Positions 1-64,000 of a stretch of 64,000 bases of DNA are shown one piece after another (position 1 is the stretch's first letter; each line of letters opens with the position of its first letter). A model generated the notes under the pieces. It was given only the letters and a program-made list of their open reading frames with translations. It ran no database searches and was not told where the DNA came from. Source of the DNA: Planctomycetota bacterium (GTDB taxonomy: Bacteria; Planctomycetota; J058; JAJDCQ01); the NCBI GenBank assembly GCA_029260755.1, contig JAJDCQ010000213.1, positions 62,001-126,000 on the forward strand, read 5' to 3'. The position numbers and the translations under genes were made by a program.

Positions 1-1
1 C

Positions 2-481
2 GAGGCGATGTGGATCCGGCTCGGAGAGCACGTCGCGGCGGAGCTGCGAGTCCCGAAGGAAGGGAGCGCGGGGGGCTCCGTCCGGAGCGCGGGCGGCGGC
101 GGGATCCTCCTCGGCGCGGCGCATCTCCTCGGCCAGGTCGCGCCGCTGTTCGTCCGCTGTGATCCGGGCGACCTCCGGGCCCTCTCCGAGGTGCGGAGCC
201 CCCACTTCGGCGAGCCGGTCCTCTACCTCTACGACGATCTGCCCGGCGGCGTCGGGCTGGCGGAGCGGGCGTTCGGGATCCTGCCGACGCTCCTCATCGC
301 CGCCCACGCGGTCGTCGCCGACTGCGGCTGCGACGAGGGGTGTCCGGCGTGCGTCGGGCTCTCGCGCGAGGTCGGGCCGCTGGGAAAGGCGGGCGTGGAG
401 CGGTTGCTCGCGCTCCTGGTCGCGGAGGTCGAGACGCCGGCGGACCGGGCGACCGACCTCGCGGATGCGCCGGCGCCATGA
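2..481 (+). CDS. mrfA: DEAD/DEAH helicase C-terminal part (YprA/MrfA-like, DUF1998 Cys-rich region), truncated at window start
   Basis: Frame open to window edge; ...YDDLPGGVGLAERAF...ADCGCDEGCPACVG resembles the C-terminal zinc-binding region of YprA-type helicases; ATGA overlap with the next gene. Confidence 0.75.
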   Translation, partial: EAMWIRLGEHVAAELRVPKEGSAGGSVRSAGGGGILLGAAHLLGQVAPLFVRCDPGDLRALSEVRSPHFGEPVLYLYDDLPGGVGLAERAFGILPTLLIAAHAVVADCGCDEGCPACVGLSREVGPLGKAGVERLLALLVAEVETPADRATDLADAPAP

Positions 482-1653
482 GGCGGGGGATCGCCGATCG
501 GCTCCGGCGGGCTCGCGGCATGCCCGGACGCCCCACGCCGTTCGCGCTGCCCGTCCGGCGCTCGGAGCGTGATCGGATCGACCCGGCCGAGGCGGCGCGC
601 CGGCTCGCCGGGACGCTCATCGACGGGGACGCGGGCGGGTCGTTCCTCGTCCGTGAGACGCTCATCCCTCTCGCGACGGGCCACGGCTCCGACGGACGCC
701 GACTCGCGAGCCTGACCGATGCCGCCGGACCGGCCCTCGCCCTGGCGGCCGGCGACCCCGAGCTCGCCGCACGCTCCCCGCGCGAGGCGCTGTTCTTCGA
801 CATCGAGACGACGGCGCTCGGCGGCGGCGCCGGCGTCTTCGCCTTCGTCCTCGGCGCGGGCCGCTTCGAGGCGGGCGGGTTCCGCATCACCCAGCATCTC
901 CTGGTCGACCCGGGCGCCGAGGCGGCGCTCCTCGCCGACTTCGCCGAGCGAGCCGCCGGCGCCTCGGGCCTCGTCTCGTTCTGCGGTCGCGGCTTCGACG
1001 CGCCGCGCGTCCGCGACCGCGCGCGCTTCCACCAGGTGCCGGACCCCCTCCCCGGCGGCCCGCATCTCGACCTCCACCCGCCGCTGCGGCGGCTCTTCGG
1101 CTCGCGCGTGCCCCGGTGCCGCCTCGGCATCCTCGAGCGGGCGATCCTCGGGATCCGTCGGCCCGACGACCTGCCGAGCGCCGAGTGCCCCGAGGCATGG
1201 TTCGCGTTTCAGCGCACCGGCGCGACGGCGCCGCTCGATCGGGTGCTCGCCCACAACCTCGATGACGTGATCAGCCTCCCGCTGCTCGCCGCGGAGCTGG
1301 CCGCGCGGACGACGGAGCCGGCTGCGGGCGAGGACGCCGTCGCCAAGGCGGCCGCCCTCGTCCGGGACCGGCGTCACGACGAGGCGATCCGCGTCGTCGA
1401 GGCCGCGCCGCCGGCGGTCGCCTCGAGCCGGCTCGAGCTCCGGACCCGGATCGCGCTCGCGATCCATCTCGAGCACCGCGTCCGCGACCTCGATCGGGCG
1501 GCGACCCAGGCGACGATCGCGGCGAGCGTCGCGGCGCGCCTCCCGACGCTCCCCGACGACCGCCGGAGCGTCATCGCCGCCGCGGTCGGTCGGCGGCTCG
1601 AGCGTCTCGACCGGAAGAGGCGAGGATCCGCGCTCCAGGAACACCCGCGATGA
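478..1653 (+). CDS. mrfB: Ribonuclease H-like exonuclease domain protein (YprB/MrfB-like)
   Basis: LFFDIETTALGGGAGVFAFVLG, FCGRGFDAPRVRDR, HNLDDVISLPLL match a DEDD exonuclease/YprB; start overlaps helicase stop (ATGA at 478). Confidence 0.75.
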   Translation: MRRGIADRLRRARGMPGRPTPFALPVRRSERDRIDPAEAARRLAGTLIDGDAGGSFLVRETLIPLATGHGSDGRRLASLTDAAGPALALAAGDPELAARSPREALFFDIETTALGGGAGVFAFVLGAGRFEAGGFRITQHLLVDPGAEAALLADFAERAAGASGLVSFCGRGFDAPRVRDRARFHQVPDPLPGGPHLDLHPPLRRLFGSRVPRCRLGILERAILGIRRPDDLPSAECPEAWFAFQRTGATAPLDRVLAHNLDDVISLPLLAAELAARTTEPAAGEDAVAKAAALVRDRRHDEAIRVVEAAPPAVASSRLELRTRIALAIHLEHRVRDLDRAATQATIAASVAARLPTLPDDRRSVIAAAVGRRLERLDRKRRGSALQEHPR

Positions 1654-2065
1654 TCGGCTTCGCCGATCGACTCTCACGCAGAGGCGCAGGGGCCGAACTG
1701 GAAACCGACTCGGCGCCGACCGGACCAGTCCGCGCAATCCGCGCAATCCGCGGTTTCGTTCTTCTGCGCGAAACGAGTGGAACCGCGGAATGCGCGGATG
1801 ACGCGGATTGCGTGCTTCGGGCTTCCGAGTCCATTGCCTACGCGCATGTTCCAGGAACAGGAGAGTCCCCGCTCCGAACGGGTGACGATCCACAGATTAC
1901 ACAGATTACACAGATTGCGAGCTGCCGAAGGCGGTCATCCCGCGCCGAAGGGCGGAGGCCCGTTTCGGCATCGGCAACGACTCGGACCCGCCCACGGCAA
2001 TCTGTGTAATCTGTGTAATCTGTGGATCGTTCATCGCGACGGCAATCGCACGCGCGTGTTCCAGG
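1654..2065. repeat. Composite intergenic repeat locus 1: family C remnant, family B inverted repeat (1728-1812), family A inverted repeat (1887-2028)
   Basis: Perfect 32-bp arms GATCCACAGATTACACAGATTACACAGATTGC (1887-1918) and reverse complement (1997-2028); CGCAATCCGCGCAATCCGCGG arms; all recur elsewhere in the window. Confidence 0.9.
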
Positions 2066-2188
2066 ACCGCCCGTACACGGACGCGGCGTCCGGACCATCC
2101 GGACGCCGCGTTCCTGCTCCGCGAGGAGGTTGACCGCTGAGGAGAACCAAACGAGAGACGAGTGGTCCGCTCCTCGTGAAGCCGTCTT

Positions 2189-3364
2189 TCAGTCCTTCAG
2201 CTCGAAGCCCTTCTTCTCGAGCTGCTTGCGGAGGATCGCCTTCACCGCGCTGCCGAAGGTCTCCTGACCCTCTCCGGCGCGCTTGGCCTGCTCGGCGCTG
2301 ATGAACTCGCGACGCTTGGTGTCGAGCTCGGCGATCTCCTTCTGGATCGAGGCCCGCTCCGCCTTCTTGGCGTCGACGTAGGCCTTGCGCTCCGCGCCCG
2401 AGAGACCGCGCATCTCCTCGGGGAGCTCCTCTTCCTTCAGCTTGCCGAGCTTGTCGGCGTCGAGCTCGCCGTCCTCGAGGGCGTCGACGAGGTCCCAGTC
2501 GGAGTTGCGGTAGTGACGACCGGCCTTGGCGACGCTTCGCTCGGCCATGGAGCCGGCCGGCGCCTCGCGGGCGAGCTCGTCCTGGGCGGACTGACGGTCC
2601 TTCTTCTCGGCGCCCTTGCGGCCGAACGCGAGGTAGGTCTTGTTGATCTTCTGGCCGAGCTCGGCGAGCTTCTCGTCGTAGGGCGTCTGGATCGCCGCGG
2701 CCTCTACGTTCTGGTCGATGTTGAGCGCCTGGCCGTCGGCGAGGCTGGCGGCGTGGGTCCACTTGCCCTCGAGGCCGTCGTTCGGAGCGCCACAGTGGAT
2801 CGTGTTGACCATGATGCCCTTGCCGATCGCGGCGCGGCACGCCTCGACGTAGTCGGTCGGGCCCTGGGTGAACTCCTCGTTGCCGGCGATGAAGATCGAC
2901 CGGTAGTGATCGCCCGGCTTCCACTCGAGGGCGTTGATGGCCGTCTCGATCGCCTGGCCGCAGTGCTCGCTGCCGCCGTTGGTCGTCAGGGCGAAGAGCT
3001 GCTTGCTGATCTCGTCGAGGTCGTCGGTCAGGGGAACGATCAGGCGGATGTGACCCTGCTCGGCGGGGACGCCGTCGTTGCCGTACTCGAAGAGGGCGAC
3101 GCGCAGGTCGGTGGCGGAGCCGCCCTTGCTCGTCCGGGCCATGTCATTGACGATCGACCAGAGACGCGCCCGCGCCTGATCGATCAGCCCGTCCATGCTC
3201 CCGCTCGTGTCGAGCAGGATCGCGAGCTCGATCGTCGGCCGCTCGGCCGGCGCCGGAGCCGCCTTCTCGTCCGCGACGGCGACCGCCGCGGGGATCAGGG
3301 TGAGGGCCGCGCCGAGAAGCGCCGCGCCGATCGAGGTCTTCCTTCCGTTTCTCTTCGTAAGCAC
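2189..3364 (-). CDS. Secreted von Willebrand factor type A domain protein
   Basis: GTG start proposed; signal-like N-terminus; ELAILLDTSGSMDGLIDQA MIDAS motif. Confidence 0.8.
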   Translation of the reverse strand: MLTKRNGRKTSIGAALLGAALTLIPAAVAVADEKAAPAPAERPTIELAILLDTSGSMDGLIDQARARLWSIVNDMARTSKGGSATDLRVALFEYGNDGVPAEQGHIRLIVPLTDDLDEISKQLFALTTNGGSEHCGQAIETAINALEWKPGDHYRSIFIAGNEEFTQGPTDYVEACRAAIGKGIMVNTIHCGAPNDGLEGKWTHAASLADGQALNIDQNVEAAAIQTPYDEKLAELGQKINKTYLAFGRKGAEKKDRQSAQDELAREAPAGSMAERSVAKAGRHYRNSDWDLVDALEDGELDADKLGKLKEEELPEEMRGLSGAERKAYVDAKKAERASIQKEIAELDTKRREFISAEQAKRAGEGQETFGSAVKAILRKQLEKKGFELKD

Positions 3365-3531
3365 CGTGTCGTCTCCTTCGAGGTGTCTCGGGTCGTGTTT
3401 CGTCTCGCCCCGGAAATCGCTCCTCGGGGCCACGCTCGATTGGACAGACACCACCCCCGGACGGTTCCACGAGGACAGGTAACGGGCTTGTAAGAAGGCT
3501 GCGAGTCAGAGCCTAAGCCCCGACTCACAGG

Positions 3532-3551
3532 GAGTCTAGATATCTAGACTC
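3532..3551. promoter_or_regulatory. Perfect 20-bp palindrome GAGTCTAGATATCTAGACTC
   Basis: Read directly; AT-rich relative to surroundings; intergenic, 14 nt downstream of the hydroxylase stop. Confidence 0.5.
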
Positions 3552-3565
3552 AGGAGCGGAGGGGG

Positions 3566-4129
3566 CTAGTTCCCCGCCGCCACGCGCACGGCGCGGGCCG
3601 CCCGGGCCGCCGCCTTCTCGCGATCCTTCGCCTCGCGCTCGGTGCCGACGTAGGCGATCCGGGTGCCCATGATGTGGTCGAACCACGGGCGGGTGACGCA
3701 CCAGTTGGCGTCCTGGTTCGGACCCATGTGGTGGTCGACGTGCCACGGCAGGTTCTCGCGCGCCCACTCGGGGTCGAGGTGGCTGCGCTTGTGGACGCGC
3801 CAGTAGTTCATCGCCCCGTAGGCGACGCCGAGGACGAAGCCCGGCGCGACCCAGAGGAGCGGCAGGTGGATCAGCGTGACGCTGACGAGCGAGATCGCCT
3901 CCCGGTTGTCGAGCGAGATGAACGCCTGCCCCTCGTAGTCGGGGTCGATCATGTCGTTCTGGCGCGAGGCACGGTGGTGGTCGTGCCAGTGGAACGCCCA
4001 CATGCTGTCGCGGTTCTTGCCGAGGCCGTGCAGGGCGTAGCGATGCACGGTCCACTCGACGGCGTTCACGTAGAGGAGCGCGATCGGGAAGCCGACGAGC
4101 AGGTGGATCGCGAGTTCTTCGAGCTCCAT
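3566..4129 (-). CDS. Fatty acid hydroxylase/sterol desaturase superfamily membrane protein
   Basis: His clusters HRYALH, HWHDHH, HVDHH and hydrophobic segments. Confidence 0.8.
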   Translation of the reverse strand: MELEELAIHLLVGFPIALLYVNAVEWTVHRYALHGLGKNRDSMWAFHWHDHHRASRQNDMIDPDYEGQAFISLDNREAISLVSVTLIHLPLLWVAPGFVLGVAYGAMNYWRVHKRSHLDPEWARENLPWHVDHHMGPNQDANWCVTRPWFDHIMGTRIAYVGTEREAKDREKAAARAARAVRVAAGN

Positions 4130-4170
4130 GGCGGTCGGGATACCTCTCTCACCCTTCCCAGGGTCAAATA

Positions 4171-4190
4171 GTGACTGACTGGTCAGTCAC
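4171..4190. promoter_or_regulatory. Operator-like inverted repeat GTGACTGAC-TG-GTCAGTCAC
   Basis: Perfect 9-bp arms, 2-nt spacer; 42 nt upstream of the hydroxylase start; resembles TetR-family operators. Confidence 0.55.
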
Positions 4191-4298
4191 CTTATTGGCG
4201 ATGCCGGATCGCGTCAAGCTCGGATTGCTCCGAGGGAGCTAAGTTGTTGAATCACCTCGTCTTTGTCGGGGTTGACCCTTCGAGGTAGCATCGGAGGG

Positions 4299-7334
<3,036 letters not shown>

Positions 7335-7378
7335 GCGGCGCGGGCGGCCGAGCCGCTCGCGCTGCTACCATCGGGGTG

Positions 7379-10300
7379 ATGCCCCCCCCGCCGCTGGCTT
7401 CGAGCGCCCCGCGCACGATCGGGCCCTACCTCGTCCTCGAGGAGCTCGGCCGCGGCGGCATGGGCGCCGTCTACCGAGCCCGCCACGGGCAGACCGGCGC
7501 CGAGCACGCGGTGAAGGTCACCTTCACGACGCTCGACTCCGAGTCGGCCCGGCGCCGCTTCGCGCGGTTCCGGCGCGAGATGGAGGTGCTCGCCCGGATC
7601 GCGCCGCATCCGGGGATCGTGAGGATTCACGCGTGCGGCGAGGACCGGGGCCGCCCGTGGTGCGCGATGGAGCTGGTCGCCGGCGAGCCGCTCGGGCGTC
7701 GCCTCGAGCGGACCGGCCCCCTGCCGCCGGAGGAGGCGGCGCGCGTCGTCGCGGCGGTCGCCCGGGCGGTCGAGCACGTCCACGCCCACGACGTCGTCCA
7801 TCGAGACCTCAAGCCGGAGAACGTGATCCTCGATTCCCGGGCCGGGGTGCCGCGCGTCGTCGACTTCGGCCTCGCCTACGACGCGTTCAGCGAGGAGCTC
7901 ACGAAGACGGGCGAGCTCCTCGGCACGCCGGCCTACATGGCGCCCGAGCAGGTCGCGCGCGGCGGCAGCGCGGCCGGCTCGGGCGAGCGGTCGGCCGAGA
8001 TCGGGCCGCCGACCGACGTCTACGGCCTCGGCGCCGTCCTCTACGCGACCCTCACCGGCCACGCGCCGTTCGAGGGCGGCAGCTTCCTCGAGATCGTGAA
8101 CGCGCTCGTGAACGCCGCGCCGGTCGACCCGCGGCGCCGGCAGCCCGAGGTGCCGCGCGAGCTCGAGGCGGTCTGCCTCCGCGCGATCGAGAAGGAGCGG
8201 ACGCGCCGCTACCCGACCGCGGCGGCGCTCGCCGACGACCTCGAGCGATGGCTCCGCGGGGAGCCGACCGTCGCGCAGCCGATCGGTCCGATCGGTCGCC
8301 TCTTCCGACGCGGGCTGCCGACCGAGGCGCGGCGACGTCGACGGCGCGTGCTCGCGATCGCCGGCGTGCTCGGCGTCGCCGCGCTCCTCGGCGGCGTGGC
8401 CTGGCTCCTCGCCGCGCGCTCCGCGGCCGCGCGCGCCCGGCAGGCCGCCCTCGCCGAGGATCGCCGCGACCTCGACGCGGCGTTCGAGGCGGCCTGCGGA
8501 GGCGACCTCGACGCGCTCGCCCGGGCACGGGCGCTCCTCGACCGCGTCGTCGGGGAGGCCGCGGCGACCGGCGAGGGGCGAGACGCCGTCCTCGCGACCC
8601 GGCGCGAGGTGATCGGCCTGCTCGAGAAGCTCGCGGCCGGCGACGAGGTGCGGGTCCGGGCGATCGACCTCCAGGCCCAGCCATGGAGCGCGCACCGGCA
8701 GGCGATCGTCCGGGTCCTCCTCGCGTCCGGTCGGACCCGCGGCCTCGCGATCGTCCTCGAGCGCGAGCCGGCCCTCGCCGAGGAGGCGGCCGCGCCGATG
8801 GCCGCCGCCCTCGCCGACGGCGCCGTCGAGCCGAGCCCGCGCCTCGTCGACCGGGTCGTCGGCGCGCTCGAGCGTCGGGCCGAGCCGCTCCCGGCGGCCG
8901 ACGAGCGTCTCGTGCAGAACGCGGACCTTCGCGCTCGCATCCTCGTGCGCCGCCTCGAGGCGGTCCTGACGGACGACGGAGACGCCGCGGCCGCCGCCCT
9001 CTCGCCGCTGCTGCACGACCTCCTCGCGGCGCTCGGCGACGGCGCCCGGAGCCCGACGCTTCCGCCCGCCGCCGTCGAGCGGCTCGTCGCCCGCGTCTCG
9101 ACGCAGGCCTCCGACCTCGAGGTGGCCGACCTCCGGAGCCTCGGCCTCCTCGTCCAGGCGGCCCTCGAGCTGCTCCCCGCGGACGACCGGCGCGCTCGCC
9201 GGGTCGTCGATGGCCTCCAGCGCGACCTGACCCTCTCGATCGTGGGCGCCGGCGCGATGACGAAGGCGCACGCGTTCGAGGTCGCGATCATCCTCTACCG
9301 CGTGAACCGGCTTCCGTTCCGGGTGCAGGACATCGATCCGGTGGCGCCGTCGTCCGACGAGCTCGAGGAGCGCGTGGCGGAGATCATCGCGCGAGGGACG
9401 CCGCGGGTCGAGCTCGCCGAGCTCATCATCGCCCTCGAGATCCTGGTGCGCCGCCGCGAGCACGAGACGCGTCAGGGGCTCGAGCTGCACGTCGAGCGCG
9501 AGGTCAAGGCGGCGGCGCTCCTCGAGCGCTGGAGCATCGTCACCGCGATCCTCGAACGCGAGTGGCGCCGGCGGGACGTGCCGGGGGCGATCCTCGCGCA
9601 GATCGCGCATCACCTCGAGCGGATCGACCTGGTCGGGGTGGACGAGCTCCCGCGGCCACGTCGCCTCGAGGTGCATCAGCGCCTCGAGGAGCTCGCGCCC
9701 GAGGGGCATCTCGGGCCGCCGGGCGACGACCTGTCGGCCCGGTTCACGCCGCTGATCGACCGCCTCTACGAGGACGCGATCGCCCGCGACGCTCACCTGC
9801 CGCTCGATCGGCGGCCGATCAAGCCGCTCCTCGCCTACGTCGAGTGGCTCGTCGACGGGTCCGCCCGGCCGAACGACCGGGCCGTCGAGCTCGTCCTCGA
9901 GGCGCTCGGGCGGGCGCCGTCGATCGCGGCCGGGGAGCTCGTCGCCGGACGGTCGCCGCAGGCCGCGCGGCTCGAGGCGCTCGTCCTGGTCTCGGTGCGG
10001 CTCGTCGACGGTCTCGTGCGAGAGCGCGATCCGGGGAGCGAGCGGTGCGCCCTCGCCGCGACGGTCGACGAGGTCGCCCGCGCCGTCGAGGAGGCGCGGC
10101 CCGACCTTCCCGATGCGCATCGGCTGCGGGCGGCGCACCTCGCCCGTCACGACGTCGACGAGGCGCTCGCCGAGCTCGATCGCGGGGTCGCCCACGCGTT
10201 CGACTCGGTTCGGGGACGGATGGCCGCCTGGAGGCCGTTCCTCGACGCGGCGAGGCTGCTGATCGAGCGCGAGCGGTTCGACGAGGCGCGCGCGTGGCTC

Positions 10301-10432
10301 GCGGGAGACCCGGGGCCGGGCTTCCGCCATCACTACCACTACCAGGAGCGGGCCGACTTCTGGGCGACGCTCGGAGAGACCGAGCGCGCCGAGGCCGACT
10401 ACGCTCGCTCGCGCCAGCTCTCGGGCGGGTGA
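7379..10432 (+). CDS. Ser/Thr protein kinase with long uncharacterised C-terminal region (paralog 2, tandem duplicate)
   Basis: Near-identical kinase domain and closely similar C-terminal region to 4299-7334; ATG at 7379. Confidence 0.9.
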   Translation: MPPPPLASSAPRTIGPYLVLEELGRGGMGAVYRARHGQTGAEHAVKVTFTTLDSESARRRFARFRREMEVLARIAPHPGIVRIHACGEDRGRPWCAMELVAGEPLGRRLERTGPLPPEEAARVVAAVARAVEHVHAHDVVHRDLKPENVILDSRAGVPRVVDFGLAYDAFSEELTKTGELLGTPAYMAPEQVARGGSAAGSGERSAEIGPPTDVYGLGAVLYATLTGHAPFEGGSFLEIVNALVNAAPVDPRRRQPEVPRELEAVCLRAIEKERTRRYPTAAALADDLERWLRGEPTVAQPIGPIGRLFRRGLPTEARRRRRRVLAIAGVLGVAALLGGVAWLLAARSAAARARQAALAEDRRDLDAAFEAACGGDLDALARARALLDRVVGEAAATGEGRDAVLATRREVIGLLEKLAAGDEVRVRAIDLQAQPWSAHRQAIVRVLLASGRTRGLAIVLEREPALAEEAAAPMAAALADGAVEPSPRLVDRVVGALERRAEPLPAADERLVQNADLRARILVRRLEAVLTDDGDAAAAALSPLLHDLLAALGDGARSPTLPPAAVERLVARVSTQASDLEVADLRSLGLLVQAALELLPADDRRARRVVDGLQRDLTLSIVGAGAMTKAHAFEVAIILYRVNRLPFRVQDIDPVAPSSDELEERVAEIIARGTPRVELAELIIALEILVRRREHETRQGLELHVEREVKAAALLERWSIVTAILEREWRRRDVPGAILAQIAHHLERIDLVGVDELPRPRRLEVHQRLEELAPEGHLGPPGDDLSARFTPLIDRLYEDAIARDAHLPLDRRPIKPLLAYVEWLVDGSARPNDRAVELVLEALGRAPSIAAGELVAGRSPQAARLEALVLVSVRLVDGLVRERDPGSERCALAATVDEVARAVEEARPDLPDAHRLRAAHLARHDVDEALAELDRGVAHAFDSVRGRMAAWRPFLDAARLLIERERFDEARAWLAGDPGPGFRHHYHYQERADFWATLGETERAEADYARSRQLSGG

Positions 10433-10441
10433 GCCGGGCGA

Positions 10442-11797
10442 CTATCGGGGCACGAACGTGATCGTCGTGAGGTAGACGGCCGTGCCCCGCGGGCTCACCT
10501 GCCCGTGCGCCCACCAGCGGTCGGGGCTGCCGAGCGGCGAGGTGTAGTTCGCGACGAGCCACCGGTTCGGGCCGATCCGCCACGCCGAGGGGAAGGCGGT
10601 GTCGCCGGTGCCGGGCAGGTCGGCGACGTGGATCGGAGCGCGCGCCTCGCGGTCGATCCGGTAGAGGCTCGTCCGTTTCGGGCGGGCCGAGTAGAGGGCG
10701 AGGTAGAGGAGCTGCTGCTCGGTGAAGCCTAGGTGACGCAGGCCGAGGTCGAACGGGCCGCCGACGTCGCGCCGCGCGATCAGGTAGAGGTCGTCGCCGT
10801 GGCGGAGCATCTCGGGGCTGTCGAACCGCTCGGGGTCCGCCGTCTCGGGGAAGACCCACCCGGCGAGGTCGTCCGCCGGCGCGACCGCGACGTGGCTGCC
10901 CCAGCCCGAGCCGTCGCCGTCCTCGTTCCGGGTGACCGCCCAGAGGCGCCCGTCGACGTCGAGCTCCCAGGCGACCTCGGAGACGCCGCCCCGGTAGACG
11001 ACGGGGCGATCCGGATCGACGGGCGCCCAGCGGAGGCCGTCGTCGGAGACCTCCCAGTGAACCTCGATCCCGTTCTTGCCCGGGTGATAGTGCGGACCGC
11101 GATACGAGGTCATGAAGGCGCGGCCGCCCCGGACCTTCACGTCCCAGGGGACCGTCCCTGGAGTGCCCCAGGCCTCCGCGGGCGTCCACGCCCCGAGCGC
11201 CGTGCGTCGGTGCCGCCACATCTGCTTCGGCTCGAAGCCGAGCGGGTTCGACCCCGCCTCGAAGTACTGGAAGACGAGCTCCCCGCGGATCGGGATGAAC
11301 GCCGGCTCCCGGACGTCGGCGCCGAGCGCCACCTCGAGCTCGAGGTCCCAGCGCGCGCCGCCGTCGGGCGAGGAGATCACGTAGATCCGCGCGTCGGTCG
11401 ACGCGAAGTGGATCGAGGCGGTCCGCCAGGCGAGGAACAGCCGATCGTCGTGGAAGGCGATCGCGACGTTGTTGTTGGAGGCCAGCGCCACGACGCCGTC
11501 GGGGAGCGCGTCACCCGGAGCGATCCAGACCGGATCGCCGATGACCGCGTCGTACTCGATCGTCGTGTCGACGATCCAGTCGGCCGGGTCGTCGCTCGGC
11601 GTGCCGGAGATCGTGGGAAGGGAGCCGCGTGGAGACGGAGCGTCGGTGCCGACCGCGCGGCGCTCGTCGGCGACGACCGCGTCGTCCGGTACGGTCGGCG
11701 GGGTGAAGCGTGGTCGATCGGGTCCGATCGCCCAGACGACCGCCGACAGTCCGATCAAGATGGAGGCGAGCGCTTCGGGGAGAACGCTCCGGGTCAC
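10442..11797 (-). CDS. Membrane-anchored/secreted sialidase-like beta-propeller protein
   Basis: N-terminal hydrophobic segment; repeated S/D-G motifs (ISSPDGGARW, WEVSDDGLRW) typical of BNR/sialidase-like propellers. Confidence 0.5.
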   Translation of the reverse strand: MTRSVLPEALASILIGLSAVVWAIGPDRPRFTPPTVPDDAVVADERRAVGTDAPSPRGSLPTISGTPSDDPADWIVDTTIEYDAVIGDPVWIAPGDALPDGVVALASNNNVAIAFHDDRLFLAWRTASIHFASTDARIYVISSPDGGARWDLELEVALGADVREPAFIPIRGELVFQYFEAGSNPLGFEPKQMWRHRRTALGAWTPAEAWGTPGTVPWDVKVRGGRAFMTSYRGPHYHPGKNGIEVHWEVSDDGLRWAPVDPDRPVVYRGGVSEVAWELDVDGRLWAVTRNEDGDGSGWGSHVAVAPADDLAGWVFPETADPERFDSPEMLRHGDDLYLIARRDVGGPFDLGLRHLGFTEQQLLYLALYSARPKRTSLYRIDREARAPIHVADLPGTGDTAFPSAWRIGPNRWLVANYTSPLGSPDRWWAHGQVSPRGTAVYLTTITFVPR

Positions 11798-11801
11798 GGG
11801 G

Positions 11802-14090
11802 TCACCTGCCGTAGAGCCGCTGGAGCGTCCGGTAGCCCTCCTTCGCCTCGCGCTCGCGGGTGAGGACGCCCTTGCCGTTGTAGCCCGGGACCGGGTTCCG
11901 CGGGAACCACGGGCAGCGGAAGTCGGTGAGCACCCACGGGCAGAACCCGGCCACCCATGGGCGCTCCTCGCAGATCTCGAAGAGCGTCTCGAGCACCGCC
12001 GCCTGGTGGCTCTCCGAGTAGGTCCGCCCGCCCGGCACGCCGCCGGTGTCGAGGACGCCGTCGGCGTCGGTCCGACCGAGCGCCGCTCCCGCGCCGCACT
12101 CGGTGACGATGATGGGTTTCTCCGGGAACGCGGCGTGCACCGCGTCGAGGTAGGCCGCCGCGTCGCTCGCCTCGCCGAAGTACCATCCCCAGTACATGTT
12201 GATCCCGACGACGTCGACCGCGTGCCCCGCGCTCCTACGCGCGTCGAGGGTGTCGATCCCGTAGGTGAGCTCGGAGTAGATCAACGGCCGGCTCGGGTCG
12301 AGCTCGCGGACGACGTCGCCGAGCCAGCGGTAGACCGGCACCGTCCCGCGGCCGAGGCTGTAGCTCTCGTTTCCGATGCCCCAGAGAACGACGGCGGGGT
12401 TGTTGCGGTCGCGCTCGACCATCTCGATGAGCTGCCGCTGCGCGTTCTGCAGCAGCGTCGGGTCGTGGAGATGCCGCAGGCCGAACCGGTCGCGGGGGAA
12501 GGCGAGGGGCGACCGCTCCCAGGCGAGCCACTTCAGCCATCCCATGCCCACCTGGTAGAGGGGGATCTCCGCGGCGACGAGGAGGCCGCGGTCGCGCGCC
12601 GCGGCGAGGGCGTCGGCCGCGTGCGGGTAGTGCGAGAGCCGGACGAAGTTCGCGTTCATCGCGCCGACGAGCTGCAGGTCGCCGTCGCGGAGCGACGGCG
12701 GCTGGGTCGCGCCCCAGAGCGGGTGATCCTCGTGCTTGGCGATCCCGCGCAGGCGGATCGGCTCGCCGTTGAGCAGGAGCTGCGTGCCGTCGACGGCGAA
12801 CGTCCGGATGCCCGTGAGGAAGGCGACGCGGTGGCGCGCCTCGCCGGCGACGGTGAGGGTCACCTCGACGCGGTAGAGCGCGGCCGGATCGTCCGGACTC
12901 CAGAGGCGCGGCGCGGCGACGTCGAGGTCGACGAACGTCCCGCGGAGCGGCTTGGCGGGGTCGGGCTCGATCGGCGTCGTCGCGCGGGCGACGACGGCCG
13001 CGTCCGGGTCGGTCACGACGACGGCGAGGTCGGCCGTCGTCGGGGGCTCGCCGGGCGCGACGGGCAGTCGGGCGACCAGCTCGAGCGTGATCCGGCCATG
13101 GCCGTCGTCGGTGATCGCGGGCGTCGCGGCCGCCTTGACGATGCGCGCGGCGGGGAGGGTCTCGAGCCAGACGTCGCGGTAGACCCCGAGGTAGGCGGCC
13201 CATCCGGGGCGATGGCCCGCGCTGCCGCTCGGCGGGAGCGACTTCTCCGTGAGGCCGTCGTCGGCGCGCACGACGAGGAGGTTCTCGCCGTCGATCCGGA
13301 GCGCGTCGGTCGCGTCGAGGTGGATCGGCGTGTAGCCGCCCTCGTGGTGGCCGAGGAGCTTCCCGTTGAGCCAGATCGTCGAGCGGAGCAGCACCGCCCG
13401 GAGCGTCAGGCGAGCCGTCTCCCCCGGCGCCGGCGGATGCTCGACCGCGAAGCGACGGCGGAACCACGCGACGCCGTCGTAGTCGGGGTGCGGGCCGTCG
13501 ACCGCGTCGATCGTCGACGGGACGGTGATCGTCTCCCAGTCGCCGTCGTCGAGGTCCCAGCGAAACCAGGCGAGCGCCTCGCCGACGTCGTCGGGGTCGA
13601 TCCGTACCCGCCACGTCCCCGAGAGGAGCTGGCGCGGGTGGTCGACCTCGTCGAGGTCGGTCGGGTAGGCGAGGCCGTGACTCTCGAGCACCGGGATCCC
13701 GTCGACGTCGAGGACGCGCCAGTCGGCGGCGGCCGCGCCGGCGCCGACGGGGCGGGCGGCCCGGTCGAAACCGGGGTAGAGGAAGACGAGATCGACGAGG
13801 AGCGCGGCGAGGAGGAACCCGCCGAACGCGACGAGGAGCGCGGCGCCGAGGAGCGCCTTCCTCGGACGCGAGAGGCGACGCACCCACCGCCGGATCCGCT
13901 CGACCCGGCCCGCGTCGTCGACCGGCTCGGGCGGCGGCCCCGGGTCGAGGCTCGGGTCGAGGCGCGAGCTCGGCGTCCGGTTCGCGGTCGGGTTCGTGCC
14001 CGAGCTCGGCCGGATGCGTGGAAGCGGCGTCTCGTCGCCGGCGTCGGGCGGCTCGGGGGAGGCGTCTTCGGGAGGGCTCGGCTCGCTCAT
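11802..14090 (-). CDS. Glycoside hydrolase family 2 (beta-galactosidase/glucuronidase-like), membrane anchored
   Basis: RLRGIAKHEDH, NANFVRLSHYPH, VVLWGIGNES, VTECGAGA; single N-terminal TM. Confidence 0.85.
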   Translation of the reverse strand: MSEPSPPEDASPEPPDAGDETPLPRIRPSSGTNPTANRTPSSRLDPSLDPGPPPEPVDDAGRVERIRRWVRRLSRPRKALLGAALLVAFGGFLLAALLVDLVFLYPGFDRAARPVGAGAAAADWRVLDVDGIPVLESHGLAYPTDLDEVDHPRQLLSGTWRVRIDPDDVGEALAWFRWDLDDGDWETITVPSTIDAVDGPHPDYDGVAWFRRRFAVEHPPAPGETARLTLRAVLLRSTIWLNGKLLGHHEGGYTPIHLDATDALRIDGENLLVVRADDGLTEKSLPPSGSAGHRPGWAAYLGVYRDVWLETLPAARIVKAAATPAITDDGHGRITLELVARLPVAPGEPPTTADLAVVVTDPDAAVVARATTPIEPDPAKPLRGTFVDLDVAAPRLWSPDDPAALYRVEVTLTVAGEARHRVAFLTGIRTFAVDGTQLLLNGEPIRLRGIAKHEDHPLWGATQPPSLRDGDLQLVGAMNANFVRLSHYPHAADALAAARDRGLLVAAEIPLYQVGMGWLKWLAWERSPLAFPRDRFGLRHLHDPTLLQNAQRQLIEMVERDRNNPAVVLWGIGNESYSLGRGTVPVYRWLGDVVRELDPSRPLIYSELTYGIDTLDARRSAGHAVDVVGINMYWGWYFGEASDAAAYLDAVHAAFPEKPIIVTECGAGAALGRTDADGVLDTGGVPGGRTYSESHQAAVLETLFEICEERPWVAGFCPWVLTDFRCPWFPRNPVPGYNGKGVLTREREAKEGYRTLQRLYGR

Positions 14091-14193
14091 GCAGGGTCGT
14101 CCCGGCCAGCTTGGTCGGCGCCGGCGTCGGGCGCAACCTGCTGATCGAGGGCGTCGAGCTCGAGACGCGAGCGAGCGAGCGGCGAGCCGGGGC

Positions 14194-15417
14194 TCAGGGC
14201 ATCGAGAAGTCGAAGTAGAGCGGGAAGTGGTCGCTGCCCTGCGCGTCGAGGACGGCCTGGCCCGGGACGTCGGCGAGCCCGCCGCGGTGGAAGATCCAGT
14301 CGAGGCGCTGCCGGAAGAAGCGGAGGCCGATCTGGGTGTGCCCGGTGAACCCGCGCGTCCCGTCGGTCCAGCCTTCGGAGAGGAACTCGCGGACGCACGT
14401 CTCGGCGGCCGGCGGCTGGGTGCAGTCGCTCACGAAGAGGAGGCAGTTCCAGCTGTTGAAGTCGCCCGCGGCGATCTGGAGGGCGGGACGGTCGGGCAGG
14501 GCGGCGTCGGCGCGGACCTCGCGCGCCTGGACGGCCCGGTGGAGGCCCTCGGGGTCGCGGGTCGCGAAGTGACTCGCGTAGAGGCGGACGCGGCGCCCGC
14601 CGACGAGGGCGTCGGCGGCGAGGGTGTTGCGGCCGCCGTAGATCTTCTCGAACTGGTAGCGGCTGCCCGGGTGGACCGGCGTGTGGCGAATGTGGGTGAC
14701 GTTGCCGAGCGGATACTTCGAGAGGATCGCGGTGCCCATCTCGCCGCGCTGCCCCTCGCGCTCGCGGCGGTCCCACTGGACGCCGAAGACGTAGTCCATC
14801 CGGAGGCGCTCGGCGAGGCGGCGCGTCTGATCGATCATCGGCGGGTCGGACTGCTCGTCGAGACGCGCCACCTCCGTCAGGAGGAGGAAGTCGGCGTCGC
14901 GGAGCTCGGGGTGACTCGCCAGCTCGTCCGCGATCGTGTCGGCCTCGAACCCCTTGTGGACGTTCCAGGTGACGAGGCGGAGCGTCGTCGGCACGTCGGC
15001 GGGGTCGCGGTCGGTGAACGAGTCGCTCGCGATCGCGGTCTGGATGTGGATCGGGTCGCCGCCGTTCGCGACGAGGGCGTCGGGGATCGTCGAGAGCAGC
15101 CCGGCGGGGTCGTGGGTTCCCGCGGGGACGAAGCTCGGCGTCGGCGCCGGCGCTGGCGACGGCGTCGGCGCGGGCGATGGGGGCGTCGGGGCGGGGACGG
15201 GCGCGGGGCTGGCGGTTCCCGACCCGGTCGTGCCGCCGGCGGTGGTGGCCGAGGGTCCGGGCGCGGACCGGCTGCTCCCTCCCGACGAGCAGGCGAGCGG
15301 GATGGTCAGCACCGAGGTGCAGACCACGAGCGCGATCCCGGCCGTGAACGGCCGGGCGAGCCCGGGCTGAATGGCGTCGGACAACGTTCGCCCCCTCTCT
15401 CTCTCGCGGGCGATCAT
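14194..15417 (-). CDS. Endonuclease/exonuclease/phosphatase superfamily lipoprotein
   Basis: Lipobox-like TIPLACSS; VTWNVHKGFE, AAGDFNSWN, GSDHFPLYF motifs. Confidence 0.75.
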   Translation of the reverse strand: MIARERERGRTLSDAIQPGLARPFTAGIALVVCTSVLTIPLACSSGGSSRSAPGPSATTAGGTTGSGTASPAPVPAPTPPSPAPTPSPAPAPTPSFVPAGTHDPAGLLSTIPDALVANGGDPIHIQTAIASDSFTDRDPADVPTTLRLVTWNVHKGFEADTIADELASHPELRDADFLLLTEVARLDEQSDPPMIDQTRRLAERLRMDYVFGVQWDRREREGQRGEMGTAILSKYPLGNVTHIRHTPVHPGSRYQFEKIYGGRNTLAADALVGGRRVRLYASHFATRDPEGLHRAVQAREVRADAALPDRPALQIAAGDFNSWNCLLFVSDCTQPPAAETCVREFLSEGWTDGTRGFTGHTQIGLRFFRQRLDWIFHRGGLADVPGQAVLDAQGSDHFPLYFDFSMP

Positions 15418-15760
15418 AGCGACCTGACGGCCTCGGTCAACGCACGATCCGTGCCGGAGCTTCCTTTTGACACGGCCTTTACGTAGGCGGGCCACATCTG
15501 GATGAGAGAGATGAGAGGCCGAGCGGGCGCTCCGTTCCGCGCCGGTCGCATCCTCCCAGATCTGGGCGGGCTCGTTTCAGCCGCGACGGCCGATTCGTCC
15601 CGATGTCGCCGTCTCGACACGCCGGACGCTCGAAACCACGCCGGATGAGTCGCCACGCCGCCCGGGTCGGTCCGGCACGGGGCTCGCGAAGGTATTGGGG
15701 GAACAAAGATTGGACGCGGCGCGTCAGACGCCCCCGTCCGAAGAGAGAAGGCAGAAGGCC

Positions 15761-17701
15761 ATGCGCGCACCGACCACCTGCACCACCCGACTCCTCGCCG
15801 CCGCCGCCGTGATCGGCTCGGTCGGACTCGGACTCGCCACCCTCGGCTGCAACGGGTCGGTGAGCAGCGGCTCCCGGAGCGGCGGCGCCATCAAGCGCGC
15901 GCCGGGTAGCGCGGCCCCCGGTGCGGTCAGTCAGCAGGTGGCCTCCATCGATGTCACCTCCCCCGAGCCCGGCTCCTGGCTCGCCGACGGCGAGGTGATC
16001 GTCACGGGCACCGTCACCGACCGGATCGGCGTCGGGATCACCAGCGTGCTCGTCGACGGCAACCCGGCCGACCTCCAGCCCGACGGCAGCTTCACCTGCC
16101 CGGTGATCTGCGATCCCGGCATGGACACGATCACCGTGCGCTGCGAGAACGCGGTGGGCGACCGCGAGTACAGCCACTACTCCTACATGGTCGGCGAGAC
16201 GCGCAGCGCCGACGAGGAGGTGCTCGACGCGGTCCTCGTCCGGATCAACCCGCAGGCGATCCCCCCGATCAACACCGCGCTGATCAACTTCGTCGGCGAG
16301 TTCGACCTCGAGAGCGCGCTCCTCGGCCTGAACCCGATCTACACGAACCCGGCGGCGTTCGGCTTCCTGCCCCTCGAGATCACGCTCCACGGCGTCGACT
16401 ACGGGACCGTCGACGGCCGGATCGAGCTCCTCGAGGGCGGGCTGCTCGTCTACGCCGAGTTCCACGACGTGAACGTCCCGGCGACGTTCTCGACCTCGGC
16501 CCTGGGGATCGACCTCGACGCCGACCTGTCCGCGACCAGGCTCACCGCGACGGCGACCGCGTCGGCCGGGCTCGACGCGAACGGCAACCTCACGATCCAG
16601 CTCAGCCCGGCGCAGGTCGGGATCGAGAACCTCGGGATCGCCAACTCGCCCCTGCCGCCGAGCGTCGAGAGCCTCGTCGCCGGGATGGTCGGCGGGTTCC
16701 TCGAGGGGATCCTCGGCGAGAAGATCGACGGGATGATCCCGGGCTTCCTCGACGAGCAGCTCGGCACCCTGTCGCAGCCGAACACGATCGAGGTCTTCGG
16801 GACCGAGGTGACCTACCAGGCCCGCCCGACGACGATCGACATCTCGTCGGCCGGCATCGAGGCCGTCGTCGCCGGAAACTTCACCGTCGAGCGGGCGGAA
16901 GGCGTTCCGCAGGCGCCGGGCTACCTCACGACGCCGTCGGTCGCGCCGGTGCTGCTCACCCACAAGGCGTTCTACGCATCGATCGACGACGACGTCGTCA
17001 ACAAGGTGCTCTACACGGCGTGGCAGGGCGGGATCGCGAACCTCGACATCGACGCGAGCACCCTCCAGAGCTTCGAGCTCGAGGGGATCGACGCGCTCAC
17101 GTTCGAGGCGATCTCGTCGATGTTCCCCGAGCTCGAGGGCCTGGTCGCCCTCGACTCGCCGATCGAGATCCGGATGCGGCCGCTGCTGCCCCCGTATCTC
17201 CAGATGAACACCGAGACCGCGCCGTTCGCCCTCTGCCTCGGGCAGACGCTGATCGAGATCCTCGTCGAGAACAACGGCGCCATGCAGTCGATCGTCACCG
17301 TGAAGCTGCAGGCACGGGTCGGCCTCGACATCGGCCTCGAGAACGGTGAGCTGCGGCTGACCCACGGGACGCGGCGCCCCACGTTCCTCTTCGACGTCGT
17401 CGATCAGCCGCTCGCCGTCTTCAACGAGCTGCGGATCCAGACGATGCTCACGATCGTCGTCGACGCCATGCTGCCGGGCCTCCTCGACGTCACCCGGCAG
17501 ATCCAAGTCCCGTCGTTCCTGGGACTCCAGGTCACCGACCTCGAGCTCACGGCCGAGGGATCGGCGGACGACTACTTGACCCTGAGCGGCAACCTGGTGA
17601 CCGTCCCGGTGGTGCCCGACGCCTCCGGCGCGACCGCTGGTGCGCCCGGCGCGGGCGCCCCCGGCACCCCCAACGGAACCGCCGTCGCGACCGGCAACTA
17701 G
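15761..17701 (+). CDS. Lipoprotein with N-terminal Ig-like domain and possible TULIP/BPI-like lipid-binding region
   Basis: Signal peptide with LATLGCNG lipobox; VTSPEPGSWLADGEVIVTGTVTD Ig-like; remainder assignment is inference. Confidence 0.6.
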   Translation: MRAPTTCTTRLLAAAAVIGSVGLGLATLGCNGSVSSGSRSGGAIKRAPGSAAPGAVSQQVASIDVTSPEPGSWLADGEVIVTGTVTDRIGVGITSVLVDGNPADLQPDGSFTCPVICDPGMDTITVRCENAVGDREYSHYSYMVGETRSADEEVLDAVLVRINPQAIPPINTALINFVGEFDLESALLGLNPIYTNPAAFGFLPLEITLHGVDYGTVDGRIELLEGGLLVYAEFHDVNVPATFSTSALGIDLDADLSATRLTATATASAGLDANGNLTIQLSPAQVGIENLGIANSPLPPSVESLVAGMVGGFLEGILGEKIDGMIPGFLDEQLGTLSQPNTIEVFGTEVTYQARPTTIDISSAGIEAVVAGNFTVERAEGVPQAPGYLTTPSVAPVLLTHKAFYASIDDDVVNKVLYTAWQGGIANLDIDASTLQSFELEGIDALTFEAISSMFPELEGLVALDSPIEIRMRPLLPPYLQMNTETAPFALCLGQTLIEILVENNGAMQSIVTVKLQARVGLDIGLENGELRLTHGTRRPTFLFDVVDQPLAVFNELRIQTMLTIVVDAMLPGLLDVTRQIQVPSFLGLQVTDLELTAEGSADDYLTLSGNLVTVPVVPDASGATAGAPGAGAPGTPNGTAVATGN

Positions 17702-17765
17702 GCGGAAAGTGGCTGCGCCCGGGCGGGATTCCGGGTAGATTCGACCCGCCCCAGAGGAACCCCGT

Positions 17766-19358
17766 ATGTTCTTTGCCCGAAGCACCCTCCTGACCGGAGC
17801 CTCGGTCGGGCTCGCCGTCGTATCGGCGAGCCTCCTCCTCGCCCCGTCCGAAGCACGCGCCAGCAACGGCGCCTTCCCGATCGCCACCTCGGCGCGGGCG
17901 GCCGGGCGCGGCGGCACCGACATCGCGATCGGCGACGACGCCTTCGCGATCGTCACCAACCCGGCGGGGATGACGAACGCCTTCGGCTACCGCTTCGACA
18001 TCATGATGAACGTGCGGTTCACGCAGGTCGCCTACAACAACGACTTCAACAATGATGAGGTCGACGACGATCTCCCCGGCTTCGTGCCCGCCCTCGCCGT
18101 CGTCTACGACTTCGGCGTCCCCGACGTCATCGACCGCGACGCGATCGAGTACGACGTCGCCGAGGGCGCGCTCATCGATGACATCCCGTGGTCGGAGTAC
18201 GAGGAGGAGTACCCCTTCGACATCGGCGTGGCGATCCACGGCGTCACCGGCAGCTCGGGCAACGCGACCTACCGCAGCCCGATCTTCCCCGAGGGCGAGA
18301 GCGAGCGGAGCAACTTCACGATCCTGGGCATGTCGATCGGCGCGTCGGTCCGGGTGAACCCGAGGATCTCGTTCGGCCTGGCGATCACGCCGATGTACGT
18401 GACCCTCGATCAGTCGGGGCTCGCGAGCGTGAGCGAGGGCGGCACCAACGGTCTGGTGCGCAACTTCGTCGGCAACCAGGTCGACGCCGCCGACGAGTTC
18501 TTCCTCGTGAACGGCGAGCAGGTGACCTGGGGGGAAGTCCTGGCGGTGGCCGGCGCCGACGACTCGTTCGCCAGCAGCCGGATCGACATCGACGACGCGT
18601 CCGGCTTCGGGATCAGCGCCGTCTTCGGCGTGATGATCAACGCGACCGACTGGCTCACGATCGGGCTCGCCTACCGGACGCCGGGGATCTTCTCCGACAT
18701 CGAGGGCGAGGCGACGGTCGACAGCAGCCGGGCCGTCGCGAAGGACGAGGGCCTCCTCGACCAGATCCAGGCGAACTTCCTCGACAACCACCTGCCGGAC
18801 GACGGCGCGAACCTCTCGGGCGACTACGACTTCACCCTGTCGGGGCTCGCCCTCCCGATGAGCGTCGCGCTGGGCATCGCGCTCCGGCCGCACGAGCGGT
18901 TCCTGATCACCGCCGAGGTCAAGTGGGTCAACTGGTCGGCGGCGTTCGACGAGTTCGACATCACGCTCAGCGGCGGCAGCGGCGCCGACCTGAACGAGAT
19001 CACCGGCAGCAACGAGATCAAGACGGTCCAGGTCTGGAAGTGGGACGACCAGCTCGTGTTCGCAGGAGGGGCGGCCCTCTCGGTGACCGACTGGCTCACC
19101 TTCCGGATCGGCTACAACTACGCCAAGAACCAGATCCCCGAGAACACGCTCAGCCCGTTCACGAGCGCGACGGCCGAGCACCACGCGACGCTCGGCGTGG
19201 GGCTGCGCTTCGGCAGCTTCAGCCTCGACTTCGCCTACGTGCGAGGCTTCGTCAGCTCGAGCACGATCAAGAACAGCATCAGCAACGCCGAGTTCGAGCT
19301 CACCCGCCACAAGACCGACTCCAACCTCTTCTGGATCGGCTTCGGGATCGACTACTAG
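17766..19358 (+). CDS. OmpP1/FadL/TodX family outer membrane transporter
   Basis: Signal peptide, NGAFPIATSARAAGRGGTDIAIGDDAFAIVTNPAGM; beta-rich alternating pattern. Confidence 0.75.
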   Translation: MFFARSTLLTGASVGLAVVSASLLLAPSEARASNGAFPIATSARAAGRGGTDIAIGDDAFAIVTNPAGMTNAFGYRFDIMMNVRFTQVAYNNDFNNDEVDDDLPGFVPALAVVYDFGVPDVIDRDAIEYDVAEGALIDDIPWSEYEEEYPFDIGVAIHGVTGSSGNATYRSPIFPEGESERSNFTILGMSIGASVRVNPRISFGLAITPMYVTLDQSGLASVSEGGTNGLVRNFVGNQVDAADEFFLVNGEQVTWGEVLAVAGADDSFASSRIDIDDASGFGISAVFGVMINATDWLTIGLAYRTPGIFSDIEGEATVDSSRAVAKDEGLLDQIQANFLDNHLPDDGANLSGDYDFTLSGLALPMSVALGIALRPHERFLITAEVKWVNWSAAFDEFDITLSGGSGADLNEITGSNEIKTVQVWKWDDQLVFAGGAALSVTDWLTFRIGYNYAKNQIPENTLSPFTSATAEHHATLGVGLRFGSFSLDFAYVRGFVSSSTIKNSISNAEFELTRHKTDSNLFWIGFGIDY

Positions 19359-19422
19359 GTCTCCCGTCGCGGGCGAACACTCCCATCGCGCAACCCCCTG
19401 TCCCCACGCACAATCCCACCCA

Positions 19423-19516
19423 AGGGGTCAGGTCCAGTATTTTTATCATTACCGCGACCCATTGATCGCGACCTATTGCTCACGACCTATTGATAAAAAT
19501 ACTGGACCTGACCCCT
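19423..19516. repeat. REP/RAYT-like inverted repeat element with internal 14-bp tandem triplet
   Basis: Perfect 26-bp arms AGGGGTCAGGTCCAGTATTTTTATCA / TGATAAAAATACTGGACCTGACCCCT; interior CGCGACCCATTGAT-CGCGACCTATTGCT-CACGACCTATTGAT. Confidence 0.9.
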
Positions 19517-19562
19517 GTGGGGATGAGTGTTTGGGGGCGTTGGGTTTGTGCGAGGGGGGTGT

Positions 19563-20558
19563 TCAGGGGGCCTTTGGGATCTCGCGGCTTTCGCCGAAGC
19601 CCATCGTCCAGAACTGCTCGGGGGGGACGCCCTGGGCGGTGAGCGCTCGGGCGAGGTCCTCGAGGGGTTGGTCGCGGCCTTCGTCCGAGAGCGGGAACGT
19701 TCCCCAGTGGATGGCGACGCTGGTGTGTGCTTCGAGCGTTCGGTGGGCGGCGACGGCTTCGGGTGGGTCGATGTGGACCGGGCCCATGAACCAGCGGGGG
19801 AGGTAGCCGCCGATCGGGATCAGGGCGAGGCGCGGCGGCCCGTAGCGGAGGCGGATCTGCGCGAAGTGGGGGCCGTCTCCGGTGTCTCCCGCGAAGTAGG
19901 TCGTGCCTCCCGCGCCCCGGACGACGAAGCCGCACCAGAGCGTCTCGTCGCGGTCGGCCGTGCCGCGGTTGGCGAAGTGCTGGGCGGGCACGGCGGCGAT
20001 CCGGACGGCGCCGTGGTCGACCTCGTCCCACCAGTCGAGCTCGTCGATGCGGCTCTCCGCGATGCCGGCTCCGCCGTGCAGCAGCGCGCGGTTGCCGAGG
20101 GGGACGACGAAGCGCGGGCGGTGCGCCTCCTCGAGCTTCGCGAGGGTGGCGATGTCGAGATGATCGTAGTGATTGTGGCTGATCACGACGACGTCGATCG
20201 GCGGCAGCTCCTCGAGGCGGATCCCGGCGGGCCGCACCCGCTTCGGCCCGGCGAACGAGAACGGGCTCGCCCGCTCCGCCCAGACGGGATCGGTGAGGAC
20301 GTTGCTCCCCGCCTGCTGCAGCAGCAGCGTCGAGTGGCTGATGAACGTCAGCCGGAGCGCGTCGCCATCGGTGATCCGAGCGGACGGCGGGGCCACCGGC
20401 GCGGCGCCCGCGACCCTCTCCCACGGGCCGGGACGCCTCGTCGCGAGCCAGCGCAGCAGGTCGCCGAGGCCGACTCGATGGAACGGGCGGAGGTTGTGGA
20501 ACCGCGTCCCGTCGAAGTGATCGGAGATCGGGCCGCGCCACCGGGGGCCGTCGAGCAT
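19563..20558 (-). CDS. Metallo-beta-lactamase fold hydrolase (NAPE-PLD/UPF0173-like)
   Basis: FISHSTLLLQ, VVISHNHYDHLD, YFAGDTGDGPHF, IPIGGYLPRWFM. Confidence 0.85.
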   Translation of the reverse strand: MLDGPRWRGPISDHFDGTRFHNLRPFHRVGLGDLLRWLATRRPGPWERVAGAAPVAPPSARITDGDALRLTFISHSTLLLQQAGSNVLTDPVWAERASPFSFAGPKRVRPAGIRLEELPPIDVVVISHNHYDHLDIATLAKLEEAHRPRFVVPLGNRALLHGGAGIAESRIDELDWWDEVDHGAVRIAAVPAQHFANRGTADRDETLWCGFVVRGAGGTTYFAGDTGDGPHFAQIRLRYGPPRLALIPIGGYLPRWFMGPVHIDPPEAVAAHRTLEAHTSVAIHWGTFPLSDEGRDQPLEDLARALTAQGVPPEQFWTMGFGESREIPKAP

Positions 20559-20650
20559 ATGGGGGTCCTCGTCTCGGAGCGGCCACAGCCTACCCGACCG
20601 CTCGCGACGGCGCTTGAGGCCGGTCCGCCGCCCCGATACGATCCCGCGCC

Positions 20651-22210
20651 GTGACCGCTTCGACCGCTCGACCGCCGCTTCTGCCCGTCCGGACCATCGC
20701 GTTCCTCGCGGGGGCCGGCGCCATGGTCACCGAGGTCGGCGTCGTCCGGCTCGGCTCGCCCGTCCTCGGGGCGTCGCAGCCGGTGTGGGCGACGGCGATC
20801 GCGGCGGTCCTGGCCGCCCTCGCCGTCGGCAACGCGCTCGGCGGGCGCCTGGCCGAGCGAGCCGCCGGGGAGGCTCGCGTGCTCTCGGCGCTCCTCCTCG
20901 CCGCGGGCGTCGCGATCGTGGCGCTTCCTTGGTTGCTCGCAGCGGCGCTCGCTCCCGCGGTGGGTGTCGACGGATGGGCGGGGCCGGCGCTCGGCCTCGT
21001 CGTTCTCGGCGTCGCCTCCGCCCTTCCCGCGCTGCCGCTCGGGGTGCTCACGCCGATCCTCATCCGCGGCGGCGTGCGCCGCCTCGACGAGGTCGGCGAG
21101 AGCGCGGGGCGCGTCCAGATGTGGGGAACGATCGGGGCGCTCGTCGGCACCCTCGGCAGCACGTTCCTCCTCACGCCCTGGGTCGGCTCGTCGAGGACGT
21201 TCGTCGTCACGGGGGCGTGCGTCGCCGCGCTTGGCGTCGCGGTCCTCCTCCGGCGCGGGCCCGCGCGGGCGAGCGTCCTCGCCACGGCCGCGCTCGTCGT
21301 GCTCGTCACGTTCGGCGTCCCGCCGGCCCGTTCCGGGTCGTGGAGCGCCGCCGACCGGACGATCGCCCGCGTCGACTCGCCCTACACGACCTGGGAGGTG
21401 CGCGAGGACGCCGTCGGCATCCGACGTCTCCTCTGCGACGACGGCCACACGGTTCAGTCCTACCTCGACCCCGAAGGCGAGCTCCAGACGGGGAGCTGGC
21501 CGGTCCTGGCCGCGGCGCCGCTCCTCGCGGCCGGGCGCGACGCCGACGACGAGGCGTCCCTCTTCCTGATCGGCCTCGGCGGCGGGACGGTCGCGCGCGA
21601 GGCGCTCCTCGCGTTTCCTCGGAGCCGGGTGCTCGGCGTCGAGCTCGATGCCGCGGCGATCTCGCTCGGGCGCGCTCATCTCGATCTTCCCGACGACCCG
21701 CGCCTGCGCGTGGTGATCGACGACGGCCGCGTCGCGCTCGCGCGCGAGACCGGCCCGTTCGATGCCGTCGTGGTCGACGCCTATCGCGGGGCCTACGTGC
21801 CGCCGCACCTCGCGACGCGCGAGCTCTTCGAGGCCGCGCGAGCGCGCCTCGCGCCGGGCGGCGTGCTCGCCCTCAACCTGATCGGTCCGGGCGACGGCCC
21901 GCTCGTCGCGGCGTTCGTCCGGACCGCCGCCGAGGTCTTCCCGGCGGTGCATCTCCTCGATGTGGACAACGGCCTGAACGTCGTCCTGATCGCCGGCGCG
22001 CGGTCGCTCGACGGCGCCGCGCTCGCCGCGCGCGCCCGCCGCCTCGCGCGGCCGAGCCTGGCCCGTCACGCCGAGCGGACGCTGCCGGCGCTCATCGAGG
22101 TCCGCCCCGACCCGGACGCCGTCCTCCTCACCGACGACCACGCGCCGGTCGCCTGGCTGACCCACCGCCTCGCCCTCGCGCGGCTCGCCCGCGGGGGAGC
22201 GCTCCGATGA
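20651..22210 (+). CDS. Fused MFS/spermidine synthase-like protein
   Basis: N-terminal multi-TM region plus LFLIGLGGGTVAREALL...VLGVELDAAAI...FDAVVVDAYRG. Confidence 0.85.
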   Translation: MTASTARPPLLPVRTIAFLAGAGAMVTEVGVVRLGSPVLGASQPVWATAIAAVLAALAVGNALGGRLAERAAGEARVLSALLLAAGVAIVALPWLLAAALAPAVGVDGWAGPALGLVVLGVASALPALPLGVLTPILIRGGVRRLDEVGESAGRVQMWGTIGALVGTLGSTFLLTPWVGSSRTFVVTGACVAALGVAVLLRRGPARASVLATAALVVLVTFGVPPARSGSWSAADRTIARVDSPYTTWEVREDAVGIRRLLCDDGHTVQSYLDPEGELQTGSWPVLAAAPLLAAGRDADDEASLFLIGLGGGTVAREALLAFPRSRVLGVELDAAAISLGRAHLDLPDDPRLRVVIDDGRVALARETGPFDAVVVDAYRGAYVPPHLATRELFEAARARLAPGGVLALNLIGPGDGPLVAAFVRTAAEVFPAVHLLDVDNGLNVVLIAGARSLDGAALAARARRLARPSLARHAERTLPALIEVRPDPDAVLLTDDHAPVAWLTHRLALARLARGGALR

Positions 22211-22698
22211 GCGCGCCCCTCCCGGTCCAGCCCTTCGTCCGGCCGTTGCCGCTCCTCGCCCTGGCCGTCATGGCGTTCAACGATCACGTCCTCAAGGCGG
22301 CGTGGCCGGGCTTCGTGACGGGCAAGATCTCCGATGTCGCCGTCGTCCTCTACGGCCCGGCGCTCCTGACCGCCTGCTGGGGGCTCGCCCTCCTCGCGGT
22401 CGCCCCGCTCGCTCGCCACGCGGGGACGCGCCTCGACCCGCGCCCGACCCGTCGCCGGCTCGCCGTCTCGGCGGCGGTCGTCGCGGCGATCCTCGCGGCG
22501 ATCAACCTCTCGCCTCGTCTCCGCGACGTCTACGTCGCGCTCCTCTCGGCCGCGGATGTGCCCGGCCTCGCGCCCGGCGGCTACCGCTACCTCGTCGACC
22601 CGACCGACCTCCTCGCCCTGCTCGCGCTGCCGCTCGCCCTCTGGGACGGCCGGCGCGCGATCGATGGCGGGGGTGTTCGCCAGGAGACCGCCCCGTGA
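22207..22698 (+). CDS. Multi-TM membrane protein of unknown function
   Basis: ATGA overlap with upstream gene; hydrophobic segments. Confidence 0.7.
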   Translation: MSAPLPVQPFVRPLPLLALAVMAFNDHVLKAAWPGFVTGKISDVAVVLYGPALLTACWGLALLAVAPLARHAGTRLDPRPTRRRLAVSAAVVAAILAAINLSPRLRDVYVALLSAADVPGLAPGGYRYLVDPTDLLALLALPLALWDGRRAIDGGGVRQETAP

Positions 22699-23138
22699 GC
22701 TGTGACCGTCTGCGTGATCTCGGAGGGAAGTCGGCGCAGCTCGCGCTCGTCGGCGCGGCCGTCTTCCTGACGATGGCGAACAGCATGGCGCCGCCGGTGC
22801 GCCAGGTGACCGAGGTGACCGAGCGCGAGGGCTCCGTCGAGATCGCCCTCGACGCGCGGGTCTACGTCGACAAGCCGCTCGAGGCGACCCTTCCCGCGGG
22901 CGACTATGCCCGGGTGACCCTCGTCGCGATCGCATCGGACGGCGAGCGGACCGTCCTCGAGGTCGACGGCGACGATCCGCGGCTCCGCGCCGATCCCGTT
23001 CGTCTCGAGCTCCGACCGCCGGCGGAGGCCGGTCTCCACGACGGTCAGGTCGAGCCGGAGACGTGGGAGCTGCGGGTCGAGACCGCCGACGGCGCCGCGA
23101 CGCGATTGCGCTTCGTCGTCACCGGAGTCGTGAAGTGA
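22695..23138 (+). CDS. Small secreted/anchored hypothetical protein
   Basis: GTGA overlap with upstream gene; N-terminal hydrophobic segment. Confidence 0.65.
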   Translation: MSCDRLRDLGGKSAQLALVGAAVFLTMANSMAPPVRQVTEVTEREGSVEIALDARVYVDKPLEATLPAGDYARVTLVAIASDGERTVLEVDGDDPRLRADPVRLELRPPAEAGLHDGQVEPETWELRVETADGAATRLRFVVTGVVK

Positions 23139-23782
23139 AGCGCGCGCTCGTCGGGCTCGCCGCGACGACCCTGCTCGTCGTCTCCGGCTGCTCCCTCCCG
23201 GTCGCGGCGAAGCCGCTCGCGCGGTCGGTCGACCTCGTCCTCGAGGACGCCCGCGAGGACCGATTCGACGAGCGAGAGGGCTACGCCGGCTTCATGGCGA
23301 CCGGCGCCCTCGCCGCGGTCCCGCTCCTCCCCTTCCTCACGATCGACGCCGAGCACTACCTCGACCGGAGCCTCGCCCCCGAGATCCGCGCGGCCATCGG
23401 CGAGACGCGCCTCTTCGGCGAGGTGCTCGGGCCGGGCGACCTGACCGAAGCCCGCGCCGCCGCGGCGTGGGAGCTGCGGGTGACCCTCATCCACACGGCG
23501 CGCGGACGCCGTCGGACGTTCTACGGCCTCCTGTTCCCGGGCGTCATCTTCCATCTCGTCGGCGCCCCGTTCGACTGGACGTTCGCGACCGTCGAGCTCC
23601 GGATCGAGGCGATCGCCCGCGACGGCAGCTCCGGCGCCGCGCTCGTCGGCGAAGGCGGCGACACCGACGTCGGCTTCGAGTGGATCTACGAGGACGGCGA
23701 CGCGGAGGAGCGCGAGGAGCGGCTCCACGAAGCGCTCCGGACGGCCCTCGCCGAGGCGCTCGAGCCGCTGTTCACCCGCTGA
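23135..23782 (+). CDS. Hypothetical lipoprotein
   Basis: GTGA overlap; LLVVSGCS lipobox. Confidence 0.7.
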   Translation: MKRALVGLAATTLLVVSGCSLPVAAKPLARSVDLVLEDAREDRFDEREGYAGFMATGALAAVPLLPFLTIDAEHYLDRSLAPEIRAAIGETRLFGEVLGPGDLTEARAAAAWELRVTLIHTARGRRRTFYGLLFPGVIFHLVGAPFDWTFATVELRIEAIARDGSSGAALVGEGGDTDVGFEWIYEDGDAEEREERLHEALRTALAEALEPLFTR

Positions 23783-23795
23783 CCGGCGGCGCCCG

Positions 23796-26700
23796 TCAGT
23801 CCTCGAGCGAGCGAAGCAGGCGCTCGAGGTACGCGGCCGGCGCCTCGCTCGCCGCCTGGGCGCGCTCGATCTCGACGCGGGCGCCTTCCTCGTCGCCCAT
23901 CCCGAGGCGCGCCTGGACGAGCGGGATCGCGCCGACGGGCGCGCCGCCCGCGCGGGCGGCGTCGAGGAGCTCGGCGGCCCAGGCGAACTGGCCTCGGAAG
24001 AGATGCCATCGGCCGAGGGTCGCCTTCGCCGCGGCGTCGTCGGGGTCGGTCGCGAGCCGGGCGGCCGCCTCGGCCGCCGCGGCGCCGAGGCGCTCGTGGC
24101 GGCCGGGCCGCGCGAAGTCCCAGCGGATGAGCCGGCCGTCGGCTCCCGCGCTCACGACGACGTCGGTGCCGGGCGCGGCGGCCACGCGCTGCACGAACGA
24201 GCCGTGCTCCTCGAGGGCGCGGAGGCGCTTGCCGACCTCGGCGTCGGCGAGGTCGAGGGTCTGGTCGCCGCCCCCGCTCACGAGGAGGCGGCCGGCCTCG
24301 ATGAACGCCGCGTCCATCACCCACTCGGACGCCCCGTCCACCTCGTGGAGGACCGTCCCGTCGGTCGCGTCGAGCAGCCGCAGCGTCGAGGTGCGGAAGC
24401 CTCCGGCCGCGAGCATCTCTCCGTCGGTCGAGAAGGCGAGGGCGTGGACCGGATCGCCCGCCTCGAACCGCCAGCGGCGACGTCCGGCGCTCGCGTCGAA
24501 GAGGGTGACGGCGGCCGCGTCGCCGGTGGCGATCGAGCGACCATCGGGGGAGTGCTCGAGGCCGGTGACGATCCCGGCGAGGCCGGTCAGGCGACGCCGC
24601 TCCTCGCCCGTCTCGAGGTCGAGGATCACGACGAGACCGTCGGCGCCCACCGCGACCGTGCGTCCGTCCGGCGCGAGGGAGAGCGAGTTCGCCGCCTCGA
24701 CCGTCGCGCGAAGCTCGCGGCGGACCTCGCCCGTCGCGAGGTCCCAGATGACGACGTCGCCGTCGTAGTCGACGGTGACGACGGTGGCGAGGTCGGCGGT
24801 GATCGCCGCGCCGGTCACGCTCGCGCGGTCCTCGTAGCCGGGCAGGTCTCCGAGCGATCGTCCCGAGGCGACGTCGACGAGGCGCAGGTCGCCGTCGTTG
24901 CTCCCGGCCACCGCCACGCGGCCGTCGATGGAGACCGCGAGGGCGGTGAACGGCACGGCGAGGCTCGCCCCGCCGATCTCGGCGACCTCGAGCTCCTCGT
25001 CGATGTCCCAGAGATGGACGCGTCCGTCGCGGCCTCCCGAGAGGACGTGCCTCCGGTCGCCCGAGAATGCGACGGCGGTGATCCAGCCCCCGCCGGGGTC
25101 CGCGAGGACGCGCGCCGTCTCGCCGGTCGCGAGGTCCCAGACCCGGACGTCGCCGTCCCAGCTCCCGCTGACGACGCGGCGTCCGTCAGGGGCGATCGCC
25201 ATCCGGACGACCTGGTTGCGGTGGCCGCGAAGGGTGAGCGATGGCATCCCGGTTCGCGCGTCCCACACGCCGAGCGATCGGTCCGAGCTCGCCGAGACGA
25301 GGCGCTCGCCGTCGGCCGAGACGGCGAGGTCATTGATGGATGCCAGGAACGTCGCGCCGTCGGACACGATGCTCTGGAGGAGCTGATCGCTCTCGGTCTC
25401 CCAGAGGCGGATCTCCCCGTCGGCGCCGGCGGTGAACCAGCGGTCGCCCGCCTCGGTCACGGCGACGGCCGTGATCGCGCCTTCGTGCGGGACGGCCCGC
25501 ATCGGTGACGCCGGCTCCACGATCGCCCCGTCGGGCAGGGTGACGATCCGCGCGTGACCGTCGCGCCCGCCGACGAGGAGCCGTTCCGCGCCCGGGAAGA
25601 ACGCGACGGGGAGGACGCCGGACCGCTCGCCGTCGGCGATGCGGAACGAGGCGGTCGTCCTTCCGGTCGCGAAGTCGCGCACCGTGACGCGTCCGTCGGC
25701 GTCGGTCGTCGCGATCGATCGACGGTCGGCCGAGAGCGTCGCGTGTCCGATCGCCGACGCCCCGGCCGAGGAGATGGTGGTCTCGACCCGCCCGGTGACG
25801 ACGTCGTGGATGAGGATCGCGCCGTCGATGCTCACGCTGAGGGCGCGCCGTCCGTCGTCGAGGAAGGCCACGAGCGCCACCGTGGCGCGCTCGGTCCCTC
25901 CGCCGAGCTCGAGGACCGGCGGCGGCGACTCCCGGTACGACGTCCAGTAGCCGAGCTCCGCCGCGTGCGGCGGACGCCCGAGCTCGTCGAGGACGGCGCG
26001 CGCCTCGCCGAAGCGCGCGCGCGCCTCGTGCCAGCGCTCGGCGAGGCCGAGGGCGTCGCCCTGGGCGATGAGGCTCTCGGCGAACGCGAGGCGGGTCCGG
26101 TCGCGCTCCGCCCGGACCGCTCCGAACCCGACGATGAGGCCGACGACGATCAGGATGGTCGCCGCGATGAGGCTCCAGCGGAGCAGCCGTCCGTTGCGGG
26201 CGGCCCGCTCGCGGTCGGCGGTCGCGGCCGCGATGCGAGCGCGCAGGGCGACGAGGTCGGCGTCGTCGTTCCGGAGCGCCGGGGCGAGCCTCTCGCCAGC
26301 GGGCAAGGCGCCGCCGTCCTCGCACGTCGCGTCCGCCTCGGCGGTGGGGTTCTGCTCGACGACGAGCTGGGCCTCGGCGAGGCCGAGGTCGTCGTTCCGG
26401 AGCGCCGTCTCGGCGTAGACGATCCGGGCGCGCCGCTCGCCCTCGATCGCCTGGGCGTTCCCGTCCCAGAGCAGCCGCGCCTGGCGGAACCCGGCGATCG
26501 CGTCGGCGAACAGGGCGTAGAGGCAGTTGCGGTGGACCTCGGCGCTCTCGGGGATGCCGTCGCCATCGAGGTCGCCGGCCGTCTCGCCGCGCCGCGCGCG
26601 CTCGAGCGCGACCGAGAGGGTCCGCGCCGCCGCGCGCGAGACCTCGCGGCTCTCGCGATGCCGGAGGAAGTCGCGGAGCGCCTCCTGGAGCTCGGCGATG

Positions 26701-28106
26701 CTCTGGAAGCGATCCTCGGGCCGGCGCGCCATCGCCTTGCGGCAGATCGCCCGGATCTCGGTCGGCACCTCGGTGTCGCGGAACTCGGGCGGCTCGCTCT
26801 TCACCGCGTGGCGGAGCGTCTCGAGGAGGCCGTTGGCCCGGTGCGGCGGCTGACCGGTGGCGATCTCGTAGGCGATCGCGCCGAGGAGGTAGACGTCGGT
26901 CCACGGCCCGATCTCGTCGCCGTCGCCCTCGGCGAGCTCGGGCGGCATGTAGTTCGGCGTTCCGAGCGGGTCGCGGATCTCATCGGCGTGCGGGATGATC
27001 GCCAGCTCGTCGGGCGTCTCGCCGTCGCCGAAGAGACAGGCGAGGCCCCAGTCCATCACGAGCACCTCGCCGAACTCGCCGAGCATCACGTTCTCGGGCT
27101 TGAGGTCGTTGTGGACGATCCCGCGGGAGTGGGCGAAGGCGACCGCGTTGCATACCTGCACGAGCGTCCGGACGTGGCGCACCTTCTGGTCGGCGCTCGA
27201 GAGCCCGGCGAGCTCCGGCGGCGGCTCGCTCCCCGGCGGCGGGTGGAGCAGGTCCTTCCACGAGCGTCCGCCGACGAGCTTCATCGCGAGCATCACCTCG
27301 CCGCCAGGCGACTCGCCGAGCTCGTAGACCGGCACGATGTTCGGATGCTCGAGGGCGCCGGTCGCGAGCGACTCGGCGACGAACTTCGTCCGCATGCCCG
27401 GGCTCGCCGCCTCGCCCTTGATCCGCTTGACGGCCACCACGCGCTGGAGGCTCCGCTGCTTCGCGCGGTAGACGACGCCCATGCCGCCGCGGCCGATCTC
27501 CTCGAGGAGATCGAAGCCGACCGCGCGCGAAACCTCGTCCGACGACGGCGGGCGGTGCCCGCCGGCGGACGGCGGCCTCGAGTCGACGTGGGCGAGCTCG
27601 ATCGTCGCCGCCGAGGCGACGGCCGGGTCGGCGGCCGGGTCGCGCGACGGGGCGTCGCCGAGCTCGACCGTCTCGTCCCCCGGCGCCGCGCGACCCGCGG
27701 CGTCGGGATCGAGGGCGACCGTCTCCTGGGCGGCGACCTCGTCGTGGTGGGGCGCCTCGCGAGGCTCGACGCTCGGGTGCGAGCCGGGGCGATCGGGCCG
27801 ATCGGCGGTGGCGTGAGTGGCCTCGACGATGGTCTCGGCGCAGACGTCGGGCTCGGCGCCGGAGTCAGGGGGCGGGTCGAAGCCCGGGGCGAGGGTGAGG
27901 TGGAGCTCGGGGAGCGGCGCGGTCGCGTTCGCCGCGGCGGACTCGTCGTCACGCTCGCGGACCGCATCGGGCTCGCGACGATAGGTCTCGCCGGGGTCGC
28001 GGTCGGCCCAGTCGCTCTCGCCGAGGAGACGCGTCCACCGCCGGCGTAGTGCTTCGGTGTCGGGCGTCCCCGATGGGCCGGGCTTGGGGGAGGAGTCGTC
28101 GTGCAT
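23796..28106 (-). CDS. Ser/Thr protein kinase with C-terminal WD40 repeats
   Basis: GRGGMGVVYRAKQ, HNDLKPENVM, MDWGLA; TM; many repeats such as GHRNQVVRMAIAPDGRRVVSGSWDGDVRVWDLATGE. Confidence 0.9.
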   Translation of the reverse strand: MHDDSSPKPGPSGTPDTEALRRRWTRLLGESDWADRDPGETYRREPDAVRERDDESAAANATAPLPELHLTLAPGFDPPPDSGAEPDVCAETIVEATHATADRPDRPGSHPSVEPREAPHHDEVAAQETVALDPDAAGRAAPGDETVELGDAPSRDPAADPAVASAATIELAHVDSRPPSAGGHRPPSSDEVSRAVGFDLLEEIGRGGMGVVYRAKQRSLQRVVAVKRIKGEAASPGMRTKFVAESLATGALEHPNIVPVYELGESPGGEVMLAMKLVGGRSWKDLLHPPPGSEPPPELAGLSSADQKVRHVRTLVQVCNAVAFAHSRGIVHNDLKPENVMLGEFGEVLVMDWGLACLFGDGETPDELAIIPHADEIRDPLGTPNYMPPELAEGDGDEIGPWTDVYLLGAIAYEIATGQPPHRANGLLETLRHAVKSEPPEFRDTEVPTEIRAICRKAMARRPEDRFQSIAELQEALRDFLRHRESREVSRAAARTLSVALERARRGETAGDLDGDGIPESAEVHRNCLYALFADAIAGFRQARLLWDGNAQAIEGERRARIVYAETALRNDDLGLAEAQLVVEQNPTAEADATCEDGGALPAGERLAPALRNDDADLVALRARIAAATADRERAARNGRLLRWSLIAATILIVVGLIVGFGAVRAERDRTRLAFAESLIAQGDALGLAERWHEARARFGEARAVLDELGRPPHAAELGYWTSYRESPPPVLELGGGTERATVALVAFLDDGRRALSVSIDGAILIHDVVTGRVETTISSAGASAIGHATLSADRRSIATTDADGRVTVRDFATGRTTASFRIADGERSGVLPVAFFPGAERLLVGGRDGHARIVTLPDGAIVEPASPMRAVPHEGAITAVAVTEAGDRWFTAGADGEIRLWETESDQLLQSIVSDGATFLASINDLAVSADGERLVSASSDRSLGVWDARTGMPSLTLRGHRNQVVRMAIAPDGRRVVSGSWDGDVRVWDLATGETARVLADPGGGWITAVAFSGDRRHVLSGGRDGRVHLWDIDEELEVAEIGGASLAVPFTALAVSIDGRVAVAGSNDGDLRLVDVASGRSLGDLPGYEDRASVTGAAITADLATVVTVDYDGDVVIWDLATGEVRRELRATVEAANSLSLAPDGRTVAVGADGLVVILDLETGEERRRLTGLAGIVTGLEHSPDGRSIATGDAAAVTLFDASAGRRRWRFEAGDPVHALAFSTDGEMLAAGGFRTSTLRLLDATDGTVLHEVDGASEWVMDAAFIEAGRLLVSGGGDQTLDLADAEVGKRLRALEEHGSFVQRVAAAPGTDVVVSAGADGRLIRWDFARPGRHERLGAAAAEAAARLATDPDDAAAKATLGRWHLFRGQFAWAAELLDAARAGGAPVGAIPLVQARLGMGDEEGARVEIERAQAASEAPAAYLERLLRSLED

Positions 28107-28344
28107 GGTCGAGCGGTGGGCGCGTCGCGCCGTCCTTTGCGCCTGGCATCCTACGGCCCGCGCTCTCCGCCGACCACTGACGGCGACCCTTCGTCGACCC
28201 GGCGGTCGCCTCGCCCGACATCCCGTATGCGCGCCGGCCGACATTCCATTCGTCGATCGCGAGGATGCGCGGCCGCCGGTCCGCGTGCGCCGACGACGCG
28301 CGAGCGGTAGGATGCCGCCCTCGCTCGACCGGGAGACCACTGAG

Positions 28345-28842
28345 ATGCAAGAGCAACCCTCGGCCGTCCATCGCCTCCGCCGTCTCTACGACGCAGGGGC
28401 CGACCTGGTCTCCTACCTTCAGAGCCCGCTCCTGCTCGTGCTGCGGCTCCACTGGGGCTGGCAGTTCTTCGTGAGCGGCAAGGGCAAGCTCGGGCGGATC
28501 GACCAGGTCGCCGACTGGTTCGGCGGCGGCCTCGGCATCCCCTTCCCGACGGCGAACGCGTATGCGGCCAGCCTCACCGAGATGATTGGTGGGATGCTTC
28601 TCATCATTGGGCTCGGTTCGCGCGTCGTCGCGGTCCCTCTGATCGCGACGATGGTCGTGGCGATGGCGACGGCCCACGTCGACGCCGTCCACGGCTTCTG
28701 GGACGATCCCGACCGGTTCTTCACCCAGGCGCCGATGCCGTTTCTCCTCGCATCGCTCGCCGTCCTGATCTGGGGCCCCGGCCTCTTCAGCATCGACGGG
28801 CTGATCCGGTTCACCGGCCCGCGCGACGACGCCAAGGGCTGA
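28345..28842 (+). CDS. DoxX family membrane protein
   Basis: LVLRLHWGWQFFVSGKGKLG...EMIGGMLLIIGLGSRVVAVPL. Confidence 0.8.
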   Translation: MQEQPSAVHRLRRLYDAGADLVSYLQSPLLLVLRLHWGWQFFVSGKGKLGRIDQVADWFGGGLGIPFPTANAYAASLTEMIGGMLLIIGLGSRVVAVPLIATMVVAMATAHVDAVHGFWDDPDRFFTQAPMPFLLASLAVLIWGPGLFSIDGLIRFTGPRDDAKG

Positions 28843-28856
28843 GCCCCCCGAACCTC

Positions 28857-28877
28857 GGCGGAACGAACGGTTCCGCC
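28857..28877 (+). terminator. Candidate terminator-like hairpin GGCGGAAC-GAACG-GTTCCGCC
   Basis: 8-bp perfect stem 15 nt after DoxX stop; no clear U-tract. Confidence 0.35.
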
Positions 28878-28993
28878 GGCGCGTCCAACCGAAAGGGGCG
28901 GGACGCTTTCGGGGCGGGGTGAGGCCGCCGGTCATTGGCCGGCCAAGGACTTAGGGGCTATTCTCACGGTCGGGGAGAGCCCCTGCCGGCGCC

Positions 28994-31900
28994 ATGTCGA
29001 CTCAGCACCCGCCACCGCCGCCGCCTCCTCCGCCGCCCTCGGCGTCGGTGCCGCCCCCTCCCCCTCCGCCGCCGCCTCCACCCCCACCGCCCTCGAGCGT
29101 CGGGGGGCGGCCGCCCCCTCCGCCCCCACCTCCGCCCGTCTCGGCGTCGGGCGCCTGGACCGGGGTGATGCCGGCGGTCGCGACCTGGTCGCCCGAGGGG
29201 TCGTCGCTCAAGCCCGAGGTCGCCGCCGAGGTCGTCGCCGCGAGCGGCGATCCGTCGCGCCGCTTCGACCGGTTCTTCCTCCTGTCCGAGCTCGGGCGGG
29301 GCGGCATGGGCGCGGTCTACCGGGCCTACGATCCGCAGAAGGACCGGGTCGTCGCGATCAAGGTCGTCATCTTCGGCGCGACCCAGTCGGCCCAGGAGGA
29401 CATGGCCCGCTTCCGGCGCGAGGCGCAGGCCGCCTGGACGCTGATCCACCCCTCGATCGTCCCCTGCGACGAGGGCGGCCAGGTCGACGGGCGCGCCTTC
29501 ATCGTGATGAAGTTCATCGAGGGCAAGACCCTCGAGCATCTCTGCGTGGAGCGCGATGGCGGACGGCTCGAGCCGGAGAGCGCGGCGGAGATCATGCGCC
29601 AGATCGCCGATGCGATCGCGCACGCGCACGAGGGCAACACGATCCACCGCGACGTGAAGCCGCAGAACATCCTCGTCGAGCCCGACGGCCACGCCTGGTT
29701 GACCGACTTCGGCCTCGCCCGCGACGCGATCACCAACGACCACGGCCTGACCCAGACGGGGCAGGCGCTCGGCACCCCGCACTACATGGCGCCCGAGCAA
29801 GCCGAGGCTCGCCAGGATCAGATCGGGCCGCCGGTCGACATCTACGCGCTGGGCGGCGTCCTCTACCGGTGCCTCGCCGGTCGCCCCCCGTTCAAGGCCG
29901 AGACGGCCGCCGGGATCCTCAAGCAGGTGCTCTTCGAGGACGCCGCGCCGATCGCCGAGCACCTCGGCGAGGGCGTCGTCCCCGAGGAGATCGACGCCGT
30001 CGCGCGGAAGTGTCTCGCGAAGGACCCCGAGGACCGATACGCGTCGGCGGCCGACATGGTCGCCGACATCGAGCGCTTCATCGCGGGCGAGCCGGTCGAG
30101 GCGCTCGGAAACAAGAAGAGGCGAATCGTCGCTCCGAAGCGGAAGTCGGGGATGGCCTCCTCGTCAGGGGGCAAGGGTGGCGCCAAGCGGCCGAGCAGCG
30201 AGCGCCGCGCCGGCGTCGTCTCATCCCGGACGAAGCGGACGAGCAACAGCGAGCGCCGCGTGTCGGCGGTCTCGGAGCGGACGGGCCGTCGCACGACGAG
30301 CTCCGAGCGCCGCGCCGCCGGGCGGACGAGCGGACGGCGCCCGTCGGGCGACGCGCGGCAGGCATCGTCCTACACGCCGTCGAGCGGCGGGATGAGCCCC
30401 GCCGTCACCGTCGGGATCGCCGCGGTCGTCCTCGTCGTCCTCGGGATCGCCGCGTGGTTCGCCCTGAAGGGACCCTCCACGCCGACGCCCGACGGAGGCG
30501 GCGGCGGCGAGGTGAGCGGCGGCGGCGCGACCGGAGGGAGCGGCGGCGGCGGCGGCGATGACGACGACTCGGGCAGCGGCGATCCGTCGCGTCCGCCGGC
30601 GAGCCTCGTCGACCTCGAGCCGAGCGACACCGGCACCGTCTGGCTGAACGACCGGTCGATCCCCGTGAGCGGCCGCGTCGAGGATCCGCGCGACGGCCCG
30701 GTCCGCGTCGCGCTCGGGACCGGCGCGGAGCGCGAGGTCGCCGTCGATGGGCGCGGGCGGTTCGAGACGACCGTCGAGGTTCCCGACGGCCGCTCGGAGA
30801 TCATCGTCCGGGCCGGTCGCGGCGCGAACGAGACGGTCGTGACCCTGACCGTCGCGGTCGACAGCGAGCCGCCGCGGATCGAGTCGGTCGAGCTCGCCGC
30901 GTCGCCCGGCGACCCGCTCTCGATGGAGGCGCGCGTCGTCGTCGACGACGACAACGCCCAGGAGGTGCGGTTCACCGTCCTGGTCGACGGCGAGCAGGTC
31001 GGCTCGGGCACCGAGCGGATCGTCGGCGGCAACGTCGCCTACCGGTTCCGGGTCGGCGGGAACGCGGTCGGGCGGCGGCTGACCCTCGAGCTGCAGGTCG
31101 CCGACCGCGCGGGGAACGTCAAGTCGCAGCGGACCGAGCCGATCACCGTCGGCGGCGGAGGCGACCCGGGACCGGGACCGGACCCCGGCCCGGGACCTGG
31201 GCCCGGACCGACGCCCGACCCGATCCCGGCCGCTGGCGAGCTCCTCCGGCGGATCGTCCCGACCGACGCCCAGCGCGCGCACGCGCAGGGCGGCGAGCCG
31301 CTCGGCTTCGAGCTCAACGAGGGGATGTCGTTCATCGTGATCCCGCCCGGGCGCTTCTCGATGGGCATCGCGGAGAAGGCGGGGCGTGAGGTGCCGGCCG
31401 GGCTGCGCGCGCACGACGTCACGATCACCAGGCCCTTCTACATCACGCAGACCGAGATCACGAACGCGCAGATCGAGAACTGGCGCGCGGGCTTCTCGCG
31501 GTCGAAGGGCACGCCGCCCGCCCTCGCCGCGCCGACCCACCCGGCCGTCATGGTCACCTGGGACGAGGCGAGCGAGTTCTGCCGCTGGCTCAGCGAGGGT
31601 CTCGGCGAGCCGGGCATGTTCCGGCTGCCGACCGAGGCGGAGTGGGAGTACGCCGCCCGCGGCGGGACGAGCTTCCAGAACTACTACTGGCGCGGCGCCC
31701 GGAAGATCGTCGACCACGCGAACGTCGGTAACCCCTCCACCGGGAAGCGAGTCCGGATGCCGCCGGGGCACGAGCTGTTCGATCTCGAGGATCGGCACCC
31801 CGACATCGCGTCGGTCGCGAACTACGAGCCGAACCCGTTCGGCCTGTTCGACGTCATCGGCAACGCGATGGAGTGGACCGGCGACTGGTTCGGCGACTAC

Positions 31901-32083
31901 GGCGGCGCCGCGACCGATCCGACCGGACCGGCGACCGGCAAGGCCCGCGTGCTGCGCGGCGGCGGCTGGGCGAGCGGTCCCGCCGAGGCGAGCGTCATCT
32001 CGCGGATGGGCGCGGAGCCCGGCCGGACGACCGCATCGGTCGGCTTCCGCATCGTTGCCGTCCGGGCGCCGAAGGGTCAGTGA
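28994..32083 (+). CDS. Ser/Thr protein kinase with Pro-rich N-terminus and C-terminal SUMF/FGE-like domain
   Basis: GRGGMGAVYRAYD, HRDVKPQN, DFGLARD; TM; C-term FIVIPPGRFSMG...RLPTEAEWEYAARGG...GNAMEWTGDWF...VLRGGGW. Confidence 0.9.
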   Translation: MSTQHPPPPPPPPPPSASVPPPPPPPPPPPPPPSSVGGRPPPPPPPPPVSASGAWTGVMPAVATWSPEGSSLKPEVAAEVVAASGDPSRRFDRFFLLSELGRGGMGAVYRAYDPQKDRVVAIKVVIFGATQSAQEDMARFRREAQAAWTLIHPSIVPCDEGGQVDGRAFIVMKFIEGKTLEHLCVERDGGRLEPESAAEIMRQIADAIAHAHEGNTIHRDVKPQNILVEPDGHAWLTDFGLARDAITNDHGLTQTGQALGTPHYMAPEQAEARQDQIGPPVDIYALGGVLYRCLAGRPPFKAETAAGILKQVLFEDAAPIAEHLGEGVVPEEIDAVARKCLAKDPEDRYASAADMVADIERFIAGEPVEALGNKKRRIVAPKRKSGMASSSGGKGGAKRPSSERRAGVVSSRTKRTSNSERRVSAVSERTGRRTTSSERRAAGRTSGRRPSGDARQASSYTPSSGGMSPAVTVGIAAVVLVVLGIAAWFALKGPSTPTPDGGGGGEVSGGGATGGSGGGGGDDDDSGSGDPSRPPASLVDLEPSDTGTVWLNDRSIPVSGRVEDPRDGPVRVALGTGAEREVAVDGRGRFETTVEVPDGRSEIIVRAGRGANETVVTLTVAVDSEPPRIESVELAASPGDPLSMEARVVVDDDNAQEVRFTVLVDGEQVGSGTERIVGGNVAYRFRVGGNAVGRRLTLELQVADRAGNVKSQRTEPITVGGGGDPGPGPDPGPGPGPGPTPDPIPAAGELLRRIVPTDAQRAHAQGGEPLGFELNEGMSFIVIPPGRFSMGIAEKAGREVPAGLRAHDVTITRPFYITQTEITNAQIENWRAGFSRSKGTPPALAAPTHPAVMVTWDEASEFCRWLSEGLGEPGMFRLPTEAEWEYAARGGTSFQNYYWRGARKIVDHANVGNPSTGKRVRMPPGHELFDLEDRHPDIASVANYEPNPFGLFDVIGNAMEWTGDWFGDYGGAATDPTGPATGKARVLRGGGWASGPAEASVISRMGAEPGRTTASVGFRIVAVRAPKGQ

Positions 32084-32134
32084 CGATCGCGTGATCTTGA
32101 CGATCGCTCGGGGCGCGTGTCAGGATCCTCGTCC

Positions 32135-34441
32135 ATGGTCGCCGCCGCCCGCCCAGCCCGATCGCGCCGTCGACTCGTCGTGATCGGCATCATCGCGGGG
32201 CTGACGGGCCTCACCTGCGCCACGTGCAGCACCACCCCTCCGGGGCGTCGCGGCGCGCCGCGCTCGCTCGTGACCGACGGACCGCTCTCGGGGATCACCC
32301 TCGTCCCGGCGTTCCCGAACCTCTCGTTCGAGCGGCCGTGCTACCTCACGTGGGCGCCCGATGGCGAGGACCGCGTCTTCGTCCTCGAGCAGCGCGGCGT
32401 GATCCGGGTCTTCCAGAACGATCCCGACGTCGAGGTCGAGGACGCCGACACGTTCCTCGACATCGCCGACCGGGTGAGCCGGCGCGGCAACGAGGAGGGG
32501 CTCCTCGGGCTCGCGTTCGCCCCCGACTTCGCGCAGAGCGGCGTCTTCTACGTCTACTACTCGGCCCGGGCGGGCGCCCTGCCGCTCGTCGGCGGGCGGA
32601 GCGTCCTGGCGCGCTTCCGCGTCGGCGACGACGGGCTGGGCGATCCGGGCAGCGAGGAGCGGATCGCCGCGTGGGACCAGCCCTACCGCAACCACAACGG
32701 CGGCCACATCGAGTTCGGCCCCGACGGGATGCTCTACGTCGCGCTCGGCGACGGGGGCCTCTGGGGCGACCCGAAGGACAACGCCCAGGACCGGTCGACC
32801 CACCTCGGCGCGATCCTGCGGATCGACCCGTCGCGCCGGGAGGGCGACCGCTCCTACGCGATCCCACCCGACAACCCGTTCGTCGACGACCCGGAGGCGG
32901 CCGGCGAGGTGTGGGCCTACGGCCTCCGCAACGTCTGGCGGTTCAGCTTCGATCGGGCGACCGGCGAGATGTTCGCGGCCGACGTCGGGCAGGACGCGTG
33001 GGAGGAGGTGAACCTGATCGTCCGCGGCGGCAACTACGGATGGCCGGCCTGGGAGGCGTTCACCGTCTACGAGTCGGCCGACCTCCCCCGCGCCGCCGAC
33101 GCGATCCCGCCGCTCGCGGCCTATCCGCACGACGACGGCGTGAGCGTCACCGGCGGCCACGTCTATCGGGGCGCGGCCGTGCCGGACCTGAACGGCGCCT
33201 ACATCTACGCCGACTTCCAGGCCGGGACCGTCTGGGCTCTGCGGCGGGCCAAGGGGTTCAGCCCGCCGGTGCCGGGGTCCATGCCCTCGCCCGACGCCGG
33301 TGGAACGCCGCGGCGGACCAGCCCGGGCGTCACCGTCGAGCGCCTCATCGACGGCAAGCTCCTGATCGCGAGCTTCGGGGAGGACCGCGACGGCGAGCTC
33401 TACGTCTGCGCCTTCGACGGGAAGATCTACCGCTTCGGCTTCGACCGCCGGCCCGGCGGGGGCGCGTCGAGCGCGCCCGCGGAGCACCCGAAGCTGCTGT
33501 CCGAGACGGGGCTGTTCGACTCGATCGCGTCGATGACGCCGGTCGCCCGCGCGATCGGCTACGAGGTGAACGTCCCGCTCTGGAGCGACGGCGCGGGCAA
33601 GGGCCGGTTCATCGTCCTGCCGCCCGGCGGACGGATGGGTTACCGCGACGAAGGCGCGTGGGAGCTGCCGGTCGGGACGCGGCTCGTGAAGTCTTTCTTC
33701 CTCGAGACCGTCCGCGGCGTTCCGGCGAGTCAGCGTCGACTCGAGACGCGGGTGATCCGTCGCGAGGCGGACGGCTGGACCGCGGTCACTTACGTGTGGA
33801 ACGAGGCCGGCGACGAGGCGGCGCTCCTCGACGGGTCGGCCGTGGTCGGCTACACCGTCGCCGAGCCGGACGGTTCGACCAGCGAGGTCGCGTGGTACTT
33901 CCCGAGCCAGGCCGACTGCCGCGCGTGCCACACGACCGCCGCGGGCTTCGTCCTCGGCGTGCGGACGCTCCAGTGGAACCACCGCCGGACGGGGCCCGAC
34001 GGCAAGATCCTCGAGCAGCTCGACGACGCGGCGGCGCGGCGCCTCTTCGACGGCGATGTGCCCTCGGCGGCCGAGGCGCCTCACCATCCGAGCATCGGCG
34101 ACGAGGACGCGGCGGTCGGCGAGCGTGCGCGGGCGTACCTGGCGGCGAACTGCGCCTTCTGTCACCGCCCCGGCGCGCCGGGGAACGCGAGCATCGACCT
34201 CCGCCCTGAGCTGCCCCTCGAGGAGACGCGCCTCGTCCTCGAGCCGCCCGGGCAGGGCGACCTCGGGCTCGGTCCGGACGCGCTCCTGCTGATCCCGGGC
34301 GTCCCCGAGATGTCCATCCTGGTGCAGCGGATGCGCCATCGGGGGAGCAAACGGGCCATGCCGCCGCTCGCGACGGCCGTTCCCGATGCCGACGCCGTCG
34401 CGTTGGTGGAAGAGTGGATTCGATCGATGGAGACCGACTAG
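32135..34441 (+). CDS. PQQ-type glucose/sorbosone dehydrogenase fused to C-terminal c-type cytochrome-like region
   Basis: RVFVLEQRGVIRVF, GLLGLAFAPDF, NHNGGHIEFGPDGMLYVALGDGG, GLRNVWRFSFD; two CXXCH (CRACH, CAFCH); LSETGLFD...VPLWSDGA. Start could be 32117. Confidence 0.85.
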   Translation: MVAAARPARSRRRLVVIGIIAGLTGLTCATCSTTPPGRRGAPRSLVTDGPLSGITLVPAFPNLSFERPCYLTWAPDGEDRVFVLEQRGVIRVFQNDPDVEVEDADTFLDIADRVSRRGNEEGLLGLAFAPDFAQSGVFYVYYSARAGALPLVGGRSVLARFRVGDDGLGDPGSEERIAAWDQPYRNHNGGHIEFGPDGMLYVALGDGGLWGDPKDNAQDRSTHLGAILRIDPSRREGDRSYAIPPDNPFVDDPEAAGEVWAYGLRNVWRFSFDRATGEMFAADVGQDAWEEVNLIVRGGNYGWPAWEAFTVYESADLPRAADAIPPLAAYPHDDGVSVTGGHVYRGAAVPDLNGAYIYADFQAGTVWALRRAKGFSPPVPGSMPSPDAGGTPRRTSPGVTVERLIDGKLLIASFGEDRDGELYVCAFDGKIYRFGFDRRPGGGASSAPAEHPKLLSETGLFDSIASMTPVARAIGYEVNVPLWSDGAGKGRFIVLPPGGRMGYRDEGAWELPVGTRLVKSFFLETVRGVPASQRRLETRVIRREADGWTAVTYVWNEAGDEAALLDGSAVVGYTVAEPDGSTSEVAWYFPSQADCRACHTTAAGFVLGVRTLQWNHRRTGPDGKILEQLDDAAARRLFDGDVPSAAEAPHHPSIGDEDAAVGERARAYLAANCAFCHRPGAPGNASIDLRPELPLEETRLVLEPPGQGDLGLGPDALLLIPGVPEMSILVQRMRHRGSKRAMPPLATAVPDADAVALVEEWIRSMETD

Positions 34442-34501
34442 CTCGCACGAGCTGGATCATCGGTATCGACCGGGCGGACTGAGGATTTCGGGCGAGGGGT
34501 C

Positions 34502-35638
34502 ATGACCGAGACCAACACGAACGAGGGGCTGCTCGTCGTCGTCGAGGGGATCGACGGGACGGGCAAGTCGTCGGTCGCCCGCGCGCTCGCCGAGACGCTC
34601 GGGGCGACCCTGGTGATCGAGCCGAGCCCCGACGGCGAGATCCGGCGCCTGATCACGAGCGGCGCGCCGCTCTCTCCCGACGATGAGGTCCGCCTCTTCC
34701 GGGAGGATCGGGCCGCGCAGGCGGAGCGCGTGACGAGGCCCGCGCTCGCGCGCGGCGAGACGGTCGTGCAGGACCGGTCGTACGTGAGCAGCGTCGCCTA
34801 CCAGGGCGCGCGCGAGGGGCTCGGGCCGGAGGCGGTCCTCGAGGCGAACCGGGCCGCGGCGCCCGAGCCCGACCTGATCCTGCTGCTCGACCTCGGCCTC
34901 GACGAGGCGCTCGCCCGGGTCGAGGCGCGCGGGGAGAAGGTCGCCCGGTTCGAGGAGCGCGACTACCTCGCGCGGGTGGCGAAGAACTTCGCCGACCTCG
35001 AGCGGCTCGGGGTGCGGCGGGTCATCCGGATCGATGCGCGCCCGAGCCTCGAGGAGGTCGTGGGGCGCTGCGGAGAGGCGGTCGCCGCCGCCCGGGTCGA
35101 GGGGAGGGAGCGGGCGGCCCTCCGCGCGCGGCTCGCCGCCGTGGTGAAGCGCGGCGAGTTCACCCTCACCAGCGGTCGGAAGAGCGACTTCTACATCGAC
35201 GGGCGGCTGGTGACGTTGACCGCCGAGGGGAGCCGGCTGTCGGGCCGGCTCGTCGCGGCCGCGGCGCGGCGGTTCGGCGCGACGGCCGTCGGCGGGCTGG
35301 CCCTGGCCGCTTGCCCGATCATCACGGCGACGGGCGTCGTCTCCGCCGGCGACGCGGACCCCATCGGTGTCTTCTACATCCGCAAGGAGGCGAAGAAGCA
35401 CGGCACCGGGAAGCGGATCGAGGGGCCGCCGCTCCGCGCCTCCGACCGCGTCCTGATCGTCGATGACACCGCGACGAGCGGAGGGTCGCTCGTCGCGGCG
35501 GCGGAAGCGGTCGCCGAGGAGACCGAGGCGAAGGTCGTCGGGGCGGTCGTCCTGGTCGACCGCCTCGAGGGCGCGCGGGAGCGCCTGAACGAGGCGGAGA
35601 TCCCGTTCGAGGCGCTGTTTACGCGCGACGAGCTCTAG
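34502..35638 (+). CDS. Fusion protein: thymidylate kinase (N-term) + orotate phosphoribosyltransferase (C-term)
   Basis: EGIDGTGKSS P-loop, QDRSYVSSVAYQG; then RGEFTLTSGRKSDFYIDGR, FYIRKEAKKHGTGKRIEG, VLIVDDTATSGGS in one uninterrupted frame. Confidence 0.9.
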   Translation: MTETNTNEGLLVVVEGIDGTGKSSVARALAETLGATLVIEPSPDGEIRRLITSGAPLSPDDEVRLFREDRAAQAERVTRPALARGETVVQDRSYVSSVAYQGAREGLGPEAVLEANRAAAPEPDLILLLDLGLDEALARVEARGEKVARFEERDYLARVAKNFADLERLGVRRVIRIDARPSLEEVVGRCGEAVAAARVEGRERAALRARLAAVVKRGEFTLTSGRKSDFYIDGRLVTLTAEGSRLSGRLVAAAARRFGATAVGGLALAACPIITATGVVSAGDADPIGVFYIRKEAKKHGTGKRIEGPPLRASDRVLIVDDTATSGGSLVAAAEAVAEETEAKVVGAVVLVDRLEGARERLNEAEIPFEALFTRDEL

Positions 35639-35788
35639 CTCCTCGGCGCGGGGTCGCCCGGGCGTCCGGCTCGCTTGAATCGTCCCAGGGTGGGGGCAAT
35701 ACTGATGCCGTCGCGGGGCGCGTCCTCACGCGTCGCGCCATGGACGTAGGTTCTTCCGTCACCTCCACCTCCGGGCGGCACCCTCCCC

Positions 35789-38700
35789 GTGTCGAAGCCG
35801 TCTTCCGACGAGGCGCTGACCGAGCCGACCGACGCCGACGCGTCCGGCAACTCCGACTCCCCCGGGGAGTCGGTGGCAGGTCCTGGCAAGAGCAAGCGCA
35901 AGAAGTCGGTGCGCCTGCCATCGGTGGGCGAGCGGAAGCGAAAGACCAAGAAGAGACGGCGTCGCCGACCCGAGCCCGAGCCGGAGCCCGAGGTCGCGCC
36001 GGAGCCGGAGCCCGAGGTCGCGCCCGAACCCGATGTCGAGCCGACGCCCGCGGCGGAGCCATCGGCGCCCGAGCCGGAGCCCGAGCCCGAGCCGGACGCC
36101 CCGGTCGAGGCGAGCGTGGCCGACGCGCTTCCCGAGGCCACGCCTCTTCCGGACGCGGAGCCCCTCCCGGAGGTTGCGAGCGTGGAGGAGGTCGCGGACG
36201 AAGCCGAGGCCACCGAGGTGGAGCAATCCGCCGATGCCGAGGCTCCCGAGAACGAGCCCGAGCCCGACGCGGACGCCGAGGCGCAGCCGGACGCGGGCGC
36301 CGAGCCCGAGTCGGAGTCGGAGTCGGAGTCGGCGACCGACGCCGAGACAGCCACCGAGCCGGACGCGGAGGCCGAGCCCGATCCGGCCCCGAAGCCCGAG
36401 GCCGACGTCGACGCCGAGCCGAGTGCGGACGAGGCGCCCGAACCGACCGACGGCCTCGACCGGGCGCGGGTGCTCGAGGCACTCGCGGCGGACGACGAGC
36501 CCGCGTCGCTCTCCGGGCTCCGGCTCGGACGCTTCATCGTCGACGACGAGATCGCCCGGAACGAGGACTCCCTGATCCTGCGAGCGAAGGCGACCGACGA
36601 GGACCGCGTCGTCGCGCTCAAGCTGATGACCGGCGGCAGCCGGCCGCCCGACGATGCCGACGTCGCCTACTTCGATCGGCGCGGTGAGGATCTCCCCGGC
36701 TTCGACCACCACAACATGGTCGGCATCGTCGAGACCGGAGTCCGCGCCGGCCTCTTCTATCACGCGATGGAGGTGATCGACGGCGTCCCGTTCGACTCGG
36801 TCGGCGGCGGAGGCCGTCTCGGCCTGAGCAGCGGGGTCGTCCTCGTCCGGGATGTCGCGCGGGCGCTCGCCCAGGCGCACCGGAAGGGGATCGTCCACGG
36901 AGACGTCGAGCCGACGAACATCCTGGTCGACATCCACGAGTGGCGGCCGGTCCTCGTCGACTACGCCCTCGTCCGTCCGGCGCCGCCCGAGGAGAGCGAC
37001 GACGGCGCCGACGACGACGTCGAGGCGAGCTCGGTCGACGGGTGCTCGGTCCGCCTGACGGGCTACGGCGCGCCCGAGCTCGTTCGCGGCGCCGAGCTCA
37101 CGGCCGCGACCGACGTCTACGGGCTCGGCGGCGTCCTCTACTTCCTCGTCACCGGTCGGCCGCCGTTCGACGAGAAGAACCCGTTCGAGCTGGTCGCGGC
37201 GATCGCGGTCTCCGAGATCCCGTTCGCCGATGACGTCTGGGGCAAGGTCCCGCGCCGTCTCCTCGATCTCGTCCGGCGGTGTCTCGATCGAGAGCCCGAC
37301 CAGCGACCGGCCGACGCCGGCGAGGTGGCGAGCGCGCTCGAGGACGTCTTCCTCCACGCCGACGACGAGCCAGCCTCCGACGAGGGCGGCGACGACGGCG
37401 GCGACGAGGACGTCGACGACGACGAGAGCGAGGCCCGCGGCGTCGGCGGCGACGGGCTCAAGGTGACCGACCCGGAGCGACCGGCCGTCGACCCGGCGTC
37501 GCTCGAGGTCGAGGATCGCGGCGACGGGCTCGCCGTGGTCACGGCCGCCGCCGCGGCGATGACGCGCGTCGATGGCGACGTCGACGGCGAGCCCGAGGCC
37601 GAGGCCGAGTCCGAGGCCGAGTCCGAGGCCGACGCCGAGCCCGAGGCCGACGCCGAGCCCGAGTCGGAGGCCACCGAGACCGTCGCGCCGGACGACGCGT
37701 CTGGCGACGACGTCCGAGACGACGCCTCCGACTCCGATCGCGCCCGGGCCGACGCGTCGAGCGCGCGGCTGGCCGTCGTCGACTCGCTCCTGCCCGACGG
37801 CGAGGAGCTTCCCGACCCGACGCCGGCGGTCGACTCGCTCCTCCCCGAGGGCGATCTCCCCGATCCGCCCGACCCCGTCGATGCGCTCCTGCCCGACGAC
37901 GCCGAGGATCTCCCCGATCCGCGGGACGCGGCGGACGAGCTCCTCCCCGACGCCGTCCCGCTTCCCGACCTGCGGGAAGAGAGCGAGGAGGCGGCCGACG
38001 CGCTCGAGAACTCGCTCGAGACCGAGGACCTCCCGCCGCTCCCCGCGGTCGAGGCGGGCGAGGACGCCGAGCCGGCCCGGCCGATCGAGCCCGACGTGCC
38101 GCTTCCGCCCGAGCTCCTCGCGAGCGCGGAGGCGGTCGGCGCCGCGGTCGCCGGCGCCGCGGTCGCGGGCGCGGCGGTGTCCGGCGCGACGATCGCCTCC
38201 GACATCCCGATCCCGGCTCACCTCCAGGCGCTTCTCGGGAAGCGAGGGGCTCCGCCGGCGGACGAGCCGAGCGGACCGTCCAAGCCCAAGGACGACATCC
38301 CGCTCTCGGCCGTCCACCAGGTCATGGCCGGGAGCTGGGAGAAGCCGGCTGCCGCGGGGCGGGCCGAGGACGTGGGGCGCCTCGCCGTCGACGCCGGGCA
38401 GAGCGTCCTCCACCTCGCGCCGCCGGGCGGCATCCATCGCCGCGACCGCGATCACGGACGCGATGGCATGGATCGCGCCGCGCGCGAGGCCGAGGACAAG
38501 CACAGCGCCGCCGCGTTCGCGGCGAACCTCGCCTGGGCGGACCGTGACGGGCGAGGCCGGGGCGAGAAGCGCCGGAGGCATAAGCAGAAGCCGAGGCTCG
38601 GGCCGACCGACACGCGGCGAGAGCAGTCGGTCGTCATCCCGAAGCGTGACCTCGGCGCGCCACGGGCGACGCGCGCTCCGGCGAGAGGCTCGACCCCGGC

Positions 38701-40429
38701 GAAGGGGCGCGCCCTGATCTCGATCCGCCTCTTCTACGTCGCCCTCATCCTCAACCTCGCCCTGGCGCTCCTCGTCCTCGTCCTCGCGGCGCGGCTGCTG
38801 ACGAACCTGGCCGTGACGACGAGCGCCGGACCGACGCCGGCCGGCGGAGGCGGCGACGCGCCGATCACCGTCGCCGGCGGAGGCACGCCCGCGGGCGGAG
38901 GCGCCCAGACGACCGCCGGCGCGGGGGGCGGGAGGCCGCCCTGGACGGTCGCCCAGACGCCGAGCCGCGACGAGCGCGCGAAGAAGCTCGTCGAAGAGGC
39001 GCGCGCCGCCGAGAGCGTCGACGAGCGCATCCGGCTCCTCGGCCGGGCGATCAGCCTGACGCCGAAGGCGGACCTCCACGTCGCCCGCGCCCACGCCCTC
39101 TCGGACAAGGCGGTCGCCCTGATGCGTGGCGACGAGGTGCCGCGCGGGCGCGCCGAGCTCCGGCGCGCCCTGAAGGATCTGAACTCGGCCGTGCGCCTCG
39201 AGCCCAAGAGCGCCGTCGGCTACTTCGAGCGGGCGCGGATGCGGGATCGGATCCCCGGGGAGCGGTCGCGCGCCACCGCAGACTACGAGCGCGTCGAGGA
39301 GCTCGGCGGCGCCGACGCCCGCGGCGACTTCGCCAGCGGTCGGGTGCGCCTGGTCCGCGGAGCCTGGGCCGAAGCGGCGAGCGCGTTCAAGCGCGCGTCC
39401 GACGCCGATCCCGACATCCGCGCGAGCGCGCTCGCCTGGAGAGCGGAGGCGCTCCGTCGGGCCGGCGACCTCGACGCGGCGCTCGCGCGCGCCGACGGCG
39501 CCCTGGCGAAGGACCCCGAGCAGGCGTTCGCGGCGATGGTCCGGGCGCGGGCGCGTCTCCACCGCGGCGAGTCCGACGGAGCGCTGTCGGACGCCGAGCG
39601 CGCGGTCGCGCTCGATCCGACCGACGACCGCGCCTGGGCCGTCCGCGCGTCGGCCCGGGCGCTTCGCGCCGACGCCGACGGAGCCCTCGCCGACTTCGAG
39701 AAGGCGCTCGACCTCAGCGGCCGCAACGTCGACGCCCGCCTCGGCCGCGCCGAGCTCCTCATCGCGCGCGAGGACGGCGCCGGGGCGCGCCGGGACCTCG
39801 ATCAGGTCATCGCTCAGGACGCGAAGAACCCGATCGCCTTCCGGCTCCGTGCGCAGGCGCACGCCCTCGCCCGTGGCTGGCGCGCGGCCCTCGCCGACCT
39901 CGACCAGGCGATCCGGCTCGACGAGGCTCGCCCCGGAGACTACCGGGCGCGCGCCTCGATCAAGGTCCAGCTCTCCGACTACGGCGGGGCCGTCGCCGAC
40001 TTCGGGAGGGCGCTCGAGGCGAGCCCGGACGACGTCGAGAGCCTCGTCGGTCGAGCTCGATGCCGGCGCCGCGCCGGAGACCCCGACGGAGCGCTCGACG
40101 ACCTCACCCGCGTGATCGAGCTCCGCCCCGACCAGGGGGACGCCCACGCCGAGCGCGGCGCGATTCGAGCCGAGGCGGGCGACGTCGACGGAGCGATCGC
40201 CGACTACGGCAAGGCGCTCGCGATGGTGACCGAGGGCAAGGCCGAGCTCTACGAGGCGCGCGGCGACCTCCACCGGAAGAAGCGCGCCTGGGCCGACGCC
40301 GGCGACGACTACGACATGGCGCTCGCGACCGCCCCGTCCGACATGCCCGTCCTCGGGCTACGCGGGAAGATCGAGGCGGTGCGGATGGAGCGCCTCCGCG
40401 AGGACGCGGCGGCGGGGACGCGCCGGTAG
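35789..40429 (+). CDS. Large degenerate kinase-like protein with acidic low-complexity regions, TM and C-terminal TPR repeats
   Basis: VVALKLM, HGDVEPTNIL, VDYALV, YGAPELV, TDVYGLGGVLYFLVTGRPPF; no canonical Gly-rich loop; TM LFYVALILNLALALLVLVLAARLL; multiple TPR motifs. Confidence 0.8.
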   Translation: MSKPSSDEALTEPTDADASGNSDSPGESVAGPGKSKRKKSVRLPSVGERKRKTKKRRRRRPEPEPEPEVAPEPEPEVAPEPDVEPTPAAEPSAPEPEPEPEPDAPVEASVADALPEATPLPDAEPLPEVASVEEVADEAEATEVEQSADAEAPENEPEPDADAEAQPDAGAEPESESESESATDAETATEPDAEAEPDPAPKPEADVDAEPSADEAPEPTDGLDRARVLEALAADDEPASLSGLRLGRFIVDDEIARNEDSLILRAKATDEDRVVALKLMTGGSRPPDDADVAYFDRRGEDLPGFDHHNMVGIVETGVRAGLFYHAMEVIDGVPFDSVGGGGRLGLSSGVVLVRDVARALAQAHRKGIVHGDVEPTNILVDIHEWRPVLVDYALVRPAPPEESDDGADDDVEASSVDGCSVRLTGYGAPELVRGAELTAATDVYGLGGVLYFLVTGRPPFDEKNPFELVAAIAVSEIPFADDVWGKVPRRLLDLVRRCLDREPDQRPADAGEVASALEDVFLHADDEPASDEGGDDGGDEDVDDDESEARGVGGDGLKVTDPERPAVDPASLEVEDRGDGLAVVTAAAAAMTRVDGDVDGEPEAEAESEAESEADAEPEADAEPESEATETVAPDDASGDDVRDDASDSDRARADASSARLAVVDSLLPDGEELPDPTPAVDSLLPEGDLPDPPDPVDALLPDDAEDLPDPRDAADELLPDAVPLPDLREESEEAADALENSLETEDLPPLPAVEAGEDAEPARPIEPDVPLPPELLASAEAVGAAVAGAAVAGAAVSGATIASDIPIPAHLQALLGKRGAPPADEPSGPSKPKDDIPLSAVHQVMAGSWEKPAAAGRAEDVGRLAVDAGQSVLHLAPPGGIHRRDRDHGRDGMDRAAREAEDKHSAAAFAANLAWADRDGRGRGEKRRRHKQKPRLGPTDTRREQSVVIPKRDLGAPRATRAPARGSTPAKGRALISIRLFYVALILNLALALLVLVLAARLLTNLAVTTSAGPTPAGGGGDAPITVAGGGTPAGGGAQTTAGAGGGRPPWTVAQTPSRDERAKKLVEEARAAESVDERIRLLGRAISLTPKADLHVARAHALSDKAVALMRGDEVPRGRAELRRALKDLNSAVRLEPKSAVGYFERARMRDRIPGERSRATADYERVEELGGADARGDFASGRVRLVRGAWAEAASAFKRASDADPDIRASALAWRAEALRRAGDLDAALARADGALAKDPEQAFAAMVRARARLHRGESDGALSDAERAVALDPTDDRAWAVRASARALRADADGALADFEKALDLSGRNVDARLGRAELLIAREDGAGARRDLDQVIAQDAKNPIAFRLRAQAHALARGWRAALADLDQAIRLDEARPGDYRARASIKVQLSDYGGAVADFGRALEASPDDVESLVGRARCRRRAGDPDGALDDLTRVIELRPDQGDAHAERGAIRAEAGDVDGAIADYGKALAMVTEGKAELYEARGDLHRKKRAWADAGDDYDMALATAPSDMPVLGLRGKIEAVRMERLREDAAAGTRR

Positions 40430-40464
40430 CCGTCGTGATGATGATGGCTTCGCCGATCGATTCC

Positions 40465-40646
40465 TCACGCAGAGACCGCAGAGGTTGAAACGGAGACGCA
40501 GAGAGCGCCGAGGGGCTCCGTCAGCGCGAAGGCCTGCGCCATCGACCGGCGTTCTCGACCCGTCGGTTCCGTCGTCGAACGCAGGGATGCGGCGCCAAGC
40601 TCTGCGTGCTCTGCGTTTCCTTTCGAACCTCTGCGTCTCTGCGTGA
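40465..40646. repeat. Family C intergenic inverted repeat (CGCAGAG-type)
   Basis: TCACGCAGAGACCGCAGAGGTTGAAACGGAGACGCAGAG ... CTCTGCGTGCTCTGCGTTTCCTTTCGAACCTCTGCGTCTCTGCGTGA. Confidence 0.85.
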
Positions 40647-40661
40647 AAAAGAAGTGTGAAC

Positions 40662-41612
40662 CTACTTCAAGGTCAGATCCAGGTCGGCCATCCCCTCCGC
40701 CTCGACCGTGATCTTCTGCCCCGAGACGCGCCCGAGCGACTCGTGCCAGACGGCGATCCGGTAGCTCCCCGGCGGGACGTCGGCGAGCGAGAAGCTTCCG
40801 TCGGCGGCCGTCTCGACCGTGTAGGGGTGCTCGGCGACGAAGATCCACGAGTCCATCCACGGGTGGACGGCGCAGGCCAGCTTGACCGGTCCGGCGTGGT
40901 GGAACTTGTCGACGTCCGCGGACGCGTTGGCCTCGACCGACACGTTGAACTGGATCTTCAGGGACTCGGCCTTGACGTTGTGGAGCGTCGCGTCCGAGTT
41001 GAGGAAGCGGACGACGCGGCCCTTGGGTACGACCAGGACGTGGTCGGTGAAGACGCAGTCCTTCTGGTCGGACTCGATCGGCGCGTCGCTCGCCGGAAAG
41101 CTCCGGCCGCCCGAGACCCGCTTGAGGTAGACGACGGCGTTCGCGACGCCCCCGTCGGCCGTGACGATCGCGGACTCGTCGGGGACGGTCTCGTGGGCGC
41201 ACGCCGCCTTGTCCTTGGTGACGTTCTTCGTCCCGGGCTTCGGACGCGTCCCCGCGAAGAGCACCCGTCCGGAGATCGTCGTCCCGCCGGTGACCGCTCC
41301 GGTGCTCGGCTCGGGCTCGGTCGTCGGCTCGGGCTCGGTCGTCGGCTCGGGCTCGGTCGTCGGCTCGGGCTCGGTCGTCGGCTCGGGCTCGGTCGTCGGC
41401 TCGGGCTCGGGCTCGGGCTCGGTGGTGGGCTCGGGCTCGGTGGTGGGCTCGGGCTCGGGATCGGTGGTCGGCTCGGGCTCCGTCGTCGGCTCGGGCTCCG
41501 TCGTCGGCGCCGGGTCCGTCGTCGGGGTGGGCTCGGGATCGGGCGCGGGGCATCCGGCCAGAAGCCCGGCGCCCAGGCCCAGGATCAACGCTGCCAGCGG
41601 TGCAGCTCGCAT
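40662..41612 (-). CDS. Cupredoxin-like/carboxypeptidase-regulatory-like lipoprotein with PEPTTE repeat linker
   Basis: Lipobox LLAGCPAP; (TTEPEP)n; [40 protein letters not shown]. Confidence 0.75.
41305..41545. repeat. 18-bp-type coding tandem repeats encoding (PEPTTE)n
   Basis: Reiterated GTCGGCTCGGGCTCG units within 40662-41612. Confidence 0.85.
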
Positions 41613-41647
41613 CACAAGTCTCCCTTTCCTCTTCGTGCTCCGGTGGG

Positions 41648-42601
41648 TCACTCGGGTCCGAGCGAGACCTCGACGTTCGCCTCGCCGCTCGCGGCGACCT
41701 CGACCGGCAACTTCCGTCGTCCGAGCCGTTCGTGCCAGACGACGAGATCGTAGCGTCCCTTCGGGACGCCGGCGAGGGCGAAGCGACCGTCCTGGTCGGT
41801 CACCGTGACGTACGGGTGATCGCTCGCCACGACCCACCCGCTCATGAACCGGTGGATTCCGCAGCCGAGCTCGACGACCTCCTCGTGGCGCTGGAGCTCG
41901 ATCCGGTGCTCGCCGCCCGCGGGGATGAGCCCGTTCCACGACGAGGTCATCCCGGTGCTCTTCAGGTTGTGGAGGATGCCGTCCGCGTTGTGGAACCGCA
42001 GCGTCGTGCCGGTCGGCACGACGCGCACGTGCGGCCGGAACGCGCAGCGCTGGAGCTCCACCGTGCGCGCGCGCCGGTCCTCGGCGGTCCAGGCTCGCCC
42101 GCCGGCGACGCGCTTGAGGAGAACGACCGCGTTTCGGAGCCCGCGCGTGGCCGGGTCGACGAGGAGGCTCTCGTCCACCACGTCGCCGTCGACGCAGCAG
42201 TGCTCGCGGTCGACGGTCACCGCGATGTGGCGGACGCCGGGCGGCGGCCCATCGTAGAGGACGGCGCCGAGGATCGCGCCCGGCGCCTCGGGGGCCGCAG
42301 GCCCCGTCGCGGTCCCCGCGGCCGGCGGCGGCTCGAGGGCGCCGGGCGCTCCGCGATCGGCGACGAAGGCCACCGCGATCGCCGCCGGGACTCCGAGCGC
42401 CACGAGCGCGCCGACGACGAACGGCCCGATCCGGCTCCGGGTCGGCCGCGGGCGCGCGGCCGCGGCGGCGAGCGTCTGCGCCTCGAGGTCGGGGGGCGGC
42501 GTCACGCCTTCGAACCGCCCCAGGAGATCGAGGACCGCCTCGTCGGCCGCGTCGAGCGGGGCGGTCCCGTCGTCGTTGGTAGGGGGGAGGTGCTCGCTCA
42601 T
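41648..42601 (-). CDS. Single-pass membrane protein with extracytoplasmic cupredoxin-like domain; candidate anti-sigma factor/sensor
   Basis: ATGA overlap with ECF sigma gene; cytoplasmic ~70 aa, TM, then GILHNLKS...[10 protein letters not shown]...[21 protein letters not shown]. Confidence 0.65.
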
Positions 42602-43215
42602 CGGTCTCGCTCGAGCAGCGGCCGGAGCCGCGCGAGGGCGTAACGGAAGCGACTGTGGACGGTGCCGATCGGAACGTCGGTCCGCTCGGCGATCTCGGGG
42701 AACGAGAGCCCCTCCCACATCCGGAGGAGGACGACCTCGCGCTGCTCGATCGGGAGCTCGAAGAGCGCGGCGTTGACCCGCTCGACGTCGACCTCGCTCT
42801 CGCCCGCGCGGGCGCGGACGACCTGGGGCGCGCGCCGCTCGAGGACCCGGCGGGCCTGACGGTCGGTCGCGACGCGACGGTGGGCGTCGATCGCGAGGTT
42901 GCGGGCGACCCGGTGGAGCCAGGGCTCGAGGGCGCGTCCGTCGTCGATGCTGTTGCCGGCGGCGCGTCCCCGCTCGCCGGTGCGGGCGAGGGCGCGCACG
43001 AACGTCTCCTGCACGACATCCTCCGCGGCCGCGGCGCTCGCCGTGATCGCGAGGGCCAGCCGATAGATCCGGGGTGCGGCCCGCCGGTAGAGCTGCGCCA
43101 GGGGGCCGGCGTTCGCCGCGCCGGGCGTCGAGTCATCCGGCGCGCAGCGAACGGAGCGCCCGGTGGGCGGTCGTGCGGCGCGCGGCGCGAACTCGGCTTC
43201 GGTCAGGTACACCAC
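42598..43215 (-). CDS. ECF subfamily RNA polymerase sigma-70 factor
   Basis: [15 protein letters not shown] (sigma2), [45 protein letters not shown] (sigma4). Confidence 0.9.
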
Positions 43216-43344
43216 CTGCCCTCCCCGTTCATCACGTTCGACGCGCCGGTTCCCATCTGATCCGTCCGGAAATGCGCGCGCCCCCTCCGATGCCTATGCG
43301 TCGGCGCGCGCCCGGACGGTACCCGATTTCGGCGGGTTCAGCGG

Positions 43345-43636
43345 CGAGAGCGTGCGATCGCCGTCGCGATGAACGATCCACAGACTTCACAGATTACACA
43401 GATTGCCGCGGGCGGGTCCGAGTCGTTGCCGATGCCGAAAACGGGCCTGCGCCCTTCGGCGAGGGATGACCTCCTTCGGCAGCTCGTAATCTGTGTAATC
43501 TGTGAAATCTGTGGATCGTCGGCCGTTCGGAGCGGGGACCCTCGTGTTCCTGGAACGGAGCGCGGGCGCCGGCAATGGAAATCCGTGTGGGCAGCTCGCA
43601 ATCCAGTCAATCCGCGCCATCCGCGGTTCCCACCGG
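43345..43636. repeat. Composite repeat locus 3: family A inverted repeat (43375-43517), inverted relative to locus 1, plus solitary family B arm (43597-43630)
   Basis: 30-bp arms with one mismatch; loop and flanks homologous to reverse complement of 1838-2065. Confidence 0.9.
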
Positions 43637-43639
43637 GCC

Positions 43640-44791
43640 TCAGCGCGGGACGGGGATCGGCGCACCGGGCAGCGGCACGCAGAGGTTACACCAGCTCGGC
43701 GCGGGAAACGGGTGGTAGCGCGCATCGCCGAGGATCAGGCATCCGTCGGGCGTCCGTCCGACGAACGGGTGGCGTGCGAAGAGACGCCAGGCGCGATGCT
43801 CGTCGGTCTCGCGGACGTTCGCGAGGGCCGGATCGTCGAGCCGTCGATCGAGGACGCGGACCGACCCCGTCGTCCCCCTCGCCAGGTCGACGAGCGACCA
43901 GCGAATCCGGGTCGGGCTCTCGACCAGGACATCGAAGCGCCACGGGGTGGCCGGCTGCGGGTGGACGCTCACCGCCGACACCGCCTCGTCGGGCGCGAGC
44001 GCGGGCCGGACGGCTCCAAGCCCATGCTCGGCGGCGACCCGGCTCGCCGTCGCGAGGCCGGCGACGTGGAGGACGGCGATCGCCAGGGCGACGCCCGCGG
44101 CGGCCCGCGGACGCGCGGTGCCGACGCCGGCGGCCCGGAGCGCGGCGACGAGGCCGACCGCCGCGATCCAGGTAAGCCCGACCCCGAGCGGAGCGCGCCC
44201 GCTCCCGAGGATCGGCACCGCCGCGACCGCGGCGATGGCCGCCCACCTCACGCCGTGCCGCATCCCGCGCGGCCCGGTCAGGCAGACGGCCGAGCCGAGG
44301 ACGAGCCAGATCCAGGGGTCGACGATGAAGACGGCGTCGCCGAAGTAGCGGAGATCGGAGACCGGGAGCCACGGCCGCACCCCGTAGGTGTTCAGAAGGT
44401 CGAGGAGCGGATGGCTCGCGAGCCCGATCGTCGCCGCGGTCAGGAGCGGGAGGAAGCGGACCGGCCGGCGTGGCGGGCTGACGGCGCCCTCGTCGCTCTC
44501 GCCGTCGCCACCGCGGGGCGAGGCCGCCTCGTCTCGCCGCCGCTGCAGCCATCGGCCGAGCGACCACATCGCGGCGGCGAGGAGCGGGATCTGGACGAGG
44601 ATCCCGATCGCCGCGTGGGTGATCCCGCGGTGATGCTCGAGGTACGCCGTCTGTCCGAACGGGCTGACGATGATGTCGGCGTCGGGCAGGTTCGCGGCGA
44701 TGACGAGGGTCGGCATCGCGAGCGCCCCGAGCCGTTCGACGCCGGCGCGCCCGATCGTCAGGCCGAGGAGGGTGTGGGTGACGTTGTCCAA
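43640..44791 (-). CDS. Membrane-bound metal-dependent hydrolase (YdjM/DUF457-like)
   Basis: MDNVTHTLLGLTIGRAG...ANLPDADII...HHRGITHA. Confidence 0.8.
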   Translation of the reverse strand: MDNVTHTLLGLTIGRAGVERLGALAMPTLVIAANLPDADIIVSPFGQTAYLEHHRGITHAAIGILVQIPLLAAAMWSLGRWLQRRRDEAASPRGGDGESDEGAVSPPRRPVRFLPLLTAATIGLASHPLLDLLNTYGVRPWLPVSDLRYFGDAVFIVDPWIWLVLGSAVCLTGPRGMRHGVRWAAIAAVAAVPILGSGRAPLGVGLTWIAAVGLVAALRAAGVGTARPRAAAGVALAIAVLHVAGLATASRVAAEHGLGAVRPALAPDEAVSAVSVHPQPATPWRFDVLVESPTRIRWSLVDLARGTTGSVRVLDRRLDDPALANVRETDEHRAWRLFARHPFVGRTPDGCLILGDARYHPFPAPSWCNLCVPLPGAPIPVPR

Positions 44792-44799
44792 GCCCGGGC

Positions 44800-46518
44800 C
44801 TACGAGGCGGCGACGGCGAGCGTCGTTCCTCGCACGACCGCCTCGATCTCGGCGCCGTCGAGGACGTCGAGCGCCGGAATGCCCGAGGGCGGGAGCGGCT
44901 GGATGTGGCGCGCGACGTGGCGCCGAGCGATCAGCGCGGCGCGGCGGTCGCCGCCCTCGAGGTCGCGGGCCGCGTCCTCGAGGAGCAGGAGCGCCTGGGC
45001 CGCGCGGCCGGCCCGGATCGCGAGGTCGCGGGCGACGCGCTCGTCGACGCCGAAGGTGCCGCCGGCATCCCCGCCGGCGGCGATCGCCGCGTCGGCCGCC
45101 TCACGGACGGCCCGGATCGACGCGAGGGTCGTCGCGGCCGCGTCGGTCAGCTCATCGGGAGGGCAGGCGAGCGCGCGCTCGGCCCGGGCGAGGAGCGCGT
45201 CGTGGGCGCGGCTCTTCCCGAACGCGCGGGCGAGGAGGTCGATGCCGAGGATGTTGGTGGTGCCCTCCCAGATCGGGAGGACCTGCGCGTCGCGGAGGAG
45301 GCGGGCCGTCACGAACTCCTCGACGTAGCCGTTGCCGCCGAGGCACTCGATCGCCTCACTCGTGGCGGCGACCGCCTGCTTGGCGGTGAGGAGCTTGGCG
45401 ACGGGCGTCAGCGCGCGCAGGAGCGTCGCCTCCTCGTCGCTCGCGGTCCCCGCGTCGACCGCGTCGATGAGGCGGGCCGCCTCGAACGTGAGCGCCGCGG
45501 AGCTCTCCGCCTCGACGGCGAGGTCGGCGAGCACCTCGCGATGGAGCGGGTGATCGCGAAGGAGCCGTCCGAACGCCCGCCGCTCGTCGGCCCACGCGAC
45601 GGCCTCGACGAGGCCGCGCCGGATGCAGGCGCAGCTCGCCACCGCGTTGTAGAGGCGGCTCAGGTTGATCATCTCCGCCATCGCCTTGAACCCGGCCGGC
45701 GGCGCGGCGAGCAGGGTCGCCTCGGCGTCCTCGAGATGGCTCTCCGCCGTCGGCATCGACCGCGTGCCGAGCTTGTCCTTGAGCCGCCGGAAGCGGATGC
45801 CGTTCCGGCTCCCGTCCTCGCGGTGGAGCCGCACGATGAAGAGCGACAGGCCGGCCGTCCCCGGTGGGGCGCCCTCGGGGCGCGCGAGGACGAGCATCAC
45901 CTCGGCGCCCGCGTTCGAGGTGAACCACTTGTCGCCGGTGAGCAGCCACCGGTCGCCGTCGCGGCGGGCGACCGTCTCGTTGGCGCCGACGTCGCTCCCG
46001 CCCTGCTTCTCGGTGAGCCACATGGCGCCTTCCCAGCGCTCCCCGGCGTCGCGGCTGGCGAGGCGCGGGACGAAGCGCTCGGCGACCGGCGCCGGCGCGA
46101 ACCGCTCGATCACCCGGGCCGCCCCGTTCGTCATGCAGATCGGGCAGAAGAGCCCGTTCTCCGCCTGACCGAAGAGGTAGCCCAGCGCGAGGACGAGGCT
46201 CTGCGGGGCCCGGCCGCCGCCGGGGCGGGCGTCGTCCTCGTAGGCGAGCCCGACGATGCCGTTGCCGTAGGAGAGGTCGCGGAGGCGCTCGTAGCTCGGG
46301 TGGAAGCGGACCTCGTCGATCCGCTCGCCCTGGCGGTCGTAGCGCTCGATCCAGGGCGTGAAGCGGTTCGCGTCGAAGGCGAGGGCGTCCGCCTCGCCGC
46401 CGGCGACCTCGCCCATCGCGGAGAGGTGCGCCTCGCCCCAGGCGATGTCGTCGCCGAGCACCCTCGCGATCCGGCGTCGGAACGAGGGGTCGGCGAGGTA
46501 GAGGTTGGTCGTCTCCAT
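44800..46518 (-). CDS. Acyl-CoA dehydrogenase, AidB-like
   Basis: MWLTEKQGGSDVGANET, TGDKWFTSNAGAEVMLVLARP, ECLGGNGYVEE. Confidence 0.85.
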   Translation of the reverse strand: METTNLYLADPSFRRRIARVLGDDIAWGEAHLSAMGEVAGGEADALAFDANRFTPWIERYDRQGERIDEVRFHPSYERLRDLSYGNGIVGLAYEDDARPGGGRAPQSLVLALGYLFGQAENGLFCPICMTNGAARVIERFAPAPVAERFVPRLASRDAGERWEGAMWLTEKQGGSDVGANETVARRDGDRWLLTGDKWFTSNAGAEVMLVLARPEGAPPGTAGLSLFIVRLHREDGSRNGIRFRRLKDKLGTRSMPTAESHLEDAEATLLAAPPAGFKAMAEMINLSRLYNAVASCACIRRGLVEAVAWADERRAFGRLLRDHPLHREVLADLAVEAESSAALTFEAARLIDAVDAGTASDEEATLLRALTPVAKLLTAKQAVAATSEAIECLGGNGYVEEFVTARLLRDAQVLPIWEGTTNILGIDLLARAFGKSRAHDALLARAERALACPPDELTDAAATTLASIRAVREAADAAIAAGGDAGGTFGVDERVARDLAIRAGRAAQALLLLEDAARDLEGGDRRAALIARRHVARHIQPLPPSGIPALDVLDGAEIEAVVRGTTLAVAAS

Positions 46519-46544
46519 CGGCGGTGCCCCGTTCGTCGGTCGTC

Positions 46545-47954
46545 TCAGCCGCGGACGCTGAGGATGAACTTGCGCCAGTCCTGGGTGAACTTCGCCAGGT
46601 CGATCTTCCCGAACGACTTGTCGAACGCCGCGCGCGACCCGGAGCCCTTCTTCAACTCCTTGAAGTAGTCCTTCAGGGTCCCGAACCAGATGAACTTGCC
46701 CTTGTCGTCGCGACGCTCGCAGCAGAAGTAGATCAGCGACCAGGCCATCGCGTAGTGGAGGCCTGCGTCGCCGCCGTACATCTCCGCCTTGGTCATCAGC
46801 ATGAGCTCGTCGACGCGCGGGTGGTTGCCGTTGCGGAGCGCCCGCTTGATCGTCTCGAGCCGCCACGGGTTCGGCGCCGTCTTGTAGGACTCCTTGCCCT
46901 TGTCGTTGACGTAGACGCTCGGGCCGAAGAAGTCGCCGAGCCCCTCGTTGAACCACTGAGGCGCCTCGTCGAGGAAGGTGTGGAGGAACTGATGGAAGCC
47001 CTCGTGGTGGAGGACGATCATCGTGTCCTTCTGGTCGCGGTAGCGGAACAGCTCGAGGCTTCGGAACTGCGGGCTGTAGTGGCCGCCTGCGCCGTCGGGG
47101 CCGCCGTTCTGGTGGTACTCCTGCTTGTTCGCGTAGACGATGATCGGGAACTTGCGGCCCTTGCCGCCGTCCTCGCCGAAGACCTGCTTGTAGAGCCGGT
47201 GGATCAGCTCGGCGCGGTGGGCGAGGAAGTCGGCGAACTCCTGGCTGACGTTCGTGTTGATCGAGTAGTGCTCGCTCTCGGCCTCGAACCGCTGCGGCCA
47301 GTCGGGTCCCTTGAACGCGCGCTTGATCCGGTCGCGGAGGGTGGCGAGCTCGCGGTCGCCGCGCGCGATCTTGCCGGCGCGGTCGATGTCGGCGATCGCC
47401 TCATCCACGTCGCCGACGGCGACGTGGAGAAGCATCGCGCGACGCTTGTAGGGCTCGGCCCAGGTCGGGGCGAGGTCGATCGTCTTCTCGTACCACCGCT
47501 TCGCGTCCTTCCACTTGTGGAGGTGGCAGTAGTTGTCGGCGATCTCGAGCACCGTCTCGAACGCCTTCGGAGAGAGCTCGATCGCCTGCTTGAGGACGCG
47601 CCGGGCGTCCTCGTAGTCGCCGGTGAACTGGTAGGCGATGCCGAGGTAGTGGAGGGGTAGGAGCGCCTTCCGCGCCGAGCGGCGGGCGTCGTCGAGCATC
47701 GAGATCGCCCGGTCGAGGTTGGCCCGGGTCGGCCGCGACTCGGCGAGCTTCCACGCCCGCTCCGCCTCGAGGCACGTCTTGCGCGCCTTGGGCGTGAGGT
47801 CGCTCGGCCAGACGAGGTAGCCGCTCTCGGGGTCCTTCGGCGCCGCCGGCGCGAGGCTCGGAGCGGCCGTCGCGACCGCGAGGACGGCGACGAAGGCGAG
47901 CGCCGTGACGAGGGCGCGACGCATCGGCGAGAGGGCGCGGATTCGACGGGACAT
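46545..47954 (-). CDS. Secreted TPR protein with gluzincin-type peptidase-like domain (DUF1570/peptidase MA-like)
   Basis: Signal peptide; TPR; LHHEGFHQFLHTFLDEAPQWFNEGLGDFFG (HExxH). Confidence 0.7.
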   Translation of the reverse strand: MSRRIRALSPMRRALVTALAFVAVLAVATAAPSLAPAAPKDPESGYLVWPSDLTPKARKTCLEAERAWKLAESRPTRANLDRAISMLDDARRSARKALLPLHYLGIAYQFTGDYEDARRVLKQAIELSPKAFETVLEIADNYCHLHKWKDAKRWYEKTIDLAPTWAEPYKRRAMLLHVAVGDVDEAIADIDRAGKIARGDRELATLRDRIKRAFKGPDWPQRFEAESEHYSINTNVSQEFADFLAHRAELIHRLYKQVFGEDGGKGRKFPIIVYANKQEYHQNGGPDGAGGHYSPQFRSLELFRYRDQKDTMIVLHHEGFHQFLHTFLDEAPQWFNEGLGDFFGPSVYVNDKGKESYKTAPNPWRLETIKRALRNGNHPRVDELMLMTKAEMYGGDAGLHYAMAWSLIYFCCERRDDKGKFIWFGTLKDYFKELKKGSGSRAAFDKSFGKIDLAKFTQDWRKFILSVRG

Positions 47955-48125
47955 GAGCGCGTCTCCGACTCGTGGGCCGGCGCGCCCCCGGGGTCGGCGG
48001 AGGGGCGGTCCCGGCGGTGGAAGCCGCATCCTAGCGGGTCGGAGGGCCGCGTCAACGTCCGGTCGGCCTCAGGGGCGACGCTTCGCCCCGGCGACCGCTG
48101 GACTCGACGTCGACCGGCGGCCGAC

Positions 48126-49571
48126 TCACCCCGCCTCGTCGGCGCACTCCTCGCCGGGCCGGTAGCCCGGCGCGGTGCCGGCGATGATCCTCGCGGCGCC
48201 CTGGAGGCTCTCGTCGAGCGAGGGGTGAGCGTGGGTCGCGGTGCAGACGTGGGTGTAGGGCAGTCCGTGCTGGATCAGGACGGACACCTCGCCAACGACC
48301 GTGTCGACACCCTCGCCGACGGCCCGCACGCCGAGGATGCGGTCGTCCCCCTCGGGGGCGACGATCAGCTTCACGAAGCCGTCGCGGCACTTCATCGCGT
48401 GGCTGCGGTGGTTGCGGACGTTCGCCCACTTGCCGACGCGGACGTCGCCGAAGCGCTTCCGCGCCTCGGTCTCGTTCATCCCCGCTCCCGCGACCATCGG
48501 GAGGGTGAAGATGATGAACGGGACGTAGCTCGTCTCGAGCGGTTCCTCGTCCGCGAACATGCGACGGACGGCGCACCGGCCCTCCGCCTCGCCGACGTGG
48601 ACGAGCGAGAGGTCGTGCTCGTTGTCGCGCTGGCCGACGTCGCCGACGGCGTAGACGTGGGGGAGGCTCGTCGCGGTCGCGTCGTCGGTCGGGATGTAGC
48701 CGCGTCCGTTGAGCTCGACGCCGGCCTCGGCGAGCCCGAGCCCCTCGGAGTTCGGGAGCCGGCCGATCGCGAGGAGGGCCGCCTCGGTGACGACCGGGTC
48801 GCCGTCGCCGAGGTCGGTCTGCACGACGCCGTCGATCACCTTCATCGACTGGCAGCGCGCGCTCGGGCGAAGGTCCATGCCGAGCTTTCCGAACGCGCGA
48901 TCGAGGGCGGCGCTCACGTCCTCGTCCTCGTGGCTGAAGATCCGCTCCTTGGTGTCGACGAGGGTCACCTTGGTGCCGAGCGCGGCGAAGATCGAGGCGA
49001 ACTCGCAGCCGATCACGCCCGCCCCGAGGACGAGGAGAGAGCTGAGGGGGCGGTCGATGTCGACGGCGTGATCGCTGCTGAGGATCCGCGCCCCGTCCGG
49101 CTCCATGCCCGGGAGGGCGCGCGGCCGGGTGCCGGTGGCGATGATGATCCGCTCACCCCGGAGGAGCCGGTCATCGCCGACCGCGATGGTGTGGGCGTCG
49201 GGCTGGAGCCGGCCGCGGCCCTCGACGAGGGTGACGCCGAGGTCGGCGAGCTGCTCCCGGCGCACCTGCCGGAGCTCCCGCGCCCCGGCCTCGTTGGCGG
49301 CGCGCAGCGCCGCGTGGTCGATCGAGTAGCCGCCGACCGCGAGGCGGAAGCGATGCCGGATGGCGTGGTGACTGCGGGCGATCTCGTAGAGGCTCTTGCT
49401 CTTGAACGCCCCCTCGAGCCCGTAGCCGAGGAGCTTCCCCTCGCTCACGATCGCGACCTTCTTGCCCCGGAGGGCGGCGGCCTCGGCCGCGGCGACCCCC
49501 GAGGGGCCGGCTCCCAGGATCACGAGGTCGAAGGACTCGGTCTTGGTCTTGTTCTTGGTCTTGGTCGTCAC
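48126..49571 (-). CDS. Pyridine nucleotide-disulfide oxidoreductase family (dihydrolipoamide dehydrogenase/SthA-like) lacking redox-active CxxxxC
   Basis: ILGAGPSGVAAAEAAA, LLVLGAGVIGCEFASIFAALGTKVTLVD, YAVGDVG, THAHPSLDES; disulfide position reads GYGLEGAFKSKSL. Confidence 0.85.
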   Translation of the reverse strand: MTTKTKNKTKTESFDLVILGAGPSGVAAAEAAALRGKKVAIVSEGKLLGYGLEGAFKSKSLYEIARSHHAIRHRFRLAVGGYSIDHAALRAANEAGARELRQVRREQLADLGVTLVEGRGRLQPDAHTIAVGDDRLLRGERIIIATGTRPRALPGMEPDGARILSSDHAVDIDRPLSSLLVLGAGVIGCEFASIFAALGTKVTLVDTKERIFSHEDEDVSAALDRAFGKLGMDLRPSARCQSMKVIDGVVQTDLGDGDPVVTEAALLAIGRLPNSEGLGLAEAGVELNGRGYIPTDDATATSLPHVYAVGDVGQRDNEHDLSLVHVGEAEGRCAVRRMFADEEPLETSYVPFIIFTLPMVAGAGMNETEARKRFGDVRVGKWANVRNHRSHAMKCRDGFVKLIVAPEGDDRILGVRAVGEGVDTVVGEVSVLIQHGLPYTHVCTATHAHPSLDESLQGAARIIAGTAPGYRPGEECADEAG

Positions 49572-49708
49572 GCGTGTCGCCTCCAGCCTGGGATGCTAGC
49601 GACATCGCGGGAGGCGGCAAGCGGCCGAGTGCTCTCGCGAACGGGTGAGCCGGCGTCGTTCCTGGGACGGATCTCGCGCGACGGTCATGGACCCCGGCGT
49701 CGGCAACT

Positions 49709-49797
49709 CGCAATCCGCGTCATCCGCGCAATCCGCGGTTCCACTCGTCTTCGCGCCGAGAGAACGAAACCGCGGATTGCGCGGATTGCGCGGACTG
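49709..49797. repeat. Family B intergenic inverted repeat, copy 2
   Basis: CGCAATCCGCGTCATCCGCGCAATCCGCGGTT ... AACCGCGGATTGCGCGGATTGCGCGGACTG; loop matches reverse complement of locus 1 copy. Confidence 0.85.
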
Positions 49798-49876
49798 TTT
49801 CCGGTCGGCGCCCAGTCGACGAGGGCTCCGCGTGAGCTTCGACGAGAGTCCATTGCCGACGCCCGCGCGTCGTGGG

Positions 49877-50551
49877 CTACCGGCCCGGGCGTCCCCGCTT
49901 CGGCTTCGCCTTCACCACCCCGCCCTCCGCCGGCTTCCCGAGCGCCCTCCGCAGCGCCTTCTCCGCGTCGGCGGGCTCGAAGCCGCGCGGGCCCATGCCG
50001 CCGCGGTAGATGAGCTCGCCGTCGGCCCCGACGACGAAGAGGCGATCCGGCCACGCTCCGTAGGCCTTCTCGGTCGCGTCGTCCATGCCGTCGACCACCG
50101 CGGGGATGTCGATCCCGAGGTCGACGACGCAGGTCGTGGCGACGCCGTCGCGCTCGTCCTGGGTCTTGGGGGTCTTGACGTTGATGCCGGCGCGGTCGTT
50201 CGCCTTCGTCCGCCAGCCGTCGACGGGGTGCGCCTCGCGGATGTAGACGAGGAGGAAGTGGGCGTCCTCACCGTACTCGGCGAACATCGCGTTGAGAGCT
50301 CCGACGGAGCTCCGGAACGGAGGTCAGGTGTAGGACCCGAAGACGAGGACGACCGGCTTTCCGGCCAGCTTGGAGAGCTGGGTCTCGTTCTCGCCCTTGG
50401 CGTCCTTCAGGGTGAAGTCGGGCGCCGGGTCGCCGACGGCGAGCTTGCAGCGGTCCTCGCGGCGGCCGCCCTGCTGGGCGATCGCGGGCAGGGCGAGGGC
50501 GAGGGTGGCGAGGCCGATTCCGGCCCCGACGACGAGCTTTGCAGTGGACAT
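49877..50551 (-). CDS. Predicted secreted selenoprotein, iodothyronine deiodinase-like thioredoxin-fold; UGA (50324-50326) read as selenocysteine
   Basis: ORFs 50324-50584 and 49877-50287 join in the same frame: ...LAGKPVVLVFGSYT[UGA]PPFRSSVGALNAMFAEYGEDAHFLLVYIREAHPVDGW...; signal peptide MSTAKLVVGAGIGLATLALALPAIAQ. Confidence 0.85.
50296..50312 (-). promoter_or_regulatory. Candidate bacterial SECIS hairpin
   Basis: Minus strand: UGA + CCTCCGTTCCG (11 nt) + GAGCTCC GTC GGAGCTC, perfect 7-bp stem. Confidence 0.6.
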
Positions 50552-50640
50552 GGGGATTCCCCTCCGTGGTGGGGCGACGCGCACCCCTTGAACGCCCGCC
50601 GCCGACCGAGGTTCCGGAGGAACCTCAAGTCGTTGCGATG

Positions 50641-51729
50641 TCAGTCGATGGCGACGCCGGCCGCCGCGAGATGGGCCGTCACCTTGGCCTCGTCCGGGTC
50701 GCGGATGAGCCCGTGCTGGGTCACGATCGCCGTCACGAGCCGGGCCGGCGTGACGTCGAACGCCGGGTTGAAGCTGCCGACGCCCTCGGGCGCGGTCCGC
50801 ACCCCCCCGAACGCGTGCACCTCGTCGGCGGCTCGCTCCTCGATCGGGATCGCGTCGCCGTTGGGGCAGTCGGGATCGAACGTCGAGATCGGCGCGGCCA
50901 CGTAGAACGGCACGCCGTGCTCGCGAGCGAGGACGGCGAGCGGATAGGTGCCGATCTTGTTGGCGACGTCGCCGTTGCGGGCGATCCGGTCGGCCCCGAC
51001 GACGACGAGGTCGACCATCCCGCGGCGCAGCACCGTCGCCGCCGCCGCGTCGGGGAGGACCGAGACGTCGATGCCGGCGCGCTGGAGCTCCCAGGCGGTG
51101 AGGCGCGCGCCCTGAAGCAGCGGCCTCGTCTCGTCGGCGAAGACGCGCTCGACCTTGCCCTCCTCGTGGGCGGCGTAGATCACCCCGAGGGCGGTCCCGT
51201 AGGCGGCCGTCGCGAGACCGCCGGCGTTGCAGTGGGTGAGGATCGAGGCGCCCTCGGGGACGAGCGCCGCGCCGGCGGCGCCGATCGCGCGGCAGGTCGC
51301 CGCGTCCTCCGCCTCGATGGCGCTCGCCTCGCCGAGGAGGCGCTGGAGCGTCGCGCCGCGGTCGCCATCGCGGAGGGTCGCGCCGAGCTTGCGCATCCGC
51401 TCGAGCGCCCAGAAGAGGTTCACCGCGGTCGGGCGCGAGGTCGCGAGATGGTCGGCCGCCGCGTCGGCCGCATCGACGACCGCCGCGCCGCCTCCGTCCT
51501 TCGCCCCGCCGCGCGCGCCGATCACGACGCCGTAGGCCGCCGCGCAGCCGATCGCCGGCGCGCCGCGCACCCGGAGCATCTTGATCGCCTCCCAGACGGA
51601 CTCGACGTCGTCGCAGCGCCGCATGACGGTCTCGGTCGGCAGCCGCGTCTGATCGATCAGCTCGAGCGACCCCGTCTCGGGGTCGCCGATCCAGCGCATC
51701 GTCGGGGGAGGGGTCTTCGATTCGGACAT
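50641..51729 (-). CDS. mtnA: S-methyl-5-thioribose-1-phosphate isomerase
   Basis: RVRGAPAIGCAAAYG, LTHCNAGGLATAAYGTALG, VFADETRPLLQGARLTAWEL, GADRIARNGDVANKIGTYPLAVLA, AFDVTPARLVTAIVTQHG. Confidence 0.95.
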   Translation of the reverse strand: MSESKTPPPTMRWIGDPETGSLELIDQTRLPTETVMRRCDDVESVWEAIKMLRVRGAPAIGCAAAYGVVIGARGGAKDGGGAAVVDAADAAADHLATSRPTAVNLFWALERMRKLGATLRDGDRGATLQRLLGEASAIEAEDAATCRAIGAAGAALVPEGASILTHCNAGGLATAAYGTALGVIYAAHEEGKVERVFADETRPLLQGARLTAWELQRAGIDVSVLPDAAAATVLRRGMVDLVVVGADRIARNGDVANKIGTYPLAVLAREHGVPFYVAAPISTFDPDCPNGDAIPIEERAADEVHAFGGVRTAPEGVGSFNPAFDVTPARLVTAIVTQHGLIRDPDEAKVTAHLAAAGVAID

Positions 51730-51761
51730 GAGGGGACTCGCTCGTAGCTCGCGGGACTCGC

Positions 51762-52304
51762 CTATCGCTTGCTGACGCGCGGGCTCACCTGCTGGAACTC
51801 CTCCATCACGCGCCTGTCCTTCTCGCGGACGCCCTCTTCCTGCTCGCGCTTGAACGTCTCGATCCGCTCCTGCACCCGCGGCTCGGAGAGCCCGATCACG
51901 CTCGCGGCGAAGATCGCGGCGTTCTTCGCGCCGGCCGTCCCGAGGGCCATCGTCGCGACCGGGACACCGCCGGGCATCTGCACCGTCGCCAGGATCGAGT
52001 CGAGCCCCTGGAGCGGCGAGTTCGGCATCGGCACGCCCATGACCGGGAGCGGCGTGTGCGCGGCCACGACGCCGGCCAGCGCCGCCGCCCATCCCGCGCC
52101 CGCGATCACGCAGCGGACGCCGCGGTCCTTGAGCCCGCGGCTGTACTCGGCGAGCGCCTCGGGGCTCCGATGCGCGCTGATCACGCGCACCTCGAAGGGG
52201 ATCTCGAACTCCTTCAGGATCTCGATCCCGGGGCGGAGGTTGTCGAGATCCGAGGTGCTGCCCATCACGATCGAGACCCAGGCATCGCTCTCGTCAATGC
52301 TCAT
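51762..52304 (-). CDS. purE: N5-carboxyaminoimidazole ribonucleotide mutase
   Basis: VSIVMGSTSDLD, VISAHRSPE, AGAGWAAALAGVVAAHTPLPVMGVP, SILATVQMPGGVPVAT. Confidence 0.95.
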   Translation of the reverse strand: MSIDESDAWVSIVMGSTSDLDNLRPGIEILKEFEIPFEVRVISAHRSPEALAEYSRGLKDRGVRCVIAGAGWAAALAGVVAAHTPLPVMGVPMPNSPLQGLDSILATVQMPGGVPVATMALGTAGAKNAAIFAASVIGLSEPRVQERIETFKREQEEGVREKDRRVMEEFQQVSPRVSKR

Positions 52305-52325
52305 CGTCTTGCGGTCTTCTCTCTT

Positions 52326-52820
52326 CTAGCGGGCGTCGTCGGCCCGGTATCCTGTGATTCGCCACTCGCTCCGGATGAGCCCGAAGGCGAAGACGATCGT
52401 CGTCCCTCGCGTCTCGCCGCCGAAGAGCGACGCGGCCGCCGCGTCGTCTCGAGCGGCGAGGGTGATCCGGAGATACGCGAGCCGGTCGCCCTCGTGGACC
52501 CAGTCGGGGTCGGTGAACTGCCAGCGCTCCGCGTCGCGACGGTACCACGCCGCGACCTCCTCCTTGCCCCGCTCGGCGACGTCCTTCACGAGCTGATCGA
52601 GGGAGCCGGCGGCGTATATCAGCGCGAGCGACTCGAGATCGCCCGCCCGCCACGCCCGCTCGAAGCTCGCGAACGTTCGCTCGGGATCGGCGAGGCTCAA
52701 TCCGCCGTCGTCCCCCCCGCGCCCGGCGCCCGAGGTGCAGCCGGCCGTCACGGTCGCGATGAGGATCGCGACCGAGACCGGAGCGGTCCGCCGGAGCCGT
52801 CGCGCGCGCGGCGAGCTCAT
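52326..52820 (-). CDS. Lipoprotein, possible SnoaL/NTF2-like fold
   Basis: Lipobox VTAGCTSG; FASFERAWRAGDLESLALIYA. Confidence 0.55.
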   Translation of the reverse strand: MSSPRARRLRRTAPVSVAILIATVTAGCTSGAGRGGDDGGLSLADPERTFASFERAWRAGDLESLALIYAAGSLDQLVKDVAERGKEEVAAWYRRDAERWQFTDPDWVHEGDRLAYLRITLAARDDAAAASLFGGETRGTTIVFAFGLIRSEWRITGYRADDAR

Positions 52821-53830
52821 CCGTCCCCTTCGATGAGCTTCTTGCCCGCGGCGTCGGTGCCGGCGCGGTCGGCCGCGAGGAGCGCCTCGGTCGCGTCGTC
52901 CGGCATCTCGACGCCGGTCAGGATGCGGAAGATCCGGAGGTAGGTCGCGCGCGCCTCGGCGACGACCTCGTCGGGCAGCCGCGGCGCGGGCGCCTTCTTG
53001 TTCCAGTCGCTGATACCGAGGAGGTAGTCGCGGACGACCTGCTTGTCGATCGGCGTCGGCAGCGTGCCGGGCTCGCGGGCGTCGTAGTCCTCCTTGAGCC
53101 AGTAGCGGCTCGAGTCGGGCGTCAGCACCTCGTCGATGAGGAAGAGCTCCTGACTCCGGGTGAGGCCGAACTCGAACTTCGTGTCGCAGAGGATCACGCC
53201 GCGGCTCGCCGCGAGCTCGCGGGCCATCGAGTAGACCTTGATCGAGAGGTCGCGCATCCCCTTCGCGCGCTGTTCACCGCAGCGCCTCACGACCTCGTCG
53301 TAGGAGATCGGCTCGTCGTGCTCGCCCTGCTCCGCCTTCGTCGTCGGCGTGAAGAGCGGCTCGGGGAGGAACCGGTCGCCGAGGTTCATCCCCGCCGGCG
53401 CATCGACGCCCGCGACCTTGCCGTCCTTCTGGTATCCCTTCCAGACGCTCCCGGCCATGTATCCGCGCACGATGCACTCGACCGGCAGCACCGGCGCCCG
53501 CCGGACGAGGAGCGCCCGGCCCGTGAGGGTGTCGGCCTGCGCCTGCGCAGCGTCCGGCCAGAACTTCGGCTCCCACGCCACGAGGTGGTCGCGGAGCCCG
53601 CCGACCTCGTCCTCGAGGAGCTGGAAGTAGCGGAGCCAGAAGACGGTGAGGGCCGTCAGGACGCGGCCCTTGTCGGGGATGGCCGGGTCGAGGACGACGT
53701 CGAAGGCGCTCACTCGATCGGTCGCGACGATGAGCAGGTGCTCGTCGTCGACCTCGTAGATGTCGCGGACCTTTCCTCGCGCGAGGAGCTTCAGCCCCTC
53801 GATCTCGGTGGTGGCGATCGCGCTGGTCAT
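52817..53830 (-). CDS. purC: Phosphoribosylaminoimidazole-succinocarboxamide synthase
   Basis: GKVRDIYEVDDEHLLIVATDRVSAFDVVL, VECIVRGYMAGSVWKGYQ, LCDTKFEFGL, LIDEVLTPDSSRYW. Confidence 0.95.
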   Translation of the reverse strand: MTSAIATTEIEGLKLLARGKVRDIYEVDDEHLLIVATDRVSAFDVVLDPAIPDKGRVLTALTVFWLRYFQLLEDEVGGLRDHLVAWEPKFWPDAAQAQADTLTGRALLVRRAPVLPVECIVRGYMAGSVWKGYQKDGKVAGVDAPAGMNLGDRFLPEPLFTPTTKAEQGEHDEPISYDEVVRRCGEQRAKGMRDLSIKVYSMARELAASRGVILCDTKFEFGLTRSQELFLIDEVLTPDSSRYWLKEDYDAREPGTLPTPIDKQVVRDYLLGISDWNKKAPAPRLPDEVVAEARATYLRIFRILTGVEMPDDATEALLAADRAGTDAAGKKLIEGDG

Positions 53831-55056
53831 GAGGTCTCCTTGCGGCCGGGGTAGTGGGCGAGGCCGCTCTCGAGGACGTCCATCGCGTGGTCGAGGTCTT
53901 CGCTGTCGAGGACGTAGGCGATCCGCGCCTCGTTCGTCCCCAGGCCGGGCGTGCCGTAGAAGCCCTCGCCCGGGGCGAGCATGACGGTGTCGCCGCCGTG
54001 GTCGTGCTCCTCGAGGAGCCAGGCGCAGAACTCGTTGGTGTCGTCGACGGGCAGCTCGACCATGATGTAGAAGGCGCCGTCGGGCGCGGCGAGCTCCACG
54101 CCGGGCATCGCCTCGAGGCGCTTCACCAGGACGTCGCGGCGCCCCTTGTACTCGGCGACGACGCTGCGGCGGTAATCGTCGGGCAGGCCGATCGCCGCCT
54201 CGCCGCCGAGCTGCCCGACCGTCGGCGCCGAGAGGCGCGCCTGCCCCATCTTGAGCATGGCCGCGCGGAGGTCGGCGTTGCGGGTGGTGACCCAGCCGAT
54301 CCGGGCGCCGCACGCGCTGTAGCGCTTGCTCGTGGAGTCGACCTGGATCGCGTGCTGGTCCATCCCGGGGAGGGAGAGGACCGGGACCGCCTCGGCGTCG
54401 CCGAACACGAGCTCGCGGTAGACCTCATCGGAGATGAGGAAGATCCCCCGGCTCCGCGCGATGTCGGCGAGCATCTCGATCTCGTCGCGGGTGTGGACCG
54501 TGCCGGTCGGGTTGCCGGGGTTGCAGACGACCATCGCGCGGGTGCGCGGGCCGATGCGCGCCTCGATGGTCGCGCGGTCGGGCAGATGGTAGCCCTGCTC
54601 GCGGGTCGTCGTGACGAAGCTCGTCTTCACGCCGAGCCAGGTCGCGAAGCCAATGTAGTTGGGGTAGCACGGCTCGAAGAGGAGGACGTCGTCGCCGGGG
54701 TCGCAGCAGGCGGCGAAGGCCATCATGAGCGCCTCGCTGCCGCCGGTCGTGACGACGAGGTCGTCGGTGCCGATCTCGACGTCGAAGCTGCCGTAGTAGC
54801 GGACGATCGCCTCGCGGTAGCTCTTGAAGCCGTCGCTCGGGGCGTAGCCGATCACGTCGGGCTCGAAGCCGCGGTAGGCGGCGATGAACGGCGCGGCCGT
54901 CGCGACGTCGGGCTGGCCAATGTTCAGCTTGAAGATCCGCATGCCGCGCGCGAGGGCGCGCTCGGCCGATGGCGCGAGCTTGCGAATCGGCGAGGCCGGC
55001 ATGCCGCGCCCGCGCGCGGAGAGGGCCGGGCTCGGGGCGGTCTTCTGGGCGGGCAT
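53827..55056 (-). CDS. Class I/II PLP-dependent aminotransferase
   Basis: LNIGQPDVAT, VVCNPGNPTGTVH, ISDEVYRELVF, DSTSKRYSACGARIGW; ATGA overlap with purC. Confidence 0.9.
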   Translation of the reverse strand: MPAQKTAPSPALSARGRGMPASPIRKLAPSAERALARGMRIFKLNIGQPDVATAAPFIAAYRGFEPDVIGYAPSDGFKSYREAIVRYYGSFDVEIGTDDLVVTTGGSEALMMAFAACCDPGDDVLLFEPCYPNYIGFATWLGVKTSFVTTTREQGYHLPDRATIEARIGPRTRAMVVCNPGNPTGTVHTRDEIEMLADIARSRGIFLISDEVYRELVFGDAEAVPVLSLPGMDQHAIQVDSTSKRYSACGARIGWVTTRNADLRAAMLKMGQARLSAPTVGQLGGEAAIGLPDDYRRSVVAEYKGRRDVLVKRLEAMPGVELAAPDGAFYIMVELPVDDTNEFCAWLLEEHDHGGDTVMLAPGEGFYGTPGLGTNEARIAYVLDSEDLDHAMDVLESGLAHYPGRKETS

Positions 55057-55316
55057 CGGCGCGGTCGTCTCCGGAGCGAAGGCGGAGGTGAGGGGCGGAT
55101 TCTAGACGACCGCTGGGGCGGAATCAACGTGTGTCCGGCGCCGTCGGGCGAGGTCGAGAAGCCCATGCGAATCTCGAACTAAGGAAGCTGCGGATTGCCA
55201 TCTCCCCCCATTGGGGGGGGCCTCGCCAAACCACGACCCGCGGGGCGATTCGACTCGCCCGCCGCGAGTCCCTGCTACGCTTGCGCCTGGCGGGTCGACC
55301 CGGTCACCATCCCCGC

Positions 55317-58238
55317 ATGAGCAACCCGCCGCGCGAGCTCGGCTCCGGTCCGGGCCTCCGGGCCGGCACCCGGTTCGGGCCCTACCAGGTCGAGGCGCTC
55401 CTCGGCCGCGGCGGCATGGGCGCCGTCTACCGCGCCCGACACCTCGAGACCGGCCGCGCCGACGCCCTCAAGGTCATCCTCGCGAGCCGTCTCGCGACCG
55501 ACCGTGGCCTCGCCCGCTTCCGGCGTGAGGTCGAGGTGCTCGCCCGGATCGAGCCGCACCCGGGCGTCGTCCGCGTCCACGCCTGCGGGCTGGAGCGCGG
55601 CCTGCCGTGGGCGGCGATGGACCTCGTCGCCGGTCGGTCGCTCGCGTCGATCCTCGACGCCGATGGGCCGCTCCCGGCGCGACGCGCCGCCGAGGTCGGC
55701 GCCGCCGTCGCGCGAGCCCTCGCGCACGTCCACGTCCACGGTGTGCTCCATCGCGACCTCAAGCCCGAGAACGTCCTCATCGCCGACGACGACGGCGCGC
55801 CTCGCCTCGTCGACTTCGGCCTCGCGTTCGACGCCTTCGCCGAGCGCCTCACCCAGACCGGAGAGCTCCTCGGGACGCCCGCCTACATGGCGCCCGAGCA
55901 GGTGAGCCGCGGCAGCCGGTCGGGCAGCGAGCCCGGCAGCAGGCCGGGCTCGGTCGACGTCGGCGGCGAGATCGGCCCGAGCACCGACGTCTACGGCGCC
56001 GGCGCCGTCCTCTACGCGGCCCTCACCGGCAGGCCGCCGTTCGTGGGCGACAGCGTCGCCCTCGTGATCCAGGTCGTCCAGCACGCGCCGACCTCGCCGC
56101 GCGCCGTCGTCGCCGACGTACCGGCCGAGCTCGAGGCGATCTGTCTCCGCTGCCTCGAGAAGGACCCCGCGTTCCGCTACCCGAGCGCGGTCGAGCTCGC
56201 CGAGGACCTCGATCGGTGGCTCCGCGGCGAGCCGGTCACCGCCCGGAGCTCGGGGATCGGGCGACTCCTCCGTCGCCTCCGGACGCCGGGCGCGCCGCGG
56301 CGCCGGTTCGTCGCGACGCTCGCCGCCGCCGGCGCGTTCGCGATCGCGGCGCTCGCCGTCGGCCTCGCCCTCGGCCCCGCGGGCATCGTCGGCGCGAGCC
56401 CGAGCGAGACGCTCGCCGCCCTCGAGCGGTCGCTCGACGCGGGCGATCCGCTCGACCCCGACGACGTGGCCGCCCTCGCCACCGATCCGGCGTTCGGCGG
56501 GGCGGACGAGCTCGCGCGGCGGGCCGAGCTCGTCGCCGTCCTCGCGGCCGCCGTCGCGCCGTCGGGCGCGGCCGCTCCCGCGGAGGCGACGATCGACCGG
56601 CTGGTGCCGCTGCTGAGACCGCGCGGCGTCGTCGACGGCGCGCAGAAGCGACGGGTCGAGCGGATCCTCGCGGCGGCGGGGCGCTTCGACGTCCTCGCCG
56701 GCGCGCTCCACGATGGCGTCCCGATCGCCTCGGCGTCGCCGACCGTGGCCGCGCCGCTCGCCCGAGCGATCGTCGCCGCCTGGGAGGGCGGCGCGCCCGC
56801 TCCCGCGGCGCCCGACGATGACGCCGCCTTCGGGGCTCTCATCCGTGCCCCCGACCTCGCCGAGCCCGAGCGCGGAGGCCTTCTCCTCGCGCGCGCGAGC
56901 GTCGTCGCCGACGCCGGCGACGCCGATCGGGCGCTCGACCTCTTCGCCCGGGCCGCCGCCCGTCACGGCGTCGCTCCGCCCCCCGATCGGGTCCCGACCG
57001 CCGTCGTCGAGCGCGCCGGCGCGCGGCTGCCGGAGCTGATCCGGAGCGGCGACGATCCCCGCGCGGCGTGGGCGGTCGGCGACATCCTCGCCCGGGCGAC
57101 CACGGGCGTGGCGACGCGGCTGCCGATCGCGACCATCGTCGAGCTCCAGACCGAGTCGATGACGACCTGGCTCTCGGTCTCGGGCGGCGTCGACAGCCGC
57201 TGGCGGAGCCTGATCGAGCGCCCACTCCGCGAGATCGCGTTCCTCGAGCGCTTCGGCGCCCAGCCGCTCGCCTCGCGCGAGATGCGCACGATCGGCTCCT
57301 CGCTCGGCCTCGAGCGGCTCGAGTCGCTCGCCGACGCCGAGCTCGCCCGGCCCTCGCGCTCCCGCGACCCGGCCGTGCTCCTCTTCGTCGCGCGGCTGCT
57401 CCTCGCTGCAGCCAAGACGTTCGACGCCGACGGCGCCGAGCGCGCCGCCGCGGTCGGCCAGCGCCTCGTCCAGGCCGCCGCCACGATCGGCCCCGACGAA
57501 GCGTGGCTTCACCTTCAGGTCGCCCGTCGACTCGAGGACCTCGAGCTCTGGGAGGACGCCCTCGAGGCGAGCGGTCGGGCGCTCGCCCTCGACCGCGAGC
57601 TCGCGCCGGAGCAGCGCGTGCCGGCGATCACCGAGACGCATCTGAGCGTCGTCTCGAAGCTCGCCCGCGCGGGCCGGCGGAGCTTGGAGCGCGGGGAGCG
57701 ATTCGCGCTCGCGGTCGAGGCGGCCCGCGTCCAGCTCGCCCGGCGCGCGCCGTGCCGCGAGCTCCTCGACGGCCGCGGCGTCGAGGCGTGGTCCGATCGA
57801 CGCGGCGACGCGATCAGCTACGTCATCCGCGAGGCGGCGGAGGCGGCCGCCGGTCGGACGTACCCCGCGTGCTGCGGGTCGGCGGCCGACGCCGCCGGGA
57901 CGCTCCCCGGCCTCGACGAGCTCATCGCGATGGGGGTCGAGCTCGGGCCGTCGGAGGCGATCGGGGCGCGCCTCTTGCGCCTCCGGGCGGAGCATCACGT
58001 CCGGCACGAGCGCCTCGAGGACGCCGTGGAAGACTTCGCCGCGTCGGTCCGCTGGGAGCTCCGGCGGGGCGACGGCGACGCGGGCTACTACCGCGGCGTC
58101 CATCAGTGGATCGCCGAGATCCTCGACGAGCGCGCCCGGCTCCTCCGCGCCCTCGGCCGCCTCGATGAGGCGGCTCGCGACGACGCGCGCGTCGAGGCGT
58201 CGCGGGCGAAGGTCGCCGAGCTCTCGCGCGAGGACTGA
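55317..58238 (+). CDS. Ser/Thr protein kinase (paralog 3 of 4299/7379 family)
   Basis: FGPYQVEALLGRGGMGAVYRARH, HRDLKPENVL, DFGLAFDAFAERLTQTGELLGTPAYMAPEQV. Confidence 0.9.
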   Translation: MSNPPRELGSGPGLRAGTRFGPYQVEALLGRGGMGAVYRARHLETGRADALKVILASRLATDRGLARFRREVEVLARIEPHPGVVRVHACGLERGLPWAAMDLVAGRSLASILDADGPLPARRAAEVGAAVARALAHVHVHGVLHRDLKPENVLIADDDGAPRLVDFGLAFDAFAERLTQTGELLGTPAYMAPEQVSRGSRSGSEPGSRPGSVDVGGEIGPSTDVYGAGAVLYAALTGRPPFVGDSVALVIQVVQHAPTSPRAVVADVPAELEAICLRCLEKDPAFRYPSAVELAEDLDRWLRGEPVTARSSGIGRLLRRLRTPGAPRRRFVATLAAAGAFAIAALAVGLALGPAGIVGASPSETLAALERSLDAGDPLDPDDVAALATDPAFGGADELARRAELVAVLAAAVAPSGAAAPAEATIDRLVPLLRPRGVVDGAQKRRVERILAAAGRFDVLAGALHDGVPIASASPTVAAPLARAIVAAWEGGAPAPAAPDDDAAFGALIRAPDLAEPERGGLLLARASVVADAGDADRALDLFARAAARHGVAPPPDRVPTAVVERAGARLPELIRSGDDPRAAWAVGDILARATTGVATRLPIATIVELQTESMTTWLSVSGGVDSRWRSLIERPLREIAFLERFGAQPLASREMRTIGSSLGLERLESLADAELARPSRSRDPAVLLFVARLLLAAAKTFDADGAERAAAVGQRLVQAAATIGPDEAWLHLQVARRLEDLELWEDALEASGRALALDRELAPEQRVPAITETHLSVVSKLARAGRRSLERGERFALAVEAARVQLARRAPCRELLDGRGVEAWSDRRGDAISYVIREAAEAAAGRTYPACCGSAADAAGTLPGLDELIAMGVELGPSEAIGARLLRLRAEHHVRHERLEDAVEDFAASVRWELRRGDGDAGYYRGVHQWIAEILDERARLLRALGRLDEAARDDARVEASRAKVAELSRED

Positions 58239-58268
58239 TCGCGGCTCGGCGTGCGAGCCCGTGCCCGG

Positions 58269-59558
58269 TCAGAAGCCGAGCGTCATGATCCGGAGGAGCC
58301 AGCGCGGCAGCCACCGCCGCAGGCGCCACCGCACGATGGTCGCGATCGTGCTCAGCGTGCCGCGAGTCGGCAGCGCCTCGGCGACCAGGGCGGCCTCGCT
58401 CATCTGCGCGCTGGTCGGCGTTCGCCAGCCGCGGATCGAGTCGATCCGCCGTTCGGCGATGTCGACGTCGTGGACGAGGTGCCGGCGGTAGCGCCACAGG
58501 CCGACCGCGAGGACGGCGGTCGCGAGGGCGCTCGAGAGAAGGCCGACGAGGATCGACCCGATGACCGCCTCGCCCGCGGCGTTCGGTGGTGGCGAGTTGG
58601 CGTGGATGTTCGCGCCGAGGAGCCCGAAGCCGATCGCCGCGACGAGCCAGAGGAGGAGCATCGTTCCGACGATCGAGGCCCGGTGGAGGAGACCGGTGCG
58701 GACCTCGTCGAGGTTGCGGTGGTCGTTCCACAGCTCGAGCCGGAGGGCGGTCAGGAACGCGGCCGCCGACTCCCAACGGCGGCGCGAGTCGCCGGCCAGG
58801 GCGCGGGCGAGGAGGCGGTCGACCGCGCCGGGCAGCTCGGGGCGTCGTCGACTCGGCGGCTCCGCCACCCCCTGGGGTCGCTCGCCGAGGAGGAGCTCGT
58901 GGAGGATCACGCCGACGGCGTAGACGTCGGAGCGGTGGGAGGGCTTCTGACCGGCCCGCTGCTCGGGCGCCATGTACTCGATCGTGCCCGCGAGGCGCGC
59001 GTCGGCGGCCGACAGGCTGACCGAGAGGGTCGCCGTCTGCTGCGCGATCTTGCGCGAGAGGCCGAAGTCGCTCACGTGGAGCGCGCCCTCCTCGTCGAAG
59101 AGGAGGTTCTCGGGCTTGAGGTCGCCGTGGACGATGCCCTCGCGTTGCAGCCGGGTGAGCAGCTCGAGGACGCGCTCGACGTGCTGGATCGCCTCGCCGG
59201 CGGCGAGGCGCCCGCCGGCGAGCTTCCGCCGCAGGTCCCCCCCGCGGAGGTAGTCCATGACGAGGTAGGGCGGGTCGTGGTCGAGGGCGACGTCGTGGAC
59301 GGCGACGACGCCGCGCCCGCGGACGAGACCGAGGCTGCTCGCCTCGGCCTGGAGCTGCTCGGCGTGCGCGTGATGAACGACCACCTTGAGGGCGTAGCGG
59401 CGCTCGTCGCCGCGCTCGTCACCGCGCCCGGCCTTCGCGCGCCGGACGCGCCAGACCTCGGAGAAGCCGCCCCGCCCGAGCGGCTCCTCGAGGATCCAGG
59501 GACCGAGCCGTTCTCCCTCGCTCCGCGTCCAGCCGGCCTTCGCCGTCGTCGCGCTCAC
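58269..59558 (-). CDS. Ser/Thr protein kinase with HGD catalytic loop and C-terminal TM segments
   Basis: LGRGGFSEVWRV, VHGDLKPENLLF, SDFGLSRK, YMAPEQ. Confidence 0.85.
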   Translation of the reverse strand: MSATTAKAGWTRSEGERLGPWILEEPLGRGGFSEVWRVRRAKAGRGDERGDERRYALKVVVHHAHAEQLQAEASSLGLVRGRGVVAVHDVALDHDPPYLVMDYLRGGDLRRKLAGGRLAAGEAIQHVERVLELLTRLQREGIVHGDLKPENLLFDEEGALHVSDFGLSRKIAQQTATLSVSLSAADARLAGTIEYMAPEQRAGQKPSHRSDVYAVGVILHELLLGERPQGVAEPPSRRRPELPGAVDRLLARALAGDSRRRWESAAAFLTALRLELWNDHRNLDEVRTGLLHRASIVGTMLLLWLVAAIGFGLLGANIHANSPPPNAAGEAVIGSILVGLLSSALATAVLAVGLWRYRRHLVHDVDIAERRIDSIRGWRTPTSAQMSEAALVAEALPTRGTLSTIATIVRWRLRRWLPRWLLRIMTLGF

Positions 59559-59562
59559 GCCG

Positions 59563-60708
59563 TCACCGCCCCCGCCGCGCGGCGGTGTCGAGGAGGAGCG
59601 ACCCGAGCACCGCGAGCATCGTCGGCGTGGCGACGAGCGCGACCCGGAGCAGCGCGACGAGCGGCTCGTCGAGCTCGGCGCCGTAGCGGTCGATCGCGAT
59701 GACGGTGAAGAGGATGATCGCCGGGAGCATGATCCCCACGAGCAGCGTCATCAGGAACGAGACGTCGCCGACCGGCCGCACGCCGCGGAGGGTCGGCTCG
59801 ATCGAGGTCTCCGCGACCGGCGCGACGAGCTCGATCCCCTGCTCGCCCGCGGCGAGGTCGGCGAGCATCGTCCCGGCGTCGGGGTAGCGCCGCTCCGCGT
59901 CGCGGGCGAGGGCGCGGCCGACGACCCGGTCGAGCGCCGCGGGCACATCGACGGGCGGGTCGAGGCGGGCGAGGACGACCCGGAGCGGCTCGACCAGGCC
60001 GAGCGGGCGCCGCCCGACCGCGAGCTCGTAGGTGAGCACGCCGAGCGCGTAGACGTCGCTGGCCGGGGAGAGCTCGCCGCCCGCCCGGACCTCCGGCGCG
60101 ACGTAGTCGAACGTCCCGCGCAGCCGCCCCGCGCCGTCCGCGCCGGTCGCGAGCGACGGCTCGATCGGCGCGTCGTCGCCCTCGCGAACGCGGGCATCGA
60201 GGAGGAGCTTCTTCCGGCGCTGCGCCCGCGAGAGCCCGAGGTCGGCGATCTTCGGCCGCCCCTCGCCGTCGAGGAGCACGTTCTCGGGCTTGAGGTCGCC
60301 GTGGACGATCCCCTCCTCGTGGGCGAAGGCCATCCCCTCGAGGACGCTCGTGATGAGCTCGATCACCCGGCCGGGCGGCAGCCGCTCGCCGGGGGCGTCG
60401 AGCATCGCCGCGCGGAGGTCGCCGCCGCCGCAGAACTCGAGGACGAAGTAAGGCGGGTCGGCGTCGACCGCCTCCTCGATGATCTGGACGAAGTGGGGGC
60501 TACGGAGCTGCCGGAGGAGCTCGCCCTCGTGGCGGAGGACGCTCAGCAGCTCGGGGCGGATGCCGATCTTGATCGCGACGGCGTCGCCGCCGCCCGTCGG
60601 CTCGGCCCGGTGGACCCGGGCGAAGCCGCCGCGGCCGACCTCCTCGCGGAGCTCGTAGCCCGAGAGGACGAGGGGGACATCGCGCGTGGGGTCGGCCGGG
60701 GCGCTCAT
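59563..60708 (-). CDS. Ser/Thr protein kinase with HGD catalytic loop and DLG motif, C-terminal TM segments
   Basis: VGRGGFARVHRAE, VHGDLKPENVLL, IADLGLSR, YVAPEV. Confidence 0.85.
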   Translation of the reverse strand: MSAPADPTRDVPLVLSGYELREEVGRGGFARVHRAEPTGGGDAVAIKIGIRPELLSVLRHEGELLRQLRSPHFVQIIEEAVDADPPYFVLEFCGGGDLRAAMLDAPGERLPPGRVIELITSVLEGMAFAHEEGIVHGDLKPENVLLDGEGRPKIADLGLSRAQRRKKLLLDARVREGDDAPIEPSLATGADGAGRLRGTFDYVAPEVRAGGELSPASDVYALGVLTYELAVGRRPLGLVEPLRVVLARLDPPVDVPAALDRVVGRALARDAERRYPDAGTMLADLAAGEQGIELVAPVAETSIEPTLRGVRPVGDVSFLMTLLVGIMLPAIILFTVIAIDRYGAELDEPLVALLRVALVATPTMLAVLGSLLLDTAARRGR

Positions 60709-60739
60709 CGTTCGTCAGGACGAACGAGCGGCCCTGTCA

Positions 60740-62272
60740 TTACGAGCCGCCAGCGCTGCCCATGTCGGCGAGGTGGCTCTCGGCGATCCGGGCCCACTGG
60801 CTGCTCGGCGCGAGGCGGATGACGTTCTCGTACTCGCGCCGCGCCTCGTCGTACTCGCCCCGTCCCTTGTGCCCGGCGGCCTTCTTGAGCAAGAGCACGG
60901 CCCGCTCCTCGTCCTGCGGCGGAGCGCCCGGCTTGATCTCCGGTCGGAAGATCACCGCGACGATGATGATGATCAGCACGGCGACCGCGCCGAAGATCGC
61001 GACGGCGAGCGAGACGCTCTCGGTCTGCTTCGCGCCGCGGATGCGCACCGCGCGGATGCGTCGGGCGCGCTCGCGCCGCTCCTGCGCCTCGGGGTCGATG
61101 TAGGCGGAGAGCGACGCGCTCGGCTTCTCGCGTCGACGAGCGTTGGCGCCGCTCGTGCGCGCTTCCCGCCCGCTCCCGCCGCCTCCGCCTCCGCCGCGCT
61201 TGGGCGCGCCGGCCGGGCGCTTCCCGTCGAGCGCCCGCTCGATCTCGTCGGTCAGCTCCTCGGGCGACTGCGGGCGATCCTCGCGCCGCTTCTCCATAAG
61301 GTAGAGGACGAGGTCGCTCGAGGCGCGGCTGACCTTCGGGTTGCGGCGCTTCGGCGGCTCGGGATCCTCGGTCAGGTGCTTCGTCATCAGCACCATCGGG
61401 CTGCTCCCGACGAACGGCGTCTCGCCGGTGAGCATGTGATAGACGGTCGCGCCGAGCGAGTAGATGTCGCTCCGGATGTCGACGTCGGACTCGCCGCGCG
61501 CCTGCTCGGGCGAGATGTAGTGCGGCGTCCCGATCGGGATGCCCTTGCGGTCCGCCTCGCCGTCGTCGCCCTCGGCCACCTTCGCGAGGCCGAGGTCGCA
61601 GAGCTTCGCTATGTCGTGGTTCGCGACGAGGATGTTCTGCGGCTTCACGTCGCGGTGGACGAGGCCGTGCTTCGCGGCGTGGGTGAGCGCCGCGGCGACC
61701 TGGAGGGTGATCCGGAGGGCCCGCTTCTCCTCGATCGCGCCGCGCGCCTCGACGAGCTCGGCGACCGTGTCGCCCTCGACGTACTCCATCACGAAGTAGC
61801 AGTAGCCGTTGACCTCGCCGACGTCGATCCCGGCGATGATGTTCTCGTGGTTGAGCCGGGCGACCGCGCGCGCCTCGCTGATGAAGCGCTCGCGGAAGGT
61901 GCGGTCCTTGGCGTAGCGCGGCGGGAGAACCTTGAGGGCGACGATGCGGTCGAGCGAGACCTGGCGGGCCTTGTAGACCTGGCCGCCCATGCCGCCCTTG
62001 CCGATCAGCTCCTGGATCTCGTAGCCGGGGATCGCGAGGGTCTGCTGGCGGTGCTGCTGGACCTCGAGGATGCGGTTGACGCCGTTCTGATCGAGGTAAC
62101 CCTTCTCGATCATGATCTCGCCGATGCGCTTCGGCACGACGCCGAAGGATCGGAGCTTCTGCTGGATCTCGAGGCAGGCCTGGACCGACTCCCCGGCGGT
62201 GAGGCCCTCGCGGACCGCGATCTCGCCGAAGAGCATGCCTTGCTGGGTCGCGGTCGCTTGGGTCATCGTCAC
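60740..62272 (-). CDS. Ser/Thr protein kinase with duplicated N-terminal helical motif (MshEN/GspE-N-like) and TM
   Basis: GEIAVREGLTAGESVQACLEIQQ / GEIMIEKGYLDQNGVNRILEVQQ; GKGGMGGQVYKAR; HRDVKPQN; CDLGLAK. Confidence 0.85.
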   Translation of the reverse strand: MTMTQATATQQGMLFGEIAVREGLTAGESVQACLEIQQKLRSFGVVPKRIGEIMIEKGYLDQNGVNRILEVQQHRQQTLAIPGYEIQELIGKGGMGGQVYKARQVSLDRIVALKVLPPRYAKDRTFRERFISEARAVARLNHENIIAGIDVGEVNGYCYFVMEYVEGDTVAELVEARGAIEEKRALRITLQVAAALTHAAKHGLVHRDVKPQNILVANHDIAKLCDLGLAKVAEGDDGEADRKGIPIGTPHYISPEQARGESDVDIRSDIYSLGATVYHMLTGETPFVGSSPMVLMTKHLTEDPEPPKRRNPKVSRASSDLVLYLMEKRREDRPQSPEELTDEIERALDGKRPAGAPKRGGGGGGGSGREARTSGANARRREKPSASLSAYIDPEAQERRERARRIRAVRIRGAKQTESVSLAVAIFGAVAVLIIIIVAVIFRPEIKPGAPPQDEERAVLLLKKAAGHKGRGEYDEARREYENVIRLAPSSQWARIAESHLADMGSAGGS

Positions 62273-62448
62273 CCCGCGGCGCGCGGATCACCGCCGCCGC
62301 TCCCGGCCCGACGGTCGACCGACCGACGGGCGTCTCGTGAACAGAGCCCTACCCCCGGGGGGATTCCCCATGATCCATCGGGGGTCTCTCGACCGCAAGG
62401 CGGCGAGGGGGCGCTCGGTCCGACCTCGTTTCGAGGTCGTCAGTTGCG

Positions 62449-63282
62449 TCACGCGGGCGGCGAGCTCATGGGGCCGTCATCGTCGTCGGCGGCCGCCTTC
62501 GCCCGCCACGCGACGACCTCGTCGAACGCCTCGCGGGTCGGCTTTCGGGTCAGGAGGATGACGAGGATCAGGGGATAGACCGAGGCGAAGATCCACATGA
62601 AGACCGCGCCCGCGATCGCGCCGAGCCAGCTCAGCGAGCTGAACATCGCGATCGGGGCCGCCGCCCCCGCGGCGCCGCCGCGCGCCTGGGCCATCCGCGT
62701 CTGCGCCGCCATCATCGCGTCCATCGACTCCATCTGTCCGGGCACGAGGAGGCCGTACCAGATGGCGAAGACGAGGGCGAAGAGGAGCTTGTAGCCGCCG
62801 GCGAAGAGCGAGATCTTGCGACCCCACGGGCGCACGAGGAGGAGGCCGATCCCGCCGATGATGAGCAGCAGGTTCCCGAGGGCGGAGAGGACCGCGTCGC
62901 TGACGAAGTACCCGATCACGATCGGCTCGCCCATCCACGCGTACATGGCGAAGAAGTCGGGGTCGAACGGCGGGTTCGAGGCCTTCCAGTCGTCGAGCTC
63001 GCCGCGCAGCTCCTCCTTCTCCTCCTCGGTCTCGGCGTCCTCGATCTGGTCGGCGTAGTCCTCCTCGACCTCCGCGCGCCGGGCGGACTCCTCCTTCTCG
63101 ATCTGCGCCTGGAGAGCGTCCATCCCGATGCCCATGACCGGGCTGATGAGCGACATGGCGTTCGGGCAGAGGGCGAAGAGGCCGTAGCAGATCGAGATGA
63201 CCGCGATGACGGTGATCGTGTAGGGACGCTCGGGCGCGTCCTCGAAACGGCCGCTCTCGCGGCTGGGCTCCCAGACCGACAT
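62449..63282 (-). CDS. Multi-TM membrane protein with acidic coiled-coil-like extramembrane segment
   Basis: TM segments; EEDYADQIEDAETEEEKEELRGELDDW. Confidence 0.7.
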   Translation of the reverse strand: MSVWEPSRESGRFEDAPERPYTITVIAVISICYGLFALCPNAMSLISPVMGIGMDALQAQIEKEESARRAEVEEDYADQIEDAETEEEKEELRGELDDWKASNPPFDPDFFAMYAWMGEPIVIGYFVSDAVLSALGNLLLIIGGIGLLLVRPWGRKISLFAGGYKLLFALVFAIWYGLLVPGQMESMDAMMAAQTRMAQARGGAAGAAAPIAMFSSLSWLGAIAGAVFMWIFASVYPLILVILLTRKPTREAFDEVVAWRAKAAADDDDGPMSSPPA

Positions 63283-63284
63283 CG

Positions 63285-64000
63285 TCAGACCGCCTCGGTC
63301 GCCATCTTGATCATGAGCACGACGCTCAGCCCGAACATGCAGCCCATCAACACCGCCATCGCCAGGACCATCACGACGAGGGCGACCGCCGCCGAGCCGA
63401 TCCCGTTTCCGATCTGTCGGTCGTGGGCGCCGGAGATCGCCGCTCCGCTCGTGTAGAGGAGCCACATCCACTGCATCGCGGTGCCGGCGACCACGCAGAT
63501 CAGATACAGGATCACGCCGGCCGTCACGCTGCCGGCCGTCTTCGCGATCAGGAACGCGGGGATCCCGAGGGCGTGGCCGAGCTGAGGCACCCAGAGAAAC
63601 GTCCCGACGACGTAGGTCCCCGCGCGGAACGTCGTCGCGAAGCTCCGGCGAGTCCTGTCCTTGCCCGTGACGCCCGCGCCCAGGTGAAGGAGCGCCGACC
63701 AGACGGCGGCCTGCATCAGCCCGCCGGCCGCGAGCGAGACGGAGCCGCCGACGATGACCTCGAGGACCGACGGCATCGTCACCTCGATGCCGAGGCGCTG
63801 CTCGATCTGGGGGTTGTCGACGATCGCGACCCAGGTGCCGTGGACGACGTGCTCGGCCGCCAGGAAGATCAGCGATGCCGACGCGCCGGCGAGCAGCATC
63901 GAGACCGTCGCGTAGACGATCACCCGCACCGGGCTGCCGGCCGGGGCGAAGCTCTCGAAGAACGCGCGCGGCCGGAACAGGATCGAGAGCAGGGTCGGGA
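63285..64000 (-). CDS. Yip1-like multi-TM membrane protein, N-terminus beyond window end
   Basis: Frame stays open to 64000 (...LLSILFRPRAFFESFAPAGSPVRVIVYATVSML); TM-rich. Confidence 0.6.
   Translation of the reverse strand, partial: PTLLSILFRPRAFFESFAPAGSPVRVIVYATVSMLLAGASASLIFLAAEHVVHGTWVAIVDNPQIEQRLGIEVTMPSVLEVIVGGSVSLAAGGLMQAAVWSALLHLGAGVTGKDRTRRSFATTFRAGTYVVGTFLWVPQLGHALGIPAFLIAKTAGSVTAGVILYLICVVAGTAMQWMWLLYTSGAAISGAHDRQIGNGIGSAAVALVVMVLAMAVLMGCMFGLSVVLMIKMATEAV

Follow-up and report, generated by a model that had tools for sequence, protein, structure and literature searches.

A predicted deiodinase-like selenoprotein encoded by an apparently split gene in a planctomycete genome

Bacterial deiodinase-like selenoproteins were first reported in 2005 from the Sargasso Sea, with four selenocysteine (Sec) and six cysteine forms (PMC1088965), and the GOS study of 2008 listed 22 Sec and 21 Cys forms of the family (PMC2398784). 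Excerpts of later catalogues and reviews give the family motif as UxxC, and the excerpts of the recent reviews assign it no specific function (PMC9312934, PMC13188914). The limited set of literature searched yielded no experimental work on a bacterial member. Because such proteins have been reported since 2005, the protein described here, which is encoded in a window of 64,000 nucleotides (the whole stretch of DNA analysed) from a planctomycete genome, is a further member of a known family; it resembles the 2005 and 2008 proteins in its PF00837 domain, the position of Sec, a SECIS element right after the UGA and the existence of Cys homologues. Whereas the family was first described from marine data, many of the relatives collected here come, according to their record titles, from groundwater, soil, peat and sediment MAGs. 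The points added by the present analysis are the wide occurrence of the family, the predominance of the U-P-P-F form, a nearly invariant Sec/Tyr/Glu/His core and the pattern of an additional cysteine, Cys141.

The first-pass annotation had joined two consecutive open reading frames of the minus strand (50324–50584 and 49877–50287) as one frame with a single TGA between them, and this is borne out by the sequence: between the ATG at 50551–50549 and the TAG at 49879–49877, the only stop is the TGA at 50326–50324. Read-through yields a protein with a probable signal peptide followed by ...KPVVLVFGSYT-U-PPFRSS...LLVYIREAHPVDGW... (Table 1). The GTG at 50584, with which the first listed reading frame begins, is probably not the real start, because GGAGGGG lies 7 nt upstream of the ATG at 50551. 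Of 120 Sec homologues, 113 show a crude N-terminal export pattern, and from its sequence the protein is probably exported. The apparently split gene very probably encodes one selenoprotein of the deiodinase-like (PF00837) family. Automated calling of open reading frames yields two fragments in place of this gene, and members of the family are therefore easy to overlook in environmental genomes.

Table 1. Features of the deiodinase-like locus in the window.
Feature	Coordinates	Strand	Basis
Deiodinase-like selenoprotein gene (very probable), 224 residues with Sec76	49877..50551	-	One frame with a single TGA; PF00837; DIO3/DIO2 best by sequence and fold
In-frame TGA, predicted Sec76 in FGSYT-U-PPF	50324..50326	-	Aligned codon in 177 homologues: TGA 162, TGC/TGT 15
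Putative ribosome binding site GGAGGGG	50559..50565	-	7 nt upstream of ATG 50551; from sequence
Probable signal peptide MSTAKLVVGAGIGLATLALALPAIA^Q	50477..50551	-	Basic start, hydrophobic run, AxA-type end
SECIS-type hairpin, 8 bp stem (50313-50306 / 50302-50295), loop GUC (50305-50303)	50295..50313	-	Folding
Deiodinase-type loop-D segment, residues 103-127, Y103-x-x-E106-A-H108-P-V-D-G-W113 onward	50171..50245	-	Conserved; confidently predicted
Cys141, proposed resolving cysteine	50129..50131	-	Helix after loop-D; Cys column pattern

The search of the joined protein against PF00837 (T4_deiodinase) that had been proposed beforehand gave a match over residues 38–201 with 109 bits, compared with a curated cut-off of 27 (E 2.9e-31), so that deiodinase-like is correct as a family name, deiodination itself being a separate matter. 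No PF00837 match was found in any of 14 control genomes. The closest solved chains by sequence were mouse DIO3 (E 3.4e-24, with an alignment spanning the TGA site) and mouse DIO2 (E 1.2e-18), and the homology on both sides of the TGA, to PF00837 and to DIO3, supports the split-gene observation as real. NCBIfam model NF038285 (deiodinase family protein) scored 200.4 bits, under its cut-off of 250; the match covers only the C-terminal part of that model (positions 177–340 of 347), whereas the model calls for full length and a score above the cut-off. The AhpC-TSA and Redoxin profiles also match the read-through protein, at 45 bits each. An AlphaFold2 model built from 38 window and locus sequences has a pLDDT of 93.5, and the predicted fold best matches DIO2 and DIO3 in the PDB, followed by ResA. 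The thioredoxin fold is common to ResA, AhpC-TSA and Redoxin proteins, but the window protein lacks a CxxC and carries the deiodinase loop-D.

A first scan with the window protein alone returned no relatives, and an alignment trimmed after Sec, used as the query against a species-level collection, recovered 546. The best 80 of these have TGA in 79 cases and TGC in one; since Sec forms supplied the query, this sample is biased towards them. In 23 genomes with PF00837 among 58 relatives, there was almost always exactly one TGA. Reading the aligned site in 177 loci from the collection and from further loci of the phylum, 13 of which were missed by the automatic pattern, gave 162 TGA, 13 TGC and two TGT codons, in agreement with the expectation of Sec or Cys at this position. 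The family occurs in Planctomycetota (78 of 294 nearly complete genomes), Acidobacteriota, Armatimonadota, Chloroflexota, Verrucomicrobiota and other phyla. That an ordinary Cys gene has been hit by a nonsense mutation or misread in sequencing, an explanation for which nothing speaks besides the stop codon itself, is ruled out by these TGA-bearing homologues: 162 of them, from many phyla and assemblies, have TGA at the identical codon, which excludes chance, and with such relatives a sequencing error is very unlikely. The SECIS hairpin and the Sec machinery described below also argue against this explanation, which we consider negligible.

The host genome encodes all four components of the Sec machinery that the first-pass annotation had pointed to: SelA (541 bits), SelB (335 bits, over the cut-off, with the C-terminal part matched separately), a tRNA-Sec with a UCA anticodon (TCA in the DNA) and SelD. 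The selD gene (locus L011) has an in-frame TGA of its own, at ...CARSGG-U-AGK..., and hence is itself a selenoprotein gene; its TGA falls at the usual Sec/Cys position of SelD. Among the 78 Planctomycetota genomes with the family, SelA (called at E < 1e-80) was detected in 57 of 60 with the TGA form and in seven of 18 without it (Fisher p 1e-6, ignoring kinship); two of these 18 are fragments, and without them the association has a p of 2e-7, kinship again being ignored. Next to the locus, mtnA, purC, an aminotransferase gene and other genes terminate in TGA, so the codon is not generally reassigned. A different amino-acid meaning of UGA in the host organism (Trp or Gly) has nothing in its favour, and given the use of TGA as a stop in the neighbouring genes, the Cys found at the site in homologues without TGA and the tRNA-Sec with a UCA anticodon, its probability is vanishingly small.

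Immediately downstream of the UGA, we identified a hairpin, GGAGCTCC-GTC-GGAGCTCT, which has eight base pairs including one G-U and lies 18 nt past the UGA. The hairpin folds at -18.4 kcal/mol, with z scores of -2.0 against dinucleotide shuffles and -2.5 against synonymous shuffles. Likewise, the 48 nt after the UGA in 120 Sec homologues are more stable than their synonymous-codon shuffles (mean z -0.81), compared with -0.02 for the next 48 nt, -0.24 for the 48 nt before the UGA and +0.67 for Cys homologues (n = 9). A stem of at least five pairs with a loop of at most six bases is present in 98 of the 120 (control stretch, 15 of 119), and 116 of the 120 (control stretch, 29 of 119) carry a G at the first or second position of the loop; a small apical loop with a G is the hallmark of bacterial SECIS elements (PMC1088965). 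An RNAalifold consensus of 110 distinct sequences came out weak, as the register of the hairpin varies from one to the next; the sequences were therefore folded one by one and compared with synonymous shuffles. These comparisons support a bacterial SECIS-type hairpin downstream of the UGA, beyond what coding constraint would give. The homologues with Sec or Cys, the hairpin and the Sec machinery all agree with the initial reading of the UGA as selenocysteine and not a nonsense mutation, and on this sequence evidence Sec is almost certainly inserted there.

In common with animal DIO1–3, with which it shares about 33% identity, the window protein has a thioredoxin fold, the FGSxT-U-P-P-F motif, the Y-I-x-E-A-H-x-x-D-G-W loop-D and the Ser/Thr/Sec/Tyr/Glu/His active-site set. 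Among 166 distinct homologues, Y103 and E106 are present in all, H108 in 165 and S73 in 153, and T75 is almost invariant; the residues matching S73, T75, Y103, E106 and H108 belong to the proton relay discussed in PMC11592359. In contrast to the animal enzymes, which have a membrane anchor, the bacterial protein has a secreted-type N-terminus, and its SECIS sits within the coding region. It lacks the proximal Cys at U-2 of DIO1 and DIO3 (absent also from DIO2), having Tyr74 instead, and possesses the extra Cys141. The second His of the animal enzymes (DIO1 174, DIO2 182, DIO3 219) is replaced by Pro128, His being found at this position in 12 of 166 homologues, and the substrate clamp of DIO3 (Arg275) and DIO2 (Lys241) corresponds to Met186, with Pro most common in the relatives. 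Pro168, nearly invariant in the family, is Phe in DIO2 and DIO3; it was dropped as a difference from the animal deiodinases because DIO1 has Pro there too.

These comparisons bear on whether the protein is a true reductive dehalogenase, one that would strip halogenated phenols or tyrosines of iodine or bromine in the way that thyroid hormone is deiodinated by the animal enzymes. The almost unchanged Ser/Thr/Sec/Tyr/Glu/His network and loop-D would fit such an activity, as would the correspondence of Pro168 to DIO1-Pro213 (PMC11592359). The replacement of the second His by Pro counts against it but does not rule out similar chemistry, since human DIO1 with this His changed to Ala keeps its activity (PMC9141512). 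The clamp residue is lost, however, thyroid hormones are not expected in such bacteria (PMC1088965), and no conserved neighbour indicates halogen metabolism, so that we regard dehalogenation as a possible but rather unlikely function.

With respect to the UxxC motif of the catalogues, the window protein and nearly all its relatives instead have U-P-P-F together with a Cys in the helix; U+3 is Phe79 in the window protein, and Cys is found there in only three of 151 distinct Sec forms. The helix Cys, within one column of Cys141, is present in 136 of the 151, none of which has Cys at U-2 or U+3. Among the 15 Sec forms without it, seven have a vicinal Cys, four as CxU (as in DIO1 and DIO3) and three as UxxC, so that eight of 151 have neither. 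This exclusion has a Fisher p of 2e-8 when kinship is ignored; on the tree, about four changes of the vicinal Cys are needed, well-supported branches force two of them, and an independent-pair test had too few pairs and was not significant. The Cys that makes a selenenylsulfide with Sec in human DIO1 is the one at U-2 (PMC9141512). Since the helix Cys never occurs with a vicinal Cys in these Sec forms, we infer that Cys141 may be the partner of Sec here; this comparison of sequences is suggestive, and Cys141 more likely than not resolves oxidised Sec76. The pattern offers a direct mutational test of Sec recycling.

The scarcity of Cys at U+3 also bears on the proposal that the protein is a thiol-disulfide oxidoreductase of the ResA/TlpA type, in which Sec would act on protein disulfides. 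The rank of ResA structures next after the deiodinases among the fold matches, the near-invariance of Pro168 and the probable export all suit this proposal, but 148 of 151 Sec forms have U-P-P-F without Cys at U+3, and loop-D and the Glu/His network are not known from ResA; we consider the proposal unlikely.

We consider it more likely that the protein reduces peroxides or other electrophiles than that it carries out deiodination of the thyroid-hormone type. In the proposed scheme, the hairpin that follows the UGA would direct SelB and Sec-tRNA(UCA) to insert Sec76 at this codon. Within its deiodinase-type network (S73, T75, Y103, E106 and H108), Sec76 would attack an electrophile outside the cytoplasm; a peroxide is the most likely one, and a halogen or sulphur electrophile the alternative. 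Cys141 would then attack the oxidised Sec to form a selenenylsulfide, and an extracytoplasmic thiol relay would reduce the latter. The assignment of a peroxide-type substrate is plausible but tentative. Clustering of gene neighbours across the homologues revealed no conserved partner gene and hence no hint of the substrate.

Trees place DIO2 and DIO3 among the bacterial sequences, mostly those of Planctomycetota; because these trees lack an outgroup and the neighbours are weak and shifting, we draw no conclusion on origin. It is a speculative and doubtful idea that exported bacterial selenoproteins were the source pool of the animal deiodinases, that some of them retain or foreshadow dehalogenation and that the proximal Cys of DIO1 and DIO3 took over the pairing with Sec from an older helix Cys (Cys141). 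As the deiodinase site is kept where thyroid hormone is not expected, the family lends itself well to the question of which task this active site served first.

Downstream of the gene, on the minus strand, a reading frame at 48126–49571 encodes a pyridine nucleotide-disulphide oxidoreductase that is similar to lipoamide dehydrogenase and scores below the listed NCBIfam cut-offs. The usual redox CxxxxC segment reads GYGLEGAFKSKSL and contains no cysteines, so the product may not be a disulphide reductase. Past the selenoprotein gene, at 49711–49797, lies an inverted repeat of GCGCGGATTGCG-like sequence with a sub-threshold microRNA match, the only match in the Rfam search.

Some of the homologues deviate from the common form. 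A clade of Cys forms in one planctomycete family (f28; loci L136, L137, L139, L141, L145, L146 and L148) has the motif FGN-x-TCGPF, with Asn where the deiodinases have Ser, and three of its genomes (G199, G293 and G297) use Cys despite encoding SelA. By eye, EF-hand-like repeats (DxDxDG) precede the deiodinase-like domain in the Planctomycetota homologues L034, L035, L036 and L040, and in L037, L045 and L048 the domain is apparently joined to PDZ-like or heavy-metal-associated-like segments.
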